In this document: positions 1 through 64,000 of the stretch, in pieces
Layout: each line of letters starts with the position of its first letter
Position numbering within the stretch: the first letter of the stretch is position 1
From: Sphingorhabdus sp. Alg239-R122
GTDB taxonomy: Bacteria; Pseudomonadota; Alphaproteobacteria; Sphingomonadales; Sphingomonadaceae
DNA: 64,000 nucleotides
NCBI RefSeq assembly: GCF_900537065.1
Contig: NZ_UNRC01000001.1
Coordinates: 248,001-312,000 of the forward strand
Direction: 5' to 3'
The notes under the pieces: model-generated
Databases searched by the model: none
Told to the model about the DNA's origin: nothing
Seen by the model: the letters and a program-made list of their open reading frames with translations, nothing else
Made by a program: the position numbers and the translations under genes

Positions 1-1
1 C

Positions 2-85
2 GTGCGCACCTTCCTTGTAGGCGAATCGCTCATGCGACAAAACGACGTTGAAACGGCGACGCGGCAGCTACTAAGCGGTACATAA
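2..85 (+). CDS. trpC: Indole-3-glycerol phosphate synthase, C-terminal end (partial)
   Basis: Only the last 27 codons are in the window; the frame is open from the left edge to TAA at 83-85. The end reads FLVGESLMRQ followed by DVE and ATRQLL, which is the conserved C-terminal helix region of TrpC, the (beta/alpha)8 enzyme of tryptophan synthesis. TrpC lying a short distance upstream of lexA is a familiar arrangement in Sphingomonadales. The call rests on a short fragment but the motif is characteristic. Confidence 0.75.
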   Translation: MRTFLVGESLMRQNDVETATRQLLSGT

Positions 86-122
86 GTAGAACACTTGACA
101 TAACCTGTTTTGTTTCGTAATT

Positions 123-137
123 GTTCCGTATTCGTTC
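123..137 (+). promoter_or_regulatory. SOS box (LexA operator) in front of lexA
   Basis: The sequence GTTC-N7-GTTC (GTTC at 123-126 and 134-137) is an exact match to the direct-repeat LexA operator of alphaproteobacteria. It lies 17 bases before the lexA start codon, so it very likely mediates autorepression of lexA. Confidence 0.85.
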
Positions 138-154
138 ACTAACGGAGCACTGAT

Positions 155-862
155 ATGCTTACAAAAAAACAGCATGAGCTTATTTCTTTTATTCAGCATC
201 GGTTGGAGGAAACGGGTATTTCCCCTTCTTTTGAAGAAATGAAGGATGCCCTGGACCTGAAATCCAAATCGGGTGTGCACCGTCTTGTCAGTGCGCTGGA
301 AGAGCGCGGGTTTATCCGTCGTCTGCCAAATCGTGCGCGGGCGCTGGAAGTTTTGAAATTACCTGATGCGATCGTAAAACCTGCTGACACAGTGAAAATG
401 CCGTCATCTGGGGCCTCTGCTGCGAGCATATCCAATATTGCAGATGCCAAAGCACCCACAAATATGAATGCCGATAATGATGTGATGGAAATTCCCCTGC
501 ATGGCCGCATCGCCGCAGGTGTTCCGATTGAGGCTATTGAAGGTCAATCTGCATTGTCTGTACCATCTGCCCTGTTGGGTTCGGGTGAACATTATGCGCT
601 TGAAGTTTCCGGTGATTCCATGGTCGAAGCGGGCATATTGGACGGTGATTTCGCACTTATCAAACGTGCAAACACCGCGCGTGACGGTGAAATCATAGTC
701 GCGCTTGTACGCGGTGAAGAGGCCACACTTAAATATCTGCGCCGTGAAGATCAGATGGTTCGCCTGGATCCGGCCAATTCGGCCTATGAACCACAAACAT
801 ACCGCTCCGATGAAGTTGAGGTACAGGGAAAACTGGCAGGGTTGCTCCGCCGTTACCACTGA
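155..862 (+). CDS. lexA: LexA SOS repressor / self-cleaving protease
   Basis: Transcriptional repressor of the DNA-damage (SOS) regulon; it cleaves itself when stimulated by RecA filaments. The 235-residue protein has the N-terminal winged-helix domain (about residues 1-70), an alpha-type linker rich in Ala/Pro, and an S24 peptidase domain from about 110. The Ala121-Gly122 cleavage site, catalytic Ser155 (in GDSM) and Lys193 (in ATLKYL) are all visible. The ATG at 155 is preceded by GGAG at 144-147 and an operator at 123-137. Length is typical for the alphaproteobacterial form, which is longer than the E. coli protein. Confidence 0.97.
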
Positions 863-916
863 TTTTCACTAATACAGGCTTGTTGGTTAAAGCAGGAAGG
901 TCAGATTCTCAGTAAG

Positions 917-3073
917 TCAGGGTCTGAACCAACCATGTTCGCCTTCCTGCGCCGCAACGGTCCTGAGCTTTGGCGGGCTATCTAACCATATTGACAAACC
1001 ACCTGTTTGCGAAAGCATAACGCGATCAGCCTTGAGCCATCTGGGATGGCAACTACGTGGCAACCAGCGGTCACTCACAACAATGTCGACGCGCTTACAG
1101 GCCGCGGCAAGGCTGCGCTCTGGTACAATATAGCTGCTCCTGCTGGCGAGCACTGTCCAGATACGATCAACCCCTTGCAGCTTGATAGTACAGAAATCAG
1201 GGCTGCACTGCGCATTTCTCCAATCCTTCATCGCCCGGATATCAGTTTCTTTGACGCCTGCATTTTCGGTTAATGTATCAATAGTATAATCTCCTGCCCG
1301 ATCACGCAGCAGGATAATTTCTCCCTGTTTACCTGTTATGGCCAAGTGCTTACCTGAAGAATGTACCAATATGTCGGGCGAGCGCATCTGCGTTAGTGAT
1401 ATGGCTGCAAAACCCAAAGGCATTAACGCCAGCAAGCGTGCTCTGCCTTTAACAAGTGCGAACCATAATCCGCCCATTACAAACATTGCGAACAGGCGCA
1501 CGTCCATAGAAGGAAGCCGTGTAACTGAACCGGGCTGCGCCTCAACAAAATGCGCCAGTGACAAAAGCAGTGAAAGCGCCTCACCGCATAATAGCCATAT
1601 TGGTGCCCCCAGCCCCACAATATCCAACAACAACGCCAGTGCTTCTAGCGGCATGATGATGAATGTGGTGAGCGGTATGGCAAAAATATTGGCCAATGCG
1701 CCATATATGCCTGCTTTATGGAAATGATATAATGCAATAGGCATCAATGCGATTTCAATAGCTAGCCCCGTCAAGAATAACATACCTGTGAATCGCATAA
1801 TTCGATATAGTACTGGCTCGTCACGCCGCTGGAAAATGCGTTGCACCCAGGGCAGTTGATGCAAAGCGATAATTGTAATTACCGCCGCAAAACTAAGCTG
1901 AAAACTCGGCCCCGCGAGCGCCTCTGGCCAAAATATGAGGACAAAAGCTGCGCCTGCCGCAACAAGGCGCATGGATAACGGATCCCTACCCATGGCAAGC
2001 GCTGTCAGCACGAGTATGGCGGCAATGCACGCCCGTATGGTGGGAACTTGCGCGCCGGTCAGCAACGTATACGCCAAACCGCCTAGTGCCGCAGCGACTG
2101 ATGCAATTAACGGCAAACGGTATTTAAGCGCCAATGCAGGAAACAGCGCGAGCAATTTCACGACGAGAAGATAAATGGCCGCGACAACTGCACTCACGTG
2201 CAGGCCGCTTATTGACAGCAGGTGTGCCAGCCCTGCTCTGCGCATCGCTTCTGCATCCTCATCTGCAATCGCGCCCCTGTCCCCCGTTGCCAGTGTTGCA
2301 GCGATGGCACCTGGTGAGCCTTCGACACGCGACTGAATATGACGCGACAGACGCGATTGCGCCTCTGGCAGCCAGTTGCTTTGCCGTGATACCTTGATGA
2401 TGGAAGGTTTTTCCAATGCAGTGCCTGTCGCCGAAATTCCTTCAAACCATGCCTTTTGCGCAAAATTATATGCGCCTGGCAATGCCGCACCTGCAGGCGG
2501 CATCAGCCGCGCACGTACAGATAGAACAGCCCCTTCACGAAAGCGGGCATCATCCCATTTTCTTGGCAGATTTACACGTATTTTTGCAGGCAGCGCAGCT
2601 TCTTTCCCGGGCACAAGCAGCAACCGGACCTTGTCACGGGCAGGCAGGTCGGTACGCTCACCGATTGCAGCATAAAAAGTCGAAACCACCGGTTTTTCAA
2701 TAGGCGCCGCCCCGATTATGGTAGACTTGAGCCAGATTAAGGCACAACCGCCAGCCAGCAATAATGCCGACACTACCAACGCTTTGCGCAAGATGCTGTA
2801 ATTTTCCAACCAGTGATGAAACGCCCAGATGGCCAGCGTGATTGCCACAAGGCCCAGGATCAAACCCGTCCATTGCGCTGGATTGTCCAGAGCAAACCAG
2901 GTTGCAATGCCAATTCCCAGCATGACCGGCATCCATAACGGCAAATGCTCTCGTTGTGAGTCCATGAATTTTTCGGTTTTCGCCAGCATATAGTTCAGGC
3001 CATCCCGCAGTGCCGTAAAAACAGCACTTGGAACCACTTGGAAAGCCGTGCTAGGGGCGTTGCTTTCAGGCAT
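917..3073 (-). CDS. comEC: ComEC/Rec2 family DNA-uptake channel protein
   Basis: Predicted inner-membrane channel for single-stranded DNA in natural transformation. The 718-residue protein has an N-terminal hydrophobic pair, a DUF4131-like soluble segment (about 130-230), and the Competence membrane domain with the hallmark LLSISGLHVSA motif near residue 290, followed by many membrane segments. The C-terminal metallo-beta-lactamase-like part (from about 560) lacks an HxHxDH motif, as is usual in alphaproteobacterial ComEC proteins. Its start lies 25 bases from that of gltX, so the two genes share a very short divergent promoter region. Other competence genes are not in the window, so a role in DNA uptake is inferred from family only. 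Confidence 0.9.
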   Translation of the reverse strand: MPESNAPSTAFQVVPSAVFTALRDGLNYMLAKTEKFMDSQREHLPLWMPVMLGIGIATWFALDNPAQWTGLILGLVAITLAIWAFHHWLENYSILRKALVVSALLLAGGCALIWLKSTIIGAAPIEKPVVSTFYAAIGERTDLPARDKVRLLLVPGKEAALPAKIRVNLPRKWDDARFREGAVLSVRARLMPPAGAALPGAYNFAQKAWFEGISATGTALEKPSIIKVSRQSNWLPEAQSRLSRHIQSRVEGSPGAIAATLATGDRGAIADEDAEAMRRAGLAHLLSISGLHVSAVVAAIYLLVVKLLALFPALALKYRLPLIASVAAALGGLAYTLLTGAQVPTIRACIAAILVLTALAMGRDPLSMRLVAAGAAFVLIFWPEALAGPSFQLSFAAVITIIALHQLPWVQRIFQRRDEPVLYRIMRFTGMLFLTGLAIEIALMPIALYHFHKAGIYGALANIFAIPLTTFIIMPLEALALLLDIVGLGAPIWLLCGEALSLLLSLAHFVEAQPGSVTRLPSMDVRLFAMFVMGGLWFALVKGRARLLALMPLGFAAISLTQMRSPDILVHSSGKHLAITGKQGEIILLRDRAGDYTIDTLTENAGVKETDIRAMKDWRNAQCSPDFCTIKLQGVDRIWTVLASRSSYIVPERSLAAACKRVDIVVSDRWLPRSCHPRWLKADRVMLSQTGGLSIWLDSPPKLRTVAAQEGEHGWFRP

Positions 3074-3098
3074 ATCATATCTTTGAAAGGAAGCTGGC

Positions 3099-4550
3099 TT
3101 GAGTGCAAGCGAAGATATAAATCAGGATGTTTCCCAACCACAGCAAGTGGTTACACGGTTTGCGCCATCGCCCACGGGTTTCCTGCACATTGGTGGCGCG
3201 CGCACAGCATTGTTCAACTGGCTTTTCGCGCGTGCAAATGGCGGCAAAGCGTTGTTGCGTATTGAAGATACGGACAAGGAACGTTCAACTCAGGCGGCTA
3301 TAGACGCAATTATAGACGGCCTTGACTGGATGGGCCTTGACTGGGATGAGCCACCTGTCTTTCAAAGTACACGGGCCAGACGTCATGCGGAAGTTGCGCA
3401 GACACTGCTAGACAATGGCAATGCCTATAGATGTTATGCCACTGCAGAAGAACTGGAACAAATGCGTGCAGAGCAACGCGCAGCGAAGAAACCCATGCGC
3501 TATGATGGCCGCTGGCGTGATCGTGATCCATCACAGGCACCTGAAGGCACTCCATATGTAGTCCGCCTGAAAACAAAGCAGCGTGGCAGCATGGAAATCA
3601 TGGATGAAGTGCAGGGTCGCGTGTCCGTCCGCAATGAAGAAATTGACGACTATGTGCTGCTGCGTTCCGATGGTACGCCAACCTATATGCTGGCTGTGGT
3701 TGTCGATGACCATGACATGGGCGTTACTCATCTGATCCGCGGGGATGATCACCTTAACAATGCTTTCAGGCAATTATCGCTCATCCACGCCATGGGATGG
3801 CCGGAACCGGTTTACGCGCACATTCCGTTGATCCACGGCAATGACGGCGCAAAACTGTCAAAACGCCATGGAGCGCTTGGTGTAGAAGCATATCGTGATG
3901 AGATGGGCATATTGTCTGATGCACTGTTTAACTACCTGCTTCGATTAGGTTGGGGGCATGGTGACGATGAAATCATTTCGCGGAATCGCGCAATTGAATT
4001 TTTTTCTTTATCGGGTGTCGGTAAGTCACCATCCCGCTTTGATCCAAAAAAGCTGCTTAACCTAAACGGAATATACATCCGTGAGAGTGATGATACAGAG
4101 CTGACACAGCTAGTGTCTCCGCGTCTCGCCGAAATTTGCGACACATATGACGCTACGGAAAACATGGCTTTGCTCGAACAGGCCATGCCGGTGCTGAAAA
4201 TGCGCGCCAAAAACCTGAATGAACTGGCGGAAAGTGCGAAATTTCTTTTTGTAAAACGCCCTCTGGCAATGGACGAGAAAGCATTATCTCTGCTAGAAGG
4301 GGAAAAACGCGATATCCTTCATGATGTCGTGGAACCACTTGCGGGCTGTTCCGAATGGACGCTTGAAAAACTGGAAGAAATTATCAAAGCCGTTGCCGAA
4401 ACAAAGGAACTGGGCTTGGGTAAAATTGCGCAACCCATGCGGGCGGCCTTGACCGGGCAGGCAAATTCTCCGGGTATTTTTGACGTGCTGGTACTGCTTG
4501 GCAAAGAAGAAGCGATGGATAGGATCAACGATCAAATCAAGGCCGGATGA
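3099..4550 (+). CDS. gltX: Glutamate--tRNA ligase
   Basis: Class I aminoacyl-tRNA synthetase that charges tRNA-Glu in the cytoplasm. The 483-residue protein shows the HIGH-type signature HIGG at residues 30-33 and the KMSKS-type loop KLSKR at 252-256, followed by the helical anticodon-binding region. The start is a TTG codon preceded by an AAAGGA ribosome-binding site at the right spacing; there is no ATG near the conserved N-terminus ([11 protein letters not shown]). Alphaproteobacteria often carry two GltX-type enzymes, one of which may charge tRNA-Gln; the sequence alone does not settle which this is. Confidence 0.95.
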
Positions 4551-4615
4551 TAACGGTCGATCACAAAATATAACCCTTTATGAGGGCCAACTGGTGCACT
4601 TGAGGAGACAATTAG

Positions 4616-5902
4616 GTGACAGATAAAAACGCAAAGATTCAATATTCGGGTAATGAGTATGACATGCCGGTGCTGAGCGGTTCGGTAGGCCCGGATGTCG
4701 TGGATATTCGTAAGTTTTATGGCCAGACAGGTGCCTTCACCTATGACCCCGGTTTCACCTCCACGGCCAGTTGTGAATCTGGTCTCACTTATATTGATGG
4801 CGGTGAAGGTGTGCTGCTGCACCGTGGCTACCCCATCGGTCAGTTGGCTGAAAAGTCCAGCTTCATGGAAGTTGCCTATCTTCTGTTGAACGGTGACCTG
4901 CCAGATCAGGATGAAATGAACGATTTCAACTATACGATTTCGCGTCATACCATGCTTCATGAGCAGCTCATGAAATTCTATGGCGGATTTCGCAGTGATG
5001 CGCACCCTATGGCTATCATGTGCGGCGTTGTGGGAGCGCTTTCAGCTTTTTATCATGATTCGACCGATATCTCTGATCCGGAACATCGCAAGATTTCAAG
5101 CCATCGCCTGATCGCAAAAATGCCAACCATTGCTGCGGCCGCATATAAATATTCGATTGGCCAGCCCTTTATGTATCCGGATAATTCACTGTCCTATACA
5201 GGCAATTTCCTGAATATGACCTTCGGCGTTCCTGCCGAAGCTTATGAAGTGCATCCCGCCATTGAGCGCGCACTCGACCGGATTTTCATTCTGCATGCCG
5301 ATCATGAACAAAATGCTTCGACTTCAACTGTACGTTTGGCAGGTTCTTCCGGCGCCAATCCTTTTGCCTGTATCGCAGCGGGCATTGCATGCCTGTGGGG
5401 ACCTGCCCATGGCGGTGCGAACGAGGCTGCGCTGAATATGCTGCGTGAAATCGGTACACCGGATCGTATCCCTGAATATATCGAGCGTGCAAAGGATAAG
5501 AACGATCCATTCCGCCTGATGGGCTTTGGTCACCGCGTCTATAAAAATTATGACCCGCGCGCGACAGTTATGCAAGAAACTGTCCGCGAAGTGTTTGACG
5601 CGCTTAAAGTGTCCGACCCTGTCTTTGAAGTAGCATTGCAGCTTGAAGAAATGGCATTGAACGATGATTATTTCAAAGAGAAGAAGCTCTTCCCGAACGT
5701 GGACTTTTATTCCGGTGTGATCCTGTCTGCCATTGGTTTTCCAACCACCATGTTTACCGCGCTGTTTGCACTGGCACGGACCGTTGGTTGGGTGGCACAA
5801 TGGAACGAAATGATTTCGGACCCTGGCCAGAAAATCGGCCGGCCGCGCCAGTTATATTCCGGCCCAACCCAGCGCGACTATATTGCTATGGACAAACGCT
5901 AA
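4616..5902 (+). CDS. gltA: Citrate synthase (type I, hexameric type)
   Basis: Condenses oxaloacetate and acetyl-CoA to citrate, the entry step of the TCA cycle. The 428-residue protein contains the active-site stretches [11 protein letters not shown] (about 222-232), [10 protein letters not shown] and [13 protein letters not shown] (His and Asp of the catalytic triad). The start is GTG, preceded by a strong GAGGAG Shine-Dalgarno sequence. It follows gltX after 65 bases on the same strand and faces the histidine-kinase gene tail to tail. Confidence 0.96.
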
Positions 5903-5907
5903 AAATG

Positions 5908-5925
5908 TCAGGCTTTGCCGCCTGA
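5908..5925 (-). terminator. Short hairpin between convergent gltA and kinase genes
   Basis: A perfect 6-base stem (TCAGGC at 5908-5913 with GCCTGA at 5920-5925) overlaps the stop codon of the minus-strand kinase gene. On the minus strand it is followed by CATTTTT, so it could act as a weak intrinsic terminator there; on the plus strand no T run follows. Confidence 0.4.
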
Positions 5926-7275
5926 ATTTGACGGCAATTCCAGTATAAAGCGCGCTCCTTGCCCGGGCGCGCTTTCTACTTTCAGGTCACCGCCCATAGC
6001 CCTTGCTAATCTGCGTGAGATATAGAGGCCAAGTCCGCTACCGCCATCGTGGCTGCGCCCCAGACGTTCAAATTTGTCAAAAATACGTGCCTGTTCTTCT
6101 TCGGTGAGTCCTCCGCCCTGATCGGCCACGACAAGCCGAGCGAGCTCTCCGTCCTGCTCCAGGCGCACCCATACCATGGAAGCCGCAGGTGAATAGCGCA
6201 CTGCATTGGTCAATAGGTTAAGTACTATCTGCAAAACCCGCCTGTAGTCGCCCATGGCAGACAGGTTTTCATCATCCGCCGGCGCATCAATATGGATATC
6301 GTGATCAACCGCCTGAACGGATAGTAAAGTAGCAGCTTTGCGCCCTATATTGGCAAGGTCAATTGCGTTGCGTACAGGTATGAAATCATCACGTTCAACC
6401 ATTTCAGTATCGGATATATCTGTAACCAACTCGTGCAAATGCTGCCCAGCCTGCATAATGTCGCCAGCATAAGCCGCATAATCTGCCCGGAGAGGGCCCA
6501 TTTCCTTCCCTTCCATCATTTCGGCATTTGCTATGATGCGGTCAATGGGGGCCTGTAGACCCGAGGCTAACCCCTCTCCGAAGAACTTCTTCATCTGTTC
6601 GGAGCTAAGTAATTGCATATGCGCCGAAGTTTCAGTCTCCTGAACTTCGGTCAGGTAAACATCAAACCCCTTTGATTTATCCATGTTGTGCGACAGCGGC
6701 CTGATATCTATCATCCATATTGTATCAAGACCTGGTAAAGTCACACATTGACCGGTATAGCTTTGCCAACTTTTTGCAGCTTTGCGTTGCAGAGTGAATT
6801 CAAAAACATCCCGCCAATGCCGCATCACATAGTTACGTGGAGCGATTGCGGGATCATTTCGGTTAAATGACATTGCAACAATATTCTGTTCTGTATCTAG
6901 CTTGATATGCCCATCTGCGTTCAGTTTTCCGATCGAAGCCTTCCGACCATTTTCCGCAACAGGATTTGCAAATAATAGCCTATGTTCAGACCAATTGGTG
7001 ATTTTCAGTTTTATTTTTTTACGCTTCGGATTCACCTTTGCCCATAAGGTGATAATTGCGTCTTTCCTGTCAATTTCAACTTTCCGGGAAAGACGCATCC
7101 CCAGTTCCTGCGCCGAAAAACACAGTGACAACAGCTCCGGGACAGCAAGAATACCGTTTTTCAGGCCTCTATTGGCGTAATGCAGATCATATAACGGCGC
7201 ATCGGCAGATAATATCCGCCCATCCCTGTCCAGAACGGCTGTGATACTTTGTGAGGAAGATTGGGTTTTTACCAT
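5908..7275 (-). CDS. Histidine-kinase-like sensor with degenerate phospho-acceptor box
   Basis: Signal-transduction protein of 455 residues. The C-terminus is an intact HATPase domain: N-box (NLLTNAVRYS, Asn357), G1 box DQGGG (385-389), F-box IFDKFERLG and G2 box GSGLGLYIS (412-420). The preceding dimerisation helix reads ASGLQAPID (237-245), where the usual H-E-L-R-T-P is expected; the phospho-accepting His is replaced by Ser238. The first 210 residues look PAS-like, with no membrane segment seen. I chose the ATG at 7275, whose codon overlaps the end of the upstream gene by 7 bases; a longer Cys-rich extension to 7425 is only read-through of that gene in another frame. It is co-transcribed with the DUF2336-like gene. 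No response regulator is adjacent. Confidence 0.8.
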   Translation of the reverse strand: MVKTQSSSQSITAVLDRDGRILSADAPLYDLHYANRGLKNGILAVPELLSLCFSAQELGMRLSRKVEIDRKDAIITLWAKVNPKRKKIKLKITNWSEHRLLFANPVAENGRKASIGKLNADGHIKLDTEQNIVAMSFNRNDPAIAPRNYVMRHWRDVFEFTLQRKAAKSWQSYTGQCVTLPGLDTIWMIDIRPLSHNMDKSKGFDVYLTEVQETETSAHMQLLSSEQMKKFFGEGLASGLQAPIDRIIANAEMMEGKEMGPLRADYAAYAGDIMQAGQHLHELVTDISDTEMVERDDFIPVRNAIDLANIGRKAATLLSVQAVDHDIHIDAPADDENLSAMGDYRRVLQIVLNLLTNAVRYSPAASMVWVRLEQDGELARLVVADQGGGLTEEEQARIFDKFERLGRSHDGGSGLGLYISRRLARAMGGDLKVESAPGQGARFILELPSNSGGKA

Positions 7276-8255
7276 GCCGTGCCTCGTGCATGGGGTGTCC
7301 ATTGTACAACAATGTCCTGCGCTGCCGCAGCGCTCATGTTGATATCGGTGACAGGAATAACATCCTGATACTGACCCGGCAGCTTTAGAAGATTGACTAT
7401 CTTGGCAATATCCTTTGTGGGGCATTTTGCAGCACGAAGGATAACCGCAAAAGCCGCTCGGTCCTGCGCACTCGATAAAATCAGTATTTCATCGGTCGGC
7501 AGGCCAATTTTTTCCGAAAGCATCGCAAAAAAATGGGAAACACCGAACTTTCCAATGGCCGCCATATTACAGGAATAGTTGGGTTTGATCGTACGGTTCA
7601 CATGCTCCTGCAGCATTTTGAGCCTGCTCTCGCTTTCATCATGGTTCGATAGTGCTTTGCGTGCTGCTTTTGCCATGTCAGTATTGCTAGTCAGCCCGCA
7701 TTTTTCTATGTGCCGCGCTGCAGCCCAGACAATCGCATGCGCCAGTTCTGCAGGCAGCTCCAGTAATGGATATGAGAAATCATCAATCGCACTGATAAAT
7801 CTGCTTTGTGCAACAAGCTGTGCCATGGCGTATGCAGACTTTTCATCATCATCTGAAGCGATACGCACTTGCAAATCATCCGAAATTTCCGGATGCGCCG
7901 CATTATCCTCGCCAATGGTTTCGCAATAGTGCCACTCGACAATGCGTGTATAGAGAAACGACAAAAGCGCAGGTGAATAGACATGACTCTCGGGAAAGTG
8001 GGTATCTGCAATGGTTCTGGTGCCATCATCCCGCAGGTTCGCAGCAACGGCCTGTATCGCCTGCTCCCCAAGCGATATTGCTAATGCACGCGTCAGACTG
8101 ATTGCCGCTTCAGATGCAATAAAGCTGCGGTTAGGGAAAGTCTGAGCGTATAATGATCGGGTAAAGCCCGGCATCTCGCGTGACACATAGTGTGCACGCT
8201 CCAATATATCACCATGCGAAACATCGCGGTGAGTATCGGAAAGCCCCGGCTTCAT
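7269..8255 (-). CDS. DUF2336-like helical protein
   Basis: The 328-residue, largely alpha-helical cytoplasmic protein has no signal peptide or membrane segment. It resembles the DUF2336 proteins of alphaproteobacteria, which are often encoded beside sensor kinases; the assignment is from overall character rather than a decisive motif. It overlaps the following kinase gene by 7 bases, so translational coupling and a shared signalling role are likely. The gene begins at ATG 8255. Confidence 0.5.
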   Translation of the reverse strand: MKPGLSDTHRDVSHGDILERAHYVSREMPGFTRSLYAQTFPNRSFIASEAAISLTRALAISLGEQAIQAVAANLRDDGTRTIADTHFPESHVYSPALLSFLYTRIVEWHYCETIGEDNAAHPEISDDLQVRIASDDDEKSAYAMAQLVAQSRFISAIDDFSYPLLELPAELAHAIVWAAARHIEKCGLTSNTDMAKAARKALSNHDESESRLKMLQEHVNRTIKPNYSCNMAAIGKFGVSHFFAMLSEKIGLPTDEILILSSAQDRAAFAVILRAAKCPTKDIAKIVNLLKLPGQYQDVIPVTDINMSAAAAQDIVVQWTPHARGTAW

Positions 8256-8307
8256 ATAGCTGCGGTATCGCGTTTTGGTTAATTTCTCGTTAACTTTCTT
8301 GGGAATG

Positions 8308-9507
8308 CTATTTTGGGCTGCTTTCTAATAGCTTATGCGCTCGAGCTGAAAAGAGGACAGAGCCCAGGGTAACAATACCAACGCCCATTACGGCCAGTGG
8401 TAAATGACCCAAAATCGAAAGAGCAGCCAATAGTAATGCAAACCATAACGGATCGTGAAAAAATCTTAAAATTCGATCGGATATATTTGTTTTATTTATA
8501 TAATACCAATATATACCAACCGAAGTTAACGCCAAATAGCCGGTCATAAGTGGCGAAATATCTGCCTTATGTAGTCCAGCAACAAGTGTCGCAGCAATGG
8601 ATATCCAATATACTGAGTCCAGATATTTCCTATTTTTCAGAGGTTCAAAAAACCCGAACAGGTTCTGCCGCATATATCCGGTAAAAACTGCAATCGCGAG
8701 TAGCAAAAGAGCTGTCGATACATTGATAAAATATGCTGCTGCAGGGGCGGTAACAGCACCCAGCAACTGTACGCCTCGCAATATATTACGGCTATATTTG
8801 CGCTTCCAGACGTACGGTGCCATGAGACGCGCGAAGGGCGCGGCAAGAAAGCGCTCGCTTAGCCAGGACATGCTTTGTCTGGATGGGAAAACAGCATTTT
8901 TCTCGGCGCTCTCCATTGTCTCTGCCGAAGCCTGGATGGAAATTTCACCACTCCCAAGAGCTCGGTCGGATATCATGACACGTTTATAATCACGCTGCAC
9001 ACCGCTACGCAGCGCAGCGGACTGGACACTCCAGTCACCCGGAAGATCAGCCAGCGACAACAGATCGCGGCCACGCAATTTTGCGATTCCAGCCCAGAAA
9101 TGGTTGATATCAATACGTTCAAAACCTGACGGGGGGGTATCTGTGCCTGCTGTCAATGTCGCGATTCTGGGTAATTTCGCATTCCAGATCGAATACGCCA
9201 CTGAAGGTTGTATATATAACCCGTCGGCAATCAGTAATATTTCATCATCGGCGGCAACATGCGCCGTTATTTCGGATGCACTGCGGCCAATTACAAATTC
9301 CAGACCGTTATTAATTGCATATTCCTCAAGCAGTATAACTTGCCCCGGAACAGCCTGAACAAACGCAATAATCTTTGATGCGCCGGCATCAATAGCGAGT
9401 TTCATTTGATACTGTGCCAACGTACCATCCGCCATCGGCAAAAGGCCGCGTGGTTGATGTGGTGCATCACTGCACGTCTCACATATACTAATAAGCGCAA
9501 CGCGCAC
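8308..9507 (-). CDS. Unidentified membrane protein with nucleotidyltransferase-like N-terminal domain
   Basis: I do not recognise a named family. The 399-residue protein has an N-terminal soluble domain of about 200 residues that looks like a GT-A/nucleotidyltransferase fold: a GLLPMADGTLAQYQ segment near residue 20, then DAGASKIIAFV, and DEILLIADGLY near 90. The C-terminal half (about 230-390) has five or six hydrophobic segments. This two-part layout recalls fused cytidylyltransferase/CDP-alcohol phosphotransferases, but I cannot find the DGxxAR...GxxxD signature of the latter, so function is open. It stands alone on the minus strand, divergent from the coiled-coil gene. Confidence 0.55.
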   Translation of the reverse strand: MRVALISICETCSDAPHQPRGLLPMADGTLAQYQMKLAIDAGASKIIAFVQAVPGQVILLEEYAINNGLEFVIGRSASEITAHVAADDEILLIADGLYIQPSVAYSIWNAKLPRIATLTAGTDTPPSGFERIDINHFWAGIAKLRGRDLLSLADLPGDWSVQSAALRSGVQRDYKRVMISDRALGSGEISIQASAETMESAEKNAVFPSRQSMSWLSERFLAAPFARLMAPYVWKRKYSRNILRGVQLLGAVTAPAAAYFINVSTALLLLAIAVFTGYMRQNLFGFFEPLKNRKYLDSVYWISIAATLVAGLHKADISPLMTGYLALTSVGIYWYYINKTNISDRILRFFHDPLWFALLLAALSILGHLPLAVMGVGIVTLGSVLFSARAHKLLESSPK

Positions 9508-9687
9508 GAGAATCTCCGACCTGTTTGCCAGTTTATGTAGTTATCAAGGCGTATTGCTTCCAGTAAAATCTATGTAAGAGCCCAATTAGCACGCAACGCA
9601 AAGAGTCTCGCAAATATGTGCATATTACACGATAATCCGCTTACAAGTTTTTATTCCCTATGCCGCCAAATATGGTAAACATACAAT

Positions 9688-12030
9688 ATGAGCGAGAATA
9701 GAAAAATTGTAGGACTGGAGCAGAATTCTGCTCCAGGTGAAGCATTTGATACTGATGATGAAACCGTCACGGATGGAGTGTCGCAGGATGAAGCCAGTGC
9801 AGACTCCTCTTATCCTGACGTGGATATGACATCACCTGAAGCCACCGATGATTATGCCATCAGCGATGAAAATGAGTGGGATTGGGATGCAGCGGACAAC
9901 ACCCCTACCCGTTCCGGCATTGTTGCAACATCGTTTTTCGTGGCGGCGGCCCTCGCGTGGACCGGATTATATATATGGTCCAAAATGTCCGAAACTGCAT
10001 CAGGCGTAAGTATCCAGCAAGGCATTGATTGGTTCGTGCAATGGTCCATTCCCATGCTTCTTTTGGGTGTTGCCTATCTCCTTCTTATACGCAACAGTAC
10101 GCGTGAAGCTGGCCTTTTCAACAATGTCGCCGCATCTTTGCGTGCCGAAAGCCAGGCACTTGAAGCTCGGCTGCATCATGTGAATAATGAACTTTCGCTG
10201 GCCCGCGAGTTTCTGGCTAATCAAAGCTTGGAACTGGAATCACTGGGGCGTAGTTCATCGAACAAGCTTTTGAACCATGCTGAGCAGATACAGGGCCTCA
10301 TCGGTGACAGCGATGAAAAAGTCCGTGTTATTGGTAATGTATCGGATAGCGCCATAAGCAATATTGAAAAGCTGCGCGAACAATTACCGGTCATTTCTAC
10401 ATCCGCAAAAGATGTTACAAGCCAGATTGCAAATGCGGGTCGCACGGCACAGTTGCAGATCCGTGAGATGGCGAACGGCTTCAAACGCGTGAATGAATTC
10501 GGCCAAGCCAGTGATACGCAGATCATTGCACTTAAGCAACGTGCAGAAACCACCATTGCGGAGCTTTCCGGCGCCATGGACAAAATGTCTGGTTCACTCG
10601 ATGAAAAAGTCGATCTTATGTCCCAAAGCTCTTTGTCCATGCTCAGCACGTTTGAAGAAAATAGCGAGAAGGTGACGTCAAAACTGCAAGAGAGTGTCAG
10701 CAGCATGCGCAATGAACAGGGTGCTGCCGCCACATTGATGCAGGAGCAACTGGAAAGCTATGAGCAATCGCTTCTACGCCTGACCAGCAGCCGTGAAGAA
10801 GAAGATGCCAAATTGGCCGAAATGCTTTCGGCCATGCAGAAATTGCTTGAACAGAGCGAAGAGCGAATTGCCGAAATCGACAGCAGCGGCGGTGAAAGTA
10901 CGGCAAAAATCGCATTTGCCGTCTCCGCGCTAGGTGAGAATATTGATGATGTGCAGCGCAAAATGGCCACGTCAAAGGACACATCCGAGGAGTTACTGCA
11001 GGAAGCGGAAAAACTAAAACTCGCGATACAAGCGAATATGAATGATGTTGATGAGGCATTGCCATCATCCTTGACTCAGCTTGATGAGCGTTTGTCACAG
11101 ACAGTTGCCAGTTTCCATGACACCCGTAACCAGCTTGCAGAAATTAACGATATTGGTTCTGCTTTTGCCGGCAAGATTCAGTCGACTCAAGAAAGCCTTG
11201 CTGTGCAGGCTGAAACAATATCTAGGCTACAGGGCGATGGCGAAGTCTGGAACAAGCAGAATGAAGATGTGAATCGTCTGATCACTTCCATCCAGTCCGC
11301 ACGTGAAGAAAGCGAAGTGCTTTCACATTCAGCCAATGATACACTTATTGCTGCACTTAGCTCTGTAAAAACCACAGCTGATGAAGCCGCCAAGGCATCC
11401 CGAATTGCCATGCAGGACAGCATCATTGATGCAGCCGGCGATCTTGAGCAAAAAAGCGAAGAGGCGTTAGAAAAAGTCTTGCAGACCAAGGCTTCGGAGC
11501 TAGTTGGCAAGCTTGAAGGTGCAGTCGAACAGGCCATTGGTGCGACCCATGAAGCGACCTTGCATTTGCGTGACCAGCTACTCAAAGTTGATGAACTTAC
11601 GGCAAATTTGGAATACCGCGTGCAGGAAGCACGTGAAAAGGCCGAAGAAAATACCGATCAGGACTTTGCACGCCGTGTTTCATTGCTAACAGAGTCGCTT
11701 AATTCTACGGCAATTGATGTCACCAAGATATTTTCGAATGAGGTCACTGACAGCGCCTGGGAATCATATCTTAAGGGTGATCGTGGCATATTTACCCGCC
11801 GCGCCGTGCGACTGCTCGACTCTGGTGAGGTACGCGAAATTGCGCGGCACTATGAAAACGACATGGAATTTCGCGATCATGTAAACCGCTATATCAGGGA
11901 CTTTGAAACTATGCTGCGCAACCTGCTTGCTACAAGAGAGGGCGGCGCAGTGGGTGTGACTTTACTGTCATCGGATATTGGGAAACTATACGTGGCGCTT
12001 GCGCAGGCGATTGAACGCTTTCGCAAATAA
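9688..12030 (+). CDS. Large membrane-anchored coiled-coil protein (possible TipN-like polarity factor)
   Basis: The 780-residue protein has an acidic N-terminal tail (1-70), two membrane segments (about 78-98 and 113-133), then some 500 residues of almost uninterrupted coiled coil rich in Glu, Gln, Ser and Ala. A conserved-looking compact C-terminal domain (about 665-780) contains GDRGIFTRRAVRLL, FRDHVNRYIRDFETML and DIGKLYVALAQAIERF. This architecture (two N-terminal membrane helices, long coiled coil, conserved tail) resembles TipN-type pole-marking proteins of alphaproteobacteria. That is a comparison of layout from memory, not a proven homology. Similar genes are sometimes annotated simply as ATPase although no nucleotide-binding motif is visible here. 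Confidence 0.6.
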   Translation: MSENRKIVGLEQNSAPGEAFDTDDETVTDGVSQDEASADSSYPDVDMTSPEATDDYAISDENEWDWDAADNTPTRSGIVATSFFVAAALAWTGLYIWSKMSETASGVSIQQGIDWFVQWSIPMLLLGVAYLLLIRNSTREAGLFNNVAASLRAESQALEARLHHVNNELSLAREFLANQSLELESLGRSSSNKLLNHAEQIQGLIGDSDEKVRVIGNVSDSAISNIEKLREQLPVISTSAKDVTSQIANAGRTAQLQIREMANGFKRVNEFGQASDTQIIALKQRAETTIAELSGAMDKMSGSLDEKVDLMSQSSLSMLSTFEENSEKVTSKLQESVSSMRNEQGAAATLMQEQLESYEQSLLRLTSSREEEDAKLAEMLSAMQKLLEQSEERIAEIDSSGGESTAKIAFAVSALGENIDDVQRKMATSKDTSEELLQEAEKLKLAIQANMNDVDEALPSSLTQLDERLSQTVASFHDTRNQLAEINDIGSAFAGKIQSTQESLAVQAETISRLQGDGEVWNKQNEDVNRLITSIQSAREESEVLSHSANDTLIAALSSVKTTADEAAKASRIAMQDSIIDAAGDLEQKSEEALEKVLQTKASELVGKLEGAVEQAIGATHEATLHLRDQLLKVDELTANLEYRVQEAREKAEENTDQDFARRVSLLTESLNSTAIDVTKIFSNEVTDSAWESYLKGDRGIFTRRAVRLLDSGEVREIARHYENDMEFRDHVNRYIRDFETMLRNLLATREGGAVGVTLLSSDIGKLYVALAQAIERFRK

Positions 12031-12043
12031 AGTCAGCTCTGCT

Positions 12044-12316
12044 TTATTCCCGTACCGATTTAAAGAAATCAAGCGTTTCGGGCGTAACCCAGCCATAGAT
12101 GTAATTGGCATAGAATAATCCGAACAGGATGGATGCCACTATTGTCGTGCGTATAACGACAGCAAGGGGACGAAAATTTCCTGGTGCGCTGTCTGCCTGC
12201 CCCCTTACCTTTTCCATACCCAGTTCATCATGTGTACGGACTCCGAAGGGTAGAACGACAAATGCCGAAATCACCCAAAATAGTGCATATATGGCGATCA
12301 TGGATGTCCACTGCAT
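12044..12316 (-). CDS. DUF1467 family small membrane protein
   Basis: A 90-residue protein with two membrane helices and the family pattern FVVLPFGVRTHDE followed by a SAPGNF segment. The function of DUF1467 is unknown. I place the start at ATG 12316 (MQWTSMI), preceded by GAGGG; an upstream TTG at 12334 would overlap the rnj stop codon. It is the last gene of the long minus-strand run that starts with nuoA, and follows rnj closely. Confidence 0.85.
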   Translation of the reverse strand: MQWTSMIAIYALFWVISAFVVLPFGVRTHDELGMEKVRGQADSAPGNFRPLAVVIRTTIVASILFGLFYANYIYGWVTPETLDFFKSVRE

Positions 12317-12323
12317 TTCGAAA

Positions 12324-13973
12324 CTAACCCTCAACTATCAAAACATGCACAACAGGTTTTTTACCGGTCCAGCGTGTGGCACAGCGGCGCACCGCAATAC
12401 GTACGGCCTCACGCATTTTCTCAATATTTTGAACAGGCCCCTTGCCTTGTTTACGAATAGCATCGACTGCATCGTCACTGGCTTCATCGCAAAAAGTGAT
12501 TAAATCTTCGTCCAGAGGCAGGCCCGCAGGCGCAACAACTGGATCACCCGCTAGCATAGCTTTGCCGTTCAGTGCGACGGCAACGCTGACATGGCCATTA
12601 TGTGCCAGTTTGCGGCGTTCATTGATTGCTCCGCCATCAGCGGGCAATATAACATCGCCGTCCAGTATCAGTCGGCCTGAAAATTCACTGCTGACTTTGC
12701 TTGGCTTGCCTGGTGCAAGGCGGATCAAATCACCATTCTTTTGTACGATTGCTTTCGCAATGCCGCATTCCTTGCCGAAACGTGCCTGTTCCATCATATG
12801 CCGCATTTCACCATGTACTGGCACAAGAATTTCCGGTTTTATCCAGCCATACATGTCCGTTAGTTCAGGGCGCCCCGGGTGGCCGGAGACATGGATGTGT
12901 GCTTGCCGCTCGGTCACCATGATGACACCTTTTTCGGCAAGTTGGTTCTGGATGAAACCGATGGCAATTTCGTTACCCGGAATCTGTTTGGAAGAGAAAA
13001 GCACTGCATCGCCCTGCTCTACCTTTATCTGATGTGTATCGCTGGCAATCCGGCCAAGTGCGGCACGGGGCTCGCCCTGTCCACCTGTTGCAATAACCAT
13101 GACTTTGTTACGCGGCAGCTTCATCGCTTCGTTAAAATCTACCGTTGCAGGAAAATCTTTCAGATACCCATGTTGCTGCGCATTTTCGATAATGCGATGC
13201 AGCGAACGGCCTGCGACACAGAGTTTGCGACCTGTTTTTTTTGCAACCTCACCCAGAGTGTGGAGCCGCGCCACATTCGATGCAAATGTGGTAACAATAA
13301 CGCGGTTCTTCTGTTTCCTGACTTCCTCAATCAGGTTGTCCCGCACATCGCCCTCAGAGCCTGAGGCATTGGGATTGAACACATTGGTGGAATCACACAC
13401 GAGCGCCAACACACCTTCATTGCCGATTTCGGTGAGTTGCTCAGGGGTGGATGGTACACCCACGATCGGTTCATCATCAAGTTTCCAGTCGCCTGTATGG
13501 AAAATGCGTCCATAGGGCGTATCAATAATGACTGCGTTACCCTCTGCTATTGAATGCGCCAGCGGCACATAGCGAAAATCAAAGGGACCAAGTTCAAAAC
13601 TGCCTTCATTATCGATGATATTGAGTTCAACATCATCCGTAAGACCTGCTTCATCCAGCTTGCGTTTGATAAGTCCCGCAGTAAACGGCGTTGCATAAAG
13701 CGGTACGCCTAGGTCTGCGGCTAGATAGGGTACAGCGCCAATATGATCTTCATGGCCGTGGGTCAGCACAATACCCAACAGATCATCGCTGTGTTCTTCG
13801 ATGAATTGCAAGTCCGGGAAGATCAAGTCGATACCAGGATAAGCGGGATCGGAAAAAGTCATGCCCAGATCAACCATCACCCATTTGCCGTCACAGCCAT
13901 ACAGGTTGGCATTCATGCCAATTTCACCCGACCCGCCAAGGGCCAGGAACAAAAGCTCGTTTTTCGGCTTCAT
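12324..13973 (-). CDS. rnj: Ribonuclease J (RNA-processing metallo-beta-lactamase)
   Basis: Zn-dependent endo/5'-3' exoribonuclease acting in mRNA turnover and rRNA maturation. The 549-residue protein (from the ATG at 13973) has the metallo-beta-lactamase motif HGHEDH at residues 72-77, further metal ligands (around HSIAEG and HTGDWK), a beta-CASP domain with TTFASNVARL and HVSGHPGRPE, and the RNase J C-terminal domain. An alternative ATG 15 bases upstream is inside the coaX end; the chosen start has GGAAAA upstream and begins at the conserved part. Its position after coaX is typical for alphaproteobacteria. Confidence 0.93.
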   Translation of the reverse strand: MKPKNELLFLALGGSGEIGMNANLYGCDGKWVMVDLGMTFSDPAYPGIDLIFPDLQFIEEHSDDLLGIVLTHGHEDHIGAVPYLAADLGVPLYATPFTAGLIKRKLDEAGLTDDVELNIIDNEGSFELGPFDFRYVPLAHSIAEGNAVIIDTPYGRIFHTGDWKLDDEPIVGVPSTPEQLTEIGNEGVLALVCDSTNVFNPNASGSEGDVRDNLIEEVRKQKNRVIVTTFASNVARLHTLGEVAKKTGRKLCVAGRSLHRIIENAQQHGYLKDFPATVDFNEAMKLPRNKVMVIATGGQGEPRAALGRIASDTHQIKVEQGDAVLFSSKQIPGNEIAIGFIQNQLAEKGVIMVTERQAHIHVSGHPGRPELTDMYGWIKPEILVPVHGEMRHMMEQARFGKECGIAKAIVQKNGDLIRLAPGKPSKVSSEFSGRLILDGDVILPADGGAINERRKLAHNGHVSVAVALNGKAMLAGDPVVAPAGLPLDEDLITFCDEASDDAVDAIRKQGKGPVQNIEKMREAVRIAVRRCATRWTGKKPVVHVLIVEG

Positions 13974-13977
13974 CTGA

Positions 13978-14757
13978 TTATTTTCCAATTCTTTTGTACA
14001 GGATGTTGAGGCCCTTGAGTGTCAGGTCGGACACGACCTCATCAAATATGTCCGTAGGTCCATCGAATAATGGCGCGAGCCCGCCTGTTGCAATCACCTT
14101 AACCGGGCGGCCGATTTCTTCTGTTAGCCGTGACGTCATGCCTTCAATCATTGAAACATAACCCCAAAAAACCCCGCTATGCATGGCATCTTCGGTGGTT
14201 TTTCCAATCACCTTGTCGCCTGGCTTGGGTTCGGTAATCACAATGCGTGGTAGCTTTGCCGCTGCAGTCACCAACGCTTCCAACGACAGGTTAATGCCAG
14301 GCGCAATCACGCCGCCCTTATAACTGCCATTAAAATCGACAATGTCGAACGTTGTGGCGGTGCCAAAATCGATGATAATCAGGTCGCTTTCCCATGCGGC
14401 ATAGGCGGCAATGGCATTGACAATCCGGTCTGCACCTACTGCGCCAGGATCTGGCAAATCGACTTTCATACCATATTCTACGGGAGGTTGTCCGGTGATA
14501 AGTGGTTCTTTATGGCAATATTTGCGCGTGAAGGAAGCCAGGTTCCGCATCACGCCCGGCACAACGCTGGCCATGATAACATCGTCAATATCTGCAAACG
14601 ATAAATTATTGAGCTGCAACAGCTGGTTCAGCCAGACGGCATATTCATCACTGGTTCGCTTGGTATTGGTGGCAATGCGCCAGCGAAAGTGGATGTCCTC
14701 TTCCTCAATAAGCGCGAAAACGATATTGGTATTGCCGACATCAATGGCGAGCAGCAT
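13978..14757 (-). CDS. coaX: Type III pantothenate kinase
   Basis: First step of coenzyme A synthesis from pantothenate. The 259-residue protein belongs to the ASKHA fold, with the phosphate-1 motif LAIDVGNTN at the N-terminus, the [12 protein letters not shown] substrate region near residue 113, and DFGTATTFD (about 130-138). It lacks the P-loop of CoaA-type enzymes. It is 3 bases downstream of birA and 4 bases upstream of rnj, so it is clearly part of the same transcript. Confidence 0.94.
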
Positions 14758-14760
14758 CTG

Positions 14761-15441
14761 CTATTCCTCTATATTCCGGACGATTTCGACATCGCCCGCA
14801 TGAATTACCTGAACCGCGCCGCTTTCCGTACGGATTTTGAGCGAACCGTTTACGTCTATCCCGATAAAGGTTCCGGTCAAATGATTTGCGCCCTCACGGG
14901 AAATTTTGATTTCAGTCCCTGTTTTATGGGCTTTGTCCTGCCACTTATCAAGCGTGTAGGATATGGGTTTATCACGCCATTCAGCGTAGATATGTTGGAA
15001 TTTTTCAGCCAGTTCGCCAACAACTATGGTTGCATCAAGCGATTTTGGCGCGCCGGCATCATGCAAACAGGTGACTTCGCGGCCCGGGATATCGGGTGCC
15101 GCGGCAATGTTGATGCCTATCCCGACAATCACAGCATCTTCACAGCGTTCGAGCAGCATACCGCAAAGCTTTTTACCACCCACTAGCACATCATTGGGCC
15201 ATTTGAGCTGTGGTGGGTTACCCGTCAGATAGGGCGCGACTGTATCATATACCGCCAGCGCAGTAACAAACGCCAATGTGGAAGCTGGCGGATCATCTGC
15301 GCGAAGCCGTACAAGCGTGCTGGCAAACAGGTTGCCTACAGGGCTTTCCCATGTCCGCCCCAGCCTGCCGCGCCCTGCATTCTGCCGCTCTGCGCGTATC
15401 CATAGCCCCTCCGCCGCGCCAGCACGGGCGTGTTCCAGCAT
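14761..15441 (-). CDS. birA: Biotin--[acetyl-CoA-carboxylase] ligase (start probably upstream)
   Basis: Attaches biotin to the carboxyl carrier protein. It is a catalytic-domain-only form without a DNA-binding domain, showing AERQNAGRGRLGRTW (biotin/ATP loop), KWPNDVLV with the catalytic Lys, and a small C-terminal SH3-like domain. The first ATG at 15441 is too late: in frame just upstream the sequence codes ETVQLTASTNAD, including the conserved STN motif. The only codons between that motif and the nuoN stop (15496-15498) that could initiate are ATT at 15495 or CTG at 15492. Either the gene uses a rare start there or the coordinates understate the protein by about 18 residues. Confidence 0.9.
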   Translation of the reverse strand: MLEHARAGAAEGLWIRAERQNAGRGRLGRTWESPVGNLFASTLVRLRADDPPASTLAFVTALAVYDTVAPYLTGNPPQLKWPNDVLVGGKKLCGMLLERCEDAVIVGIGINIAAAPDIPGREVTCLHDAGAPKSLDATIVVGELAEKFQHIYAEWRDKPISYTLDKWQDKAHKTGTEIKISREGANHLTGTFIGIDVNGSLKIRTESGAVQVIHAGDVEIVRNIEE

Positions 15442-15495
15442 ATCGGCATTGGTGGAGGCCGTAAGCTGAACAGTTTCAATACGTGTTTTCAGAAT

Positions 15496-16974
15496 CTAAA
15501 GGGCCCAAAACAGTGCCGCTGCTGCCTGATCCGCAATATTGCCCAGCACAGGTATCAGGAGATATCCAAGCGGCGACACGAACAGCGCGCAGAGTGCGAT
15601 AATGACCGCATGGCTTTTGCTGTCACTCTTGACTACCACATCCGCAGATTCATCAAAATACATTACCTTGATAACCTTAAGATAGTAAAATGCGCCGATC
15701 ACTGATGCGGCGATACCAAGCGCCGCAAGCAGAATCAGGTCCGCCTGCACCGCCGCTTCAAACACCAAAAACTTGCCCCAGAAACCAAAAAGCGGCGGAA
15801 TGCCAGCAAGTGAGAACATGAATATCGCTATCGCCGCAGCCAATCCCGGACGCGATTTGGATAGCCCGGCGAGTGAGGATATTTCCTCCACCTGATTTCC
15901 ATCCGCATCGCGCAGGTCGAGCACCGCCACGAAACTACCCAATGTCATGGCAACATAGATCATCAGGTAAACCAGCATTGCCGACGCACCCGCCTGGTTT
16001 GCGGCAGCAAGGCCAATCAGGATAAAGCCGACATTATTAATCGAGCTATAGGCCAGCAGGCGTTTGATATTGGTCTGGCCAATCGCGCCCGCCGCACCGA
16101 CAACAATCGATGCGAGCGCAATAAAGATGATAATCTGCTGCCACGCAGCTATCTGGCTGCCAAAGGCCTCGATCGCAAGCCGCATGGTAAGCGCAAGTGC
16201 CGCAACCTTGGGCGCAGTGGCAAAGAAGGTTGTCACCGGCGTCGGTGCACCTTCATAGACATCCGGCGTCCACATATGGAACGGTACCGCACTGATCTTG
16301 AACGCCATGCCGGCGAGCACAAATATCAACCCGAATAGCGCACCTGTCGAAAGGCCGCTTTCAAATGCCTGATTAATAGCGTTAAAGTTCGTCGTGCCGG
16401 TAAAGCCGTAGAGCAGCGACATGCCGAACAGCAATATGCCACTGGCAAGACCGCCAAGCACGAAATATTTGAGACCCGCCTCAGCAGAGCGTTCGTCATT
16501 GCGCAGGAAGCTTGCCAGTACATAGGCCGCAAGGCTGTTCAGTTCGAGGCCGATATAGAGTGTCATCAGGTCAACCGCCGACACCATCATGCCCATGCCA
16601 ATCGCCGCAAAGACAATCAGCACCGGATATTCAGGACGCATGACAGCGCTGCGTCCGCCCGCAACATTGTCAAAGAAACGCGGCGCAATGATGATTGAGA
16701 CAATCGCTGAAATATAGATCAGCAGCTTAGTCAGTGACCCGAACTTGTCGAGCCGGTACTGTCCGAAAAATGCATCGCCGCCTTCCGCAAAAGCAGGATT
16801 AAGCAGGAATTCCAGCGCTACGGCTGAAGAGGCAAACAGCGCCGTCACCGCCAGTATGCTAACAAGGCGAGCGGATTTGAAACCACCCCATGCGCCGATA
16901 AGCAGTAATAACAGACCACTTGCACTCAGGATAATTTCAGGTGCGACCAGATAAAGGGAATTACCAACTGACAT
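15496..16974 (-). CDS. nuoN: NADH-quinone oxidoreductase subunit N
   Basis: Antiporter-like proton-pumping membrane subunit of respiratory complex I, 492 residues with about 14 membrane helices. The Proton_antipo_M region includes LYIGLELNSLAAYVLASF, a key Glu in helix 5, and Lys-bearing stretches such as KISAVPFHMWTPDVYEGAPTP. It shares one base with the end of nuoM and is followed directly by birA. Confidence 0.96.
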   Translation of the reverse strand: MSVGNSLYLVAPEIILSASGLLLLLIGAWGGFKSARLVSILAVTALFASSAVALEFLLNPAFAEGGDAFFGQYRLDKFGSLTKLLIYISAIVSIIIAPRFFDNVAGGRSAVMRPEYPVLIVFAAIGMGMMVSAVDLMTLYIGLELNSLAAYVLASFLRNDERSAEAGLKYFVLGGLASGILLFGMSLLYGFTGTTNFNAINQAFESGLSTGALFGLIFVLAGMAFKISAVPFHMWTPDVYEGAPTPVTTFFATAPKVAALALTMRLAIEAFGSQIAAWQQIIIFIALASIVVGAAGAIGQTNIKRLLAYSSINNVGFILIGLAAANQAGASAMLVYLMIYVAMTLGSFVAVLDLRDADGNQVEEISSLAGLSKSRPGLAAAIAIFMFSLAGIPPLFGFWGKFLVFEAAVQADLILLAALGIAASVIGAFYYLKVIKVMYFDESADVVVKSDSKSHAVIIALCALFVSPLGYLLIPVLGNIADQAAAALFWAL

Positions 16975-18527
16975 TAATGGCCTCCCTCGCTTGCTTCATG
17001 GGAGCCATGCTCGCCCTTCTCTTCTTCTTTCGGTGCGCCCATTGCGATCTGCGCATCCCCTTCGGGCTGCGCACGGGCAATACGTGCTTCGAGTGTCGTA
17101 ATATCCTGCCGCATCGGCGCGAGGAAATTTTCAGGGTAGACGCCCATCCACAGCACCACCGCAGCAATTGGCGCCAGCAGTGCCATTTCACGGCCGCTAA
17201 GGTCAGACATCGCCTTCACATCCTCATGCACCAGGTCGCCATAGGCAACGCGGCGATAGAGATAGAGCATATAGCCCGCGCCCAGAATGATCCCCGTGGT
17301 GCACACCAGCGCTACCCAGCTGGAAACCTTGTAAATGCCTAGCAGTGACAGGAATTCACCAACAAAACCGCTGGTGCCCGGCAGGCCGATTGAGGCCATG
17401 GTGAACAGCAGGAATAGGAGCGCATATTTCGGCATGTTGTTCGACAGTCCGCCATAGCGGTCAATTTCCCGCGTGTGCAGCCGGTCGTAAATCACACCGA
17501 CACACAGGAACAGCGCGCCCGATACCAGGCCATGGCTCAGCATCACGATCATCGCGCCTTCAAGCCCCTGTTTGTTGAAAGCGAACAGACCCACCGTCAC
17601 AATCGCCATATGAGCGACCGAGGAATAGGCAATCAGCTTTTTCATGTCATGCTGCACCAGCGCGACGAGCGAGGTATAGACCACCGCCACCATCGACAGG
17701 CCAAATATCAGCCAGGCAAACTGCGCAGATGCTTCAGGGAACATAGGTAACGAGAAACGGATAAAGCCGTACCCGCCGAGTTTCAGCAGCACGCCCGCCA
17801 GAATGACCGAACCCGCTGTTGGCGCCTGAACGTGCGCATCGGGTAACCAGGTATGCACTGGCCACATCGGCATTTTTACCGCAAAACTGGCGAAAAAGGC
17901 AAGCCAGAGCCATGTCTGCGCTTCCGGTGCGAAATCATAGTTCATTAGCGTCGGAATATCAGTCGTTCCCGCCTGATTGGTCATCCACAGCATTGCAATC
18001 AGCATCAGCACCGATCCAAGCAATGTGTAAAGGAAGAACTTATATGACGCGTAAATCCGGTCCACGCCGCCCCAGATACCTATAATCAGGTACATCGGGA
18101 TCAGGCCTGCCTCAAAAAAGATATAGAACAGGAAAATATCCTGCGCCGCGAACACGCCAATCATCAACGTTTCCATAAACAGGAATGCCGCCATATATTC
18201 GCCGACACGTTTCTGGATCGTTTCCCAGCTTGCTCCGATGCATATCGGCATCAGGAACACCGAGAGCATAATCAACATCAATGCAATGCCGTCAATGCCG
18301 AGCGCCCATGAGAAACGCCCGAATATGGGAGCGCTTTCGGTAAACTGCCATTGCGCGCCGCCAATATCGTAATTGAGCCACAGTACAATGCCGAGCACAA
18401 GATTGGCAAGCGTGGCAATCAGTGCCATCCAACGTGCCGAATTGGCAGACAGGAACAGGCAGACGATGGCAGCTATAGTGGGGATAGCCAGCATCAGCGA
18501 CAGGATTGGAAAACCGAGATCGTTCAT
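16974..18527 (-). CDS. nuoM: NADH-quinone oxidoreductase subunit M
   Basis: Antiporter-like proton-pumping subunit of complex I, 517 residues. The motif [18 protein letters not shown] carries the helix-5 Glu; [24 protein letters not shown] and [15 protein letters not shown] are standard for the family. The C-terminal tail (about 490-517) is hydrophilic and His/Glu-rich. It starts 1 base after the nuoL stop region and runs into nuoN with a 1-base overlap. Confidence 0.96.
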
Positions 18528-18528
18528 C

Positions 18529-20538
18529 TTATCGCACCATTACCCATGTGATCGCCGCCACAAGCCCCAGGAGCATGACCAGCGCATAGCTGTAAAGATA
18601 TCCGGTCTGAAGCCTGCCAGCGACCTTGCTGCCATAGCTGACCAGAGTTGCCGCGCCATCAGGGCCGAAACGGTCGATGGTCTGTTGGTCGCCGCGTTTC
18701 CAGAACAGGCGTCCGAACCAGAAAGCCGGCTTGACAAAGATAAGGTCATACAGCTCATCAAAATACCATTTGTTGAAGAAGAACTGGTACAGGCCGCGGA
18801 ACTGGTTCGCGAGTGCCTGCGGCCGTCCTTCGCCTCGCATATACATGTAAAATGCCGTGCCCAGCCCGATCAGCATCGCGAATGTCGATGACAGTTTAAC
18901 CCAGTAAGGCACTTCATGAATGGCGTGCATCAGATGTTCGTCAAAGGCGATGCTGCCATTCCAGAACGCCGCGCCCTGCTCCGCATCGATAAAGGCATGG
19001 TGGAACACGAAACCGGCAAATATTGCGCCCATTGCGAGCACGCCCAGTGGTATCAGCATGGTGAGTGGGCTTTCATGAGGGTGATAGCCGCCCGTGCTGT
19101 CTTCGGCTGTTTCGGGTGTCTTGTGTACGCTGTGCTGAATATGTTCGGATTCGATCCAGCGCGGCTTACCCCAGAATGTCAGGAACATCAGCCGCCAACT
19201 ATAGAAACTGGTGAGCAATGCCGCAGTGACACCAACGAAGAATGCGATACTGCCCATTTCAGTGCCGCTCGCATAAGCCGCTTCGATAATCGCGTCTTTT
19301 GAGAAGAAACCGGCAAAGCCAAGTGCAGGGATCGCGCCGATATGGATGATACCCACACCGGTAATCGCCAAAGTGCCCGCCAGCATCGCCCAGAATGTGA
19401 GCGGGATTTCTTTTTTAAGGCCGCCATAATAGCGCATGTCCTGTTCATGGTGCATGGCGTGGATGACACTGCCCGCACCGAGGAACAACAGCGCCTTGAA
19501 GAACGCATGTGTGAACAGGTGGAACATTGCTGCGCCATAGGCGCCCACGCCTGTTGCAAAAAACATGTAACCAAGCTGAGAGCAGGTTGAATAGGCAATC
19601 ACGCGTTTGATGTCAGTCTGAACGAGACCAACTGTTGCCGCAAACAGTGCCGTGGCCGCGCCCACGAAAGTCACGACCGCCAGCGCCGTTTCACTGGTTT
19701 CAAACATGGGTGAAAGGCGGCAGACCATGAATACGCCCGCGGTCACCATGGTCGCGGCATGGATCAGAGCCGACACAGGTGTCGGGCCTTCCATCGCGTC
19801 GGGCAGCCATGTGTGCAGGCCTAGCTGCGCCGATTTGCCCATCGCACCGATAAACAGCAGCAGGCAGAGGATCGTCATGGTGTCAAACCGCATACCAAGG
19901 AACCCGATGGTGGAACCCGCCATGGCAGGCGCAGCGGCCAGGATTTCAGGGATGGAAACGGTGCCAAACACCAGGAACGTGCCGAAAATACCCAGCATGA
20001 AACCAAGGTCGCCGACACGGTTGACCACGAATGCCTTGATTGCCGCGGCATTCGCACTGGGTTTCTTGAACCAGAAGCCGATCAGCAGGTAAGAGGCAAG
20101 CCCCACGCCCTCCCAGCCAAAGAACATCTGCACCAGGTTATCGGCGGTTACCAGCATCAGCATGGCAAAGGTGAAAAGCGAGAGATAGGCAAAAAAGCGT
20201 GGCTGGTCAGGGTCTTCATCCATATAGCCCCAGCTATAAAGATGCACTAGCGCGGACACGGTGGTGACAACAACCAGCATCACGGCGGTCAATGTGTCAA
20301 CACTCAGCGCCCAGTTGAAATTCAGGTCGCCGGAGCGCACCCAGTCAAGCACCGGCACCACAAATGCCTGCGTATCACCGCCCAGGAAGCTCAGGAAAAT
20401 AGGCCAGCTGAGTGCACAGGAAACAAACAGCGCGCCGGTGGTTATCACCTTGGCTGGAATATTGCCCAGCGCCCGGTTGCCCAGCCCCGCAATGATCGCC
20501 GCCAGCAGGGGCAGGAATACGATAAGTTTAATGGCCAC
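18529..20538 (-). CDS. nuoL: NADH-quinone oxidoreductase subunit L
   Basis: Largest antiporter-like subunit of complex I, 669 residues, including the long amphipathic lateral helix near the C-terminus. Visible family stretches are [49 protein letters not shown] and [18 protein letters not shown]. It lies 6 bases after nuoK and immediately before nuoM. Confidence 0.97.
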
Positions 20539-20544
20539 GCCCGT

Positions 20545-20850
20545 TTACCCCTTCATCCGGTTGATATCATCAACCGCAATCGTGCCGCGACCGCGAAAAT
20601 AAATCACCAGTATCGCAAGGCCAATTGCTGCCTCGCCCGCTGCAACGGTCAGCACGAACATCGCGAATACTTGTCCCACCATATCGCCCAGGAACGCGCT
20701 GAACGCGACCAGGTTGATATTCACCGCGAGCAGGATCAGCTCGATCGCCATCAGGATGATGATGACATTCTTGCGGTTCAGGAAAATGCCCAGCACGCCC
20801 ATCACAAACAGGATGGAGCTCACCACTATATAATGCTCTATGCCGATCAT
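20545..20850 (-). CDS. nuoK: NADH-quinone oxidoreductase subunit K
   Basis: Small membrane subunit of complex I, 101 residues with three helices. The conserved Glu residues in helices 2 and 3 are seen in [15 protein letters not shown] and in [12 protein letters not shown]. The start overlaps the nuoJ stop as ATGA, indicating translational coupling. Confidence 0.97.
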
Positions 20851-21461
20851 AGTTCGACCCCCTTGCCCACTTCGGGTTGCATATTGCGTGTTGCATCCTC
20901 GGGCCGCCGCGCGACTTGTTCAGACACGTTTTGCGGACGGACACCGGCGCGTTTCCGGTTGGTCAGCACAATCGCGCCCACCATCGCCACCAGCAGGATG
21001 ATACCTGCCGTTTCGAACAGGAAAATATATTTGGTGTAGAGAAGCTCACCCACTGCTTCGATATTAGTCGCGCCTTCACGTGCCGGATTGACCGGCGTAT
21101 CCGCCAGCTCGATCTTGCCCGCCTGATAAGCGCCAATACCGAATATCAGTTCCATTACGAAGACAATGGCAAGCAATATACCGAGCGGTACATTTTTCAT
21201 GAAACCTGCGCGCAGTTCGGCAAAGTCAATGTCCAGCATCATCACCACGAACAGGAACAGCACCGCAACCGCGCCGACATAGACAATGACCAGCAGCATC
21301 GCGATAAATTCCGCACCGACAAGTACCATCAGTCCCGCCGCATTGAAGAACGCGAGGATCAGCCACAGCACGCTGTGCACCGGATTGCGCGAAAAAATCG
21401 TAAACGCACCGCTGGCGATCAGCAGTACCGCGAATAGGTAGAATGTGAAAACCTGTATCAC
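20847..21461 (-). CDS. nuoJ: NADH-quinone oxidoreductase subunit J
   Basis: Membrane subunit of complex I, 204 residues with five helices. [19 protein letters not shown] and the pi-bulge helix stretch [18 protein letters not shown] are typical. It has a hydrophilic C-terminal extension of about 35 residues. It overlaps nuoK by 4 bases and follows nuoI after 34 bases. Confidence 0.96.
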
Positions 21462-21495
21462 TATATTTCAAGCCCCGTTGGATTCGTCACGCGCA

Positions 21496-21981
21496 TTACC
21501 GGTATGGTGCATCCGCTTCAAGGTTCGCCGCAATGGCACGTTCCCACTTATCCCCGTTCGCAAGCAGCTTCTGCTTGTCATAAAGCAGCTCCTCACGGGT
21601 TTCGGTGGCATATTCGAAATTCGGCCCTTCAACCACGGCATCGACCGGGCAGGCTTCCTGGCAAAAACCGCAGTAGATGCACTTGGTCATGTCAATGTCA
21701 TAACGCGTGGTGCGGCGCGAGCCATCTTCGCGCGGCTCCGCCTCAATGGTGATCGCCTGCGCAGGGCACACCGCCTCGCACAGCTTGCACGCTATGCAGC
21801 GTTCTTCGCCATTGGGATAGCGCCGCAGTGCGTGTTCCCCGCGAAATCGCGGACTCAGCGGATTTTTTTCATGCGGATAGTTGATCGTCACTTTGGGTTT
21901 GAAGAAATACTTCAAAGTCAGTGCATGCGCTTTCACAAATTCCCAAAGGGTAAAGGCTTTAATGGTTTGTGCAATACTCAT
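21496..21981 (-). CDS. nuoI: NADH-quinone oxidoreductase subunit I
   Basis: Carries the two 4Fe-4S clusters (N6a, N6b) of the complex I peripheral arm. Two ferredoxin-type motifs are visible, [12 protein letters not shown] and [13 protein letters not shown] place the start at ATG 21981 ([10 protein letters not shown]), which overlaps the nuoH stop as ATGA; a start three codons earlier is possible. Length is 161 residues, normal for alphaproteobacteria. Confidence 0.96.
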
Positions 21982-23030
21982 AGCGGCCACCCATTATCTC
22001 TGATCATCACGTATCCGCTCACAATCACGACCCATGCCAGCGAGAGAGGCAGGAAGATTTTCCAGCCCAGACGCATCAACTGATCATAGCGGTAGCGTGG
22101 GACCGTTGCCATGACCCAGCTGAAGATAAAGAAGAACACGAATATCTTGAGCAACAACCAGATAATACCCGGCACAGCGTAAAGCGGTGCCCAATCGATC
22201 GGCGGCAACCAGCCACCCCAGAACAGAATTGCGTTGAGTGCGCACATCAGTAGGATATTGGCATATTCGCCAAGCCAGAACAGTGCAAAGCTCATCGAGC
22301 TATATTCGGTCTGATACCCGGCCACTAGCTCACTTTCCGCCTCGGTCAGATCAAACGGGTGCCGCGCGGTTTCCGCCATTGCGGAAATCAGGAACACGAC
22401 CGCCATCGGGAACAGTAGTGGGTTCAGGCCATAGGCATTGACGATACCGCCAATATGTCCCTTTTGCGCCATAATGATATCGCTCAGGTTGAACGTTCCT
22501 GCCATCAGGACGACAGTTATCAGCGTAAAGCCAATCGAAACTTCATAGGAAATCATCTGCGCTGCGGCGCGCATGGAGGAGAAAAACGGATATTTTGAGT
22601 TGGACGCCCAACCTGAAATCACCACGCCGTAAACGCCCAGCGAGCTGATCGCCAAAATATAAAGCAGCCCCACGTTGATATTGGACAGTACGGCGGTTTC
22701 ACTGAACGGAATAACCGCCCAGGCCGCGAGCGCCACGGTGAAAGTGATGATCGGCGCAATCAGGAAAAGCCCTTTATTGGCCGCGCTTGGAATAATCGTT
22801 TCCTGCAGGAATACTTTTAAACCGTCAGCAAAGCTTTGCAGCAACCCGAACGGTCCCACCACGTTGGGCCCGCGACGCAGGTTTATCGCCGCCCAGATCT
22901 TGCGGTCGGCATAGACAATCATGGCCACTGACAGCAGCAGTGGCAGCACAATAATGAGAATGCCCGAAATGGTCGCGACAAACCACGCCCATTCATAAGT
23001 CATGCCCAGAGATTGGAAAAATTCGGTCAT
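21978..23030 (-). CDS. nuoH: NADH-quinone oxidoreductase subunit H
   Basis: Membrane subunit at the junction of the two arms of complex I, forming part of the quinone chamber; 350 residues with eight helices. [20 protein letters not shown] and the acidic loop [21 protein letters not shown] are diagnostic. It overlaps nuoG by 4 bases (ATGA). Confidence 0.97.
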
Positions 23031-25039
23031 TCCGCCGCCTCCAGCATATCATCCGCATGCAGCAATTCTGCTGAGCAGCGCTGCATCGTCGCGCTGGCGC
23101 GCGCGACCGAATTGGTCAAGTAGAAATCCTTGATCGGATAGCCAAGCACGCCTTCGCACTTGCTATCCAGTTTGGGCGGTGCCCAGTCATAGTTGGCCAA
23201 GCCTTCATAGCCGAGCGCAGGCACGGCTTTCGCCATCGCCGCGCGGCATGCATCAAAGCTGTCAAATGGCAGCGTGTGGCCAAGCACATCGGACAGTGCG
23301 CGTAGAATAGACCAATCTTCGCGCGCATCGCCCGGGGCAAATACTGCCTTGTTGGAAAATTGTACGCGGCCCTCCAGATTGACATATGTGCCATTCTTTT
23401 CAGGATAAGCCGCCGCCGGCAAGATAACATCCGCCGCATGTGCGCCTGCATCGCCATGATGGCCGATATAGACTTTGAAACTGCCCTCAAACTGGTTGTA
23501 ATCAACTTCATCCGCGCCCAATGCAAACAACAACGCAGGTTTAGACGCAACAATATCCGCAAGACCGCCTTCTTGTGCGTAACCGAGCATCAATCCGCCC
23601 ATACGTGCGGCAGAGAAATGCAGCACATTAAAGCCGTTCCAATCGTCACGGATCATTTTAAACTTGTCAGCAAGCTTTAGAGCCGCGCCATGCACACCCT
23701 CCATCGCCAGTGCGCCGCCACCCATGATAATGGCGGGCTTTCCTGCGCCTTTCAAGGCATCAGACACAGCTTTCGGCAGCTTGCCAAGCACTTTGGCATC
23801 TTCGCCCAACCATTCGACTTTGTAAGTGAGGTCGGTTTCAGGGCCCACGGCAAACACTTTCGCGCCGCGTTTGATCGCTTTGCGGATGCGTGTATTTACT
23901 AGTGGTGCTTCCCAGCGCAGGTTCGTGCCGATCAGCAGAATCGCATCGGCTTCCTCGATACCGTTTATTGTGCTGTTGAAATTGACTGCTGCGAGGTTGC
24001 TGGTGTCATAGGCTAAGCCTGTCTGACGACCTTCGAGCATCTTCGAGCCCATTGCGCCGAGCAATTCACGCGCGGCGAACATGGTTTCGCAATCCACCAT
24101 ATCGCCCGCGATGGCTGCCACGGACTTGCCCGCTTTCTTGGCCACCTTGGCAATCGCCTTGAACGCCTCATCCCAGCTCATTTCGACCAGCTTGCCGCCC
24201 TTGCGTACAAATGGCTTGTCGAGGCGGCGACGCACCAGACCATCGACCATATAGCGTGTCTTGTCAGTCGCCCATTCCTCGTTCACGTTATCATTGACAC
24301 GCGGCAGCACGCGCAGCACTTCCCTGCCCCGGCTGTCAAAACGGATATTGGTGCCAACCGCGTCGGACACGTCGATGCCCAGCGTTTTCTTAAGTTCCCA
24401 CGGACGCGCTTCAAACGCATATGGTTTGGATGTCAGCGCGCCCACGGGGCATAGATCGATCACATTACCCGAAAGCTCACTATGCACGGCTTGTTCCAGA
24501 TAGCTGGTAATCTGCATAGCTTCACCGCGACCAATCGCACCGATTTCCTCGACTCCCGCCACTTCTTCGGAGAAACGGACACAGCGGGTACAATGGATGC
24601 AGCGCGTCATAACCGTCTTGACGATCGGCCCCATATATTTTTCGGTGACCGCACGCTTATTCTCTTCGAACCGCGAACCACCACGGCCATAGGCAATCGC
24701 CTGGTCCTGCAAGTCGCATTCGCCGCCCTGATCGCAGATCGGGCAGTCAAGCGGATGGTTGATGAGCAGAAATTCCATCACGCCTTCGCGCGCCTTTTTC
24801 ACCATTTCGGTGTCGGTGCGGATTTCCTGGCCATCTGCAGCTGGCAGCGCGCAACTCGCCTGCGGCTTTGGTGGTCCGGGCTTTACCTCGACCAAGCACA
24901 TGCGGCAGTTGCCGGCAATGGAAAGGCGTTCATGATAGCAGAAACGCGGGATTTCCTTGCCTGCAAGCTCCGCCGCCTGCAGCACAGTTGCGCCCTGTGG
25001 GACTTCCAGTTCTACGCCATCTACGGTGACTTTGGGCAT
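23027..25039 (-). CDS. nuoG: NADH-quinone oxidoreductase subunit G
   Basis: Large Fe-S subunit of the peripheral arm, 670 residues. The N-terminal 2Fe-2S ferredoxin domain has [15 protein letters not shown]; the His/Cys cluster region has [18 protein letters not shown]; a 4Fe-4S motif [10 protein letters not shown] follows, then a molybdopterin-oxidoreductase-like domain that no longer binds molybdenum in complex I. The first codon overlaps the last base of nuoF (TAATG type). Confidence 0.97.
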
Positions 25040-26367
25040 TATTCAGCCGCCTCCATAATCTCTGCACCACTGCCCTGCTGCTCACGGATACGGCGCTCCA
25101 TTTCGGGCCGGAAGTGACGGATCAGGCCCTGGATCGGCCAGGCTGCTGCATCGCCAAGTGCACAGATCGTGTGACCTTCAACCTGCTTGGTTACTTCATA
25201 TAAAGTATCAATATCTTCGATTTCAGCATTGCCATCACGCATTTTTTCCATCACGCGCCACATCCAGCCTGTGCCTTCACGGCACGGTGTGCACTGACCG
25301 CAGCTTTCATGTTTGTAGAAATAGCTGAGCCGGGAAATTGCTCGTACAATATCGGTAGACTTGTCCATCACTATAACCGCTGCCGTACCAAGGCCTGAGC
25401 CAACGTCTTTCAGACCGTCAAAGTCCATCGGTGCGTTCATAATCTGTTCAGCGGGAACGAGCGGAACGGAAGAACCACCGGGAATGACCGCGAGCAGGTT
25501 GTCCCAGCCCCCGGTGATACCGCCGCAATGCTTTTCGATCATGTCCTTGAACGGGATGGACATGGCCTCTTCGAAAACAGCCGGTTTTTCGACGTGGCCC
25601 GATACCTGGAACAGTTTCGTGCCATGATTGTTTTCACGGCCAAAGCTTGCAAACCATGCCCCACTGCGCCGCATGATAGTGGGAACAACAGCAATTGATT
25701 CCACGTTATTTACTGTGGTTGGGCAGCCATAAAGGCCTGCACCTGCGGGAAATGGCGGTTTCAGGCGTGGTTGACCCTTTTTGCCTTCCAGGCTTTCGAT
25801 CATCGCGGTTTCTTCGCCGCAGATATAAGCACCTGCACCGCGATGCACGAACACATCGAAATCATAACCGGACCCAGCGGCATTCTTGCCAATCAGGCCT
25901 GCATCATAGGCTTCCGCCACCGCTTTTTCGAGTGCAATGGCTTCGGCGATATATTCGCCGCGGATATAGATATAGGCGGCACGCGCGCGCATTGCGTACC
26001 CTGCCACCAGTGCGCCTTCGATCAGCTTGTGCGGATCGCCGCGCATGATTTCGCGGTCCTTGCATGACCCTGGCTCAGATTCATCAGCGTTAATGACCAG
26101 AAAACTGGGTCGCGGATTGCCCTGCGCATCTTTTGGCGCTTCCTTGGGCATGAAGGACCATTTCAGGCCGGTCGGGAACCCTGCCCCGCCGCGACCGCGC
26201 AGGCCGGATGCCTTGATTTCCTCGATAATCTTGTCATGGCCAAGCCCCACCAGGTCCTTGGTATTATCCCAGTCCCCACGCGCCTGCGCCGCTTTCAGGT
26301 TAGGCGACTGAAAGCCATAGACATTCGTAAAGATACGGTCCTTGTCCTGAAGGAAGTCGAAACTCAT
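25039..26367 (-). CDS. nuoF: NADH-quinone oxidoreductase subunit F (NADH/FMN-binding)
   Basis: Catalytic entry subunit of complex I that oxidises NADH through FMN. The nucleotide loop [16 protein letters not shown] (about 54-69), the SLBB domain and the 4Fe-4S motif [15 protein letters not shown] are present; 442 residues. Its ATG overlaps the stop codon of the small upstream gene at 26364-26459 as ATGA. Confidence 0.97.
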
Positions 26368-26459
26368 TCTTCACCACTCCCCTCATCCGAGCTCTTAAGT
26401 GCAAGAAACACCACGGCCAGAGCAATAGCAACCGACCCCAGAGCAATCCAGACAGCCAT
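26364..26459 (-). CDS. 31-residue single-pass membrane protein between nuoE and nuoF
   Basis: A small gene of 31 codons reads [10 protein letters not shown], then a hydrophobic helix [12 protein letters not shown] and an acidic tail SSDEGSGEE. Its ATG overlaps the nuoE stop codon (TAATG), a run of G residues upstream serves as ribosome-binding site, and its TGA overlaps the nuoF ATG (ATGA). Coupling on both sides strongly suggests it is translated. I recognise no family; a role as a small complex I accessory or assembly peptide is inferred from position only. Confidence 0.65.
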
Positions 26460-27124
26460 TACCATTCCCCCCGGTAATCATGATTTGCATCCAGCATTTC
26501 CTTAAGCACCACTGGCCCGCCTTCGGGCTCACTGGTCTTGCGGCCCGTCTGCGACCCTGGTGTCACCTCACGGCCCGCAGCCAGTTCTTCCAGAATCTTA
26601 GTGGTGATGTCATAATCCAGATCTTCGAAATTATCGTCGTTGATCTGCACCATCGGCGCGTTGGAGCAGTTGCCCATGCATTCGACCTCAGTCAGCGTGA
26701 ACAGGCCGTCTGGCGTGGTTTTGCCCTTGACCATGCCCTTGTTCCTGCACGCCGCCATGACGTCATCCGACCCGCGCAGCATGCACGGCGTGGTGCCGCA
26801 TACCTGCACATGGTATTTACCGACCGGCGCCAGGTTATACATGGTGTAGAAACTCGCGACTTCGTAGGCGCGCATATAAGGCATATCCAGATATGCCGCG
26901 ACATATTCGATCACCGGAACGGGCAGCCAGCCCTGCGTATCGGTATCCGCCCCCACCTGCCGCTGCGCCAGGTCAAGCAGCGGCATCACCGCACTGCGCT
27001 GCCGCCCCTCAGGATAGCGCGCAACGTACATCTTCGCCTTCTCGTCATTCTCTGGCGTAAAGGCAAAACCGCCCCATTTCGCACGAACTTCGATTTCGTC
27101 GGGGATATTGGGTGTGTCAGCCAT
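26459..27124 (-). CDS. nuoE: NADH-quinone oxidoreductase subunit E
   Basis: Peripheral-arm subunit with the N1a 2Fe-2S cluster in a thioredoxin-like fold. Ligands are Cys109, Cys114, Cys149 and Cys153 (CGTTPC and CMGNC). The 221-residue protein carries a C-terminal extension of about 40 residues (GRKTSEPEGG...), as often in alphaproteobacteria. It overlaps the neighbouring small gene upstream by 8 bases. Confidence 0.95.
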   Translation of the reverse strand: MADTPNIPDEIEVRAKWGGFAFTPENDEKAKMYVARYPEGRQRSAVMPLLDLAQRQVGADTDTQGWLPVPVIEYVAAYLDMPYMRAYEVASFYTMYNLAPVGKYHVQVCGTTPCMLRGSDDVMAACRNKGMVKGKTTPDGLFTLTEVECMGNCSNAPMVQINDDNFEDLDYDITTKILEELAAGREVTPGSQTGRKTSEPEGGPVVLKEMLDANHDYRGEW

Positions 27125-27326
27125 TCAACGTCGCCTTTTCGGGATATTCCCGACGCATTCTAATCCAAAACTCTCGAATGAGCGCAGCAGGAAGTACTGC
27201 AGTGCTCATTAATGCCCAGTGGCCTATATCCAGTTCGCCACCCCGGAAATACCCCCACAGAACAGCGCCAGTGAAAAAGACGCAATAGAGTACGAATACC
27301 CGGCTCAAGAATAAGCGGAGATTCAC
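27117..27326 (-). CDS. 69-residue small membrane protein between nuoD and nuoE
   Basis: The product has two hydrophobic segments (about 6-26 and 35-50) and a basic/acidic C-terminus ([13 protein letters not shown]). It overlaps nuoD by 4 bases (ATGA) and nuoE by 8 bases, so it is translationally locked into the complex I operon. No family recognised. Extra small genes at this place of the operon are known in alphaproteobacteria, but I cannot assign this one. Confidence 0.7.
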
Positions 27327-28555
27327 CGGTCACACTCCCCGAACACAACGTCGATCGCGCCCAATATGGCGGTCGCGTCGGGTAGCATATGACCCTTGCA
27401 CATGAAATCCATCGCCTGAAGGTGGCTAAACGCGGTTGGGCGGATCTTGCAGCGGTATGGCTTGTTGCTGCCATCACTAACCAGATAGACGCCGAATTCG
27501 CCCTTGGGGCTTTCGGTGGCGACATAGACTTCACCGGCGGGCACGTGGAAACCCTCGGTATACAGCTTGAAGTGGTGGATCAGTGCTTCCATCGACTGCT
27601 TCATCTCACCGCGCTTGGGCGGAACGACTTTACGGTCAGTGGAGGCAATCGGACCTTCGGGCATTTCATTCAGGCACTGACGCATAATGCGCGCGCTTTG
27701 GCGCACTTCCTCAACCCGGACCATGAAGCGGTCATAGCAATCGCCCTTGGTGCCGACAGGAACATCAAATTCCATCCGGCCATAGACATCATAGGGCTGT
27801 GACTTACGCAAGTCCCATGCAATACCGCTGCCGCGGATCATCGGGCCGGAAAAGCCCCATTTGATCGCGTCTTCCTTGCTCACAGTTGCGATATCGACAT
27901 TGCGCTGTTTGAAAATGCGGTTGTCCACGACCAGGCTCATCGCATCTTCGAACAGTTTCGGGAATGTATCGAGCCAATCGGCAAGATCCGTCAGCAGTTT
28001 CAGCGGCACGTCCTGATGCACACCGCCGGGGCGGAACCAGGCACTGTGCATACGCGCGCCCGATGCGCGTTCAAAGAAGTTCAGGCAATCCTCACGGATT
28101 TCAAACACCCACAGGTTCGGTGTCATCGCACCCACATCCATGACATGCGCGCCGATATTGAGCATATGATTGCAGATACGCGTCAATTCGGCGAACAACA
28201 CGCGCAGATATTGCGCGCGCAATGGAACCTCGAGATCAAGCAGTTTCTCAATCGCCAGCACATAGCTATATTCCTGCGCCAGCGGCGAACAGTAATCGAG
28301 CCGGTCAAAATAGGGTAGAGCCTGCAGATAGGTCTTATGCTCGATCAGCTTTTCGGTACCGCGGTGGAGCAAGCCAACATGCGGATCAATCCGTTCGATG
28401 ATCTCACCGTCCAGCTCCATCACCATGCGTAGCACGCCGTGCGCCGCCGGGTGCTGCGGGCCGAAATTGATCGTGTAATTCTGGATTTCGACGTCACCTA
28501 CCGTTGGATCGGCAGCATCGGTTTCGCCCAGTGTTTCTTCGAGATAATCAGCCAT
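27323..28555 (-). CDS. nuoD: NADH-quinone oxidoreductase subunit D
   Basis: 49-kDa-type subunit lining the quinone-binding site; 410 residues. The N-terminal [15 protein letters not shown] and the C-terminal DVVFGECDR are signature sequences of the family. It shares one base with the nuoC stop codon. Confidence 0.97.
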
Positions 28556-29193
28556 TATGATTTATCCTCATCCGGCTTTTCCTCTTCCACTTTTTCATCG
28601 CCCGGCAGCACGTAATCCGCGCCCTCCCAAGGCGACATAAAGTCAAAGCTGCGGAAATCCTGCGCCAGCTTTACCGGCTCATAGATCACGCGCTTATGCT
28701 CTTCGCTGTACCGCATTTCGACATGGCCGGTGAGCGGGAAATCCTTGCGAAACGGATGGCCTCGAAAACCATAATCGGTAAGGATACGGCGCAAATCAGG
28801 ATTGCCTGCAAAAAGTACGCCATACATATCGTATACTTCACGCTCCAGCCATCCGGCCACGGGCCAGAGATGCGTGACAGTGGGCACCGGGGTATCTTCA
28901 TCGGTACTGACTTTGACACGAACGCGGTGGTTTTCGGTAAGGCTGAGCAAATGATAACAGACCTCAAACCGCTCAGCGCGGTCAGGATAATCGACACCAG
29001 CGATTTCCATAAGCTGCTGGTAATCATGTGTATCACGCAAAATCTGTAGCGCATCAGCAATGCTGTCGCGCTGCACGGTGAAACTGATCTCGCCATGCGC
29101 CTCGACCATCTCAACCACCATCGAACCCAATGCTGCGCCCAGTTGCGCTGCAACACCGTCATTGCTTGCTATTTTCGGAGCCGAATGTACCAT
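28555..29193 (-). CDS. nuoC: NADH-quinone oxidoreductase subunit C
   Basis: 30-kDa-type subunit of the peripheral arm. The stretch [22 protein letters not shown] followed by [13 protein letters not shown] is diagnostic (given here only in part). It has an acidic C-terminal tail. I place the start at ATG 29193, directly after the nuoB stop (TAATATG); a TTG at 29205 is an unlikely alternative. About 212 residues; separate from nuoD, not fused as in enterobacteria. Confidence 0.95.
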
Positions 29194-29194
29194 A

Positions 29195-29758
29195 TTACCG
29201 TTCAATCGTTCCTGTCCGGCGAATTTTCCGCTGGAGCTGCATCACACCATAAAGCAGGGCTTCGGCAGTGGGTGGACATCCAGGCACGTAAATATCAACC
29301 GGGACAATCCGGTCACATCCACGCACCACGGAATAGCTGTAATGATAGTAGCCGCCGCCATTAGCGCAGCTACCCATCGAAATCACATATTTCGGTTCGG
29401 ACATCTGGTCATATACACGGCGAAGTGCCGGTGCCATTTTATTGCAGAGCGTACCTGCCACAATCATCACGTCCGACTGGCGTGGGCTAGCGCGTGGCGC
29501 GACGCCAAAACGCTCCATATCATAGCGCGGCATGTTCACATGAATCATTTCCACTGCGCAGCAGGCAAGACCAAATGTCATCCACCATAACGAGCCCGTA
29601 CGGGCCCAGGCAAACAGGTCTTCGGTCGAGGTGACAAGGAAACCCTTGTCATTCACTTCCGCATTCAGGTCGTTGAAAAATGCTTGTTCAGGCGGCGTGC
29701 CTTCGGGCGGCATGTCGGCCATGGTCGCGGGCTGGATAAGTGAATTATTGCTGTTCAT
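29195..29758 (-). CDS. nuoB: NADH-quinone oxidoreductase subunit B
   Basis: Holds the terminal 4Fe-4S cluster N2 that reduces quinone. The ligands lie in [21 protein letters not shown] and [11 protein letters not shown]. The 187-residue protein has an N-terminal extension of about 45 residues before the conserved core. It lies 3 bases after nuoA. Confidence 0.97.
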
Positions 29759-29761
29759 AAT

Positions 29762-30136
29762 CTACTCCCAATCCAGCGCGCCCAGTTTCCAGGCATAGGC
29801 AAAGCCCACAATCAACTCGAACAGAAAAATCATCATCGTGACCCATCCTGTCCAGCCAATTTCATTCAGCGACACCGCCCATGGAAACAAGAAAGCTGCC
29901 TCAAGGTCAAATATGATAAACAGGATCGCCACCAGATAGAAACGCACGTCAAACTGGCTGCGTGAATCTTCAAACGCGGGAAAGCCGCATTCATATTCTG
30001 TCAGCTTGTTCACTGTGGGATTGTGTGTGCCAGTCAACCGTGAAACGCCCATGGGCAGGAAGACAAAGGCAGCGGAGAGAATAAGGGCGATACCAAGAAA
30101 GAGAAGGATTGGCAGATATTGTGAAAGATCGGTCAA
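29762..30136 (-). CDS. nuoA: NADH-quinone oxidoreductase subunit A
   Basis: Small membrane subunit of complex I with three helices and the acidic loop [21 protein letters not shown]. The open frame extends to 30223, but the natural start is the TTG at 30136 ([12 protein letters not shown]), preceded by AGGAAA, giving 124 residues, the usual size. It is the first gene of the operon nuoA-B-C-D-x-E-x-F-G-H-I-J-K-L-M-N. Confidence 0.93.
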
Positions 30137-30434
30137 ATCATTTCCTTCCTGACCTTGTAAAGAATCCACGGGTAAATCAGCTCCGCTTCTAAGCATGTAG
30201 GCGCATGCAAGCAAGTGTCTCACCGTGTTTTTTTACGCACAACTGCGTCGCAAATTCTGCAAGTTGGTCGCACGTATCTGTGTTGGTGTGAGCGGCTGCC
30301 CCTGCTTCACTGCCCAGTATTTTCTAATTTGGGACATTGTGCATTGCTGAATACATGCGTCAAATCTGGGATGGCTCTGGCCATGACACCGAATATGTTG
30401 GCTGGGGCCGCGTAACATGGCCTGCTCCCAATCC
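30137..30434. other. Intergenic region upstream of the nuo operon
   Basis: About 300 bases between nuoA and suhB with no convincing gene; the open frames here are short and lack family character. It must contain the nuo promoter on the minus strand, but I could not pick out a clear -35/-10 pair. Confidence 0.5.
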
Positions 30435-31271
30435 CTATTCCGGCTTGGCCTTTGCCCGCAAAGCCCCTGCTATCAGTTTATGCAATTTTGAATGCAGCAT
30501 GTCACTGGCTGCAATCATTTCTTGCCTGTTGATGGGCTGGTTCCCGCCGCGATAGTCAGTGACGAAACCGCCCGCCTCACGCACCATCAGCACACCTGCT
30601 GCTACATCCCATGGCTGCAGACCGCTTTCCCAGAAACCATCGTAACGCCCTGCGGCCAGCCAAGCCAGGTCCAGCGAAGCAGCACCAAAGCGGCGAATGC
30701 CGGCTACTTCAGGGCCTACGGCATTGAATATTTTTGACCATTCATCAAAATCACCATGTCCGTTAAATGGCGCACCTGTAGCGATCAGCGCTTCATCCAG
30801 GTAACTACGGCCCGAAATACGCAGGCGGCGTTCGCCCAACCAAGCACCGCGATTGGTTTCTGCCCAGTAACTCTCATCCGTGAGCGGCTGGTAAATCAGA
30901 CCAGATGTCACATCACCCCAGCCATCATGCATTTCATTGGGCTGTTGCACAGCAACGGAAATCGCAAAATGCGGAATACCATGCAGGAAATTGGTGGTGC
31001 CATCCAGCGGATCGATAATCCAACGCGGTTTGGCGGGGTCACCTTTGATATTGCCGCCTTCTTCCAACACGAAACCCCAGTCGGGCCGTGCCTTCAAAAG
31101 CTCGTCATACAAGGTGCGTTCGGAACGCTGGTCGGCCTTGGACACGAAATCAGCCGGGCCTTTTTTTGATACCTGCAAATGTTCGACTTCGCCGAAATCA
31201 CGGCGTAGGCGCTGCCCCGCCTTGCGCGCGGCGCGTTCCATAATCGCGATCAAACCTGAATGGGATGGCAT
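30435..31271 (-). CDS. suhB: Inositol-1-monophosphatase family protein
   Basis: Mg-dependent phosphatase of the IMPase/FIG superfamily, 278 residues. Metal-binding motifs are the Glu of LEEGGN and WIIDPLDGTTNFLHG near residue 85, and LQPWDVAAGVLMVREAGG near 222. In bacteria such proteins act on myo-inositol phosphates or as the SuhB factor tied to ribosome synthesis; the sequence does not decide between these. Confidence 0.9.
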   Translation of the reverse strand: MPSHSGLIAIMERAARKAGQRLRRDFGEVEHLQVSKKGPADFVSKADQRSERTLYDELLKARPDWGFVLEEGGNIKGDPAKPRWIIDPLDGTTNFLHGIPHFAISVAVQQPNEMHDGWGDVTSGLIYQPLTDESYWAETNRGAWLGERRLRISGRSYLDEALIATGAPFNGHGDFDEWSKIFNAVGPEVAGIRRFGAASLDLAWLAAGRYDGFWESGLQPWDVAAGVLMVREAGGFVTDYRGGNQPINRQEMIAASDMLHSKLHKLIAGALRAKAKPE

Positions 31272-31340
31272 AATTTTTCCTATGGGCCCGTTAAAGTATT
31301 AAACATATCAGGGCATAAATATATATTGCGTGCGAGAGGC

Positions 31341-31904
31341 TTAATCCGCCTTCTTCACATATTCGCGGGCATAAACATCTACAATTACGCGCGTTCCAGC
31401 GGCAATATGCGGCGGCACCATGACTTTCACACCGTTGTCCAGTACGGCGGGCTTATAGCTGGACGATGCTGTCTGGCCTTTGACCACGGCATCGGCTTCG
31501 ACAATTTCCGCCTCAATCTGGTCGGGAAGCTGCACCGAGATCGGTTTTTCCTCATACAGTTCCAGCGTCACGTCCATCCCATCCTGAAGAAATTCGACCG
31601 CATCACCCAACAGGTCGGCAGACAGCATGATCTGTTCGTAATTTTCCTTGTCCATGAAAGTCAGCATGTCGCCATCAGCGAACAGGAACTGGAAATCCTT
31701 GGTATCAAGCCGCACCTTCTCAACTGTATCGGCACTGCGAAAACGGACATTTGTCTTACGGCCATCGATCAGGTTTTTCATTTCCACCTGCATATAGGCT
31801 CCGCCCTTGCCCGGCTGGGTATGCTGGATTTTCGCAACTTTCCAAAGTCCGTTCTCATACTCCAGGATATTGCCCGGACGAATATCGACACCACTGATTT
31901 TCAT
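31341..31904 (-). CDS. efp: Elongation factor P
   Basis: Translation factor that relieves ribosome stalling at polyproline. The 187-residue protein has the KOW-like N-terminal domain with PGKGGA, whose Lys33 is the site that is beta-lysylated in many bacteria, followed by two OB domains ending TGTR-like [16 protein letters not shown] place the start at ATG 31904 ([11 protein letters not shown]); the frame extends further upstream to 31952 but that part is not conserved in character. Confidence 0.95.
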
Positions 31905-32167
31905 AAAATATCTCACATACCTGAAAAGAGCCTGTGCAGCAGCGATGCGCACAATGATTTGTGCCTGCGCTCTATAGCTGCATCAACGCGTTGGCAAGAG
32001 GGCAGCCATGGCAGCTGCAAGATTTTCATGACAGCATATGTTTGATAGATTCAGGTGATATGACCATTTCATCCAATTCCGACTTGTAAAATAATGTTAT
32101 AAAGTGCCATAACTTGAGAAAATCTGGAATATATCCAGTCAGCCAAAGGGCATATGAGAGATAAAAG

Positions 32168-32347
32168 ATGAGTGTATATCAGGCAAATCCAGCGGCAGGC
32201 ATTTTCGGCAAACCCAGCAATTTATGTAATACTGCGCATAAACAGGGAGTTTCATTGCCAGACAGCGATGAATTTGAGGAAGATTATACCAGTTACCTCA
32301 AACGATTGGTAGCAGAGGCCAAGCGTAAGAAAACCGCGAAAGCTTGA
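32168..32347 (+). CDS. Small hypothetical protein (59 residues)
   Basis: An ATG at 32168 preceded by GAGA-rich sequence opens a 59-codon frame. The product has a Gly/Pro/Asn-rich first half with one Cys and a charged second half (DSDEFEEDYTSYLKRLVAEAKRK, helical) ending in Lys/Ala. No family recognised. It is alone on the plus strand between efp and thiE and converges on thiE. Coding likelihood is moderate. Confidence 0.4.
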   Translation: MSVYQANPAAGIFGKPSNLCNTAHKQGVSLPDSDEFEEDYTSYLKRLVAEAKRKKTAKA

Positions 32348-32359
32348 CTCCCTGCACAC

Positions 32360-32992
32360 TTATGCACCCGCAAAAACCTCGTTAAATTCCCGTACCGCAA
32401 TCGCCGGGCCATCCGCATGTTTCCACACACCTCCTGAAACCGCCAGAAAATCGGCCCCCGCCGCTATAAGCGGCCGTGCGTTGGCGACCGTTATGCCGCC
32501 AATGGCAACACAAGGTATCTCGACCATCCCCGACCACCATGATAGTAATTCATGGTCCGCCTGATGCTGCGTATCTTTCGTCTCGCTCGGATAAAACGCG
32601 CCAAAGGCAACATAGTCCGCCCCGGCCTCACCTGCTTCCAGTGCCAGATGACGGCTATCATGACAGGTGATACCGATCTGCACATCGCGGCCCAGACGTT
32701 CACGAGCCTCAGCGAGCTCACCGTCTCCCTGCCCCAGATGCACACCATCCGCGTTAAGCCGTGCTGCCAGCGCAATATCATCATTGACGATAAATGCGGT
32801 GTCATATTCTGCGCATATAGTCTGTAATGGTGCGGCAAACCGCGCGGCCGTATGCTGGTCCAACCCTTTCACGCGAAACTGAAATGCTGCGACAGGTGCC
32901 GCCGACAATGCTTCGCGCAAACGGTCCGGGAAATCACCGCCCGTTTCAAGCGGTGATATAATGTAAAGCTGACAGGCAGGATCCGCACTCAT
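32360..32992 (-). CDS. thiE: Thiamine-phosphate synthase family protein
   Basis: TIM-barrel enzyme joining the pyrimidine and thiazole phosphates to thiamine phosphate. The 210-residue protein shows FQFRVKG (substrate pyrophosphate region), FIVNDDIALAARLNADGVHLGQGD, GITCHDSRHLALEAGEAGADYVAFGAF and IGGITVANA. It starts 9 bases after the fba stop, so it belongs to the tkt-gap-pgk-fba transcript; thiamine pyrophosphate is the cofactor of transketolase encoded at the head of that transcript. A TenI-like role cannot be excluded. Confidence 0.88.
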   Translation of the reverse strand: MSADPACQLYIISPLETGGDFPDRLREALSAAPVAAFQFRVKGLDQHTAARFAAPLQTICAEYDTAFIVNDDIALAARLNADGVHLGQGDGELAEARERLGRDVQIGITCHDSRHLALEAGEAGADYVAFGAFYPSETKDTQHQADHELLSWWSGMVEIPCVAIGGITVANARPLIAAGADFLAVSGGVWKHADGPAIAVREFNEVFAGA

Positions 32993-33001
32993 ATGCGCCC
33001 C

Positions 33002-33889
33002 CTAGGTTGCAGACGCTTCGTAAATCTGCTCAATCGCGCCGCCCAGTGAGGCGTCAAAGTCGCCATCACCCATTTGGTGGCGCAGATCCTGGAGCAATGC
33101 ACGGGAGAAGCTCGCAATCATACCGGGATTTTTGGCAAGCTCAGTGCATGCCTCATCACGTTCAAACCCGCCGGAAAGGGCTACTACGCGCGCCACACGC
33201 GGATGATTTACAAGCGGCGCATAAAGCCCGGCTTGCTCCGGAATGGAAAGCTTCAGCATAACCTTGCGGTCTTCGGGTAATGCATCAAGTGCCTTTTTTA
33301 GCTCCTCAAACAAAATGACGTCCGCCGCACCGCGTTCTGCACTCTTGATCGATACTTCAGGTTCGATAATCGGCATCAAACCATGATCCAATATACGCGA
33401 TGCCACTTCAAACTGCTGCTGCACAATCCCCGCAATGCCGGCATGCGAAGCAAGATTAATCACCGAACGCATTTTTGTGCCGAAAATACCCTTTTCCTTG
33501 GCACGCTCCAACAACTCATCAAGGCCAGGTATCGGTTTCATCATCTGTACACCGTCAGCTTCATTTTCCAGACCCTTGTCGACTTTCAGGAACGGTACCA
33601 CGCCGCGTTCCCACAACAGTTTGGCTACAGATTGACCGCCCGCTTCACCATCCATGGTTTTTTCAAACAGGATTGCGCCGATAACTTTCTCACCATTAAA
33701 GCAGGGCGCGGTGACAATGCGGCTGCGCATATCGTGAATAAGCGCGAACATCTCATCATCATTAGTATAGGCATCTTCTTCAACGCCGTACCCGCGAAGC
33801 GCCTTTGGCGTGGAACCCCCGCTCTGATCGAGCGCGGCAATAAAACCTGCGCCTTTTTCGATTTTTTCCATCATTTCGGAATTATGCAT
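33002..33889 (-). CDS. Class I fructose-bisphosphate aldolase
   Basis: Schiff-base aldolase of glycolysis and gluconeogenesis, about 295 residues. ALDQSGGSTPKAL at the N-terminus, the KVDKGL and EPEVSI stretches and the Lys in MLKLSIPE (Schiff base) mark the short bacterial class I fructose-bisphosphate aldolase family. The ATG at 33889 (MHNSEMMEK) is preceded by GAGGA; the longer frame to 33943 is not needed. It lies between pgk and thiE in one operon. Confidence 0.92.
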   Translation of the reverse strand: MHNSEMMEKIEKGAGFIAALDQSGGSTPKALRGYGVEEDAYTNDDEMFALIHDMRSRIVTAPCFNGEKVIGAILFEKTMDGEAGGQSVAKLLWERGVVPFLKVDKGLENEADGVQMMKPIPGLDELLERAKEKGIFGTKMRSVINLASHAGIAGIVQQQFEVASRILDHGLMPIIEPEVSIKSAERGAADVILFEELKKALDALPEDRKVMLKLSIPEQAGLYAPLVNHPRVARVVALSGGFERDEACTELAKNPGMIASFSRALLQDLRHQMGDGDFDASLGGAIEQIYEASAT

Positions 33890-33953
33890 CACTATGTCCT
33901 CTTGAATGATTGGCCGTGACGACCAGAATATCTTATACTTCACCTAAAATATC

Positions 33954-35147
33954 TTATGTCTCTAACGCCTTTACGCCTGGCAATTCCTTGCCTTCCATCC
34001 ATTCCAGGAAAGCTCCACCCGCGGTAGAAACAAAACTGAAATCGCCTGCTGCGCCTGCATGATTGAGTGCTGCGACCGTATCTCCGCCGCCCGCCACGGA
34101 CACCAGAGACCCTTCACGGGTCAGCGCCGCCGCCGTTTGCGCCAACGCCACTGTTGCCCGGTCAAACGGTTCAATTTCAAAAGCGCCCAACGGGCCGTTC
34201 CACACCAGTGTCTTGCAGGTTTTGAGTACATCAGACAGTGCTTCCACCGCTGCCATACCAATATCAAGGATCATTTCGTCACTGCCCACTTCATGGACAT
34301 TCACGGTGCGATTTTCGGCTCCTGCCGCAAATTCCCCTGCTACGACGACATCGTAGGGAAGGTGCACGGTGCAACTTGCCGCATCGGCGACATCCATGAT
34401 GCGGTTTGCCGTATCGGTAAGATCATGCTCACACAGTGAGTTGCCCACATCCACGCCGCGTGCCGCCAAAAATGTATTGGCCATCCCACCGCCGATAATC
34501 AAGTGATCGACCTTGGCAACCAGATGCGTCAACACATCCAGTTTCGTGGAAACCTTGGCGCCGCCAACAACAGCGGCCACCGGGTGTTCAGGATCGCCGA
34601 GCGCAGCTTCCAGCGCCCTGAGTTCGGCTTCCATCGCGCGCCCTGCAAAAGCGGGTAACGCATGCGCCAGGCCTTCTGTTGTGACATGCGCCCGATGCGC
34701 AGTGGAAAAGGCATCATTTACATAAAAATCACCCAGCGCCGCCATTTGTGAGACAAGCGCCGGGTCATTTTTCTCTTCGCCAGGGTAAAAACGGCTGTTT
34801 TCCAGTACCGTGATGCTGCCATTGGCAAGCGCATCAATGGCGTGGCGTTCGGGCGATGCCAGAAAACCGATATGACGCCCCAGCACTTTTCCCAGCGCTT
34901 CTGCTACAGGGCGCAGCGAAAGATCTTCTGAAGCATGTCCCTTGGGCCGTCCGAAATGGGCGAGCACCAGCACCTTGGCATGGGCATCCGCCAGTTCGGT
35001 AAGTGTCGCCATGGTAGCGCGCAGCCGTGTATCATCGCTGACACTGCCATCATCATGCACCGGCACGTTCAGGTCTTCACGGACAAGCACCGGCTTGCCC
35101 GCAATGTCGTGCATGTCATCCAGTGTACTGAAGCGCTGTGCCGCCAT
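33954..35147 (-). CDS. pgk: Phosphoglycerate kinase
   Basis: Glycolytic kinase producing ATP from 1,3-bisphosphoglycerate. The 397-residue two-domain protein shows [11 protein letters not shown] at the N-terminus, [21 protein letters not shown] (about 194-206) and the nucleotide loop [11 protein letters not shown]. It follows gap after 15 bases. Confidence 0.96.
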
Positions 35148-35162
35148 TTCTCCGCCCCAGCC

Positions 35163-36170
35163 TTACAGCAGACCTGCCATAACGCCGGCAGTGTCGATCA
35201 TGCGGTTGGAAAAGCCCCATTCATTGTCATACCAGCTCACCACACGGGCCAGTTTGCCTTCCATGACAGTGGTTTCCAGACTGTCGACTGTTGAGCTCGC
35301 GGGGAAATGGTTGAAGTCTGAGCTGACCAGCGGCTGTTCAGTATAATAGAGAACGCCCTTCATCGCGCCTTCTGACGCCGCTTTCAGTGCAGCATTCAGT
35401 TCTTCCGCCGAAGTATCGCGGCCTGGTGTGAACACGAGATCAATCAGGCTAACATTGGGTGTCGGCACGCGCACAGAGGAACCGTCCAGCTTGCCATTCA
35501 GTTCAGGCAGCACCAGACCGACAGCACGCGCCGCGCCCGTTGTGGTAGGAATCATGTTTTGCGCCCCGCCGCGCGCGCGGCGCATGTCAGAATGCATCTG
35601 GTCGAGCATACGCTGGTCATTGGTATAGCTGTGGATAGTGGTCATGAAACCGCGTTCAATACCCACGGTATCGTTTAGTACCTTAGCCACGGGGGCAAGG
35701 CAGTTGGTGGTGCAGCTAGCGTTGGACACGATGACGTCCTCAGCAGTTAGGTTGTCATGATTTACGCCATAGACTACTGTTTTTGTAACGTTTTTAGCCG
35801 GTGCAGAAATAAGAACACGCTTGGCGCCCGCATCAAGGTGTGGCTTGGCGGCCTCATGCGACTGAAAAAAGCCGGTGCACTCAAGCACGAGATCAATCCC
35901 CATCTCACCATGCGGCAATTTGCCGGGCTCGCGTTCAGATGTCACCGCAATTTTCTTACCATTGACCGTGATGCTGCTACCGTCGGTTGTCACTTCACCC
36001 GGAAAGCGGCCATGGGTGGAATCATATTGGAAAAGCAGTGCATTGGCTTTGGCGTCCGCGAGATCGTTGATCGCAACCAACTCAAGATCATGGTCATCAC
36101 GTTCCAATATCGCGCGAGCGACGAGACGTCCGATTCGGCCAAAGCCGTTAATTGCTACTTTTACTGACAT
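35163..36170 (-). CDS. gap: Glyceraldehyde-3-phosphate dehydrogenase, type I
   Basis: Tetrameric NAD-dependent oxidoreductase of glycolysis; 335 residues. The Rossmann motif NGFGRIGR is at the N-terminus, Asp36 after the second strand favours NAD over NADP, and the catalytic Cys153 sits in SNASCTTNC. It is 44 bases downstream of tkt. Confidence 0.97.
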
Positions 36171-36214
36171 TATTTCAGCTCCTTAAATTCCAAATTTCAT
36201 AAATAATGTAAACT

Positions 36215-38182
36215 TTAAACCAATACATCCCTGATTTTCTGCGCGACCTGCTCCGCCGTCAGGCCGAATTTTTCGAACAGGTCATCAATAGGTGCGGATG
36301 CACCAAAGCGATCCAGCCCAAAGCGCAGGCCGTTGCGGCCTGTATAGCGTTCCCAGCCCAAAGTGGTCCCCGCCTCTATAGATACGCGCAGCGACCCGTC
36401 TTCTGGCAATATACTGTCCTGATAAACCTGATCCTGTGCATCGAATAGCGACCAGCATGGCATTGACACGACTGCGGTAGTAACACCATCACTTTCCAGC
36501 TTTTCTGCGGTTTCCATTGCCAATGACACTTCAGACCCGGTCGCCATGATAGTCACCTGCGCCGTGCCATCAGCTTCTTTCAGCCGGTACGCGCCCTTTG
36601 CACATTGATTGTCGCTTTTTTCAAGCCGCAGCTGCGGCACACCTTGCCGTGTCAGCGCCAATACGGACGGCCTGTCCTGCGCTTTGAGAGCCAACTCCCA
36701 GCATTCGGCTGTTTCAATCACATCTGCAGGCCGGAAGACATGGACATTCGGCACCATACGCAAGCTCATGACATGCTCGATCGGTTGGTGGGTTGGTCCA
36801 TCTTCGCCCAAACCAATGCTGTCATGCGTCATAACGTAGATAACGCGCTGCTGCTGGATCGCGGACAGGCGGATGGCCGAACGGCAATAATCGGTAAAGA
36901 CCAGAAACGTTCCGCCATAAGGAATCACACCGCCATGCAACGCCATGCCGTTCATAGCCGCTGCCATGCCGAATTCACGAATGCCATAATACACATAACG
37001 CCCGGAATAATCATCTGACGTCATGACGCCCAGATCACCCGTTTTCGTATTATTTGAACCAGTTAAGTCAGCTGAACCGCCAATAGTTTCCGGAATGGCT
37101 GCGTTGATTTCATTCAACGCCATTTCTGAAGCCTTACGTGTCGCCACTTTTTTAGGTTCGGCAATCAGGCCATCCAGATAGCTTTCCAGCGAGAATGTAT
37201 CTGGCAGCTCACCCGCCATACGCCGCGTAAATTCATCTGCCTGTGCATGGCCGGAAAGCTTATCTTTCCATGCAGCATGGGCATCACGGCCGCAATCGCC
37301 AAATGTGCTCCAGCTCTCCACAATGTCGGCAGGAACTTCAAACGGTGCATGCGGCCAATCCAATAGATCGCGTGCACCGGCAATTTCCTCTTCACCAAGC
37401 GGTGCACCGTGCGTCGCAGATGTACCCTGTTTGGTGGGTGCACCCTTGCCGATGATCGTTGCACAGGCGATCAGTGACGGACGCGGATCGGCAAGCGCTT
37501 CGTCTATCGCAGCCTTGATTGATGCCTCGTCATGGCCGTCACAATCTACGACATGCCAGCCTGTTGCCGCGTAACGTGCGCGGATATCTTCGCTGGTCGA
37601 CAGGTCAGTCGCACCATCAATGGTGATCTTATTATCATCCCACAGCACATTAAGCCGCCCCAGCCCAAGATGCCCAGCCAAACCAATGGCTTCGTGATTG
37701 ATACCTTCCATCAGGCAACCATCACCAGCAATAACCCATGTCCTATGGTCGACAAGGTCATCATCAAACCCGCTATTCAGGTGTCGTTCGGCCATTGCCA
37801 TGCCCACGGCCATGGCAAGCCCCTGCCCCAGCGGGCCAGTGGTCAATTCCACCCCGGCAAGCTCGAAATTTTCAGGATGCCCAGCGCAGGGACTTGATAA
37901 CTGGCGGAAATTGCGGATTTCATCCATGGTCGGATGTGCATATCCCGTCAGGTGCAACAGCGAATAGATCAGCATCGAACCATGACCAGCAGAAAGCACA
38001 AAACGATCACGGTCGGCCCAATCGGGCGCAGCCGGGTCGAATTTCAGGTAATCACGGTAGAGCACGGTCGCGACATCGGCCATCCCCATGGGCATACCTG
38101 GATGTCCACTATTAGCGGCCTGCACCGCGTCCATGGACAGTGCCCGGATGGCGTTGGACAAGTCATGAAAGGCTACTGTCAT
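36215..38182 (-). CDS. tkt: Transketolase
   Basis: Thiamine-pyrophosphate enzyme of the pentose phosphate pathway, 655 residues. The N-terminal AANSGHPGMPMG and SAGHGSMLIYSLLHLTGY, the TPP motif GDGCLMEGINHEA, and THDSIGLGEDGPTHQPIEH (pyrimidine domain) are standard. It heads the operon tkt-gap-pgk-fba-thiE. Confidence 0.97.
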   Translation of the reverse strand: MTVAFHDLSNAIRALSMDAVQAANSGHPGMPMGMADVATVLYRDYLKFDPAAPDWADRDRFVLSAGHGSMLIYSLLHLTGYAHPTMDEIRNFRQLSSPCAGHPENFELAGVELTTGPLGQGLAMAVGMAMAERHLNSGFDDDLVDHRTWVIAGDGCLMEGINHEAIGLAGHLGLGRLNVLWDDNKITIDGATDLSTSEDIRARYAATGWHVVDCDGHDEASIKAAIDEALADPRPSLIACATIIGKGAPTKQGTSATHGAPLGEEEIAGARDLLDWPHAPFEVPADIVESWSTFGDCGRDAHAAWKDKLSGHAQADEFTRRMAGELPDTFSLESYLDGLIAEPKKVATRKASEMALNEINAAIPETIGGSADLTGSNNTKTGDLGVMTSDDYSGRYVYYGIREFGMAAAMNGMALHGGVIPYGGTFLVFTDYCRSAIRLSAIQQQRVIYVMTHDSIGLGEDGPTHQPIEHVMSLRMVPNVHVFRPADVIETAECWELALKAQDRPSVLALTRQGVPQLRLEKSDNQCAKGAYRLKEADGTAQVTIMATGSEVSLAMETAEKLESDGVTTAVVSMPCWSLFDAQDQVYQDSILPEDGSLRVSIEAGTTLGWERYTGRNGLRFGLDRFGASAPIDDLFEKFGLTAEQVAQKIRDVLV

Positions 38183-38384
38183 TGCGGATTATCCCCAAAT
38201 TTGCGTGCCATGCCGTGCACAGCATCGGGCAAGGCCGATTCGCCCGTTCGGCCCTATCATTTGCGGGGCCGCGTAGCTGCCGTCAAGGCTAGCTTTCCCG
38301 CCATCAACAGAAAAGTTAACAGTTTTTATGGCTATCCACAGCTCAGGATTTGGAAAGGCACGATTTTCCTGCTATTTGTTAATT

Positions 38385-38612
38385 ATGACTGATAGTTATA
38401 CCGACAACGACCGCATGAATGCGGCACTGGAGCAACTTGAACGCGCACTGGGTCGTGTTGAGTCGGCTACGGCAAAATTGCGAAAAGACGCAAATGCTGC
38501 ACCGCACACCAATGCAAGCGATGAAGAATTGACCGATTTAAAAAAACGTCACAAGATTTTACGTGATGCTGCTGAAAAAGCCATCAGCCAGATTGATCAG
38601 ATTACTCAGTAG
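38385..38612 (+). CDS. Small coiled-coil protein upstream of zapA
   Basis: A 75-residue acidic/basic helical protein (MTDSYTDNDRMN...) with a heptad-like pattern through NAALEQLERALGRVESATAKL and a second helix LKKRHKILRDAAEKAI. It begins at ATG 38385, 42 bases before zapA. No family recognised; the position suggests a division-related helper of ZapA, which is an inference. Confidence 0.6.
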   Translation: MTDSYTDNDRMNAALEQLERALGRVESATAKLRKDANAAPHTNASDEELTDLKKRHKILRDAAEKAISQIDQITQ

Positions 38613-38654
38613 ACCAGATTATTTAACCCGGATTATCGAAAAAGTGAGCCGACC

Positions 38655-38996
38655 ATGCCTGACGTTTCCATTACCATTGCCGACCGCCAGTTCAAGCTGA
38701 CCTGCGGTGAAGGTGAAGAACAGCAACTGGAAAACCTTGGCCGCGTGGTGGATGAAACCGCACGCAAAGCGGGATATAGCAGCCAGGCTCTGACTGAAAG
38801 CCGCATGCTGCTGTTCACTTCGCTATTGCTTGCTGATCAGCTGGATGAACTACAAAATGCGAAAGGCAGTGCGGTAAGCGCACCGCCGGCTCCTGAAACA
38901 CCGCACGACAGCATTGCCGCCAAAGCGGTGGAAAAACTGGCCCGACGCATGGAAAAACTTGCATCATCCCTTGAGGAAACCGCTGGCGTCTCCTAA
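38655..38996 (+). CDS. zapA: Cell division protein ZapA
   Basis: Small FtsZ-associated protein that bundles Z-ring filaments; 113 residues. The N-terminal VSITIADRQFKLTCGEGEE and the helical VVDETARKAGYS segment fit the ZapA family, followed by a coiled-coil and a low-complexity tail. The order zapA, 6S RNA, 5-formyl-THF cyclo-ligase matches the arrangement in many proteobacteria. Confidence 0.9.
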   Translation: MPDVSITIADRQFKLTCGEGEEQQLENLGRVVDETARKAGYSSQALTESRMLLFTSLLLADQLDELQNAKGSAVSAPPAPETPHDSIAAKAVEKLARRMEKLASSLEETAGVS

Positions 38997-39000
38997 ATCA

Positions 39001-39170
39001 TGTCAGACGGGTACTGCTTCGTACGAGCTGATAAGAACATCCCTGAGGCGATATATCAAACTAGGGAGCTGTCCCTGACTGGACCGTGGTCCGGATTACA
39101 TGGCCCCCACCTGACGTCTTGGCGTCAGAGGTTGTTCCTGCAAACGGCCAAGGCGGTCCCGTCACCCACC
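39001..39170 (+). ncRNA. ssrS: 6S RNA
   Basis: The roughly 225-base gap between zapA and the 5-formyl-THF cyclo-ligase gene is where 6S RNA is encoded in many proteobacteria. A closing stem GACGGG (39006-39011) / CCCGTC (39158-39163) is visible, with inner pairings (GAACA with TGTTC) and a strong hairpin CTGACG-CGTCAG (39111-39128), consistent with the long bulged rod of 6S RNA that mimics an open promoter and sequesters sigma70 RNA polymerase. Exact ends are approximate. Confidence 0.75.
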
Positions 39171-39225
39171 CTTTCCCGCGCATATTGCATGGATTTCAGC
39201 AATCTGGAGCATTAAATAGCCTTTC

Positions 39226-39825
39226 ATGACAGAAACGCCCGACCTGAAACGTGCCTTGCGCCGTGAAATGCGGAAAAAGCGACAGGATTTTGTAAACGCT
39301 TTACCTGATTCCGTGCGCGCGCTTGTGTTCAGAGTGCCGCCACCTCCAGTGCATTACTTGATGCAGCAAGCGCGCTGTATAGGCATTTACATCGCCAGAT
39401 CATATGAAGCACCGACACACCATTATACCGAATTCATGCACGAAAATGGTCTGCCTATGGCGGCGCCCTATTTTGCGGATAATGACAGTAAAATGGAATT
39501 CCGCAGCCACGGTTATGAAAACTCGCTTGAATCAGGGCCATTTCATATCATGCAGCCAAAACCCTCTGCACGCATCATCGTACCCGAACTTCTGATCGTG
39601 CCCCTTGTGGCCTATAATGGGCGGATGCAACGACTTGGTCAGGGCGGCGGGCATTATGACCGCTATCTGGCCGAAAATCCTGGCACCAAGACTATTGGTC
39701 TTGCCTGGACAGCACAGGAACATGACAATATTCCTGTGGAAGCACATGATCAACCACTTGATATGATTATCACACAGGCCAGCATCATCGAGGCTGAGCA
39801 CGCTTCACGGGGAGAAAAACGGTAA
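39226..39825 (+). CDS. 5-formyltetrahydrofolate cyclo-ligase
   Basis: ATP-dependent enzyme converting 5-formyl-THF to 5,10-methenyl-THF. The 199-residue protein has the N-terminal basic LKRALRREMRKKRQDF, the middle FVP-type region (IVPELLIVPLVAYN) and the diagnostic LGQGGGHYDRYL. It overlaps the next gene by one base and follows the 6S RNA, as ygfA does in E. coli. Confidence 0.93.
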   Translation: MTETPDLKRALRREMRKKRQDFVNALPDSVRALVFRVPPPPVHYLMQQARCIGIYIARSYEAPTHHYTEFMHENGLPMAAPYFADNDSKMEFRSHGYENSLESGPFHIMQPKPSARIIVPELLIVPLVAYNGRMQRLGQGGGHYDRYLAENPGTKTIGLAWTAQEHDNIPVEAHDQPLDMIITQASIIEAEHASRGEKR

Positions 39826-40049
39826 TGGAACCCACATGGCGTAAACCGGTTGGCATATTAGCGATTTTGCTATTAATCACCATTTGGTGTGTGCTGGTGG
39901 TGACAGTTGTCGGATGGATAGGCGGTATGCACGTTCTGCTGCAGATTTTGATCTATCTGGTGACAGGCATTATCTGGATATTACCGCTTAGACCATTGAT
40001 GATATGGATGGAAACCGGGTACTTTAAAGCCCCGGAAGATAAACAATAA
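39825..40049 (+). CDS. DUF2842 family membrane protein
   Basis: A 74-residue protein with two hydrophobic helices (about 8-30 and 37-55) and the family end WILPLRPLMIWMETG. The function of DUF2842 is unknown. Its ATG overlaps the stop codon of the preceding gene, so it is translationally coupled to it. Confidence 0.82.
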   Translation: MEPTWRKPVGILAILLLITIWCVLVVTVVGWIGGMHVLLQILIYLVTGIIWILPLRPLMIWMETGYFKAPEDKQ

Positions 40050-40082
40050 CGATATTTTGAGGGAGGAGCACCACTGAAACAG

Positions 40083-40159
<77 letters not shown>

Positions 40160-40208
40160 ATTACTGCTGGAGCGCGGCAATTAAGTGAGAGCCGCGCTGC
40201 TGTCAACA

Positions 40209-41375
40209 TTAGTTTGAATTTTTTTCTCCATTAGCTGCATTTTTTTCAGATGCAGCCCCTCCCGGCCCGTGCTTTGTCAATGTTCCTGCTTCAAACAGGA
40301 AGCCAGCAATATCCGGCGTTCCGGCCGCGGCAATGACCGTCTGAATAATGATAAGCAGCGGCACCGCGAGCAATGCGCCCGGTGTGCCCCATATCCATGT
40401 CCAGAAACTGAGCGATATCAGTATCAGCAACGGGTTCACGGTAAGCCGCCGGCCAAGCACAGTGGGCGTTATGATATTTGCCTCAACAGCATTGAAACCA
40501 ATCTGGACCAATGCGGGCAACATGGCCAGCCATAGGCTGTCAAATGTCATCAGTCCCCCGAGTGCAAGCAGGATTGCGGTCAATATCGGTCCCAGATACG
40601 GTACGAAATTGAGTAATGCGACAATGCCGCCCCACATGGCGGGAGAATCCATGCCTATCGCCCACAGTACAATCGCTACAGCTGCGCCCAGCATGATGTT
40701 GATGAATGTGATGGTGACAAGATAGGCCGATGTTGCCGAAACCACATTCTGGATAACGCGTGCCGTCGTAAGTGCCCCGGTAAAACTGCCCCTGCTGTTA
40801 ATTGTGTTCTCGCGCAGCCGTGTCCAGCCTGACAGGAAAAAGAATATCACCAATATGACAAAGAACATCTGCACTGCGACAGTAGGCGCGGAACTCGCCA
40901 CCAGATCCACTAGCGATGTGGGTGAATCCACCGTAACAGTCTGCATCTCTGCAACGGGGCCGGCTGTGATCATTTTTGCCGTGTCATCGATAAATTTTTG
41001 CAAGTCAGAATAAAACTTAATTAATGGTTCTAAATTATTCATAATTTGAGGTATTTTAGAAGGTAAATTTACAAACCAGTCCGTTGCCGGGACAATGATG
41101 AGCGCTAAGGCTCCATTTGCCACCAGCAGGAATAATATCACGCAGAAGCTTGCTGCCAGCGCGGAAGGTATCCGCCTCCGCTCAAGCCATTCGAGCGCAG
41201 GAACCAACGCAATGGAAATAACGATAGCAATTGTCATCGGCAGGAAGAACTCGGCTCCCGCCATCAGCGCAAAGGGCAATGCAATAATCAGCCCTACCCC
41301 GCCAATCAGCGCAAGCGATGCCAAAAGCCTGTCACGCCGAAGCTCATCATCATCCTGATTTTCGTCTTCTGTCAT
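40209..41375 (-). CDS. AI-2E family transporter (PerM-type membrane protein)
   Basis: Polytopic membrane protein of 388 residues in the family formerly called UPF0118. About eight hydrophobic segments, a large soluble loop around 90-170, and the family stretches FVPYLGPILTAILLALGG and NPLLILISLSFWTWIWGTPG are visible. Members include autoinducer-2 exporters and Na+/H+ antiporters; the substrate here is unknown. The C-terminus is hydrophilic and rich in Asn, Lys and Glu. Confidence 0.9.
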   Translation of the reverse strand: MTEDENQDDDELRRDRLLASLALIGGVGLIIALPFALMAGAEFFLPMTIAIVISIALVPALEWLERRRIPSALAASFCVILFLLVANGALALIIVPATDWFVNLPSKIPQIMNNLEPLIKFYSDLQKFIDDTAKMITAGPVAEMQTVTVDSPTSLVDLVASSAPTVAVQMFFVILVIFFFLSGWTRLRENTINSRGSFTGALTTARVIQNVVSATSAYLVTITFINIMLGAAVAIVLWAIGMDSPAMWGGIVALLNFVPYLGPILTAILLALGGLMTFDSLWLAMLPALVQIGFNAVEANIITPTVLGRRLTVNPLLILISLSFWTWIWGTPGALLAVPLLIIIQTVIAAAGTPDIAGFLFEAGTLTKHGPGGAASEKNAANGEKNSN

Positions 41376-41580
41376 AAATGCCCGCTGTTAACGAAAAAAA
41401 GCCAAGGAATGTGTATGTTTTACGCAAGTTTACAACATTTCCCTGTTTACCAGTTTCGTTACCATGCCGCTAATACAACAAAAAATCCAGCTTTTCTTAG
41501 GGATAGCGGTATGTCTTCAATAGCTGACCCGAGCATTGGCCGTTAACCGTTTCTTGGGGTTTTTCTGGGATAGCATCCCT

Positions 41581-42612
41581 ATGAACTACCAGAGATCAAA
41601 AAACTTACCCGCCATAAGATCCTCCCGCTGCCTCCCTGGCGGGCAATCATTGATGGCACCTTTTGCAGCTTTGCTGTTGCTGGGCGTTTCTTCACCAGCA
41701 TTTGCGGCAGGAACGGTCGCAGGTACCAATATCGAGAATACGGCGACGGCAAGCTATGACGGCCCGAGTGGTGAAGTGCAGATCGATTCGAACACCGTTA
41801 CAATCGTAGTTGACGAATTACTGGATGTAACCGTTACCTCAGCAGACCCCGGCGATGTCGCAACAGAGCCGGGCGCTGAAGACCAGGTCTTGAAGTTTAC
41901 CGTCACGAATACAGGCAATGGCACCGAAAAATATACACTTACCCCTGACGTAGCACGCGGCGGTGATGATTTTGACCCTACCCTTGTATCAGTTGTTATC
42001 GATACAAATGGCAACGGCGTATATGATCCGGGCGTCGATGAAATATATGCCGCGGGGACAAACGACCCCGAATTGGCACCTGATGAAACAGTTACGGTCT
42101 TTGTCATTTCAGATATCCCAGCAGCCCCAGGAGATGGCGACCGCGCGGAAGTCAACCTGTCTGCAGAGGCAGAAACGGGCACGGGCGTACCCGGCACCAG
42201 TTTCAACGGACAAGGTGATGGCGGCGGTGACGCCGTTGTCGGTACAACCGGCGCCGACGATGATGATAGCGGCTTCTTCCTTATACAGGATGCATCCGTT
42301 GCTCTTGCCAAATCGGCTTCAATTGTAGATCCGTTTGGCGGCGACAGCGCCGTGCCCGGTTCTGTCATTACCTATACACTAGTTGCAACCGTTACCGGTA
42401 GCGGCACACTGACCGGACTGGCTGTATCCGATCCGGTACCCGCAGACACTAGCTACAATGCCGAAAGCATCACTCTGGAAGGTGCATCGCTCACCGACAG
42501 CGATGCCGATGCAGATGCCGGTTCCTTTGATGGTTCCGCCATTGCGGTTGAGCTCGGCGACATTCCGGGCGGCCAGACCCGCACAGTCACATTTCAAGTC
42601 ACAATAGATTGA
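41581..42612 (+). CDS. Secreted DUF11-like protein 1
   Basis: Exported protein of about 343 residues. It has an N-terminal signal peptide ending SSPAFA before AGTVAGTN, a first beta-domain (about 60-215), a Ca-binding-like loop DTNGNGVYDPG, an acidic linker (GADDDDSGFF), and a C-terminal DUF11 domain with PGSVITYTLVATVTGSGTL and VSDPVPADTSYN, ending in a beta strand TVTFQVTID. I use the ATG at 41581; a TTG 45 bases upstream is in frame. It is the first gene of a four-gene operon and has a clear paralogue two genes downstream. DUF11 domains are common in bacterial surface and adhesion proteins; the exact role is unknown. Confidence 0.75.
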   Translation: MNYQRSKNLPAIRSSRCLPGGQSLMAPFAALLLLGVSSPAFAAGTVAGTNIENTATASYDGPSGEVQIDSNTVTIVVDELLDVTVTSADPGDVATEPGAEDQVLKFTVTNTGNGTEKYTLTPDVARGGDDFDPTLVSVVIDTNGNGVYDPGVDEIYAAGTNDPELAPDETVTVFVISDIPAAPGDGDRAEVNLSAEAETGTGVPGTSFNGQGDGGGDAVVGTTGADDDDSGFFLIQDASVALAKSASIVDPFGGDSAVPGSVITYTLVATVTGSGTLTGLAVSDPVPADTSYNAESITLEGASLTDSDADADAGSFDGSAIAVELGDIPGGQTRTVTFQVTID

Positions 42613-42623
42613 GGAGCAGCTTC

Positions 42624-43088
42624 ATGAAACGCCTTATATTGACCCTGGCTGCACTATTATGCGCGCCTTACACCGCCATTGCAGCGGAAAGGGTCGAACT
42701 CAGCAGTGACGTCTATGTTGAAAAGATCTCGCACGATGCCAATGGCCGTAAATCGGTCGTGCTGGAAAAACCGCTCAAGGTAATTCCAGGCGACCGGCTG
42801 GTTTTCATCCTCAAATACCGCAATGTCGGTGATCAGGCAGCTGAAAACTTCGTGGTGACCAACCCGATGCCCAGCGCTGTCGCGTTTCAGGAAACGATTG
42901 ACGGAACCGAACTGGTTTCCATTGACGGCGGAGAAAGTTGGGGGCGGCTCAAAGACCTTCGGGTCCGGATGGGCGGTGGTTACAGGAACGCAGTTCCGGA
43001 AGATGTCACACATATCCGATGGAATATTATAAATGGTATTTCAGTGGGTTCACAAGGAAAATTAACTTTTCGCGGGGTTGTCAGATGA
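42624..43088 (+). CDS. Secreted single-domain DUF11-like protein
   Basis: A 154-residue exported protein with signal peptide MKRLILTLAALLCAPYTAIA and one beta-sandwich domain: IPGDRLVFILKYRNVGDQAAENFV and VTNPMPSAVAF are typical of DUF11/CARDB-like folds. It ends in a beta strand (KLTFRGVVR). The ATG at 42624 has a GAGGAG ribosome-binding site and lies 11 bases after the previous stop. It probably works together with the flanking paralogues as a small subunit of a surface structure; this is inferred from the operon. Confidence 0.72.
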   Translation: MKRLILTLAALLCAPYTAIAAERVELSSDVYVEKISHDANGRKSVVLEKPLKVIPGDRLVFILKYRNVGDQAAENFVVTNPMPSAVAFQETIDGTELVSIDGGESWGRLKDLRVRMGGGYRNAVPEDVTHIRWNIINGISVGSQGKLTFRGVVR

Positions 43089-43195
43089 CTGCCTCAAAAA
43101 CCGTAAATGGTGGCTGCGGGGACCTTGCCATCAACCGCGAGAAATGGGCGCGGAGCTTCCCATTCAATATCAATTCTTTATTCAGGAGAACAGCA

Positions 43196-44257
43196 ATGAC
43201 CAGTAAGCTGAAGTTACTCGTTGCCACTTCTGTCATCCCATTGGCCGTGTTGGGCGCAAATCCCGCATATGCCGAAGGCACGACAGCTGGCACCGATATC
43301 CAGAACGATGTGACCGTGTCCTATTCCGTGGGCGGGGTTGCGCAAACAGATGAAACGGCATCAGATACATTCAAGGTTGACCGCAAGATCAACCTGACGG
43401 TCGCCGAAACCGATGGCATCACGACCGATGTTGCTCCGGGTGAAACCGGCGCAGTTACAACCTTTACCGTCACCAATACATCGAACGAAGTGCTTGATTT
43501 CAATGTCTCTGCTTCGCAATTGGCAGGTGGCACGGCCGAGCATGGCGGTACAGACAATTTTGACATTACCGGACTGCAGGTGTTTGTCGATTCAAACGGT
43601 AATGGTGTGTACGATCCGGGCACTGACACGGCAACGTTTATCGATGAACTCGCCGAAGATGCCTCGATTGCGGTGTTTGTCGTGGGTGATATCCCGGGCG
43701 CACAGGTGACTGACGATGTTGCTGGTGTTGTCCTGACCGCGACAGCACGCGAAGGCGGCACCGCAGGCGGCGCGGTTGGCGCAGCTCTTACTGAATCCGC
43801 TGGTGCGAACACGACAGGCGTTGAAACCGTCTTTGCCGATGGCGCAGGGGAAACCGATGGTGCGCGCGACGCAGCATTCAGCGCGGGTGACGACTATACT
43901 GTTGCTGCGGCTGATCTGGCCGTAGTCAAGTTCAGCACTGTCATTTCGGACCCGATCAATGGCACAACCAACCCGAAAGCCATTCCGGGAGCAGTCATTG
44001 AATATTGTATCGCGGTGACCAACGCACCTGGCAGCGCAACAGCGACCGGTATCTCAATTTCGGATACCCTGCCCGCCAACATCACCTATGATGCTGGCTT
44101 TGGTGTCACCACCAACGGTACATATGACAACGTAGCTGGCACATGCAGTGCGGGTGCAGGTACAGGCACCTTCTCCGGCGGTGTTGTTTCAGGTACGCTG
44201 AACGACATAGCCGGCGGCGGTAACTCTGCCCTTGTGTTCCGTGCTACTGTGGACTGA
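43196..44257 (+). CDS. Secreted DUF11-like protein 2
   Basis: A 353-residue paralogue of the protein at 41581-42612. It has a signal peptide ending NPAYA before EGTTAGTD, the same TAGTxIxN start of the mature chain, the Ca-binding-like loop DSNGNGVYDPG, a FVVGDIPGA segment corresponding to FVISDIPAA in the paralogue, and a C-terminal DUF11 domain (PGAVIEYCIAVTNAPGSAT, ISDTLPANITYD) ending ALVFRATVD. The ATG at 43196 has AGGAGA upstream; the frame is open farther upstream but that part overlaps the previous gene. The protein holds a pair of Cys in the DUF11 domain that paralogue 1 lacks. Confidence 0.75.
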   Translation: MTSKLKLLVATSVIPLAVLGANPAYAEGTTAGTDIQNDVTVSYSVGGVAQTDETASDTFKVDRKINLTVAETDGITTDVAPGETGAVTTFTVTNTSNEVLDFNVSASQLAGGTAEHGGTDNFDITGLQVFVDSNGNGVYDPGTDTATFIDELAEDASIAVFVVGDIPGAQVTDDVAGVVLTATAREGGTAGGAVGAALTESAGANTTGVETVFADGAGETDGARDAAFSAGDDYTVAAADLAVVKFSTVISDPINGTTNPKAIPGAVIEYCIAVTNAPGSATATGISISDTLPANITYDAGFGVTTNGTYDNVAGTCSAGAGTGTFSGGVVSGTLNDIAGGGNSALVFRATVD

Positions 44258-44268
44258 GGCATATCTGA

Positions 44269-47200
44269 TTGAAGAAGGCCGGCGGGAACACCCCGCTGGC
44301 CCCATCAATCCAGATGCTAATGCGCGCGTTAACCAAATATCTTAAGCCTTTGTTGCTGGGTCTGGCGGTGTTCTCCGCCCCCTTACCTGCGACCATGGCA
44401 AGCGCGCAAACGATCAGTAATGTTGCAACTGTCGAATGGGATGCAGGCGGTGCACGCCTGCAAAAACCGTCCAACCGCGTAGATATCAGCGTATCAAACC
44501 CGCCTTCAGGCAACCCTCTGACGATCACAACCTATCAGTTTGACAATCCACCCGGGGCGACACAGATACCGCTTCCAGGCACAATCTGCCGCGGCTCGTC
44601 AGGAAATATTCCTGTCGAGTTCCATGGCGTTTTTGCAGGCGTTGACATCAATCCTGCAAGCCTGAAAGCAACCACGCGGATCCAGGTAAATGAACCACTG
44701 ATCATTTCGATCATGGCCGAGGACAAGAACCTTGATCCTACCGCCATTGACACGTTCGACATAACGCTGACAACGCCTGAAGGCGATATAGAGACCATCT
44801 CTGTTACAGAAACATCGACGAATGACGGGCGGTTTGTCGGTTATATCAACACCGTATCCGTACCCCCTAACCCGGTGCAGGGCGACTGTGTGCTCTCCGC
44901 ACGGCAGGGCAGCACACTCACCGTCGACATATTGGACAGTAAGACGAGTGGATTGCTGGGTGAAGTTGATCTGGAAATTCTGATCGACCCGTTCGGTATC
45001 GTCTTTGACAGCGGCGATGGCGCGCCTGTATCCGGAGTAACCGTTACAATCATCAACAATGCGACCGGACAGGCCGCTGAAGTTTTTGGTGACGATGGTG
45101 TCTCTGCGTTCCCCAGCACAATCGTCTCCGGTAGCACGGTGACCGATAGTTCCGGCCAGACATATGATTTTCCGGATGGTTTTTACCGCTTCCCGTTTGT
45201 ACGTGCTGGGTCCTATTCGATCCGGGTTGAACCGCCTGCGCCCTATACAGCGCCATCTGTCGTAACGCCGCCTGCTCTTGCCGGCTTCCTGCGGCCAGAC
45301 GGTGAACCCTATATGATTGTTGATGGGTCCTATGGCGGCGATATTATACTCAGCAGCCCGGAAGCGGTGCGGGTTGATATTCCGATCGATCGCCCCGGCG
45401 CGCCACTGCAACTTACAAAAGTGGTATCCAAGGCTGTTGCTGCTCCTGGTGATGCCCTGCAGTTCCGTATTGCTGTGAAAAACAATGACAGGCGCCGCCC
45501 TACAGGCCTTGTCACAATCCGCGATGACTTGCCTATGGCACTCAAGCTGCGCCCAGCCACCATGCGTTACAATGGGGAAAGCATTACCGCAGATATCGCC
45601 CCCGATGGCGGCAGCTTCAGCATTACTGTACCCAGCCTTGCCCCAAATGGCAGCGGCCTTTTGACATATCTGACTGAAGTCCGTCCAGATGCCCAACCTG
45701 GCGATATAACCAACACAGCGACTGCCCACGACAATCTGGGTGCCACCAGCCCAGTTGGCGAGGCATTTGTCCGCATTACACGCGACGGCATCAGTGAACG
45801 TTTCACCATTATCGGCCGTGTCACCGAAGGTGCATGCACCATCGATCCACGCGGAGCATCCGGTATTGCTGGTGTCCGCGTCATGCTGGAGGATGGCACT
45901 TATGCCATTACCGACCATGAAGGCCGTTATCATTTTGAAGGCATCAAACCCGGCCTGCATGTTGTCCAGGTGGACCCATCCACCTTTCCGCTCGACCAGA
46001 TGCCGGTTAATTGTGCACAAAACACCCGCACCGCAGGCAGCGACATCTCACGGTTTGTCGAAGGCCGCGGCGGTGCGTTGAAACGTGCCGACTTCCGTGC
46101 CCGTAAAACTGCGCTGCGCAAAGCACCTACTACACAGCAACAGGCAGAACGTCCTGCCTCAGTCAGCGATCAGGAAGCAGCAGGTGCAGAGCGCGATTGG
46201 TTTGCAGGGCAGGAACCAGGCATTGCCTGGCTGTTCCCGGAAGCAGACCATAATCCACGCGTCAAAGCCATCCGCGTCGCAATCAAGCATATGCCAAACC
46301 AGAATGTGGAACTGCTGCTTAACGGCAAGCCTGTTGATCCGCTCTCCTTTGATGGAACACGCAAAAGCAGCGACGGAAAAATCCGCGTAAGTATCTGGCG
46401 TGGCTTGCAGATTGATGATCGCAACAACACGCTTACCGCGAAAATCAAAAATCGCGGCGGCAATCTTGTCGAAGAATTGATCCGCAAAGTACATTATTCA
46501 GGCGCGCCTCTCAATGCGAGCTTCCTGAAAGAGCAATCTCTTCTGGTGGCAGATGGCATTACACGCCCGGTTATCGCTGTGCGCCTGACAGACCGTGACG
46601 GCAGGCCCGTACATCACGGCGCAACCGGCGCATTTGCGGTTCCCGCGCCTTATGCACCTGCGATAGAAGTAGATGCGCAGCAGGCTGAGCAGCTTTCGGG
46701 CCTGGAGCGGGCCAAGCCTGTATGGCGTATAGAAGGTGATAATGGGATTGCCTATATCGAACTCGCCCCGACAACAGCATCGGGAAGCGTCACTATCGAA
46801 TTTCCGTTTCGTGATGGTGAAGCCGAACGCAGCCAGCGTGTCGAAACATGGCTGGACCCAGGTAACCGGCCCTGGACCGTCGTTGGTTTTGCCGCAGGCA
46901 CTATCGGGTTCAACACACTTGATGAACGGCTTGAAACGCTGGCCGACAGTGAAGGTGACGTCAATGTTGATGGCCGTGTAGCCCTTTATGCCAAGGGCCG
47001 CATCAAGGGCAAATGGCTGATGACATTGGCCTATGATAGTGACAAGGAAGAAGATGAGACCCGTTTCCAGGGTGTGATAGACCCGCGCAGTTATTACACA
47101 ATCTATGCGGATCGCAGTGAACAACGTTATGATGCAGCCAGCATCCGTCGCCTTTACCTGAAGCTGGAACGGCCACAATTCTACGCGCTGTTCGGCGATT

Positions 47201-49422
47201 ATGAAACCGGTATCAACAAGCCTGAACTCGCCCGCTACCAGCGCGCTTTCAACGGTATCAAGGCGGAATATCGCAGCGAGCGAGTATCCGCAGTCGCGTT
47301 TGGTGCGGATACACCTAACCGTTTCCGCCGCGAGGAAATACAGGGCAATGGCCTTTCCGGTCCTTATGCGCTTGCCTCACGCGATATTATCCTGAATTCA
47401 GAACGCATCCGCATCGAAGTGCGCGACCGCTTCCGTTCGGAACGCATTGTGGAAAGCCGCAATCTGACCCGGCATATCGATTATGATATCGACTATCTGA
47501 CCGGAACAATTCACTTTCGCGAGCCTATACTCAGTCGCGCAAATGGCCTTGATCCACAATTTATTATTGCTGAATATGAAGTGGATAGAGCTGGAAATAG
47601 AGAAATTAACGCAGGTGGTCGCGCAAGCTGGCGTAACGCTACGCAGCAGTTGCAGGTGGGCGCAACCGCCATTCACGACCGGGATGATGTCCAGAAAACC
47701 AACTTGATCGGCCTGGATGTCAGATATCGCCCCAGCGTCCAGACCGAACTGCGCGGGGAAATCGCTTATAGCGAAGCTAAAGGGCGTGGTGCGAACGCCG
47801 ATGTTACAAATGACAGTAAAGCGGCCGCATGGCTGCTCGAAGCTGAACATCATGGGTCCAAATATGACCTGCTTGCCTATGTCCGCCGCCAGGAAAGCGG
47901 TTTTGGTGTGGGGCAGCTCAGCAATGCGGAGAATGGCACACGCAAATTCGGTTTGGATGCACGTGTACGCCTTTCCGATACGCTGACGTTTTCAGCCAGC
48001 GCCTATCAGGAAAACTTCCTGGTAAATGACGCGCGCCGACGCGCCGGCAATGCCGAAATACAGTATCGCAAAGGCGCGACATCGCTACAGGCAGGCCTAA
48101 TCCATGCCGAAGATCGCTTGTCCGACGGTACAGTTAACCGCTCCACCCTTGGTAAAATAGGTGCTTCACAGCGTTTGCTGGACAATAAGCTGGAACTGAG
48201 CGCTAGCAGTGAATTTGCACTGGGCGGACAAGACGAGAGTGTCGACTTTCCTTCACGCCATACGCTTGGAGCACGCTACTCTATTTCTCCTGATATCAAA
48301 ATCCTTGGCGCCTATGAAATTGCCGATGGCGAAAAATTCAAGACGCAGACCGCGCGCATCGGCTTTGAGGTTGCCCCATGGGATGGCGCGCGCTTTCTGG
48401 GCACCGCCAATCAGCAGGAGATCACAGAATATGGCCCACGCAGTTACGCAGCCTATGGTTTCTCGCAATCTCTGAGACTTAATGACAAATGGTCAGTAGA
48501 TTTCTCACTTGATGGCAATGAAACCATCAGCGGCGGAATTGATACGGCCGATATCCTCAATCCAGACCAGCCTGTGGCATCCGGAGGCTTCCTGTCCAGT
48601 GCGGGCGCACTGACCGAAGATTTTATCGCTGTGACTGCGGGCGCCACTTACAGGCACAAGGATTGGAGCTGGGCTTCGCGCGCAGAATACAGAGCCGCCG
48701 AAACAGGTGAGCGCTATGGCTTCACAACCGCCGTACTCAGACAGATCGGCCAAGGCAGCGCCGTTGGTGGGCTTGTCAGCTATTTCAGTGCGGCACTGGA
48801 TAGCGGTCCGCGGACTGAAACTACCAAAGCCGAGCTTAGCTGGGCGCATCGCCCGGATAACAGCAGGTGGTCATTGCTCGACAAGGTAGAGTTTCACGAG
48901 GACAAAGTGCGTGGCGCGGTTGCCGGTGAGGCGGGGCCGATTGGCGGCGCATTGCTGACAGTAGATGGCAATGTGACTTCACGCCGCCTGATCAACAGCC
49001 TGAGCGTCAACTATACACCGATTGATGAGCGCGATGGGGCCAACAATGCCACGGAATTTGTCGAACGCGGTGAATATAGCCTATTTTGGGGTACGCGCTA
49101 TGTCTTTGACAGATTTGGTGAGGACGATATCGTGGGCTGGAGCAATGTAATAGGCTTGGACGCGCGTTTTGACCTTAGCGATACCATTGATGTCGGCGGC
49201 GCCAGCACCGTACGCTTCGGCACGAAGGGCACAACTATTGCCTATAGCGGCGGCCCGACCGTTGGTGTGACGCCGTTCAAGAATGCCTATGTCTCCGCCG
49301 GCTATAACTTTGTGGGCTTTGAAGACCGCGATTTTGAGGAAAGCCGCTATACGCGCAGCGGGCCCTTTATCACCTTCCGTTTGAAATTTGATCAGGAGAG
49401 CTTGAGTTCTCTTGGGTTATAA
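44269..49422 (+). CDS. 1717-residue modular surface protein with DUF11, Cna-B-like and barrel-like regions
   Basis: A very large exported protein. In order: signal peptide (about 17-47, ending TMASAQ), several beta-sandwich modules (50-390), a DUF11 domain (about 390-510), a Cna-B/carboxypeptidase-regulatory-like domain (IIGRVTEGACT...YAITDHEGRYHFEGIKPG, about 525-590), a charged linker, more Ig-like modules (650-890), then about 800 residues of alternating amphipathic strands rich in Arg, Tyr, Gly and Asp. This last part contains FGDYETGINKPELARYQRAF and ends RSGPFITFRLKF, the look of an outer-membrane barrel. The TTG start at 44269 has GAGG at good spacing; ATG codons at 44314 and 44320 are alternatives. 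It is the last gene of the DUF11 operon. I infer an outer-membrane anchor or assembly platform for the small DUF11 proteins. Confidence 0.72.
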   Translation: MKKAGGNTPLAPSIQMLMRALTKYLKPLLLGLAVFSAPLPATMASAQTISNVATVEWDAGGARLQKPSNRVDISVSNPPSGNPLTITTYQFDNPPGATQIPLPGTICRGSSGNIPVEFHGVFAGVDINPASLKATTRIQVNEPLIISIMAEDKNLDPTAIDTFDITLTTPEGDIETISVTETSTNDGRFVGYINTVSVPPNPVQGDCVLSARQGSTLTVDILDSKTSGLLGEVDLEILIDPFGIVFDSGDGAPVSGVTVTIINNATGQAAEVFGDDGVSAFPSTIVSGSTVTDSSGQTYDFPDGFYRFPFVRAGSYSIRVEPPAPYTAPSVVTPPALAGFLRPDGEPYMIVDGSYGGDIILSSPEAVRVDIPIDRPGAPLQLTKVVSKAVAAPGDALQFRIAVKNNDRRRPTGLVTIRDDLPMALKLRPATMRYNGESITADIAPDGGSFSITVPSLAPNGSGLLTYLTEVRPDAQPGDITNTATAHDNLGATSPVGEAFVRITRDGISERFTIIGRVTEGACTIDPRGASGIAGVRVMLEDGTYAITDHEGRYHFEGIKPGLHVVQVDPSTFPLDQMPVNCAQNTRTAGSDISRFVEGRGGALKRADFRARKTALRKAPTTQQQAERPASVSDQEAAGAERDWFAGQEPGIAWLFPEADHNPRVKAIRVAIKHMPNQNVELLLNGKPVDPLSFDGTRKSSDGKIRVSIWRGLQIDDRNNTLTAKIKNRGGNLVEELIRKVHYSGAPLNASFLKEQSLLVADGITRPVIAVRLTDRDGRPVHHGATGAFAVPAPYAPAIEVDAQQAEQLSGLERAKPVWRIEGDNGIAYIELAPTTASGSVTIEFPFRDGEAERSQRVETWLDPGNRPWTVVGFAAGTIGFNTLDERLETLADSEGDVNVDGRVALYAKGRIKGKWLMTLAYDSDKEEDETRFQGVIDPRSYYTIYADRSEQRYDAASIRRLYLKLERPQFYALFGDYETGINKPELARYQRAFNGIKAEYRSERVSAVAFGADTPNRFRREEIQGNGLSGPYALASRDIILNSERIRIEVRDRFRSERIVESRNLTRHIDYDIDYLTGTIHFREPILSRANGLDPQFIIAEYEVDRAGNREINAGGRASWRNATQQLQVGATAIHDRDDVQKTNLIGLDVRYRPSVQTELRGEIAYSEAKGRGANADVTNDSKAAAWLLEAEHHGSKYDLLAYVRRQESGFGVGQLSNAENGTRKFGLDARVRLSDTLTFSASAYQENFLVNDARRRAGNAEIQYRKGATSLQAGLIHAEDRLSDGTVNRSTLGKIGASQRLLDNKLELSASSEFALGGQDESVDFPSRHTLGARYSISPDIKILGAYEIADGEKFKTQTARIGFEVAPWDGARFLGTANQQEITEYGPRSYAAYGFSQSLRLNDKWSVDFSLDGNETISGGIDTADILNPDQPVASGGFLSSAGALTEDFIAVTAGATYRHKDWSWASRAEYRAAETGERYGFTTAVLRQIGQGSAVGGLVSYFSAALDSGPRTETTKAELSWAHRPDNSRWSLLDKVEFHEDKVRGAVAGEAGPIGGALLTVDGNVTSRRLINSLSVNYTPIDERDGANNATEFVERGEYSLFWGTRYVFDRFGEDDIVGWSNVIGLDARFDLSDTIDVGGASTVRFGTKGTTIAYSGGPTVGVTPFKNAYVSAGYNFVGFEDRDFEESRYTRSGPFITFRLKFDQESLSSLGL

Positions 49423-49437
49423 TATTTCTATATTATA
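49418..49437 (+). terminator. AT-only hairpin at the end of the DUF11 operon
   Basis: An 8-base perfect inverted repeat TATAATAT/ATATTATA with a TTCT loop overlaps the stop codon of the 1717-residue protein gene and is followed by GTTGTTT. It may be a weak terminator; with no G-C pairs it could also be chance. Confidence 0.25.
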
Positions 49438-49526
49438 GTTGTTTATCTGCATAAGCTCATAAGGAAAATCCGAATTAACGACTTTTTCATATTGATTAAC
49501 CCAGATACCCACTGCGTAACCAAATT

Positions 49527-50807
49527 TTAATCCGAGAAGATCAGAACCGGCTTCTCTATCACCCGCTTCAGCGCCTGAACAAAGCTTGCGGCATCGTAAC
49601 CATCAACGACGCGGTGATCACACGAGATGGACAAATTCATCATTTTGCGAACCTGCAACTCGCCATCAACAATAACCGGGCGTTCAACAATCTTGTTCGG
49701 GCCTATAATGGCGACTTCCGGACGGTTGATAACAGGTGTCGTGGCAATACCGCCCAGCGGGCCAAGCGATGTAATGGTGAGCGTACCGCCTGTCAGGTCA
49801 TCTGTTGTCGCACTGCCATCACGTGCCGCTTCGCTAAGCCGTGCAATATCTTGTGCCAGTTGCCATACATTCCTGTCCTGCGCATTTTTAATGACTGGAA
49901 CCTTCAGGCCAGAGTCAGTCTGTGTCGCCATGCCCAGATGAATGGCACCGTGGCGGGTCACATGCCCTGCCTCATCATCATAGAGAGCATTGATCATAGG
50001 GAAATCGGGGATTGTCCGCGCAATGGCAACTATCATAAGCGGAAGAACGGTCAGTTTCGGACGATTGCCACGCGACGCATTCAGATCGGCACGGATATCC
50101 TCCAGTGCGGTGACGTCAATTTCATCTACATAGGAAAAATGCGGGATATTGCGCTTTGAAGCCGCCATATTCTCGGCAATCTTGCGGCGTAGGCCAATTA
50201 CCTTGACCTTCTCATCTTCGCGTTTGCGCCATGCACCCACAGGTTGATATCCCTGTCCGCTGCCATAAGCGAGATAGGCATCCAGATCGGCATGACGAAT
50301 ATGTTCACCCTGCGCTTTCACCTGTGACAGGTCCACGCCAAGGTTCTTCGCGCGCGCGCGAACCGCAGGCGTTGCCTTTACCGGCTTACTAACTGTTTCT
50401 TGCGCTTCGGGTTCGGCTGTTGAAGGAACTGGAGCAGGTTCTGGCGCAGCGGTTGATTCTGCGGTCAGCTTTTCGGGCGCGCCGTCCTCTTTGGCAGGTA
50501 CCGTTTCTTTAACTTCAGTCGCCGGCTTTTTTGGGGTTTTTTCTTCCGTTCCGTCAGCATCATCGCCTTCGGTTTCAATCTCAACCAGCATCGAACCGAT
50601 TGCGATCACATCGCCTTCTTCACCGGCAACGGCCACAATCTTGCCATCCACGGGCGCTTCCATTTCGACAGTCGCCTTATCGGTCATCATGTCGGCAATC
50701 TGCTGGTCTTCCTCGACCATATCACCTACTTTAACGTGCCATGCGACGATTTCCGCTTCGGCAATACCTTCGCCAATATCCGGCAGATTGAATATATATT
50801 TGCCCAT
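49527..50807 (-). CDS. bkdB: Branched-chain 2-oxoacid dehydrogenase E2 (dihydrolipoamide acyltransferase)
   Basis: Core acyltransferase of the branched-chain 2-oxoacid dehydrogenase complex. From the ATG at 50807: one lipoyl domain (about 1-80) with the lipoyl-Lys in MTDKATVEMEAP, an Ala/Pro/Glu linker, a peripheral subunit-binding domain (VRARAKNLGVDLSQVKAQG), and the catalytic domain with the C-terminal SCDHRVVDGYDAASF active-site motif. Length 426 residues. It is 5 bases after the E1-beta gene. Confidence 0.93.
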   Translation of the reverse strand: MGKYIFNLPDIGEGIAEAEIVAWHVKVGDMVEEDQQIADMMTDKATVEMEAPVDGKIVAVAGEEGDVIAIGSMLVEIETEGDDADGTEEKTPKKPATEVKETVPAKEDGAPEKLTAESTAAPEPAPVPSTAEPEAQETVSKPVKATPAVRARAKNLGVDLSQVKAQGEHIRHADLDAYLAYGSGQGYQPVGAWRKREDEKVKVIGLRRKIAENMAASKRNIPHFSYVDEIDVTALEDIRADLNASRGNRPKLTVLPLMIVAIARTIPDFPMINALYDDEAGHVTRHGAIHLGMATQTDSGLKVPVIKNAQDRNVWQLAQDIARLSEAARDGSATTDDLTGGTLTITSLGPLGGIATTPVINRPEVAIIGPNKIVERPVIVDGELQVRKMMNLSISCDHRVVDGYDAASFVQALKRVIEKPVLIFSD

Positions 50808-50812
50808 GACGT

Positions 50813-51826
50813 TCAGTCCTTCATAATCTTGTCTAATGCTTCGCCAATCCTGACGGGGCCAGGGAAATAGGCCCATTCCAGAGAGTGCGGATACGGCGTA
50901 TCAAAACCAGTCACACGTTCAATCGGTGCTTCAAGGTGATAGAAACAGCGTTCTTGTACCAGCGCCGACAATTCCGCACCAAAACCGCTGGTACGCGTCG
51001 CTTCATGCACGATCAGGCAGCGGCCAGTTTTCTCAATCGACTTTTCGATAGTTTCAATATCAAGAGGGACCAGTGTTCTAAGGTCAATGACTTCAGCATC
51101 AATGCCATGCTCTTTAATCACGCCAAGCGCCACGTGCACCATCGTACCATAGGCCAGAACAGTCAGGTCAGCGCCTTCGCGAACAATATTGGCCTTGCCG
51201 AGTTCAATTCGGTAATAATCATCCGGCACTTCGCCTGCATCATGCTTTGACCATGGCTGGACCGGTTTGTCATAATAGCCATCAAATGGGCCATTATAAA
51301 TACGCTTGGGTTCGAAAAAAATGACTGGATCGTTATCTTCAATCGAGGCGATCAAAAGACCTTTGGCATCATATGGCGTAGATGGAATGACAGTTTTAAT
51401 GCCCGATACATGTGTGAACATGCTTTCGGGAGATTGGCTATGTGTCTGACCACCAAAAATACCGCCACCAAAGGGAGAACGCACTGTCATGGGCGCAATA
51501 AACTCGCCTGCTGAGCGATAACGCAGCCGCGCCGCTTCCGAAATCAATTGGTCAATTCCAGGATAGATATAATCAGCAAACTGGATTTCCGGTACGGGGC
51601 GCAGACCATAGGCCCCCATCCCGACAGCAGCACCGATAATACCGCACTCGCTGATCGGCGTATCAAAAACGCGAGTCTTGCCATATTTTTCCTGCAAGCC
51701 TGCTGTTGCACGGAAAACACCGCCAAAATAGCCGATATCCTCGCCCATCATCACGACATTATCGTCGCGCTCCATCATATTGTCCAAGGCGCTGTTAATC
51801 GCCTGAATCATATTCATTCGGGCCAT
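50813..51826 (-). CDS. bkdA2: Branched-chain 2-oxoacid dehydrogenase E1, beta subunit
   Basis: Transketolase-like beta subunit of the E1 decarboxylase, 337 residues. MGEDIGYFGGVFRATAGLQEKYG, PISECGIIGAAVGMGAYGLRP and VHEATRTSGFGAELSA are typical. The ATG at 51826 has an AAGGGA ribosome-binding site and overlaps the E1-alpha gene by 13 bases. Confidence 0.94.
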   Translation of the reverse strand: MARMNMIQAINSALDNMMERDDNVVMMGEDIGYFGGVFRATAGLQEKYGKTRVFDTPISECGIIGAAVGMGAYGLRPVPEIQFADYIYPGIDQLISEAARLRYRSAGEFIAPMTVRSPFGGGIFGGQTHSQSPESMFTHVSGIKTVIPSTPYDAKGLLIASIEDNDPVIFFEPKRIYNGPFDGYYDKPVQPWSKHDAGEVPDDYYRIELGKANIVREGADLTVLAYGTMVHVALGVIKEHGIDAEVIDLRTLVPLDIETIEKSIEKTGRCLIVHEATRTSGFGAELSALVQERCFYHLEAPIERVTGFDTPYPHSLEWAYFPGPVRIGEALDKIMKD

Positions 51827-53088
51827 TTGATTTCCCTTTCCCGAATGGCTTGTTCACTCTGCTCACGAAGATGCCAGGGCAGCTCCTCAAACACATCTTC
51901 GAACATGGTTTCAAATGGCTGATGCAGTCCATGGCCCAAAATACCGTTTTTCTCGGCTTGTTTGGTTGCAGCCTTTACCTCATTTGCCAACTCTTCGTCC
52001 ATCGCAACATGACGTTCTTCATCCCAGATACCCAGACCAATCATATGTCTCTTCAGGCGCTCGATCGGATCACCCAAAGGCCATTCTACGGCCTCATCGG
52101 CACTGCGATAGGCGGAAGGATCGTCAGACGTGCTGTGGCCCTCTGCCCGATAGGTGAAATGCTCAATCAACGTCGGTCCCTGATTGGTCCGCGCCCGGTG
52201 CGCCGCCCATTGGGTGGCCGCATACACGGCCAGCGCATCATTACCGTCCACGCGGAGACCTGCCATACCATAGCCAATCGCACGTGCAGCAAAAGTGGTA
52301 CGCTCTGCGCCTGCAAAGCCGGAAAATGACGAGATTGCCCATTGGTTGTTCACGACATTGAAGATGCACGGCGCATTGTAGACAGTGCCGAAAGTCATCG
52401 CCGCATGGAAATCGCTTTCCGCGGTTGACCCTTCACCGCACCATACCGCGGCAATCCGGCTATCACCTTTGATCGCGCTCGCCATCGCCCAGCCCACAGC
52501 CTGTGGGTACTGAGTGGCAAGATTGCCTGAAATCGTAAAGAAATTCAGCCGCCGCGAACAATACATGATCGGCAACTGGCGACCTTTCAGCTTGTCGCCC
52601 TTGTTGGAATAAATCTGGTTGACCATCTCAACCAGTGGGTAACCACGCGAAATCAAAATACCTTGCTGCCGATAACTGGGAAAAACCATATCCTCACTAT
52701 CAAGCGCCATGGCTGGTGCAATCGAGGTGGCTTCTTCACCACGGCATTTCATGTAGAAACTGGTCTTGCCCTGACGTTGCGCACGGTAAAGCCGTTCGTC
52801 AAACGCTCGTGTCAAAGCCATATCACGCAGCATTTTCAAAAGCTGTTTTTCGGAAAGCTTCGGATCCCATGGTCCGACTGCCTCCCCACCTTCGTTCAGT
52901 ACGCGCACCAGATCATAGCTGAGATTTGTCATGTCTTTCGGATCAGCATTTTCCGCCGGTCGCGGCTGTTTGCCCGCTTCCGGTATCACTACATCGGAAA
53001 AGTCGACCGGGTCGCCCGGGCGGGAACGTGGTTCCGGCACATGCAGCGACAGGGGCGGCAAGTTTGATTTGGCGGATTCGCCTGACAT
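51814..53088 (-). CDS. bkdA1: Branched-chain 2-oxoacid dehydrogenase E1, alpha subunit
   Basis: TPP-dependent alpha subunit, 424 residues. The TPP motif GEGSTAESDFHAAMTFG is at about 220-236, and the phosphorylation-loop-like region YRAEGHSTSDDPSAYR is characteristic of the branched-chain rather than pyruvate enzyme. The N-terminal 60-residue extension is Pro-rich. It is the first gene of the E1a-E1b-E2 operon; the E3 gene is not in the window. Confidence 0.94.
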   Translation of the reverse strand: MSGESAKSNLPPLSLHVPEPRSRPGDPVDFSDVVIPEAGKQPRPAENADPKDMTNLSYDLVRVLNEGGEAVGPWDPKLSEKQLLKMLRDMALTRAFDERLYRAQRQGKTSFYMKCRGEEATSIAPAMALDSEDMVFPSYRQQGILISRGYPLVEMVNQIYSNKGDKLKGRQLPIMYCSRRLNFFTISGNLATQYPQAVGWAMASAIKGDSRIAAVWCGEGSTAESDFHAAMTFGTVYNAPCIFNVVNNQWAISSFSGFAGAERTTFAARAIGYGMAGLRVDGNDALAVYAATQWAAHRARTNQGPTLIEHFTYRAEGHSTSDDPSAYRSADEAVEWPLGDPIERLKRHMIGLGIWDEERHVAMDEELANEVKAATKQAEKNGILGHGLHQPFETMFEDVFEELPWHLREQSEQAIREREIKWPE

Positions 53089-53242
53089 ACGCTCTCCCTA
53101 ACCTAAAATTACTACGCCATGTCCGTGGCTATAGCTGATTTGCGCAGGTTTCTGGAGTCCTGCGCCACTTATCATAAATTACGCTATGGCGTTATTTTAT
53201 TACAATTGCCATCAAAGCGCAAGTTTGCACTGCGCGAAAAAG

Positions 53243-54211
53243 TTAAACAGCGACCGGTGCGGATATATGCTTTTGCGGCGCGTAATCGGTGACTTCAAAA
53301 TCTTCGATGGTATAGTCAAATATACTGGGTGGTTTGCGTAATATATCAAGCTTGGGTGCGCCTTTCGGCTTGCGCGACAATTGCTCCTCTACCAGCTCTG
53401 CATGGTTGAGATACAGGTGTACATCGCCGCCGTTCCAGACCAACTCTCCCGGTTCCAAGTCGCACTGCTGCGCAATCATGCGGATCAGCAAAGCGGCGGA
53501 ATAAACGTTGAACGCAAATCCCAATCCCAGATCACAGGACCGCTGGTAAAGAAGGCCAGACAGCTTACCGTCGCTCACGAAAAACTGATAGGTCTTATGG
53601 CATGGAGGCAGAGCCATCTGGTCAAGTTCCGCAACATTCCAGCCTTCGAAAATATGACGGCGCGATCCCGGGTTGTTTTTAATTCCCTCAATTAACTTCG
53701 CGATTTGATTGATGCCTTTGTCGCGGCGCGTGTAGAACCCCTCCCCGGCTGGCTCATATACCGGCCAATCCACCCACTGCTTGCCGTAGACAGGGCCTAG
53801 ATCACCCCATTTTTCTGCAAAGTCAGGTTCATCAATTATACGTTGCTCAAAAACATCGCGGTCAACATCCTCGCCAGTCTCTCGGCAATAACTGTCCAAT
53901 GGCCAATCGGTCCATATATGCACACCCTGCTTCACAAGTTCACGAATATTGGTGTCGCCGGTCAGGAACCAGAGCATTTCACGCGTGGCAGTCTTCCAGT
54001 AGACGCGCTTGGTGGTAAGAAGCGGGATCTGGTTGTCTTCGAGCGAGAAGCGCATCGATGCACCAAAAACCGCCCGTGTCCCCACTCCTGTACGGTCCAC
54101 ACGCTTGGCTCCTTGCGTCCAGATATGGCGCATAAGGTCCAGATATTGCTGCTCATAATGGCTAGCTGTTTCAGTTCGGTTGCGTGTATCAGAATCGATA
54201 GTCATGTTCAT
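53243..54211 (-). CDS. thyA: Thymidylate synthase
   Basis: Methylates dUMP to dTMP with methylene-THF. The 322-residue protein has the active-site Cys204 in MALPPCHKTYQ, the RTGVGT and RRHIFEGWN (dUMP-phosphate Arg) motifs and SCDLGLGFAFNVY. It is longer than the 264-residue E. coli enzyme owing to an N-terminal extension and an insertion near 105-170, a known longer subclass. It is the last conserved housekeeping gene before the accessory region on the right. Confidence 0.96.
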   Translation of the reverse strand: MNMTIDSDTRNRTETASHYEQQYLDLMRHIWTQGAKRVDRTGVGTRAVFGASMRFSLEDNQIPLLTTKRVYWKTATREMLWFLTGDTNIRELVKQGVHIWTDWPLDSYCRETGEDVDRDVFEQRIIDEPDFAEKWGDLGPVYGKQWVDWPVYEPAGEGFYTRRDKGINQIAKLIEGIKNNPGSRRHIFEGWNVAELDQMALPPCHKTYQFFVSDGKLSGLLYQRSCDLGLGFAFNVYSAALLIRMIAQQCDLEPGELVWNGGDVHLYLNHAELVEEQLSRKPKGAPKLDILRKPPSIFDYTIEDFEVTDYAPQKHISAPVAV

Positions 54212-54301
54212 AGCCTCAGACAGTAGGTCGGCAGGCTTTGACAGCCAAGATAAAAGTTGAAAGTAACCTGCTCTCCGATATTTTTGCGGCCTTGGAAAAA
54301 A

Positions 54302-54376
54302 CGGGTCCTGGTTCAGCCCGTTAGAGCGCAGTCTTCAGGAGGCGGGCCGGAAGTTAGAATCCTCTCTTCTCGACCA
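54302..54376 (+). pseudogene. Degenerate tRNA-Pro-like sequence
   Basis: A 75-base stretch is laid out like a tRNA: GTTC-AGCCCGTTA-GAGC (D-arm), CAGTC-TTCAGGA-GGCGG (anticodon arm), GCCGGAAGTTAGAATCC (variable/T-arm) and a CTTCTCG-A-CCA end. It resembles alphaproteobacterial tRNA-Pro genes with loop TTCGGGA, but the loop has an A for G change. Only 4 of 7 acceptor pairs form (one a G-T), the T-loop has lost the conserved TTCG, and the anticodon stem has a mismatch, so it should not be functional. It fills most of the 302-base gap between thyA and the tail-collar genes; the rest of the gap shows nothing but a ribosome-binding site (AGGGAG) for the next gene. Integrating elements often leave such 3' tRNA copies at their edges. 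Confidence 0.55.
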
Positions 54377-54513
54377 ATCGGTTGCATGATCAGATATTGC
54401 AGATCGGTGCCGCCGACACTCACAATATTCTCCCTCAACCTTGTTAAATATTGTAAAATAATGTAACTGAACATCCTTGCAGCACGTAGCTGCGCACAAC
54501 AGGGAGCCAGTTC

Positions 54514-55122
54514 ATGTCTATCAAATATTTACTTGCGTCATCCGCAATTATTTCCGCCAGTCTTTGCACGACCGCACCTGCATATGCAGGTACAGATGCA
54601 TATATCGGTGAAATTACACCCGTCGGCTTTACATTCTGCCCGCGCGCAACAACTGATGCCAATGGGCAACTTCTTGCCATTAGCCAAAACACAGCTTTGT
54701 TCTCGCTTTATGGCACAACATATGGCGGTGATGGCCGTACTACATTTGCTCTCCCCGATTTAAGGGGTCGTGCGCCCATTCATACCGGGACTGGACCCGG
54801 TCTTTCCCCGCGAACGCTTGGTTCCAGGAGCGGCACCGAAACCAACACCATGACGGTTACGCAGATGCCTTCGCATAATCACCAAGGCGGTATCCAGACT
54901 ACCAATCAGGCCGCAAACAGCAAAAATGCGAAAAGTGACGCGTTTGGCATCGCCCAGGAAAACACCTATGTGGATGGCGCGACGCCATCAGGTAATTTCA
55001 TGAATGCGAGCACGTTCCTGATTGGAAATACAGGCGGCGGACAGGCGCAGAATAATATGCAGCCATTCCTGACAATCCGCTACTGTGTTGTTTTACAGGG
55101 TATTTTCCCATCACGTAACTGA
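54514..55122 (+). CDS. Secreted phage tail-collar domain protein, copy 1
   Basis: The 202-residue protein has a Sec signal peptide (ending PAYA before GTDAYIGE) and a tail-collar domain: GFTFCPRATTDANGQLL, ALFSLYGTTYGGDGRTTFALPDLRGR and QMPSHNH. This domain occurs in phage tail fibres and in free-standing bacterial proteins such as the microcystin-dependent protein family. Two Cys frame the domain. Unlike phage proteins it carries an export signal and has no phage neighbours. It forms a tandem pair with the next gene. Function unknown. Confidence 0.82.
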   Translation: MSIKYLLASSAIISASLCTTAPAYAGTDAYIGEITPVGFTFCPRATTDANGQLLAISQNTALFSLYGTTYGGDGRTTFALPDLRGRAPIHTGTGPGLSPRTLGSRSGTETNTMTVTQMPSHNHQGGIQTTNQAANSKNAKSDAFGIAQENTYVDGATPSGNFMNASTFLIGNTGGGQAQNNMQPFLTIRYCVVLQGIFPSRN

Positions 55123-55144
55123 TGAAGACCGAAAGGACATCAAT

Positions 55145-55753
55145 ATGTCTATCAAATATTTTGTAGCGTCAGCAGCTATCATCACATCGGGTTTATCAAT
55201 TGCTGTACCCGCACAGGCCGGCACCAATCCGTATCTGGGTGAAATCACCATTGTCGGCTTTACTTTCTGTCCGCGTGGAACATCGGCCGCGGACGGAACC
55301 CTTCTTCCAATTAACAGCAACCAGGCGCTCTTTTCACTTTATGGCACAACATATGGCGGTGACGGTCGCACAACATTCGCTTTGCCGGATTTGCGTGGAC
55401 GGATTCCCATTCATGTTGGCCAGGGACCTGGCCTCACCAACCGTACGCAGGGATCCAGAAGCGGCACCGAAACGAACACCATGACGGTTGCGCAGATGCC
55501 TTCACACAATCACCAGGGCGGTATCCAGACGACCAACCAGGCCGCCGGCAGCAAGAATGCGAAAAGTGACGCGTTTGGCATCGCCCAGGAAAACACCTAT
55601 GTGAATGGCGTGGCGCCATCAGGCAATTTCATGCATGCTTCGACATTCCTGATCGGGAATACGGGCGGCGGACAGGCGCAAAATAATATGCAGCCATTCC
55701 TGACACTCCGTTATTGTGTGAATACACAGGGCACTTTCCCATCACGTAACTGA
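55145..55753 (+). CDS. Secreted phage tail-collar domain protein, copy 2
   Basis: A second 202-residue protein, colinear with copy 1 over its whole length and nearly identical through large parts (for example FSLYGTTYGGDGRTTFALPD and the NAKSDAFGIAQENTYV segment). The signal peptide is more diverged (VPAQA before GTNPYLGE). The ATG at 55145 follows a GAAAGGA ribosome-binding site 22 bases after the stop of copy 1. Near-identical DNA blocks in the 3' halves point to recent duplication or gene conversion. Confidence 0.82.
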   Translation: MSIKYFVASAAIITSGLSIAVPAQAGTNPYLGEITIVGFTFCPRGTSAADGTLLPINSNQALFSLYGTTYGGDGRTTFALPDLRGRIPIHVGQGPGLTNRTQGSRSGTETNTMTVAQMPSHNHQGGIQTTNQAAGSKNAKSDAFGIAQENTYVNGVAPSGNFMHASTFLIGNTGGGQAQNNMQPFLTLRYCVNTQGTFPSRN

Positions 55754-55777
55754 GTAGAACAAGGCGCTGATAGCCAT

Positions 55778-56065
55778 TTACGCAATGGTTATCAGCGCCC
55801 TTTCCTTCAGATTATGAAGCAGGTCTACCAAGTCCTGCCGACATTTTTCCTGTGATACATCATATTCGCGCAAAGTGGCGGTCACCAGTTCGTCAAAATG
55901 GTCGTGACTGTCCAGCAATTCCCATATTCTTTTGCCTGTATCGCTCAGGCTGAAAAAACGCCCGTCATCAAGGTGCATTAGAACCACCTCCCCATCGACA
56001 GTTGTTTCGACAAAATTCTCATTTTTTCTGATGCTGCTATCGCTCTTTATTTCACTCATTTCCAT
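55778..56065 (-). CDS. PqqD-like RiPP leader-binding protein (lasso B1 type)
   Basis: A 95-residue protein with the PqqD fold signature VVLMHLDDGRFFSLSDTGKRIWELLD followed by a helical HFDELVTATLREYDVSQEKC part. Free-standing PqqD-like proteins (RRE, or B1 in lasso clusters) bind the leader of RiPP precursor peptides and present it to the modifying enzymes. It is the last gene of the cyclase-kinase-sulfotransferase run, 22 bases after the sulfotransferase gene. The usual partner B2 (a transglutaminase-like leader peptidase) is not adjacent. Confidence 0.85.
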   Translation of the reverse strand: MEMSEIKSDSSIRKNENFVETTVDGEVVLMHLDDGRFFSLSDTGKRIWELLDSHDHFDELVTATLREYDVSQEKCRQDLVDLLHNLKERALITIA

Positions 56066-56087
56066 CCCCCGGTTCTACGTAGTTGCA

Positions 56088-56978
56088 TCATTTCGCATAA
56101 CCTAATTTACGCATAAGCTCATGATTAACATTGTATATTTCATTCTGCAGTTCACTTGATAATTGCTCCCGTCCTTCACCGGCGCGCCCGGATCGGAAAA
56201 ATCTTTCTGCCTTTTGCGGCCGTTCCTGAAACCCTATTCTCGCTTCTTTTTCCCGCAATTTGTCGAAATGTGATTCAGCCACGGCGTGCGCCACGCGCTC
56301 TGCCATATCATCGCTTTCCAATTGCAGGAATTTTGCCATTTGCATGACGCAGGCTTCGGTATCTTCCAACATGTCTTCATAACGGATCGTCAGGACAGGA
56401 ATTTCGGTCTGTTGATGCCAGCTTTTATAGTGTCCGGCCCATCCAAAGGTCTTTTGCCGGAGTTGTGAACGCGGCCCGCCCGCCATGATATGATCGGCAC
56501 AATTCAGCTGCGCCACCGTTTTTGCAAAATCCTGATGCCCCTGATGAAAGGCATAGGAAACCGCAACATCAAGTGGGTTGCGAACCAGGTAAATTACGCC
56601 ATAGGAGCAATCCGCCGGAAAAATTGGATTACCCTGTGCATTTTCATGATACGCGTCATGAACCTTCACATAGAGCCGCTCGCTGGAATCTTTTGCGATA
56701 CTGCGGTAGGTCGCGGGCCGTAATATGTCGATTTCATCATCCGTCATGTCCGAAGATGGCAGGCCGGTCAGGTTATCGAACCGCACCCTATTACTCGAAA
56801 TAGAACCATTTAACTGTACATAATCAAGTTCGGAATCCGAAGGTTTTTCACCGACAAGGTGTGATAGCAAAATGCGGGTCCAGGTATTCCCGGATTTGGG
56901 AAACGAGGCGAGCCAGCAAATCTTGCGTATCGCATTTTGTGAGCCGCCGGCTTCAGTTTTCATCGAACTAGCCGGCAT
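56088..56978 (-). CDS. Sulfotransferase (PAPS-dependent)
   Basis: Transfers sulfate from PAPS to a hydroxyl or amine. The N-terminal phosphosulfate loop ASFPKSGNTW and the 3'-phosphate-binding stretch YLVRNPLDVAVSYAFHQG are both clear, as is the late GxxG-like RSGRAGEGRE region. It has the size of cytosolic-type sulfotransferases (about 300 residues). Start codons at 57014, 56999, 56978 and 56963 are possible; 56978 has AGG at suitable spacing, and any of the first three overlaps the kinase gene. Placed between the kinase and PqqD-like genes, it probably modifies the RiPP, most simply a Ser/Thr hydroxyl of the peptide. Confidence 0.85.
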   Translation of the reverse strand: MPASSMKTEAGGSQNAIRKICWLASFPKSGNTWTRILLSHLVGEKPSDSELDYVQLNGSISSNRVRFDNLTGLPSSDMTDDEIDILRPATYRSIAKDSSERLYVKVHDAYHENAQGNPIFPADCSYGVIYLVRNPLDVAVSYAFHQGHQDFAKTVAQLNCADHIMAGGPRSQLRQKTFGWAGHYKSWHQQTEIPVLTIRYEDMLEDTEACVMQMAKFLQLESDDMAERVAHAVAESHFDKLREKEARIGFQERPQKAERFFRSGRAGEGREQLSSELQNEIYNVNHELMRKLGYAK

Positions 56979-57912
56979 CGCTGCTGCCTGACCGGCCATC
57001 TTTACGCCAACCATCTATCCAGCTGTCAATATGGGCTGTACCCTCATCAAATACCGCCCTGTCTTTGGGCCGATCAAATATCTGCACAGATACATTGGCG
57101 ATAATACGTGCGAGTGTTTCGAAGAGTTTTTTTCTGCCCCAGATCGCTTCAGCAAAGCGTGGCCTGTACACACTTTCACGTAGGTGTTTCAGAGCCATTG
57201 CTCCAGTGACACGTTCTATTGCGAAACGTTCGTCTTTTAATCGGTCATTGCTGTTTGCAAGAATGGACAAGCTGGCCAGTTCGCCAAAACTCTGACCACC
57301 AGCATGAGCGGGTCTGGCAAAATACTTTTCAAAACCCTCCGCATCGCGAACAGCATCCATTTTTTCCGCGCCTGTAAGTTTCAGGGCATCTTTCCAGAGC
57401 TTTAGATCTTTCTGCCCGGCATAACAGCGCGTCGTCGCATCTATTTCAGCAGGATCGATGATCAGGACATCATCGGTGAAAAAATCCCGACCCCGCGCAG
57501 CAAGCGCCGCGGAAAGTGTGGATTTCCCGGCTCCAGACGGGCCTGTAAAGGCATGGACATGGCCATCTTTTATTATGGCACTGGCATGAAGAGGAAGCAA
57601 AGAGCGTTGATAGCATAACAAGCCCCATGCCGAACCCGAAAGAAACAAAGCAACATCGCGGTCAGACATGCCCCCCCTGTCATATATTACCGTATCGCCA
57701 TTACTCACAAAGAAACGTGCACCACCCGGGATGTTGAGCAGGGCCTGTGCCGGGCTGGCCATGAAAGCCACTCCGCTATGCGTGGGTTGTTCAATCTCGC
57801 CAGGCACATCCCCTTCCCGCACCATTACATCTTGCCCATGATCGACGATATATGGTTTCACCCTGGAACCCAGATCAATATCCGATCGTACCGTAAAGGG
57901 TACCTGGCGCAT
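56968..57912 (-). CDS. HPr kinase-like protein (putative lasso peptide kinase)
   Basis: A 314-residue P-loop kinase related to the catalytic domain of HPr kinase/phosphorylase. LPLHASAI precedes the Walker A GPSGAGKST (124-132), and FFTDDVL (144-150) supplies the acidic Walker-B-like pair; the N-terminal domain of true HprK is absent and replaced by another 100-residue region. Such kinases are found in lasso clusters (paeninodin type), where they phosphorylate the C-terminal Ser of the precursor. Its ATG shares one base with the stop codon of the cyclase gene (TAATG), so the two are coupled. Confidence 0.82.
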   Translation of the reverse strand: MRQVPFTVRSDIDLGSRVKPYIVDHGQDVMVREGDVPGEIEQPTHSGVAFMASPAQALLNIPGGARFFVSNGDTVIYDRGGMSDRDVALFLSGSAWGLLCYQRSLLPLHASAIIKDGHVHAFTGPSGAGKSTLSAALAARGRDFFTDDVLIIDPAEIDATTRCYAGQKDLKLWKDALKLTGAEKMDAVRDAEGFEKYFARPAHAGGQSFGELASLSILANSNDRLKDERFAIERVTGAMALKHLRESVYRPRFAEAIWGRKKLFETLARIIANVSVQIFDRPKDRAVFDEGTAHIDSWIDGWRKDGRSGSSDAG

Positions 57913-59879
57913 CAGTTTTTTCCTTCCATCCAGCGTATATACCGTGCCGTTGACACGGCGCGCATCAGGCCCGTTGTCGCCAGCAGGTAATCCGGATGAT
58001 CGCTGGCAGAAACGGGTGTTTTGTCCGGCCAGTTATCAATCAGGGCTTTGAGGCGCGGGACGTCGAACCGTCTGGACATATCGGCATCTTCCTGCATGCG
58101 TTCTATGTCCTGCCTGTATTTTGGCAAGTCGCGCGTCATCCGCATGTGCCAATCGGCGGCCTGCCGCCCACGATCGGCATGTATGATCTCGGCAGGTAAC
58201 CTGTCCTCCATCACGCGTTTGATAAGCAGCCTGTCCTTCCCGTTTTTCATAAATTGCGTATCAGGTATCGCAGCACAGAATTTGACCAGTTTTTGATCGC
58301 CGAGCGGATCGCGCGACTGGATCCCGGTAAGGGCTTGCATCGCATAATTTACCGTTTGCCCCATATCGCGCGTGCCGCCCTCACCCATGGCCTGCATCAT
58401 ACTCGGGTTATCTTTAAACCCTGCATAACTATCGTCCAGCCCAAGCTCCTTTGCCCTTTCATCGACCCGCATGTCATTGGCATATTCATGTGAGATAGCT
58501 GAATGCCCTTTCCAACCAATATGAGCCATATTGCCGCGAAGTGCCGAGATTTTACGTACGAGAGATTTGGGCAGGTTGGGTGATATCGCACGGCTGTAAA
58601 GGCCAAAAAATTGCATCCCGCGATTATCCGAACCCAGAAGTTCTCTGGATAACTGCAACAAGCGCCCCTGCCGCAATAGCTTGGCATATAAGCCGCGGCC
58701 ATTGAAACTGAGTGTCCGGTTTCCGCTGGTTCCGTTCAGAATGACATTGCGCCCTTCCTGCCTTGCAAGCTGCATGATGTTCATCACCCAGTGCAGGTTC
58801 TTGATACCGAAAGGCGGTGTTTCCGCCAGAAGGAATATTTTATCCAGGTCATGGTCAAGCGGAAGGTCGGCAGAATCAACGAAGCGCGCATCGAGCTGCG
58901 GGTATTTTTTCGCAAAGGCTTTCACTGGTGCAGACTCGTTTCCGCACCTGCGAAACCCCTGCGCCCTTCCATCCCATCCGCTGGCTGGCACAGATGTGAA
59001 GCTCACCATGCGCTCCGCCAGATCATGGTCATTCGTATCCAGGTAAGCCAGAGCCTCTGCCACGACTGATGTGGAATCCAGTCCCGAGCTCAGCGTCGCA
59101 GCCGGGGTTTTACACGCACGCATACAACTCGCGACCGCCCGCGAGAACAATTCGCGCGCCGCTTCGACATAATCCGCATCTTTCACATAATGGATTCTGG
59201 AAACACCTGAGAGGTCAAAATGGCGTGAAACACTTATGGTGTCGCGGGCTGCCACCAGCAGGTGCCCGAGCGGAAGCGATTTGATATTTTTATAGAAACT
59301 TCTCTCCGCGTCCTGATTGTTCAGGATAAGGCTGTCAGCGATCTTCTGCTCGTCAAGTTCGCGGGAAATGTCCCCCAGCGCGAATATAGCCTTTGGAGCG
59401 CTTCCCAACACCAATCTTTGGCTGCTTTCATGATAAAATAGCGGTGGAGCATTCCCATGCGAACGCACCGCATAGACTCTGCTCGCATCCGTATCGCAAA
59501 CGATAACAGCATATTCGCCGTATAAATGCTCAACAAACCGAGTTTCCCATTTCTGGAATGCCGTGTGAACCAAAGCGCTATCCGGCATTGCTTTCAGACG
59601 TGCGTTTTCAATGCCCAGTTTTGCGCCCAATTCTTCACGGTGCATCAGGAAACCCGAAAATATACACGGCCATTTCCCCGCGGCTGACACGGGTTGCACA
59701 TCATATTTATCTTCGGGTGTAAAATGCGGAGCCTGCGCCCAGCATAGGCCCAAATTGCCAAATTGCCGGGTACTCTGCTTCACTGGGCCATATAAACGCA
59801 GCGCATTGCACATTCTTTGCAGGTAATCAGCCGTCACTGATGCGCCATCACGCTGGAATATTGCCGCCAATCCGCTCAT
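57912..59879 (-). CDS. Asparagine synthetase-like lasso cyclase
   Basis: A 655-residue member of the asparagine synthetase B family. The N-terminal glutaminase-like domain starts MSGLAAIFQRDG and lacks the catalytic Cys2, as in lasso peptide cyclases of proteobacteria. The ATP-pyrophosphatase loop LSSGLDSTS is at about 263-271. Typical late elements are GTSGNRTLS, SRDPLGDQKLVKF, KDRLLIKRVMEDRLP and ADRGRQAADW. Lasso cyclases adenylate the side-chain carboxylate of an Asp/Glu in the core and let the N-terminal amine attack it. The open frame extends to a GTG at 59963 and an ATG at 59957; I chose 59879 because the conserved domain begins there, though its ribosome-binding site is poor. The precursor gene lies divergently upstream. 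Confidence 0.8.
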   Translation of the reverse strand: MSGLAAIFQRDGASVTADYLQRMCNALRLYGPVKQSTRQFGNLGLCWAQAPHFTPEDKYDVQPVSAAGKWPCIFSGFLMHREELGAKLGIENARLKAMPDSALVHTAFQKWETRFVEHLYGEYAVIVCDTDASRVYAVRSHGNAPPLFYHESSQRLVLGSAPKAIFALGDISRELDEQKIADSLILNNQDAERSFYKNIKSLPLGHLLVAARDTISVSRHFDLSGVSRIHYVKDADYVEAARELFSRAVASCMRACKTPAATLSSGLDSTSVVAEALAYLDTNDHDLAERMVSFTSVPASGWDGRAQGFRRCGNESAPVKAFAKKYPQLDARFVDSADLPLDHDLDKIFLLAETPPFGIKNLHWVMNIMQLARQEGRNVILNGTSGNRTLSFNGRGLYAKLLRQGRLLQLSRELLGSDNRGMQFFGLYSRAISPNLPKSLVRKISALRGNMAHIGWKGHSAISHEYANDMRVDERAKELGLDDSYAGFKDNPSMMQAMGEGGTRDMGQTVNYAMQALTGIQSRDPLGDQKLVKFCAAIPDTQFMKNGKDRLLIKRVMEDRLPAEIIHADRGRQAADWHMRMTRDLPKYRQDIERMQEDADMSRRFDVPRLKALIDNWPDKTPVSASDHPDYLLATTGLMRAVSTARYIRWMEGKN

Positions 59880-60041
59880 AGATAATGCATACAAATATTG
59901 CACGGTTTTACAATGCGCAAATGCATGTAGCTCCCAGAAAACAGGAGTTTGTACCATACTCACTTCAGTTGAAGCTGATAGCAGTTTACAAATGTAAAAT
60001 TCTGTCCTAGTTTATGGTATTTACAACATGGGGTGCATGAT

Positions 60042-60176
60042 ATGGATAAGAAAGAAAAACGTGTAGAGGCCAGGGCATGGAAAAAGCCTGAAGTCGTGGA
60101 CGTCGATGCCTCACCAAGCGATGTAAAGAGTGCAGTTGGGCCAAGCGCTGACTTTACTGGCGGCACAACCAGTTGA
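60042..60176 (+). CDS. Putative lasso peptide precursor (44 residues)
   Basis: A 44-codon gene whose product is highly charged at first (MDKKEKRVEARAW), contains a leader motif W13-x2-P16-x-V18, and ends in a small-residue tail. In lasso leaders the Y-x2-P-x-L motif recognised by B1 has its Pro at -14; applying that spacing puts the cut after Lys29 and gives the core SAVGPSADFTGGTTS. Core residue 8 is Asp, exactly where an 8-member macrolactam with Ser1 would close; position -2 is Val28, near-isosteric with the usual Thr. The last residue is Ser, the target type of lasso kinases. It sits in a divergent position to the cyclase gene and is followed by a strong hairpin. A GTG three codons upstream is an alternative start. 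Confidence 0.65.
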   Translation: MDKKEKRVEARAWKKPEVVDVDASPSDVKSAVGPSADFTGGTTS

Positions 60177-60245
60177 TGAAGTCGTGATTTTGGCGTTGAT
60201 ATGTAAGTATCTTCGCGAAAATTGACATCTGTTCACACGCATAAT

Positions 60246-60277
60246 TCTCTTCAGGCTTCTGTCTTGGCCTGAAGAGA
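60246..60277 (+). terminator. Strong hairpin after the precursor gene (attenuator or mRNA 3' end)
   Basis: An 11-base near-perfect stem, with core CTCTTCAGGC (60247-60256) against GCCTGAAGAG (60267-60276) and a 10-base loop, lies between the precursor gene and the next plus-strand gene. No long T run follows, so it may be a partial terminator or an RNA-stabilising structure that raises precursor mRNA over downstream genes, as is common after RiPP precursor genes. Confidence 0.6.
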
Positions 60278-60307
60278 TATTCATATGCGATTCAATTAGG
60301 TATAAAC

Positions 60308-63300
60308 TTGCACAACATTTTCAGTCGCGAGATTTTCAACCGTGAAATTCCCGACCGCGATTGGCGCATCCATATCGCGATCACTGCCATCATCATCCTG
60401 GCATTCAGCTTCTGGCTCAGTTCGCGCTATCCTGCCCTAAACGAAAAAGCGATGATGGGCGGAGACACCCCATTATCCGGCCTTTCATTCGATACAGTAT
60501 ACGAAATACTGCCAAATAGTGGATTATGGTGGGAACTGACCGCCAATGTCGTCAACTGGATATCCACCAATATAAAGGGCATGACGTTTGGCGTCCTGTT
60601 CGGCGCGGCAGCGCTGACATTACTGTCACTTGTCAAGAAAAGGTCATTTGAAGGCGCATTTGCGAATTCGGCGCTGGGCACAGTGATCGGAGCACCGCTT
60701 GGAGTGTGCGTGAATTGCGCCGTGCCAATCGCCATGGGATTGCATCTTGGCCGAATGCGCCTTGAGACCACACTGTCGGCACTGCTTGCTTCTCCTACCC
60801 TTAACGTCATTGTGGTTACAATGAGCTTTGCACTTTTGCCGATACATCTAGCCGTCATCAAATTGCTACTGGCGCTTGTACTCGTCATGCTCGTCATTCC
60901 GCTTTTATGCAAATACGTACTAATTAGCGAGACCGATGCGACCCGTCATGATGCGGCACAGTTTGCCGGAATATCAGAAGCAAAGGGCTTTACGGCATGG
61001 ATCGCAAAGGCCCTGACACCTGTGGATGCCCAGCCCGGGCCTCACACACCACTGTCCGCACTGCTATGGTTTATCCGCACATACGCCCGCAGTTTCTTTT
61101 TCATTTTCATCATCACCGTGCCCATGATGCTGCTTGCTGCCTTGCTGGGGGCGATTGTGGCAACATTTGCATCCCCCACCGAACTGCTTGGCCTGTTTCC
61201 CAGGGGGTCAGTCGCCCTTGTCCTGCTAGCGATGTTGGTCACGGCTTTTATTGCCAGCTTTGTCCCAGCGCCCATTGCGCTTGATGTTATCCTGACAACT
61301 ATCCTGATCAATATCGGGATGCGTGATGACTATGCGACAGCAGCTCTGATCGGCCTTGGATCTTTCAGCGTCTATGCTTTCATAATATTATGGAAAGTCA
61401 TATCATTACGTACGGCCATAACATTATGGGTCGCTGTAATTGCGATGGCCATGGTGGGTGGTATACTGGCAAATCTGGTTAATCCCAGTGTCAAAAAATA
61501 TTATGCCTTTCAACAGATATCTGCGCTCAATTCAGTGGCGAAAATTGATTGGCCCGTGCCGCCCAAAATAACTGATGGCCAAAGCCTTTCCGAACTTGCT
61601 CCCCTGCTCAAAAAACAAACCCCTGTTATGACACCGGTTGATGCACAAATCACAAGTGACAGAGGCAGCGCAGTTACTATCACCCGCAGTGATTTCACTC
61701 TTCCATCAGCATCTAATCGCAGCTCTGCCACAGTGCCTTTTGCGCGTATCGTGGGTCCAGAAATAGGCCTTGATGAGATAGGCCTGAATTCCCCTATCCG
61801 GGAGTTTGGTTATTACATGATGCGCGGCGCCATCGCTGCTGACGATGTGCATGGCGATGGCTGGCCGGATATCGTGACACGGCGACCTGATCATGCAAAA
61901 GGACTTTCGCTCTACGCCAATATCGGCGGTAGGTTCACGCGGCAGAAACTTGACCTCGGCATCATTGATGAAAGTGAGGTTTTTAACCTTGCGCTTGCGG
62001 ATATGAATGGCGATGGCCTGCCCGAACTCTTTGTGTCCACCATTATGAATGGTGATTATATTTTCTATAATCAGGGGGGTGATTTTAATACCCGCGAGAT
62101 GGTTCAGCTTTCCAAACCATCGCCGGCAGTCATCAACAGCTTCGCCTTTGCCGATATGGATCAAGATGGAGATGTCGATCTCATCGCTGGTAAATGGGGG
62201 CCACGCGGCATAGCAGAAGGATGGAAATTACGTCCATTGCATATCCGCAACCAGATATTCTGGAACCTTGGTAACAAACAGTTTGAAATGCAGATAATGC
62301 CCGGCGTACCCGGCCAAACACTCAGCAGTATCATCAGCGACTTTAACGGCGATGGCTATCTGGATTATTTCAATGCGGATGATGCGGGTTTTTCAGACGG
62401 AGTCACTTTTTTCGGAAAGAATGGAGTTATTAGGGAATCTGGCATCGAAACCCAGCCCTTTCCCTATCACACTCGCTCCAGCATGAGCTATGATCAGGGC
62501 GACTGGAACGGGGATTTACGCACCGATTATTATGGTGCGCAAATTGCCATAGGAACCGCGGGAAATGTCAACAAAACCCGGCCTTCACGGAACCGGACCA
62601 TATTTGAAATATGTGCGCAGTTCGGAAAAGATCTGAAATGGGGTGAAACTCACATCAAAGCCTGCGCGCAGGATTTGCTATCCATGGATGCTGTGCGCAG
62701 TTCCAAAAGCGGTAAAGGCCTGGACAGCTGCAAACGCCCGATTCTGGCAAGAGACAGAGCCCTATGCGGCGCAGCCAGCATCTTTCCCGACCATGAAAAT
62801 AGTAGCCGCACAAGATCTGGTGATACGGAAAGGTTCAAGAGCTGTGAGAAGCTGCTGGAGCATATACCCGTCATCAAGATTCATTGTGCATCACTTTTAA
62901 CGCCAGCTGATCCACCTATTAGTAAAGAGAAAATGCGCCAGCTATTCCGGCCCGGCTTTACTAATGGCAACATATTGATGACCGCTGCTCCAGATGGCAG
63001 CTTCGTAGATGCAGGCGGCAATGCGAATGTCCGCTCCCCTGGCTGGAGTTGGAACAGCAAGTTTATTGACCTTGATCAGGATAGCCGGCTCGATCTTCTT
63101 GTTATGACAGGCATCTGGCTCAATTCCGCATCGTCGACCACTAACATATTCTATCACAATAATGGCCAAGCTTTTACTGAGGCAACAACACAGTACGGGT
63201 TTTATGACCTGGCCCCTTCATACAGCTATGTCTCGCTCGATTATGACCGCGATGGCGATATTGATATTGTGCGCGATAACGCTTCGCTTCGCATGATCCT

Positions 63301-63613
63301 ACACCGCAATGACAAACCTGCAGGACCAGCCCTTTTTGTGAAACTGCGCGACAGTAAAGGCAATAGTCAGGGCATTGGTGCACACGTAGCGATCTGTGTT
63401 GATGGTGAAACCACTGCAAAGCCTGGAAAGTGTCAAATACGCAATATCAAAGCCAGCGGTGGGTATATGTCAAGCGATCCAATCCGAGCTCATTTCGGTT
63501 TGGGAAAGGCCAGATCCGTGTCACTTATCGAGGTAAAGTGGTCTGATGGCGAGTCGACAAGAATTTTACCAAAACAGCTTTTGGCAGGCCAAATCACGAT
63601 CCGGAAAAACTAG
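60308..63613 (+). CDS. Permease fused to FG-GAP/ASPIC repeat protein
   Basis: An 1101-residue two-part protein. Residues about 20-400 hold eight to ten membrane helices with a permease pattern of the ArsP/DUF318 type, including LGVCVNCAVPIAMGL and ASPTLNVIVVTMSF. After a linker, residues about 480-1000 contain FG-GAP/VCBS-type Ca-binding repeats (DVHGDGWPD, DMNGDGLPE, DMDQDGDVD, DFNGDGYLD, DLDQDSRLD, DYDRDGDID) with a Cys-rich insertion near 760-870. The end (about 1010-1095) is an ASPIC/UnbV-like domain (GIGAHVAIC, SDPIRAHFGLG, VKWSDGES). The start appears to be TTG 60308 with a weak AGG. The repeat half is probably outside the cytoplasm. It lies between the precursor and an ABC exporter; a role in peptide export, immunity or display is only an inference. 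Confidence 0.75.
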   Translation: MHNIFSREIFNREIPDRDWRIHIAITAIIILAFSFWLSSRYPALNEKAMMGGDTPLSGLSFDTVYEILPNSGLWWELTANVVNWISTNIKGMTFGVLFGAAALTLLSLVKKRSFEGAFANSALGTVIGAPLGVCVNCAVPIAMGLHLGRMRLETTLSALLASPTLNVIVVTMSFALLPIHLAVIKLLLALVLVMLVIPLLCKYVLISETDATRHDAAQFAGISEAKGFTAWIAKALTPVDAQPGPHTPLSALLWFIRTYARSFFFIFIITVPMMLLAALLGAIVATFASPTELLGLFPRGSVALVLLAMLVTAFIASFVPAPIALDVILTTILINIGMRDDYATAALIGLGSFSVYAFIILWKVISLRTAITLWVAVIAMAMVGGILANLVNPSVKKYYAFQQISALNSVAKIDWPVPPKITDGQSLSELAPLLKKQTPVMTPVDAQITSDRGSAVTITRSDFTLPSASNRSSATVPFARIVGPEIGLDEIGLNSPIREFGYYMMRGAIAADDVHGDGWPDIVTRRPDHAKGLSLYANIGGRFTRQKLDLGIIDESEVFNLALADMNGDGLPELFVSTIMNGDYIFYNQGGDFNTREMVQLSKPSPAVINSFAFADMDQDGDVDLIAGKWGPRGIAEGWKLRPLHIRNQIFWNLGNKQFEMQIMPGVPGQTLSSIISDFNGDGYLDYFNADDAGFSDGVTFFGKNGVIRESGIETQPFPYHTRSSMSYDQGDWNGDLRTDYYGAQIAIGTAGNVNKTRPSRNRTIFEICAQFGKDLKWGETHIKACAQDLLSMDAVRSSKSGKGLDSCKRPILARDRALCGAASIFPDHENSSRTRSGDTERFKSCEKLLEHIPVIKIHCASLLTPADPPISKEKMRQLFRPGFTNGNILMTAAPDGSFVDAGGNANVRSPGWSWNSKFIDLDQDSRLDLLVMTGIWLNSASSTTNIFYHNNGQAFTEATTQYGFYDLAPSYSYVSLDYDRDGDIDIVRDNASLRMILHRNDKPAGPALFVKLRDSKGNSQGIGAHVAICVDGETTAKPGKCQIRNIKASGGYMSSDPIRAHFGLGKARSVSLIEVKWSDGESTRILPKQLLAGQITIRKN

Positions 63614-63626
63614 CCAAATAGCGTAA

Positions 63627-64000
63627 TTATTCTTGAACGATGACATGGCCATCTTGCGTTATAGACAGGGAATAATTGGAAAATTTAGCTGGCTGCGCAG
63701 AATGACTAATAAGAATGACTGGTTTTCTCTGCGCAATTTTTGCGAGATTTTTGACAATTATACCCTCCACTGCGGAGTCGACGGCAGAGGTGGCCTCATC
63801 AACTATCAATATCGATGAGGGGCGCAGCAAAGCCCTTGCCAAGCATAAGCGTTGCCTCTCACCACCCGACAGACGATTGCCGCCATCCTGTAGTGCATGA
63901 TCAAGTCCATCTGACAGGCCTTTCACAAGATCGCCTGCAGCTGCTGCTTCCAAAGCAACCCATATTTCCCGCTCGGTTACTTCAGCATTGGGCCAGCACA
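63627..64000 (-). CDS. ABC transporter, ATP-binding end (partial)
   Basis: The frame is open to the right edge; the visible 120 or so residues are the C-terminal part of an ABC ATPase with signature LSGGERQRLCLARALL, Walker B SSILIVDEATSAVDS and the switch His in ILISHS. The wording is that of exporter-type (fused membrane/ATPase) proteins as used in RiPP export and immunity. It faces the FG-GAP fusion gene tail to tail with 13 bases between. In lasso clusters such a gene (D) exports the mature peptide. Confidence 0.88.
   Translation of the reverse strand, partial: CWPNAEVTEREIWVALEAAAAGDLVKGLSDGLDHALQDGGNRLSGGERQRLCLARALLRPSSILIVDEATSAVDSAVEGIIVKNLAKIAQRKPVILISHSAQPAKFSNYSLSITQDGHVIVQE

Follow-up and report, generated by a model that had tools for sequence, protein, structure and literature searches.

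The 44 aa open reading frame at 60042-60176, proposed by the first-pass annotation as an unannotated precursor gene, is under protein-level selection and part of a lasso cluster in which spacings and enzyme motifs are conserved; that it is a real kinase-type lasso precursor is well supported by neighbourhood, conservation and geometry. We judge it quite probable that the frame is the gene for the precursor (A) from which a class II lasso peptide of the kinase type is matured by the full pathway proposed below. The window, i.e. the whole 64 kb stretch of DNA analysed, corresponds to C1:248001-312000 of a 2.5 Mb genome, and the precursor gene is laid out in it as follows:

59880..60041, no strand: divergent intergenic region from the probable start of the cyclase (ATG 59879) to the precursor, 82.7% identical to that of L035
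60042-60176, plus strand: precursor ORF, ATG at 60042, stop codon at 60174-60176, 44 aa, translation MDKKEKRVEARAWKKPEVVDVDASPSDVKSAVGPSADFTGGTTS
60042..60128, plus strand: leader of the precursor (residues 1-29), carrying W13-x2-P16-x-V18 and, at predicted position -2, V28; conserved in L035 and relatives
60129..60176, plus strand: predicted core SAVGPSADFTGGTTS and stop codon, with a predicted Ser1-Asp8 ring and a C-terminal Ser

Translation might start earlier, at an in-frame GTG (60033), and no consensus promoter or terminator was found around the gene, the divergent intergenic region included.

In L035, an uncultured Sphingomonadaceae record of the same genus, the ORF MDKKEESVETKVWKKPEVIDVDASPSDVESAAGPSADFTGGTTS lies in the same slot. 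The two precursors differ at 8 residues, of which 7 belong to the leader, and their 29 base differences are distributed 5/3/21 by codon position; within the 15-residue core, 12 base changes result in a single residue change. The dN/dS ratio is about 0.035, a rough figure since dS is saturated. Homologues are found in the same slot in two more genera, between the FG-GAP permease and the cyclase, one in L041 (a different genus; tblastn E 2e-5) and one in L039, where the acid lies one residue further on. The first-pass annotation had made its reading depend on homologous clusters conserving this frame; L035, L041 and L039 all do. Besides, the full lasso pattern ([YW]x2Px[LVI], T/I/V 12 residues past the Pro, an acid 9 further on and a C-terminal Ser) is matched by this ORF alone in the 64 kb window, while in 150 Markov-shuffled windows it occurs 0.07 times per 64 kb without the Ser requirement and never with it.

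A chance ORF was rejected on the codon-position pattern of the differences and on the shuffled-window counts. That the frame arose by chance and the true precursor lies elsewhere might be argued from two relatives, G165 and G308, in which no precursor adjoins the cyclase cluster and those present are located at other places. However, the low dN/dS with a nearly unchanged core contradicts a chance frame, as do the homologues in the same slot and the absence of the full pattern from every shuffled window, and the window's genome holds no second precursor match, so that we consider this explanation negligible. In that genome two profiles (A1 and A2, described below) returned the window's own precursor only, and a query with a single sequence returned two matches, one strong and the other weak (E 0.2, within a 115-aa frame). 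No NCBIfam or Pfam model of known precursor families matches the window precursor, nor does any plasmid record.

The precursor is surrounded by a complete A, B1, B2, C, D, K lasso set. Cyclase, HPr-type kinase, sulfotransferase and PqqD protein lie in the window, all on the minus strand and divergent from the precursor, B2 and an NTP_transf_5 protein lie just outside, and the ABC exporter spans the edge:

54514..55753, plus strand: two secreted-looking Phage-Tail-Collar proteins (PF07484), syntenic
55778..56065, minus strand: B1, PqqD-like leader-binding protein (PF05402; NF033536 at 65.5 bits, cut-off 80; nearest solved structure TbiB1)
56088..57014, minus strand: PAPS-type sulfotransferase (PF00685, E 5.5e-24; motifs conserved; nearest solved structures Teg14, Teg12 and StaL)
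56968..57912, minus strand: HPr-kinase-related peptide kinase (TIGR04352, E 2e-9, below cut-off; H..GxxGxGKS..DD motif conserved)
57912..59963, minus strand: lasso cyclase, asparagine-synthase-like (PF00733, PF13537; NF033535, E 1e-65, below its cut-off)
60308..63613, plus strand: ArsP-permease/FG-GAP/UnbV fusion, 1101 aa, directly downstream of the precursor
63627..64000, minus strand: C-terminal end of the ABC exporter (D), cut by the window edge; whole gene at L002:9628-11403
L002:11400-11870, directly after the ABC exporter: B2 leader peptidase (PF13471)
L002:11941-12960, after B2 and outside the window: NTP_transf_5 protein

The cyclase lacks the glutaminase Cys and retains the SSGLDS (ATP) motif, as a lasso cyclase should. 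Its ORF is open to 59963, but the true start is probably the ATG at 59879, because the alignment with other cyclases begins at MSGLAAIF and because L035 has an in-frame TAA in the matched stretch, its ORF beginning only past this codon. PF05402 and PF13471 score above cut-off in B1 and B2, B2 retains its Cys and His motifs, and throughout the clade kinase, B2 and sulfotransferase all have intact catalytic motifs. The HPr-kinase homologue with its H..GxxGxGKS..DD motif, together with the C-terminal Ser44 of the precursor, places the cluster in the kinase type. When genome contigs were scanned by cyclase patterns, L035 alone was recovered. The sulfotransferase had gone unmentioned in the first-pass annotation, and B2 falls outside the window.

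Two further kinds of genes accompany the clusters. The ArsP-permease/FG-GAP/UnbV fusion adjoins the precursor or the cyclase also in L035, L039, L041 and L148; it is shortened in L042 (4725-5738), where only its first and last parts match and where a second sulfotransferase and two kinase genes lie nearby. Pairs or triplets of Phage-Tail-Collar genes accompany precursors in L035, L036, L041, L128, L136 and L148, also away from the cyclase.

A profile built from 8 precursors (A1) was searched in 398 genomes of the family and matched 15 of them, 5 of which gave at least four matches. A second, wider profile (A2), built from 26 precursors, was searched in 20 chosen genomes; this search is not independent of the former, because the 26 rows include dispersed sequences found with A1. 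A2 gave 11 matches in G483, 9 in G165, 8 in G231, 6 in G308 and 5 in G586, one or two each in G000, G074, G175, G319, G347, G519 and G472, one in G314 (inside a 440-aa frame) and none in G194, G405, G012, G019, G025, G244 and G299. Matches within long frames (G405, G314, L074/L147 and some weaker ones) were left out of the precursor counts. The W-x2-P-x-V motif recognised at first pass holds well, with Trp13 and Pro16 invariant in the first 8 sequences. We aligned 51 matches on the leader Pro, a set in which neighbouring lasso groups are also represented by a few sequences (L049, L157-L161). Two residues past the Pro there is Leu, Val or Ile in 49 of the 51, twelve past it Ile or Val in 37, and twenty-one past it Asp or Glu in 34. 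Precursors with the acid at +20 mostly have a leader shorter by one residue, and in these, by eye, the Val/Ile-to-acid spacing stays 9; it is 10 in about seven precursors, again by eye. The C-terminal residue is Ser in 50 sequences and Thr in one. Altogether, about 45 related precursors share Trp(-17), Pro(-14), Val/Ile(-2), Asp8 and the C-terminal Ser. The alignment of relatives that had been suggested as a check on Pro16, Val28, Asp37 and Ser44 thus agrees with the precursor assignment: Pro16 and (in the first 8 sequences) Asp37 are invariant, position 28 is Val or Ile, and the C-terminal Ser is kept.

A cut after Lys29, as initially predicted, would give the leader the register W(-17), P(-14), V(-12), V(-2), which is that of BsfA (Y-17, P-14, L-12, I-2, Asp8), whose cut was shown experimentally to lie two residues past Ile(-2) (PMC10368454). 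With Val28 at -2, the core would be Ser30-Ser44 and Asp37 its residue 8. The window precursor lacks the Thr(-2) of lasso precursors, and the Val noticed in its place is not a one-off, most relatives having Val or Ile at this position; Ile/Val(-2) in Sphingomonadales precursors has been reported in silico (PMC10368454). Since Ile(-2) is processed in BsfA, the missing Thr is not disqualifying. In clusters L166, L175, L193 and L196 Thr replaces Val/Ile, and by eye the 9-residue spacing to the Asp is the same. The cut after Lys29 and the predicted Ser1-Asp8 ring are supported but not proven.

B2 might instead cut the same lasso precursor after Ser30, in which case the core would be AVGPSADFTGGTTS and the ring, Ala1-Asp7, would have seven residues. 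What speaks for this is the residue that follows Ser30, which is Gly in 18, Ser in 8 and Ala in 7 of the 51 matches, all typical first residues of lasso cores, the preceding position often being Asn. The BsfA cleavage two residues past the Ile (PMC10368454) argues against it, as do the Thr(-2) relatives with their 9-residue spacing and the approximately seven precursors with a spacing of 10, which would have 8- and 9-residue rings under the cut after Lys29. We clearly favour the cut after Lys29 over the cut one residue later, which we regard as unlikely. Of the initial description, the leader spacing, which is also that of BsfA, and Phe9 as the lone bulky residue stand, whereas Ser as residue 1 is uncertain and depends on the cut site, Gly often following in relatives; Asp37, placed at core position 8, would be at 7 with the rival cut.

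A Tyr of B1 has been linked to Thr(-2) recognition (PMC10368454). At the apparently matching column, located by eye, the window has Phe (GRFFSL), and so have most Val/Ile(-2) clusters, others of them having Leu or Met; the Thr(-2) clusters L175, L193 and L196 have Tyr there. This is no strict link, since BsfB1 keeps the Tyr despite Ile(-2).

We infer every chemical step of the proposed pathway from sequence. The PqqD protein would bind the W-x2-P-x-V leader, and the kinase would phosphorylate the C-terminal Ser44 (core Ser15) of the linear precursor, the C-terminal Ser being the site phosphorylated by PadeK, ThcoK and SyanK (PMC9266682). B2 would then cleave after Lys29, recognising Val28 at -2; the cyclase would adenylate Asp37 and join it to the Ser30 amine, closing an eight-residue ring through which the tail FTGGTTS would thread; and the ABC protein would export the product. 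The sulfotransferase probably sulfates a core Ser/Thr hydroxyl, or a sugar set on the phosphate by the NTP_transf_5 protein. The target of this enzyme is our guess; the core has no Tyr and, beyond the Thr/Ser-Ser end, no conserved single sulfation site stands out. This pathway is suggested by the selection on the frame, the synteny, the full enzyme set and its motifs, the BsfA register, the Thr(-2) relatives and the C-terminal Ser. The points against it are the unusual Ser1, followed by a position that is Gly in 18 of the 51 matches, the cyclase and kinase scores below the NCBIfam cut-offs and the lack of any precursor model that matches.

Alternatively, the peptide could be modified and cut but unthreaded. 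It would then be a phospho/sulfo-peptide, branched-cyclic or linear, that serves some other purpose, such as signalling through the FG-GAP permease or the collar proteins, genes for which recur beside precursors. A steric lock is indeed not obvious, because the core is small and its single bulky residue, Phe9, is just outside the ring. We nevertheless hold an unthreaded product to be distinctly improbable, as cyclase, B1 and B2 are of the lasso type with their motifs kept and the acid stands at a fixed spacing.

The clade of the window's cluster carries a sulfotransferase in addition to the kinase. In a tree of 65 cyclases the window's falls in a fully supported group of 11, and a sulfotransferase is present in 10 of these clusters, the eleventh being a fragment outside the sulfotransferase scan. 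Four further clusters with a sulfotransferase belong to a neighbouring cyclase group, which also holds clusters with none detected. Lasso kinases and an NTP-transferase have been characterised (PMC9266682), and a sulfotransferase gene has been mentioned for Firmicutes clusters, without a product (PMC8498205). We found no sulfated lasso peptide in the searchable literature, no case of a lasso sulfotransferase named in the titles or abstracts of the papers found, and no report of lasso peptides with tail-collar proteins; this silence is weak evidence of novelty, since most subscription papers are outside the coverage of the search.

Paeninodin has Thr at -2, where the window precursor has Val. 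The paeninodin / SyanA phospho-lasso group shares with the window an HPr-kinase homologue in the cluster and the C-terminal Ser (PMC9266682, PMC8498205), the sulfotransferase being an addition of the window cluster. The bsf cluster of Bradymonas sediminis (BsfA, BsfK) shares Ile/Val(-2), the -17/-14/-12/-2 leader register and Asp8, as well as separate B1 and B2, kinase, NTP-transferase, ABC exporter and a bordering FG-GAP gene (PMC10368454). In contrast, core Ser3 is the residue that BsfK phosphorylates, and BsfA has a C-terminal Asp, while in the window it is the C-terminal Ser that is conserved and core position 3 is Val, a residue that varies in relatives; bsf as described has no sulfotransferase (PMC10368454). 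Pseudomycoidin (PsmK, PsmN) shares a kinase and a nucleotidyltransferase-type gene, the latter adding hexoses to the phosphorylated Ser, and the review mentions no sulfotransferase for it (PMC9266682); the corresponding activity of the window's NTP_transf_5 protein is putative. As Val/Ile(-2) is already described for Sphingomonadales, the precursor is ordinary in kind; the sulfotransferase and the dispersed relatives raise the case above routine.

In a sister branch, found in other genera of the family, about 30 clusters have precursors with Gln at core position 8 (in-cluster precursors at L047, L051, L052, L055, L161 and L163-L201; examples GPVGSGFQAGPNRRS, GPIGFGTQAGPNARS and GPNNTGGQGGKS). 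A lasso core should carry Asp or Glu at this position. About eight of these precursors also have Asp at 7 or 9. Most of the Gln8 cyclases form one well supported group, and those of L055 and L198 fall in a neighbouring group together with Asp8 clusters. The branch raises the question of how the ring could close.

In five genomes (G165, G308, G231, G483 and G586) precursors of the window's family are scattered among housekeeping genes, with 5 to 11 matches per genome, and orphan precursors lie far from the cyclase (L128-L146, L149-L156). G165 and G308 each have one cyclase of the window's type, no precursor found beside it and precursor matches at many other places. The neighbours of dispersed precursors were mostly named by eye from sequence. 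At L139, L154 and L155, in three genera, an orphan precursor is flanked on one side by a typA-like gene and on the other by a gene for a TPR protein with a 2OG-Fe(II) oxygenase domain (PF13759), possibly an extra tailoring enzyme. Others lie near ribosomal genes (L143, by eye) or near an aldehyde-dehydrogenase-like gene (L144 and L151, by eye); the latter two, at the same site in two species, differ at 7/8/26 bases by codon position and are therefore kept as protein. Tail-Collar genes are directly upstream of the precursor at L128, L136 and L148. Most 10-kb stretches around dispersed precursors hold no homologue of a cluster enzyme; the exceptions are L148, L157, L158 and L161, which are clusters, L153 with a distant asparagine-synthase-like gene, and L131 and L135 with weakly similar ABC genes.

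In prochlorosins, which are lanthipeptides, one enzyme set serves many precursor genes scattered over the chromosome. Similar dispersal is seen in the window's relatives, although the chemistry is unrelated and the window's own genome has one precursor match. A single enzyme set may process the dispersed precursors. Tentatively, and with somewhat less than even confidence, we suggest that this would yield a whole library of lasso peptides with phosphate and sulfate groups, a system of which the window organism would have a one-precursor version; no scattered or multiple lasso precursors are named in the titles or abstracts of the papers found. The cluster offers a testable case of a lasso peptide that is perhaps sulfated as well as phosphorylated; the nearest solved relatives of its sulfotransferase (Teg14, Teg12, StaL) act on glycopeptide antibiotics. 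Mining confined to the cyclase neighbourhood would miss most or all of the peptides of such genomes, in two of which no precursor was found beside the cyclase.
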